Translations under genes and position numbers: made by a program
The notes under the pieces: model-generated
Databases searched by the model: none
What the model was told of the DNA's origin: nothing
What the model saw: the letters and a program-made list of their open reading frames with translations, nothing else
Assembly: GCA_001303705.1 (NCBI GenBank)
Contig: LJUI01000108.1
Span: 1 to 8,631 of the forward strand
DNA length: 8,631 nucleotides
Reading direction: 5' to 3'
DNA from: a candidate division TA06 bacterium SM23_40
Lineage (GTDB): Bacteria > LJUI01 > SM1-40
Part shown: positions 1 through 8,631 of the stretch, in pieces
Numbering within the stretch: position 1 is the stretch's first letter
How the letters are laid out: each line of letters begins with the position of its first letter

Positions 1-267
1 GCCCGTCTGCGTGAACCCCACGATGTTGTTCAGGCCTGGATACCCGCCCTGCTTCACGCTCTCGATCACCTCCTGGGCAAGCTTGGTGGCGACCTGGCGA
101 TTCCGCGTCACGTTCGTCGTCCGCAGCCCCGAAGTGAAGAAGACCACCGTCCCCATGATAAGAAACGCCAGAATCACGAGCGCGACGATCACCTCGATCA
201 AAGTGAACCCGGCCGACCTCTCGTGCCGCCGACCGACCGGGCTCCATTCTCCGTATTGCGCCGCCAT
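1..267 (-). CDS. PilV-like type IV prepilin, N-terminal part (runs off left edge)
   Basis: Only the first 89 codons are in the window. The start is the ATG at 267, preceded by an AGGAG six bases upstream. The protein has a 20-residue basic leader ending in Gly20, then the class III prepilin signal FTLIEVIVALVILAF, with Glu at +5 of the mature protein and a hydrophobic helix. The peptidase would therefore cut between Gly20 and Phe21 and methylate the Phe. After the helix comes ATKLAQEVIESVKQGGYPGL, the pattern usual in PilV/GspI-like minor pilins, which initiate or cap the fibre. It has its own predicted sigma-54 promoter (360-375) and is separated from the regulator gene upstream by terminator-like hairpins, so it probably begins a new transcript, perhaps a minor-pilin cluster outside the window. 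The prepilin assignment is firm. The choice between pilus minor pilin and type II secretion pseudopilin is open. Confidence 0.88.
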   Translation of the reverse strand, partial: MAAQYGEWSPVGRRHERSAGFTLIEVIVALVILAFLIMGTVVFFTSGLRTTNVTRNRQVATKLAQEVIESVKQGGYPGLNNIVGFTQTG

Positions 268-359
268 GTCGAACTCCTGTCGTGCCAACCTCCAGCGCCC
301 TGCCTCACGTGCCTCGTGATCTGTATCCGATCTTGTGGTCATTACCCACTCACAAATAC

Positions 360-375
360 AGCAAGATGCATGCCA
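360..375 (-). promoter_or_regulatory. Predicted sigma-54 (-24/-12) promoter of the PilV-like gene
   Basis: On the minus strand the sequence reads TGGCAT-GCATC-TTGCT, against the sigma-54 consensus TGGCAC-N5-TTGCA/T. The invariant GG and GC are exactly ten bases apart. Transcription would start near 349, giving a leader of about 82 bases to the ATG at 267. The first bases of that leader can form a small GTGG/CCAC hairpin (335-349). No convincing copy of the palindromic activator site found at 5291-5330 lies in the usual range upstream. Confidence 0.72.
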
Positions 376-385
376 CGCCCGGACA

Positions 386-421
386 GAAAAATCGCACCCT
401 TCGGCAGTCTTAAGGTGCGAT
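386..421 (-). terminator. Candidate intrinsic terminator with T-run downstream of the regulator gene
   Basis: On the minus strand an 8-bp stem, ATCGCACC (421-414) with GGTGCGAT (398-391), closes a 15-base loop and is followed by a run of five T (the last base of the stem plus four). It sits about 170 bases after the regulator stop codon and immediately upstream of the sigma-54 promoter at 360-375. It would insulate that promoter from read-through. The loop is long for a classic terminator, so a regulatory role is also possible. Confidence 0.55.
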
Positions 422-539
422 ATGATAGTGACTTATTGGCGGGCAAAAGTCCGCTCGCACACGGTGTAACGATACGTTAGAGCCGGCCTCTGTATTACCT
501 CACCCGATGATGTGACCCGGCCTTCCTAGCACATTATAT

Positions 540-562
540 CGCAGGCGGGAGCGCCGCCTGCG
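540..562 (-). terminator. Strong GC hairpin after the response-regulator gene
   Basis: A perfect 9-bp inverted repeat, CGCAGGCGG with CCGCCTGCG and a five-base loop, begins 27 bases after the stop codon of the regulator gene. On the minus strand it is followed by ATATAATG rather than a clean T-run. It could be a 3' end or RNA-stabilising hairpin. The hairpin with a T-run at 386-421 may finish the job. Confidence 0.5.
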
Positions 563-589
563 GACAGGAAATATGGGACCGCGGCCGGC

Positions 590-1954
590 CTACGTCAGGC
601 CATACTTCCTTGCTTTCGTCAGCAGGGTCTTATACGTCACTCCCAGCCGCCGTGCCGCTTCGCTCTTGTTGCCGCCTGTCTCGGCAAGCACCTTCCTGAG
701 CACCTGACTCTCCGCCATCCGGGCACCGTGCTCGGCAACCTCCTTAAGCCCACCGAGCATCCCCAGATCGTCCCCGGGCAACTCGATCGAATCCTCTCGC
801 ACCCAGATGTGCTCGGAACAGATCTCGCGATCGACCGCAAGTATCGCCGCCCTCTCGATCGCGTTCTCGAGCTCCCGCACGTTGCCCGGCCACGAGTAGT
901 GCTCCAGCTTACGCAGAGCCTCGGGCGTAACGGTCAGCTTCTCCCTCTTCAGCTCGCCACGATACTTCTCGAGCAGATGATCCACGAGCAGCGGAATGTC
1001 CTCGCGCCTCTCGCGCAGAGGTGGAATGTGGATCGGGAAGACGCTCAGCCGGTAATAGAGGTCCTCCCTGAAGCTCTTCTCCTTCATCTCGCTCAGGAGG
1101 TCCTTGTTCGATGCAGAAATGACGCGCACCTCTACGCTGATCGTCTTCGTGCCTCCCAGGCGCTCGAACTGCCGCTCCTGGAGCACCCTGAGAAGTTTCG
1201 CCTGGAGCGCGAGATCGAGGTCGCCCACCTCATCGAGAAAGATCGTCCCTTTATCGGCCAGCTCGAACTTCCCGATCTTCTTGCCGACCGAGCCGGTGTA
1301 CGCCCCCCGCTCGGAGCCGAAGAGTTCGTTCTCCAGCAGCTCGTGGGGTATGGCGGCACAGTTGATCGGCACGAACGGAAACTGCTTTCGGAGACTCATC
1401 GTATGTATTGCGCGGGCGAAGAGCTCCTTCCCCGTCCCGCTCTCGCCCATCAGCAGGACGTTCGCGTCGCTGGGCGCGACCTGACGCACGAGCTCCATCA
1501 CCTTCGTGATGGCAGGGCCCTCGCCGATGATCGTCGGCAGACCCTGTGTATCTGAACACGCCTCCCTCAGCAGTATGTTCTCTGTGAGGAGGTTCCGCTG
1601 CTCCAGGGCGCGCCTGATCAGGAGGAGGAGATGATCGGCGTCGAACGGCTTTGCGAGAAAATCGTAAGCTCCCTCTTTCATCGCCTGCACAGCAGTCTCG
1701 ATCGTGCCGAACGCGGTCATCACGATGACGATGGTGAGCGGATCTTGATCGCGTACCGCACGCAGAACCTCCAGCCCGCTCTTCCCGGGAAGCTTGAGAT
1801 CGACGAGAACGATGTCATACGAGCGACTCTTCGCTTTCGCGATCCCTTCCTCGCCATCCGCGGCGGTATCGACATCGAGCCCCTCGGCACGCATGGTATG
1901 CATCAGCATGCGGCGCATGCTCTCTTTGTCTTCGATGATGAGGATCGAGTCCAT
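590..1954 (-). CDS. NtrC-family sigma-54-dependent response regulator (PilR-like)
   Basis: This 454-residue protein is a full-length activator of sigma-54 RNA polymerase. Residues 1-120 are a receiver domain with the acidic pocket at Glu8/Asp9, phospho-acceptor Asp52 in VDLKLPG, Thr80 and Lys102. The AAA+ ATPase covers about 140-380: Walker A GESGTGKE (170-177), Walker B GTIFLDE (236-242), the FREDLYYRL arginine-finger segment near 296-303 and WPGNVRELENA (355-365). The C-terminus (about 428-448, GGNKSEAARRLGV) is a Fis-type helix-turn-helix. The loop that touches sigma-54, normally GAFTGA, reads GAYTGS here (217-222). The ATG at 1954 lies 3 bases after the kinase stop, with a weak AGAGGGA site, so the two are probably translationally coupled. 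The cognate kinase and the pilin genes alongside make PilR-like control of pilin transcription the best reading. Its binding sites are probably the palindromes at 5291-5330. Confidence 0.95.
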   Translation of the reverse strand: MDSILIIEDKESMRRMLMHTMRAEGLDVDTAADGEEGIAKAKSRSYDIVLVDLKLPGKSGLEVLRAVRDQDPLTIVIVMTAFGTIETAVQAMKEGAYDFLAKPFDADHLLLLIRRALEQRNLLTENILLREACSDTQGLPTIIGEGPAITKVMELVRQVAPSDANVLLMGESGTGKELFARAIHTMSLRKQFPFVPINCAAIPHELLENELFGSERGAYTGSVGKKIGKFELADKGTIFLDEVGDLDLALQAKLLRVLQERQFERLGGTKTISVEVRVISASNKDLLSEMKEKSFREDLYYRLSVFPIHIPPLRERREDIPLLVDHLLEKYRGELKREKLTVTPEALRKLEHYSWPGNVRELENAIERAAILAVDREICSEHIWVREDSIELPGDDLGMLGGLKEVAEHGARMAESQVLRKVLAETGGNKSEAARRLGVTYKTLLTKARKYGLT

Positions 1955-1957
1955 GGA

Positions 1958-3127
1958 CTATTCCCTCTCTTCGCCTTCTTCTCTCCCCTCAACCGGGAGC
2001 AGGATTACAACCGTCGTACCCCTGCCCAGCTCACTCTCGACGTGTATCTCCCCTCCGTGTGCCGATACGATCTTGTGCACGAGGCTGAGACCGAGTCCGA
2101 CGCCATCATCCTTGAGCGTGAAGAACGGATTGAAGATACGCTCAAGATTCTCGGGGGCAATCCCGACCCCTGTATCCGCGAAGCGGACCGTCACTCTGTC
2201 CGTCGCCTGTCGCTGGTAGCAGGAGACGACGAGCCGGTCGCCCTCGGCCATTGCCTCGATAGCGTTCTGTGCTACGTTGGTGAACGCCTGTCTCAAGCGC
2301 AGCGGATCTCCCATGACGGGCGGCAGTGTCGGTTCGGAATTGCACTCCAGCGAGACTCCGGCATCGGCAATCCGCGACTCCAGCAGGCGGAGTGCTTCCC
2401 CGACGATCTCCGGAACAGAGACCGATTCGGGCATCAGCCCGGCCGGCTTTGTGAAGTCGAGAAACTGCTGGAGCACACCCTCCATGCTCTTGCACTCGCG
2501 CACGATATCGCCGAGAGGTTCGGCCCCACGTCCGGGCCTGGGATCGAGCTGGCACTCGAGCAGCCTGGCAAATCCCAGAATCGTCCCCACGGAGTTCCGG
2601 AGCTCGTGCGCAATACCCGCCGACATCTCCCCCAGCGCAGCAAGGCGCTCCTTGGTCGCCACTTCCTCCTGGAGCCGTCTCACCTCTGTGATATCGCTGA
2701 GAATGAATGTAGCACCATCAACCGCTCCGGCCGCATCCCGGAGCAGGGATGTGGAGATCCCGAGCCAGACTTCGCGTCGTCCCCCCAATCTCACGGGGAG
2801 TTCCACCCGAGAGCGTACACGTTGCTCATCAAGTGCCTCCCTGATGAGGTTGATGATCCTGACCTCACCACAGAAGACGTCGGCGGCGTCGCGGCCAAGC
2901 GCCTCCCCCGGCTTCAGGCTGAAGATCTCCCGTGCTGCACGATTGGCGTAGGTGATGCGACCAGCGCGGTCGAAATTCATGACCCCGGATGAGATGGACT
3001 CCAGGATATCAAGATGGCCCCCTACGAGCGTCGATGCGCGATGTGCGTCCTCGACAGACTGCGATCGCATCACATCGCCCCCTGCTCCTGCCCTCCCTTT
3101 TGTGCTACCGCCTTGGCCGACCGTCAC
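1958..3127 (-). CDS. Cytoplasmic PAS-domain sensor histidine kinase (NtrB/PilS-like)
   Basis: This 389-residue kinase should phosphorylate the regulator encoded just downstream. Residues about 35-148 form a PAS domain (GVMNFDRAGRITYANRAA and ending FILSDITEVRRLQ). The HisKA dimerisation segment carries phospho-acceptor His174 in GIAHELRNSVGTI. The ATP-binding domain shows the N box NVAQNAIEAM (284-293), the G1 box FADTGVGI (316-323), the F box NPFF (333-336) and the G2 box GVGLGLSLV (342-350). No transmembrane helix or signal peptide is visible, unlike classical PilS with its six membrane helices, so the signal is probably sensed in the cytoplasm. The start is the GTG at 3127, chosen because AGGAGG lies 8 bases upstream. 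The alternative is the ATG at 3070, which has an AGGGGG seven bases upstream. The acidic tail EEGEERE ends the protein. The Pro often seen after HExRN is Ser here. Confidence 0.93.
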   Translation of the reverse strand: MTVGQGGSTKGRAGAGGDVMRSQSVEDAHRASTLVGGHLDILESISSGVMNFDRAGRITYANRAAREIFSLKPGEALGRDAADVFCGEVRIINLIREALDEQRVRSRVELPVRLGGRREVWLGISTSLLRDAAGAVDGATFILSDITEVRRLQEEVATKERLAALGEMSAGIAHELRNSVGTILGFARLLECQLDPRPGRGAEPLGDIVRECKSMEGVLQQFLDFTKPAGLMPESVSVPEIVGEALRLLESRIADAGVSLECNSEPTLPPVMGDPLRLRQAFTNVAQNAIEAMAEGDRLVVSCYQRQATDRVTVRFADTGVGIAPENLERIFNPFFTLKDDGVGLGLSLVHKIVSAHGGEIHVESELGRGTTVVILLPVEGREEGEERE

Positions 3128-3135
3128 TGATCGAT

Positions 3136-3141
3136 CCTCCT
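3136..3141 (-). promoter_or_regulatory. Shine-Dalgarno site that decides the kinase start
   Basis: The minus strand reads AGGAGG eight bases before the GTG at 3127. It overlaps the TAG stop codon (3142-3140) of the prepilin peptidase. The arrangement supports the GTG start over the downstream ATG at 3070 and implies coupled translation of the peptidase and kinase genes. Confidence 0.75.
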
Positions 3142-3946
3142 ATCCTCTGAGTAGGATCCCCACGTAGCGGAGAAGATGTTCCCCCCAGAAAAGTGCAACA
3201 ATACTCGCCACTGCAATGAACGGACCGAACGGGATCGATGATCTCCTCCCCGCGCGGCCGGCCATGAGGAGGGCGAGCCCCCACAGGGCGCCCACGGCGA
3301 ACGAGAGGTACAGCGAGATGAGCGTCAGGCGCCACCCGAGGAAAGCACCCACCATCGCGGCCAGCTTGACATCACCCAGACCCATCGCCTCCTGCCGGTA
3401 CACGAGGCGGCCCACCAGGACGATGATGAGCAGCAGGCCGCCGCCGAGCAACAGACCCACAAGGTACTGCAGCATCTCCGCCCGGTCGAAGACCACGTGC
3501 CAGATGAGCGCGATGCCGATCCCCGGCAATGTGAGCCGGTCGGGAATGAGCATCGTGGCGAGGTCGATGAAGAAGATGGCGAGCAGGATGAGCGCAAAGA
3601 TCCCGTACAGAACGAGCGCTGGTGAAAGGCCGACCTTCAGATAGATGCCGACGACCAGCAGGCCGGCGGCCAGTTCTACTAAGGGATAGCGGGCCTCGAT
3701 CCGCGCTCCACAGTCCCGACATCGTCCCCGCAAGAGGAGATAGCTGAGCAGGGGGATATTGTCGCGCGCCCGAATGGGCGTCCCACACTCCGGACAGAGG
3801 GATCGCGGGCGGACGAGCGACATCCTCCTCGGAAGCCGGTAGATGACGACGTTGACGAAGCTCCCGAGCGCGAGCCCGAAAAGAAAAGCCAGTGTCGCCG
3901 TCATCGGCCAGGCCCATATGGCCAGAACTGCCGACGTCGCGCGCAC
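3140..3946 (-). CDS. pilD: Type IV prepilin peptidase / N-methyltransferase
   Basis: This integral membrane aspartyl protease cleaves prepilin leaders after Gly and methylates the new N-terminal Phe. In the 268-residue form, LFGLALGSFVNVVIYRLP (22-39) is the family N-terminal signature. A cytoplasmic loop carries the zinc tetracysteine C51/C54 and C76/C79, typical of bifunctional enzymes. The two catalytic aspartates are Asp128 in FIDLATMLIPD and Asp192 in GLGDVKLAAMVGAFLG. IPFGPFIA (238-245) is the usual C-terminal motif. About seven or eight membrane helices are visible. The start is uncertain: the GTG at 3946 gives 268 residues, while the ATG at 3904 gives 254 residues beginning MTATLAFLFG, which matches common family starts. 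Neither has a strong ribosome site. It follows the second pilin after 42 bases with no terminator and precedes the kinase by 12 bases, so it is probably in the same operon. Confidence 0.96.
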   Translation of the reverse strand: MRATSAVLAIWAWPMTATLAFLFGLALGSFVNVVIYRLPRRMSLVRPRSLCPECGTPIRARDNIPLLSYLLLRGRCRDCGARIEARYPLVELAAGLLVVGIYLKVGLSPALVLYGIFALILLAIFFIDLATMLIPDRLTLPGIGIALIWHVVFDRAEMLQYLVGLLLGGGLLLIIVLVGRLVYRQEAMGLGDVKLAAMVGAFLGWRLTLISLYLSFAVGALWGLALLMAGRAGRRSSIPFGPFIAVASIVALFWGEHLLRYVGILLRG

Positions 3947-3988
3947 CGGCTTATCGTCGAGAGATCGCTCCCCTTCCCCTGGAGCAAC

Positions 3989-4414
3989 CTAGGTGCCAGT
4001 CGTAAGCGTGAGGGCGAGCAGCGTCCCTCCTCTGCCTGCCCCACGGATCCTGTACACTCCTGATCCGTAAGTGTCGTGGTCATACCCCACCTCTCCCTCA
4101 GTCAGACTGTCGTAGTTCCCGAGCGCGTTCCCTCCGGAAAATGGATTGGAGAAGTTGCGTGGCGACTCCACTGTGAATGTATAGGTATCCGCCGCGTAAT
4201 TGCCGTCGTGTGCGGTGCAGTATTCTTCCACCATTATCTGGAGTGTGTGCATATTCGCCTTGACCGACGCCTCACGCGCATTGTTCCGGAGATTGATGTG
4301 ACCCCCGATGGCAATCGCTGCCAGAATGCCCATTATCACCAGGACCACCATCATCTCCACGAGCGTGAAGCCGAATTCATCCTTCAGTCTGACAAGGCGC
4401 AAACGTTCTGACAC
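3989..4414 (-). CDS. Second type IV pilin-like protein, paralogue of the upstream pilin
   Basis: This 141-residue prepilin has a 15-residue charged leader ending in Gly15, then FTLVEMMVVLVIMGILAAIA with Glu at mature position 5. The start is GTG at 4414, the only plausible one after an in-frame TAA at 4423-4421; AGGAG lies nine bases upstream. It shares with the upstream pilin the stretch EASVKANMHT, a HDGNYA/NDGNYA turn, an NPF motif, a YDHxTYG motif and a C-terminus of the form LTLTxG, so the pair arose by duplication. It differs in lacking the conserved mature Pro22 (AIGGHI instead of AIPNFI) and in having one cysteine (Cys66), so no internal disulphide is possible. It may be a minor pilin, an alternative subunit or a pseudopilin. 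A 265-base gap with a hairpin separates it from the first pilin. Confidence 0.9.
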   Translation of the reverse strand: MSERLRLVRLKDEFGFTLVEMMVVLVIMGILAAIAIGGHINLRNNAREASVKANMHTLQIMVEEYCTAHDGNYAADTYTFTVESPRNFSNPFSGGNALGNYDSLTEGEVGYDHDTYGSGVYRIRGAGRGGTLLALTLTTGT

Positions 4415-4621
4415 AGCACGTTACTCCTGTCACCTCTGAAATGGTCGACCCTCTCTGAACTGAGGGGCACACTCCAATCAAATATGTGCACCATCCTCAT
4501 GTAGCGCAAGGGCTACCAGAGTTTTCGCTTGTTAGGCCCCCCACTGACCTCAAGCGCTACAGGACGACTGTCCCGGGAAGGACCACACGACGATCACGCC
4601 AGACCGCGCGCACGTGTGAGG
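4415..4621 (-). promoter_or_regulatory. Leader of the second pilin with alternative RNA helices
   Basis: This gene-free stretch contains the AGGAG ribosome site of the second pilin and a cluster of overlapping inverted repeats. TGTAGCGC/GCGCTACA pairs 4500-4507 with 4554-4561. GTAGC/GCTAC pairs 4501-4505 with 4512-4516. CGCTTG/CAAGCG pairs 4526-4531 with 4551-4556. Several share strands and cannot form together. No sound promoter is visible: one weak sigma-70-like pair (TTGCGC, 17 bases, CATATT) lies near 4480-4510, and a poor sigma-54 match lies near 4503-4520. Whether this is a leader, an attenuator or just a spacer in the pilin operon cannot be decided by eye. Confidence 0.4.
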
Positions 4622-4647
4622 GGCGGCAGGCCCATCGGCCTGCCGCC
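4622..4647 (-). terminator. Perfect 11-bp hairpin after the first pilin gene
   Basis: GGCGGCAGGCC and GGCCTGCCGCC flank a 4-base loop, starting 32 bases past the stop codon of the first pilin. On the minus strand it is followed by CCTCACACG, with no T-run. It may therefore act as a partial terminator or as a 3' exonuclease barrier. Either would let the first pilin mRNA accumulate above the downstream genes. Confidence 0.6.
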
Positions 4648-4679
4648 TCCTCTGCGCGCCATCCGCCAGGAATGCTCGA

Positions 4680-5096
4680 TTACTGGCCAGACGTGAGCGT
4701 GAGGGTAAGAACCGAGCTCTTGCCGTAGCCCTGGATCGTGTACCCGGTGGCTCCGTACGTGGCGTGGTCGTAGTAGACAACGCCCTGAGCGTTTGCAGTG
4801 CTGCCTGATGTGATCGCACCGCTGCCCGTGGCGCCGGTGAACGGATTCTTGAAGTTCGTCGGCAACATGGCCGCGAGCGTGGTGTGAATGTTGGTGTGAC
4901 CAGCATAGTTGCCATCATTCATCACCGCGTAGTCCTCGACAGCGAGTTGCGCCGTGTGCATGTTCGCCTTGACCGATGCCTCCTTGGCACGGTCCTGCAT
5001 CCTGATGAAGTTCGGGATCGCGATTGCGGCCAGGATCCCGATGATGACCACGACGATCATCAGCTCGATCAGGGTGAAACCACGTTCGCTACGCAT
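4680..5096 (-). CDS. pilA: Type IV pilin, probable major subunit
   Basis: This 138-residue prepilin has a very short leader, MRSERG, cut after Gly6, then FTLIELMIVVVIIGILAAIA with Glu at mature position 5 and the conserved Pro22 (AIPNF). The helix continues through RAKEASVKANMHTAQLAVED. The globular part has NDGNYAGH, the segment LPTNFKNPFTG (78-88), a Gly/Ser/Thr-rich loop and VVYYDHATYGATGYTIQGYG, ending LTLTLTSGQ. There is no cysteine, so no C-terminal disulphide loop. The ATG at 5096 has an unusually complete ribosome site, TAAGGAGGTG at 5114-5105, as expected for a highly expressed gene. It stands behind a consensus sigma-54 promoter, two palindromic sites and a 5' leader hairpin, and is followed by a strong 3' hairpin. 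Together these point to the main fibre subunit. The NPF region also resembles GspG-type pseudopilins, so a type II secretion-like role is the main alternative. Confidence 0.9.
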   Translation of the reverse strand: MRSERGFTLIELMIVVVIIGILAAIAIPNFIRMQDRAKEASVKANMHTAQLAVEDYAVMNDGNYAGHTNIHTTLAAMLPTNFKNPFTGATGSGAITSGSTANAQGVVYYDHATYGATGYTIQGYGKSSVLTLTLTSGQ

Positions 5097-5104
5097 TGTC
5101 CTCT

Positions 5105-5114
5105 CACCTCCTTA
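5105..5114 (-). promoter_or_regulatory. Extended Shine-Dalgarno site of the first pilin
   Basis: The minus strand reads TAAGGAGGTG, complementary over ten bases to the usual 16S rRNA 3' tail. It lies 8 bases before the ATG at 5096 (10 from the GGAGG core). It is the strongest ribosome site in the window. Confidence 0.85.
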
Positions 5115-5147
5115 CCTGTGGGTTTTTTGTGACTCTCCATCGATATC

Positions 5148-5164
5148 GCGAGCGGGTAGCTCGC
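5148..5164 (-). promoter_or_regulatory. Stem-loop at the predicted 5' end of the pilin mRNA
   Basis: GCGAGC and GCTCGC flank a 5-base loop. If transcription starts about 12 bases below the -12 element (near 5169), the stem begins only about five bases from the mRNA 5' end. Such terminal hairpins are known to slow 5'-dependent mRNA decay, which would suit an abundant structural protein. Confidence 0.5.
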
Positions 5165-5179
5165 TCACCTATGACTAGT

Positions 5180-5195
5180 AGCAAATCCTGTGCCA
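5180..5195 (-). promoter_or_regulatory. Sigma-54 (-24/-12) promoter of the pilin gene
   Basis: The minus strand reads TGGCAC-AGGAT-TTGCT, a full match to the consensus TGGCAC-N5-TTGCA/T, with GG and GC ten bases apart. The predicted start is near 5169, leaving a 72-base leader. The regulator encoded at 590-1954 is of the class required to activate it. Confidence 0.92.
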
Positions 5196-5290
5196 ACAGG
5201 ACGGATGCAATCTCGATGCTCATAAGCCAATGTCATGGTGGAAGTTGCGCGCCGATGCTCATGCGCCTGCTGATCATCGATCTGCCCACA

Positions 5291-5330
5291 GATGTTCGCA
5301 TCATGCGAAAATCTATCGCAGCGTGCGAAA
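5291..5330. promoter_or_regulatory. Two tandem palindromes: candidate upstream activator sites
   Basis: The first site is TTCGCATCATGCGAA (5295-5309), a perfect 7-bp inverted repeat around one base; it extends to 5291-5313 with a single mismatched pair. The second is ATCGCAGCGTGCGAA (5315-5329), with TCGCA/TGCGA arms. The centres (5302 and 5322) are 20 bases apart, about two helical turns, so dimers would sit on the same face. They lie about 133 and 153 bases upstream of the predicted start, the usual range for enhancers of NtrC-type activators. They fall between the glycosyltransferase stop codon and the pilin promoter. That the neighbouring regulator binds them is inference. Confidence 0.7.
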
Positions 5331-5335
5331 CAGCA

Positions 5336-7561
5336 TCACTGGAACGACCAGTGATGAAAGGAGTGAAACCGACCGGAGAGCTCGATGGTCGTCTCCTCCC
5401 CGTCGATCATAGACCCGGGGATCCGTACCATCCGCTCTTCCCAGGTCTCGGCCTGGCGCGGCGGCAGCCACTCACCGACCTTCTCTCCAGCTACGAAGAC
5501 CTGAATTGGCTCTTCCTCGGCACTTCCCAGCCCCCGTAGTATCAACGTACCGTACACGAGCGTCAGCAGATTCGCCCTGGCTGCAACTCGTGTCACGAGC
5601 ACGAGATCGCGGCCGGGAACGGTGCGCATGGTGAACCGCTCGGCGCCCCAGACATATCTCCCGCCATCGGCGACCGGTACGTCCCCGTGCGAGGGGCTCG
5701 CCAGCAGGGCCAGCGAAGTCCAGAACTTCGTCCCCGGAGCGGTGACGTAGTTCTCATACGAATGGCCCGCCTCGCTGGGGAGGTAGGCCGCATCCAGCTC
5801 ATCCGTCAGATCGAGGCCCTCCACCTCCCCCGAGATGTAGGGATCGAGGGGCATCGTTCCCGAGCCGATGTTCAGCCAGTCAGCGCGGTACAGCGCAAGG
5901 TGCGTGTGAAACGGCTCTCCTGCTACGCAGACCTGTGTGGACCATATACGAAGCAGGTCGTCAATGCCGGGGAAATTCACCTTTGCCACGTCCTGGATAG
6001 CCAGGTATGCGGGGCGGTCTTTCATCGGCATGTGCTCGAACACCTCCCAGACCGTGCCCCAACCGGTCGTCATCGCCCCCATGAACGGCCGGGAGACGAG
6101 GCCGACGATATCGACGATGGGCCGGTTCCCATAGTACTTCAGTATCCCCACGTCTACTACCGCCACCGCACGCCCCAGGGGGAGGTTTCCATCGATCCAG
6201 TGGGCCATTGCCTCATACTGTATCAGGCTCGTCCCGCTTTCCGCGACATGCGCTGAAATCGCCGGCGCGATTGAGCAGACCGAAAAGAAGATGAAGAATG
6301 ACATGACCGCCCAGAATATGTGGTAGTCCCGGAGGCCGGAACGTTCGCCGAGGACCCGCGCCACCCAGCTGATGCCGATCGGCACGAAGGCGAGGATGAT
6401 CGGGAAGTAGGGCAGGATGTAACGGTGGCGCTGGAATCCCCGCGCCGTGGTGAATGCGACCAGCCCGATGCCTCCCACAAGCCAGAGGGCCGAAATGACC
6501 GCCCACCCGGCCCGCTTCGATGTGAGCTCGTGCAACAGGACAAAGACGATGCCGAGGAGGAAAAACAGGAACGTGAGCGGAGGAAAGTAGGTCGACACCC
6601 CCTCCCCCAACAGCCCTACAGCAACGTTGTCAGGATAGGAGCCCGCGAAGATACCTTTCATCACATCGGCGAGGTACTGAAAGGAGGTTCGAATCGACTC
6701 GAGGGGCGGGACCCACTGATGGATCATCTTTGTCTGGCCGGAGCTAGGCGCCAGCCGGCCGGTCAGCAGGAGATTGAGGGCGAGTGTGGCAAGGCCCGCG
6801 GCCACGGGAATCGCCAGCCAGACGAGAGCTCTCGTCGAGCGTCTCGGCCCCGCGGCCACATCCGGCGCCCGGGAGAAGAGATGATTCCACAGAAGTGCGC
6901 CCACCATGAGCAGCACGATGAAGAACCCCTCGGGCCTCGTGAGAGCCAATCCGCACGCGAGGAAGGATACCGGCCATCGTATCTCACCACGGGAGCCGGC
7001 GATTGTCGCCAGAATACCGACCACGAACAGCGTGTACAGCCCCACCTCCATCCCGCTGAAGAACCCCCATGCGATGGCCCCGTTGGCAATGAACAGGATG
7101 CCGGCGGCCATGCCGATCCGATGCCCTCCGAAGGCGACGCCCAGACGGAAGACATAGAGTGTGGCGATGACGAAGGTGAGGACGCCGAAGAGGTAAGAGA
7201 AGGCGACAAGCCCCTGTCCTTTGAACCCGACGAGATACGCCGCAGCGAGCACGAGTTGATAGAGGAGGCTCGTTCCGCCGGTGCTGGGAGGGTCGCCCGT
7301 GTTGTACTGGAACGGATGGCCGGTGGCGAGCTGCCGCGCGTACTGGAAGGAGACATACGAGTCGTCGAGCGGTGCGACCCAGCGCCCTGCGGTGTACGTG
7401 AGCATCTCCTGGATGAAGAGGATAGAGACCAATAGACAGATGCAGACGAGAAGAACGCGAAAGGCCGCAGGCGATATCTTCGTCCCTTCCGGCGGCGGCA
7501 CTCCACTAGACTGGCTATCTTTCGATGCGGACCTGACCGCTGCGGGAGCAAGTGGACTCAT
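5336..7561 (-). CDS. GT-C-fold membrane glycosyltransferase-like protein
   Basis: This 741-residue protein has a cytoplasmic N-tail, one membrane helix (34-54), and then the first extracytoplasmic loop APLDDSYVSFQYARQLATG (63-81). The DD pair (66-67) in such a loop is the usual catalytic/metal site of GT-C enzymes that use lipid-linked sugars. About ten more hydrophobic helices follow to about residue 435. Other family-like motifs are FSGMEVGLYTL (168-178), LTRPEG (207-212), RHRYILPYFP (378-387) and DVGILKYYGNRPIVDIVGL (470-488). Residues 440-741 form a large, apparently extracytoplasmic domain with a beta-rich end. Donor and acceptor cannot be read from the sequence. Its ATG overlaps the upstream stop codon (ATGA), so the two genes are coupled. 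The pilin follows after 239 bases that hold its own promoter. TfpO and TfpW glycosylate pilins from genes beside pilA in Pseudomonas, so pilin modification is a reasonable hypothesis. Cell-surface polysaccharide or lipid modification is the alternative. Confidence 0.82.
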   Translation of the reverse strand: MSPLAPAAVRSASKDSQSSGVPPPEGTKISPAAFRVLLVCICLLVSILFIQEMLTYTAGRWVAPLDDSYVSFQYARQLATGHPFQYNTGDPPSTGGTSLLYQLVLAAAYLVGFKGQGLVAFSYLFGVLTFVIATLYVFRLGVAFGGHRIGMAAGILFIANGAIAWGFFSGMEVGLYTLFVVGILATIAGSRGEIRWPVSFLACGLALTRPEGFFIVLLMVGALLWNHLFSRAPDVAAGPRRSTRALVWLAIPVAAGLATLALNLLLTGRLAPSSGQTKMIHQWVPPLESIRTSFQYLADVMKGIFAGSYPDNVAVGLLGEGVSTYFPPLTFLFFLLGIVFVLLHELTSKRAGWAVISALWLVGGIGLVAFTTARGFQRHRYILPYFPIILAFVPIGISWVARVLGERSGLRDYHIFWAVMSFFIFFSVCSIAPAISAHVAESGTSLIQYEAMAHWIDGNLPLGRAVAVVDVGILKYYGNRPIVDIVGLVSRPFMGAMTTGWGTVWEVFEHMPMKDRPAYLAIQDVAKVNFPGIDDLLRIWSTQVCVAGEPFHTHLALYRADWLNIGSGTMPLDPYISGEVEGLDLTDELDAAYLPSEAGHSYENYVTAPGTKFWTSLALLASPSHGDVPVADGGRYVWGAERFTMRTVPGRDLVLVTRVAARANLLTLVYGTLILRGLGSAEEEPIQVFVAGEKVGEWLPPRQAETWEERMVRIPGSMIDGEETTIELSGRFHSFHHWSFQ

Positions 7562-8631
7562 GGTTCTACCCTCTCTCGATCCTCGGGAGGTGGCATCTCC
7601 GACCCCTGTCCTGACAAACCGCCGGGGGGCGCGTACTGCTCAACGCCCCTCATCCGCGCCCGCTCGAACAGCACCCTCGCACGTTCCAGTTCAGGATCGA
7701 GTGCCACAGCTCTTGTGTAGGTGGCGTATGCCTCATCGAGACGGCCCAGCGCGGCATTGGCCAGGGCAAGATTGAATAGAGCGCTTGGGTCATCGGGAGA
7801 ACGAGCAATGACCCACACAAAGAGCTCGCGTGCCCGCGCATGATCCCCCAGCCAGCCGTAGGCAGAACCGAGATTGTACCGCACGTCGATCGACGAGGGA
7901 TCGAGGCTGAGTGCCCGCTCGAGCGGCCCGACCGCGGCACCGGGATCGTGCTGCTGGAGCCGCGCCAGGCCGAGGTTGTAGTAGTAGTCGGCACGGGGAA
8001 GGCTCGAGCTGGCGATCGCTCCTTCGAAGTAGGGCACTGCCTCGCGCACCCAGCCAGCATCGAGGAGATCCGTACCCACGCTGTTCATCGCCCAGGCGTT
8101 CCCGTCGGCGAGCCTCCCAGCCCTTCGGAATTCGAGGTGCGCTCCCGTCGTGTCGTCCCGCAACAGGAGCTGCGCACCGCGCCGCAGATGGTACGTGACG
8201 AGCAGGTCCCGGGACATGAAATCATGGACAGCGTCTTCGTCTCCCAGATTGCGGAGCCCGGGCAGCCGGGGAAGTTGCGAGATCTCGACCTGCTCTGTGG
8301 GGCGAATCACGCGGTAGACGAGCCCCCAGGGGAGCAGCCCATAGCCTCGTTCCGCGAGATGGCGGTACACCCCATCAGTCACATAGTAGACCGGGACGTC
8401 GGTCGTGTCGATGAAGCCCGTCTCCACCGCGGCGCGGACACGGTCCCGATCCTCACCGCGGGCGTCCCGCGGTATTGAAGCGTAGAACGCCCCGTCCACG
8501 ACTCCCTCGCGTTCGCAGATCGTAACGTCAGCCCGCTCACCCTCGACCATGGCGAGGTAGTACAGAGGGAAACTGATGTTGTCGCCCTCGACGAAGAGGA
8601 CGGCCCGATCCTCGAGGGTCTCGAGTACTCC
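7558..8631 (-). CDS. DUF2723-like protein with C-terminal TPR repeats (N-terminus outside window)
   Basis: The frame is open to the right edge, giving 357 visible residues. The first ATG in the window (8550) is not the true start, because conserved-looking sequence continues upstream of it. The visible start, RAVLFVEGDNISFPLYYLAMVEG (about 10-31), with RADVTICER next, matches the GDNxxFPLxYLxxVEGxRxDV motif that follows the membrane helices in DUF2723 proteins (TMEM260-like, related to GT-C enzymes). Four TPR units follow at about 178-211, 214-247, 248-281 and 282-315 of the visible part, with the usual W/Y-N-G-A-F/Y-A-P spacing, for example ADYYYNLGLARLQQ and ALSLDPSS. The C-tail is proline- and charge-rich (PPGG and EMPPPEDRERVEP). 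No membrane helix lies in the visible part; the helices would lie upstream. The TPR tail probably holds partner proteins. The 4-base ATGA overlap with the glycosyltransferase suggests a joint role. Confidence 0.8.
   Translation of the reverse strand, partial: GVLETLEDRAVLFVEGDNISFPLYYLAMVEGERADVTICEREGVVDGAFYASIPRDARGEDRDRVRAAVETGFIDTTDVPVYYVTDGVYRHLAERGYGLLPWGLVYRVIRPTEQVEISQLPRLPGLRNLGDEDAVHDFMSRDLLVTYHLRRGAQLLLRDDTTGAHLEFRRAGRLADGNAWAMNSVGTDLLDAGWVREAVPYFEGAIASSSLPRADYYYNLGLARLQQHDPGAAVGPLERALSLDPSSIDVRYNLGSAYGWLGDHARARELFVWVIARSPDDPSALFNLALANAALGRLDEAYATYTRAVALDPELERARVLFERARMRGVEQYAPPGGLSGQGSEMPPPEDRERVEP

Follow-up and report, generated by a model that had tools for sequence, protein, structure and literature searches.

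The region upstream of the type IV pilin gene in the window (the whole 8,631-nucleotide stretch of DNA analyzed here) is quite likely the pilA switch of a PilSR/sigma-54 circuit, read by a PilR protein encoded on another contig of the same genome (C101), with the kinase and activator encoded in the window forming a second system. Judged from its sequence, this combination of palindromes and promoter looks like a genuine on-switch for the pilus gene. Within the source genome, the motif marks essentially one promoter.

Paired palindromes and a sigma-54 promoter upstream of the pilin gene

The pilA-like gene, the predicted target of the module, occupies positions 4680 to 5096 of the minus strand. 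Upstream of it on the same strand is a sigma-54 promoter, TTGGCACAGGATTTGCT (5181 to 5195), with GG at -24 and GC at -12 separated by ten bases. It matches TGGCAC-N5-TTGC exactly, which bears out the full-consensus -24/-12 promoter described in an earlier note on this DNA. Because the C of the -12 GC is at 5181, transcription is predicted to start at 5169. The pilin mRNA would then have about 73 nt of 5' leader, with a strong Shine-Dalgarno sequence, AAGGAGGTGA (5104 to 5113, minus strand), ahead of the ATG at 5096. No sigma-70-type promoter was found at 5050 to 5400.

Two enhancer-like palindromes lie farther upstream on the minus strand, both in the intergenic region that runs from the upstream gene's stop (5336) to the pilin start (5096). 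The proximal one, TTCGCATGATGCGAA (5295 to 5309, center 5302), is an exact TTCGCA-N3-TGCGAA, and the distal one, TTCGCACGCTGCGAT (5315 to 5329, center 5322), is one change from it. Measured from the predicted +1, their centers lie 133 and 153 bp upstream, exactly 20 bp apart, and these distances, given in the earlier note, are correct. From the 13-bp cores to the TGG of the promoter, the gaps are 100 bp (proximal) and 120 bp (distal). The arrangement at -133 and -153 is that of NtrC-type enhancers, which are palindromic dimer sites, usually paired, about 80 to 200 bp upstream. A perfect palindrome with 6-bp arms plus a second near-copy arose in 3 of 4,000 dinucleotide shuffles of the intergenic region, even when any palindrome sequence, any spacer of 0 to 8, and any distance between copies were accepted. 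No IHF site was found between enhancer and promoter at one mismatch or fewer.

Other genes and promoters of the window

The window encodes an NtrC-family activator (590 to 1954, minus strand) that ends VTYKTLLTKARKYGLT and has the recognition helix VTYKTLLTK, together with its presumed partner, a PAS histidine kinase (1958 to 3127, minus strand), as the earlier note had said. Compared with the kinase encoded on C101, no PilS transmembrane domain was found in the PAS kinase. A second pilin-like gene (3989 to 4414, minus strand) probably shares a transcription unit with the pilA-like gene. An exact TGGCAC-N5-TTGC at 3984 to 3998 (minus strand) overlaps its stop codon, just upstream of a prepilin peptidase gene, and no enhancer-like site was found above this match.

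Downstream of the activator gene, a second sigma-54-like promoter, TGGCATGCATCTTGC (361 to 375, minus strand), precedes a minor-pilin gene starting at 267. Minor-pilin genes next to related activators (L066, L072, L094, and G368) likewise have sigma-54-like promoters upstream, and the minor-pilin promoter of the window is a likely target of the window activator. It has no TTCGCA-type motif, and no shared palindrome was seen by eye above the minor-pilin promoters of the window, G368, and G390. After the activator gene, a stem, TCGCACC/GGTGCGA, followed by five T's (390 to 421, minus strand) contains the same TCGCA/TGCGA letters and is a probable intrinsic terminator.

Directly upstream of the palindromes is the gene of a 741-residue, apparently multi-membrane-span protein (5336 to 7561, minus strand) with no Pfam or NCBIfam match, adjoined by a gene for a TPR protein (7558 to 8550). 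A run of N's in contig C63 (L145, 8632 to 8663) starts at about the end of the window, which makes this edge an assembly gap.

Distribution of the motif in the source genome

The source genome (2.88 Mb in 189 contigs) contains rpoN, with a Sigma54_DBD match at G000:C101:44050-44520 (195.8 bits), and about 18 full-length NtrC-family activators. The exact 12-letter palindrome TTCGCA-N3-TGCGAA occurs once in the genome. Matches with at most one change occur in 7 places, compared with about 6 by chance, and the window pair accounts for 2 of the 7. The 10-letter core TCGCA-N3-TGCGA has 8 exact occurrences, including the window pair. None of the six others (on C16, C19, C37, C45, C91, and C106) has a convincing sigma-54 promoter within 300 bp; the best nearby were one promoter match with two mismatches and one with a single mismatch that overlaps the palindrome itself. 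Similarly, no comparable site was found within 150 bp of the other exact sigma-54 promoters of the genome, where the best agreed at 10 of 12 positions when the scoring was relaxed. The palindrome is not a genomic repeat in these searches.

With both the six other cores and the other exact promoters searched, we rejected a wide regulon in the source genome, and the suggestion of a new regulon motif proved too broad. Elsewhere in the genome (L016, G000:C88 near 25300), an exact sigma-54 promoter has a different inverted repeat, TGCGACC-N5-GGTCGCA, about 100 bp above it, which is probably the site of another activator.

Recurrence of the motif in other genomes

We searched 386 genomes sampled across bacteria for the joint pattern of TCGCA-N3-TGCGA, a gap of 85 to 115 bp, and TGGCAY-N5-TTGC. 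The pattern matched 7 genomes, the source genome among them, compared with none for the reversed pattern and one for a control palindrome matched in geometry and GC content. Two of the matched genomes, G368 and G101, belong to one phylum, different from that of the source. When seven genomes of this phylum were examined, six had an exact match and the seventh carried TTTGCAATGTGCGAC, with one core change, in the same place. The gaps from core to TGG were 94, 94, 94, 94, 95, 96, and 96 bp in the seven genomes. Downstream of each site is a pilin gene whose product begins M(K/R)G(N/Q)(R/K)GFTLIELMIVVVIIGILAAIAIPNF, very similar to the start of the window pilin, and the gene directly upstream of pilA, as read at L094, L165, L166, and G239, is a pilR ending INTSTLYRKLQRYG. 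In G368, pilC, pilS, pilR, and pilA follow one another in a row. Most of the phylum has one clear site, and the tandem pair is not conserved. That the palindrome is kept at a fixed distance above pilA in another phylum supports the earlier note's reading of a sigma-54 control module with paired enhancer-like palindromes.

In G288, G149, and G248, the operons below the palindrome are not pilin operons, and the activators next to it have ATLYRK or STLYRK helices; the palindrome is present twice in both G288 and G149. At the loci of these two genomes (L161 and L162), an NtrC-family gene (ATLYRK) and a receiver-domain gene are separated by tandem TTCGCA-type palindromes about 40 to 41 bp apart, and the next gene downstream of the receiver-domain gene appears to encode a lysine-2,3-aminomutase-type protein. 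The match in G342 has no activator beside the palindrome.

Identity of the activator that reads the site

The palindromes are most likely read by the standard pilus regulator, PilR, encoded on C101, rather than by the window activator. Among source-genome activators with readable sequence, the best match to the PilRs of the G101 phylum was the C101 activator (about 16751 to 18109), at 470 to 486 bits; the window activator scored 363 to 364 bits against the same PilRs. The C101 PilR has a receiver, an AAA+ domain, and a Fis-type HTH, ends GIHLSTLYRKIRAYGI, and carries the helix STLYRK, which no other source-genome activator has among the 16 of 18 that were readable at the C terminus. Its gene follows two pilB-like genes, pilT, pilC, and the gene of a kinase with a 6TM_PilS domain, so that a PilS and PilR pair sits within a pil operon, and the order pilC-pilS-pilR agrees with that in G368. 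Because the source genome has pilA on one contig and pilR on another, we paired them by orthology: the window has a sigma-54 pilin gene, and the C101 PilR is orthologous to the pilR that adjoins such a gene in the other phylum.

The earlier note had instead linked the module to the activator of the window, which with its kinase would bind the palindromes and activate the pilin gene, some 3 kb upstream from the activator gene. The two genes lie near each other in the same orientation, and control of neighboring genes is frequent among two-component activators. However, every activator found beside the motif has an (S/A)TLYRK helix, unlike VTYKTLLTK, for which the nearest PDB entry is ZraR. Moreover, no sigma-54 promoter with this palindrome above it is present at the loci of the window activator's relatives in Nitrospirae, Zixibacteria, and Acidobacteria, among which those with its type of helix are in Nitrospirae and Acidobacteria. 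Linkage in the G101 phylum also argues against this assignment. There, the pilus cluster contains a second activator a few kilobases farther downstream, ahead of minor pilin genes, with a helix (SYRSLW) related to that of the window activator, which points to a separate system there too; with both activators in the cluster, it is PilR that adjoins the motif. The motif-free minor-pilin promoter of the window likewise counts against it. On the grounds of recognition helix, orthologue loci, and linkage, we rejected the window activator as the reader, and its proposed role at the pilin promoter is unlikely and probably wrong.

It is still less probable that both activators act at the pilin promoter and have the palindromes in common. 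Sharing of this kind has a precedent in LuxO and SypG of Vibrio fischeri (PMC10162802), and both activator systems sit in pilus clusters, but the two recognition helices differ strongly and no second motif was found. That the palindromes are not enhancers at all, with the distal one serving the upstream gene as a weak intrinsic terminator or both being unrelated hairpins or repeats, is highly improbable. A simple scan does flag 5328 to 5316, a 5-pair stem followed by TAGATTTT, but the exact proximal copy has no T run. The near-constant spacing above pilA in the seven genomes of the other phylum, the recurrence ahead of unrelated operons, next to activators with an STLYRK or ATLYRK helix, and the absence of genomic repetition all weaken this reading, and we set the terminator aside as weak. 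Weighing against PilR itself, STLYRK helices are common among NtrC-family proteins and two of the 18 source-genome activators were unreadable at the C terminus, so that another activator could bind instead. The tandem arrangement that is not conserved and the three independent PilR-pilA loci scoring like shuffles (described below) also count against it.

Bacterial enhancer-binding proteins bind their sites as phosphorylated dimers, oligomerize, and, through DNA looping, reach the polymerase and remodel its closed complex. With PilR as the reader, sigma-54 RNA polymerase would wait at 5195 to 5181, and the membrane kinase PilS would phosphorylate PilR, both being products of the pilB-pilT-pilC-pilS-pilR operon on C101. 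PilR dimers would then occupy both TTCGCA-N3-TGCGAA palindromes, which are separated by two helical turns, assemble into an AAA+ oligomer, and loop to the polymerase to open the promoter, so that the pilin gene is transcribed. The kinase and activator of the window would more likely serve the minor-pilin promoter (375 to 361).

A protein-led search for PilR-pilA loci

In an independent test, we searched with the C101 PilR protein rather than with the motif, which gave further PilR genes followed by pilins, and scored the regions above their promoters against shuffles. The relaxed letters (C/T and G/A) used in scoring were picked after G239 and the LuxO site had been seen, which makes the shuffle P values somewhat optimistic. 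Sites resembling TYGCA-N3-TGCRA were present above pilA in further families: in G136 (L241), TTTGCATAATGCAAT starts 105 bp before the TGG (P = 0.005), and in G068 (L250), ATTGCAGATTGCGAA is at 134 bp (P = 0.002). Scores were moderate for G209 (L245, P = 0.005), G174 (L254, P = 0.028), and G328 (L247, P = 0.01) and marginal for L265 (P = 0.064). The PilR-pilA loci L244, L243, and L258 were no better than shuffles (P = 0.13, 0.23, and 0.5).

Implications and relation to known enhancer systems

The claim of a new regulon reduces to a predicted PilR site of LuxO type at a single promoter, recurring across uncultured lineages. With slightly less than even confidence, we tentatively suggest that a wide range of uncultured phyla inherited TYGCA-N3-TGCRA as the PilR enhancer of pilA, and that this site follows from the STLYRK helix shared with LuxO. 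If this is true, enhancer sites could be predicted from the helix sequence alone, and with them which of many NtrC-family proteins controls a given sigma-54 promoter. If such a helix-to-site rule holds, sigma-54 activators, which often number dozens in one genome, could be paired with their promoters from sequence alone. The motif also offers a concrete candidate cis site for pilin control in lineages without genetics, and the window illustrates how proximity can misassign a regulator.

The earlier note had suggested that the motif is neither the classical PilR nor the classical NtrC site, and this is correct. Neither hallmark of Pseudomonas aeruginosa PilR sites, TGT-N11-AGA and GTCT (cited in PMC6058289), was found at 5097 to 5335, which excludes a Pseudomonas-type site but not control by PilR. 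The NtrC enhancer shares with the window paired dimer sites above a sigma-54 promoter but differs in sequence and spacer, and its core, GCAC-N5-GGTGC, is absent from the pilin control region of the window. The NmpR site of Myxococcus xanthus (GCGCA-N5-TGCGC; PMC11841059) is also a tandem palindromic enhancer with an NtrC-like regulator and a link to the pilus circuit. However, it has a 5-bp spacer and other outer letters and acts on pilR, not pilA, and it was not found in the same control region. None of the open-licence papers covered by our literature search gives TTCGCA-N3-TGCGAA as a PilR site.

In sequence, the motif resembles the LuxO and SypG enhancers of Vibrio, with the upstream activating sequences TTGCAWWWTGCAA and TTCTCANNNTGMDWN, the former being the LuxO site (PMC10162802). 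Like the window, these have a palindrome whose inner halves, GCA/TGC, flank a 3-bp spacer, a pair of such sites located about 100 bp above the sigma-54 promoter, and a similar recognition helix (PMC10162802, PMC11407668). The critical residues of the LuxO helix, Ser423, Ile425, Tyr426, Arg427, Lys428, and Leu429 (PMC11407668), fit S-x-I-Y-R-K-L, matching the STLYRK(L/I) of the motif-adjacent PilRs. Exact TTGCAWWWTGCAA is absent from the pilin control region of the window, but the relaxed form TYGCA-N3-TGCRA contains it and fits both window palindromes. The systems differ in that the window has TCGCA rather than TTGCA, the target is a pilin gene rather than small RNAs or polysaccharide genes, and the candidate regulator is an orthologue of PilR, not LuxO. 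With the PilSR-sigma-54-pilA circuit of P. aeruginosa, Geobacter, and Myxococcus, the common features are a sigma-54 pilin promoter, a PilR-type NtrC-family activator, a PilS with a 6TM_PilS domain, and pilB, pilT, and pilC as neighbors; here, however, pilSR is on another contig than pilA, and the helix is STLYRK. By these likenesses, the predicted module is of a known kind, PilSR/sigma-54/pilA with a LuxO-type enhancer, and has a little-described site.
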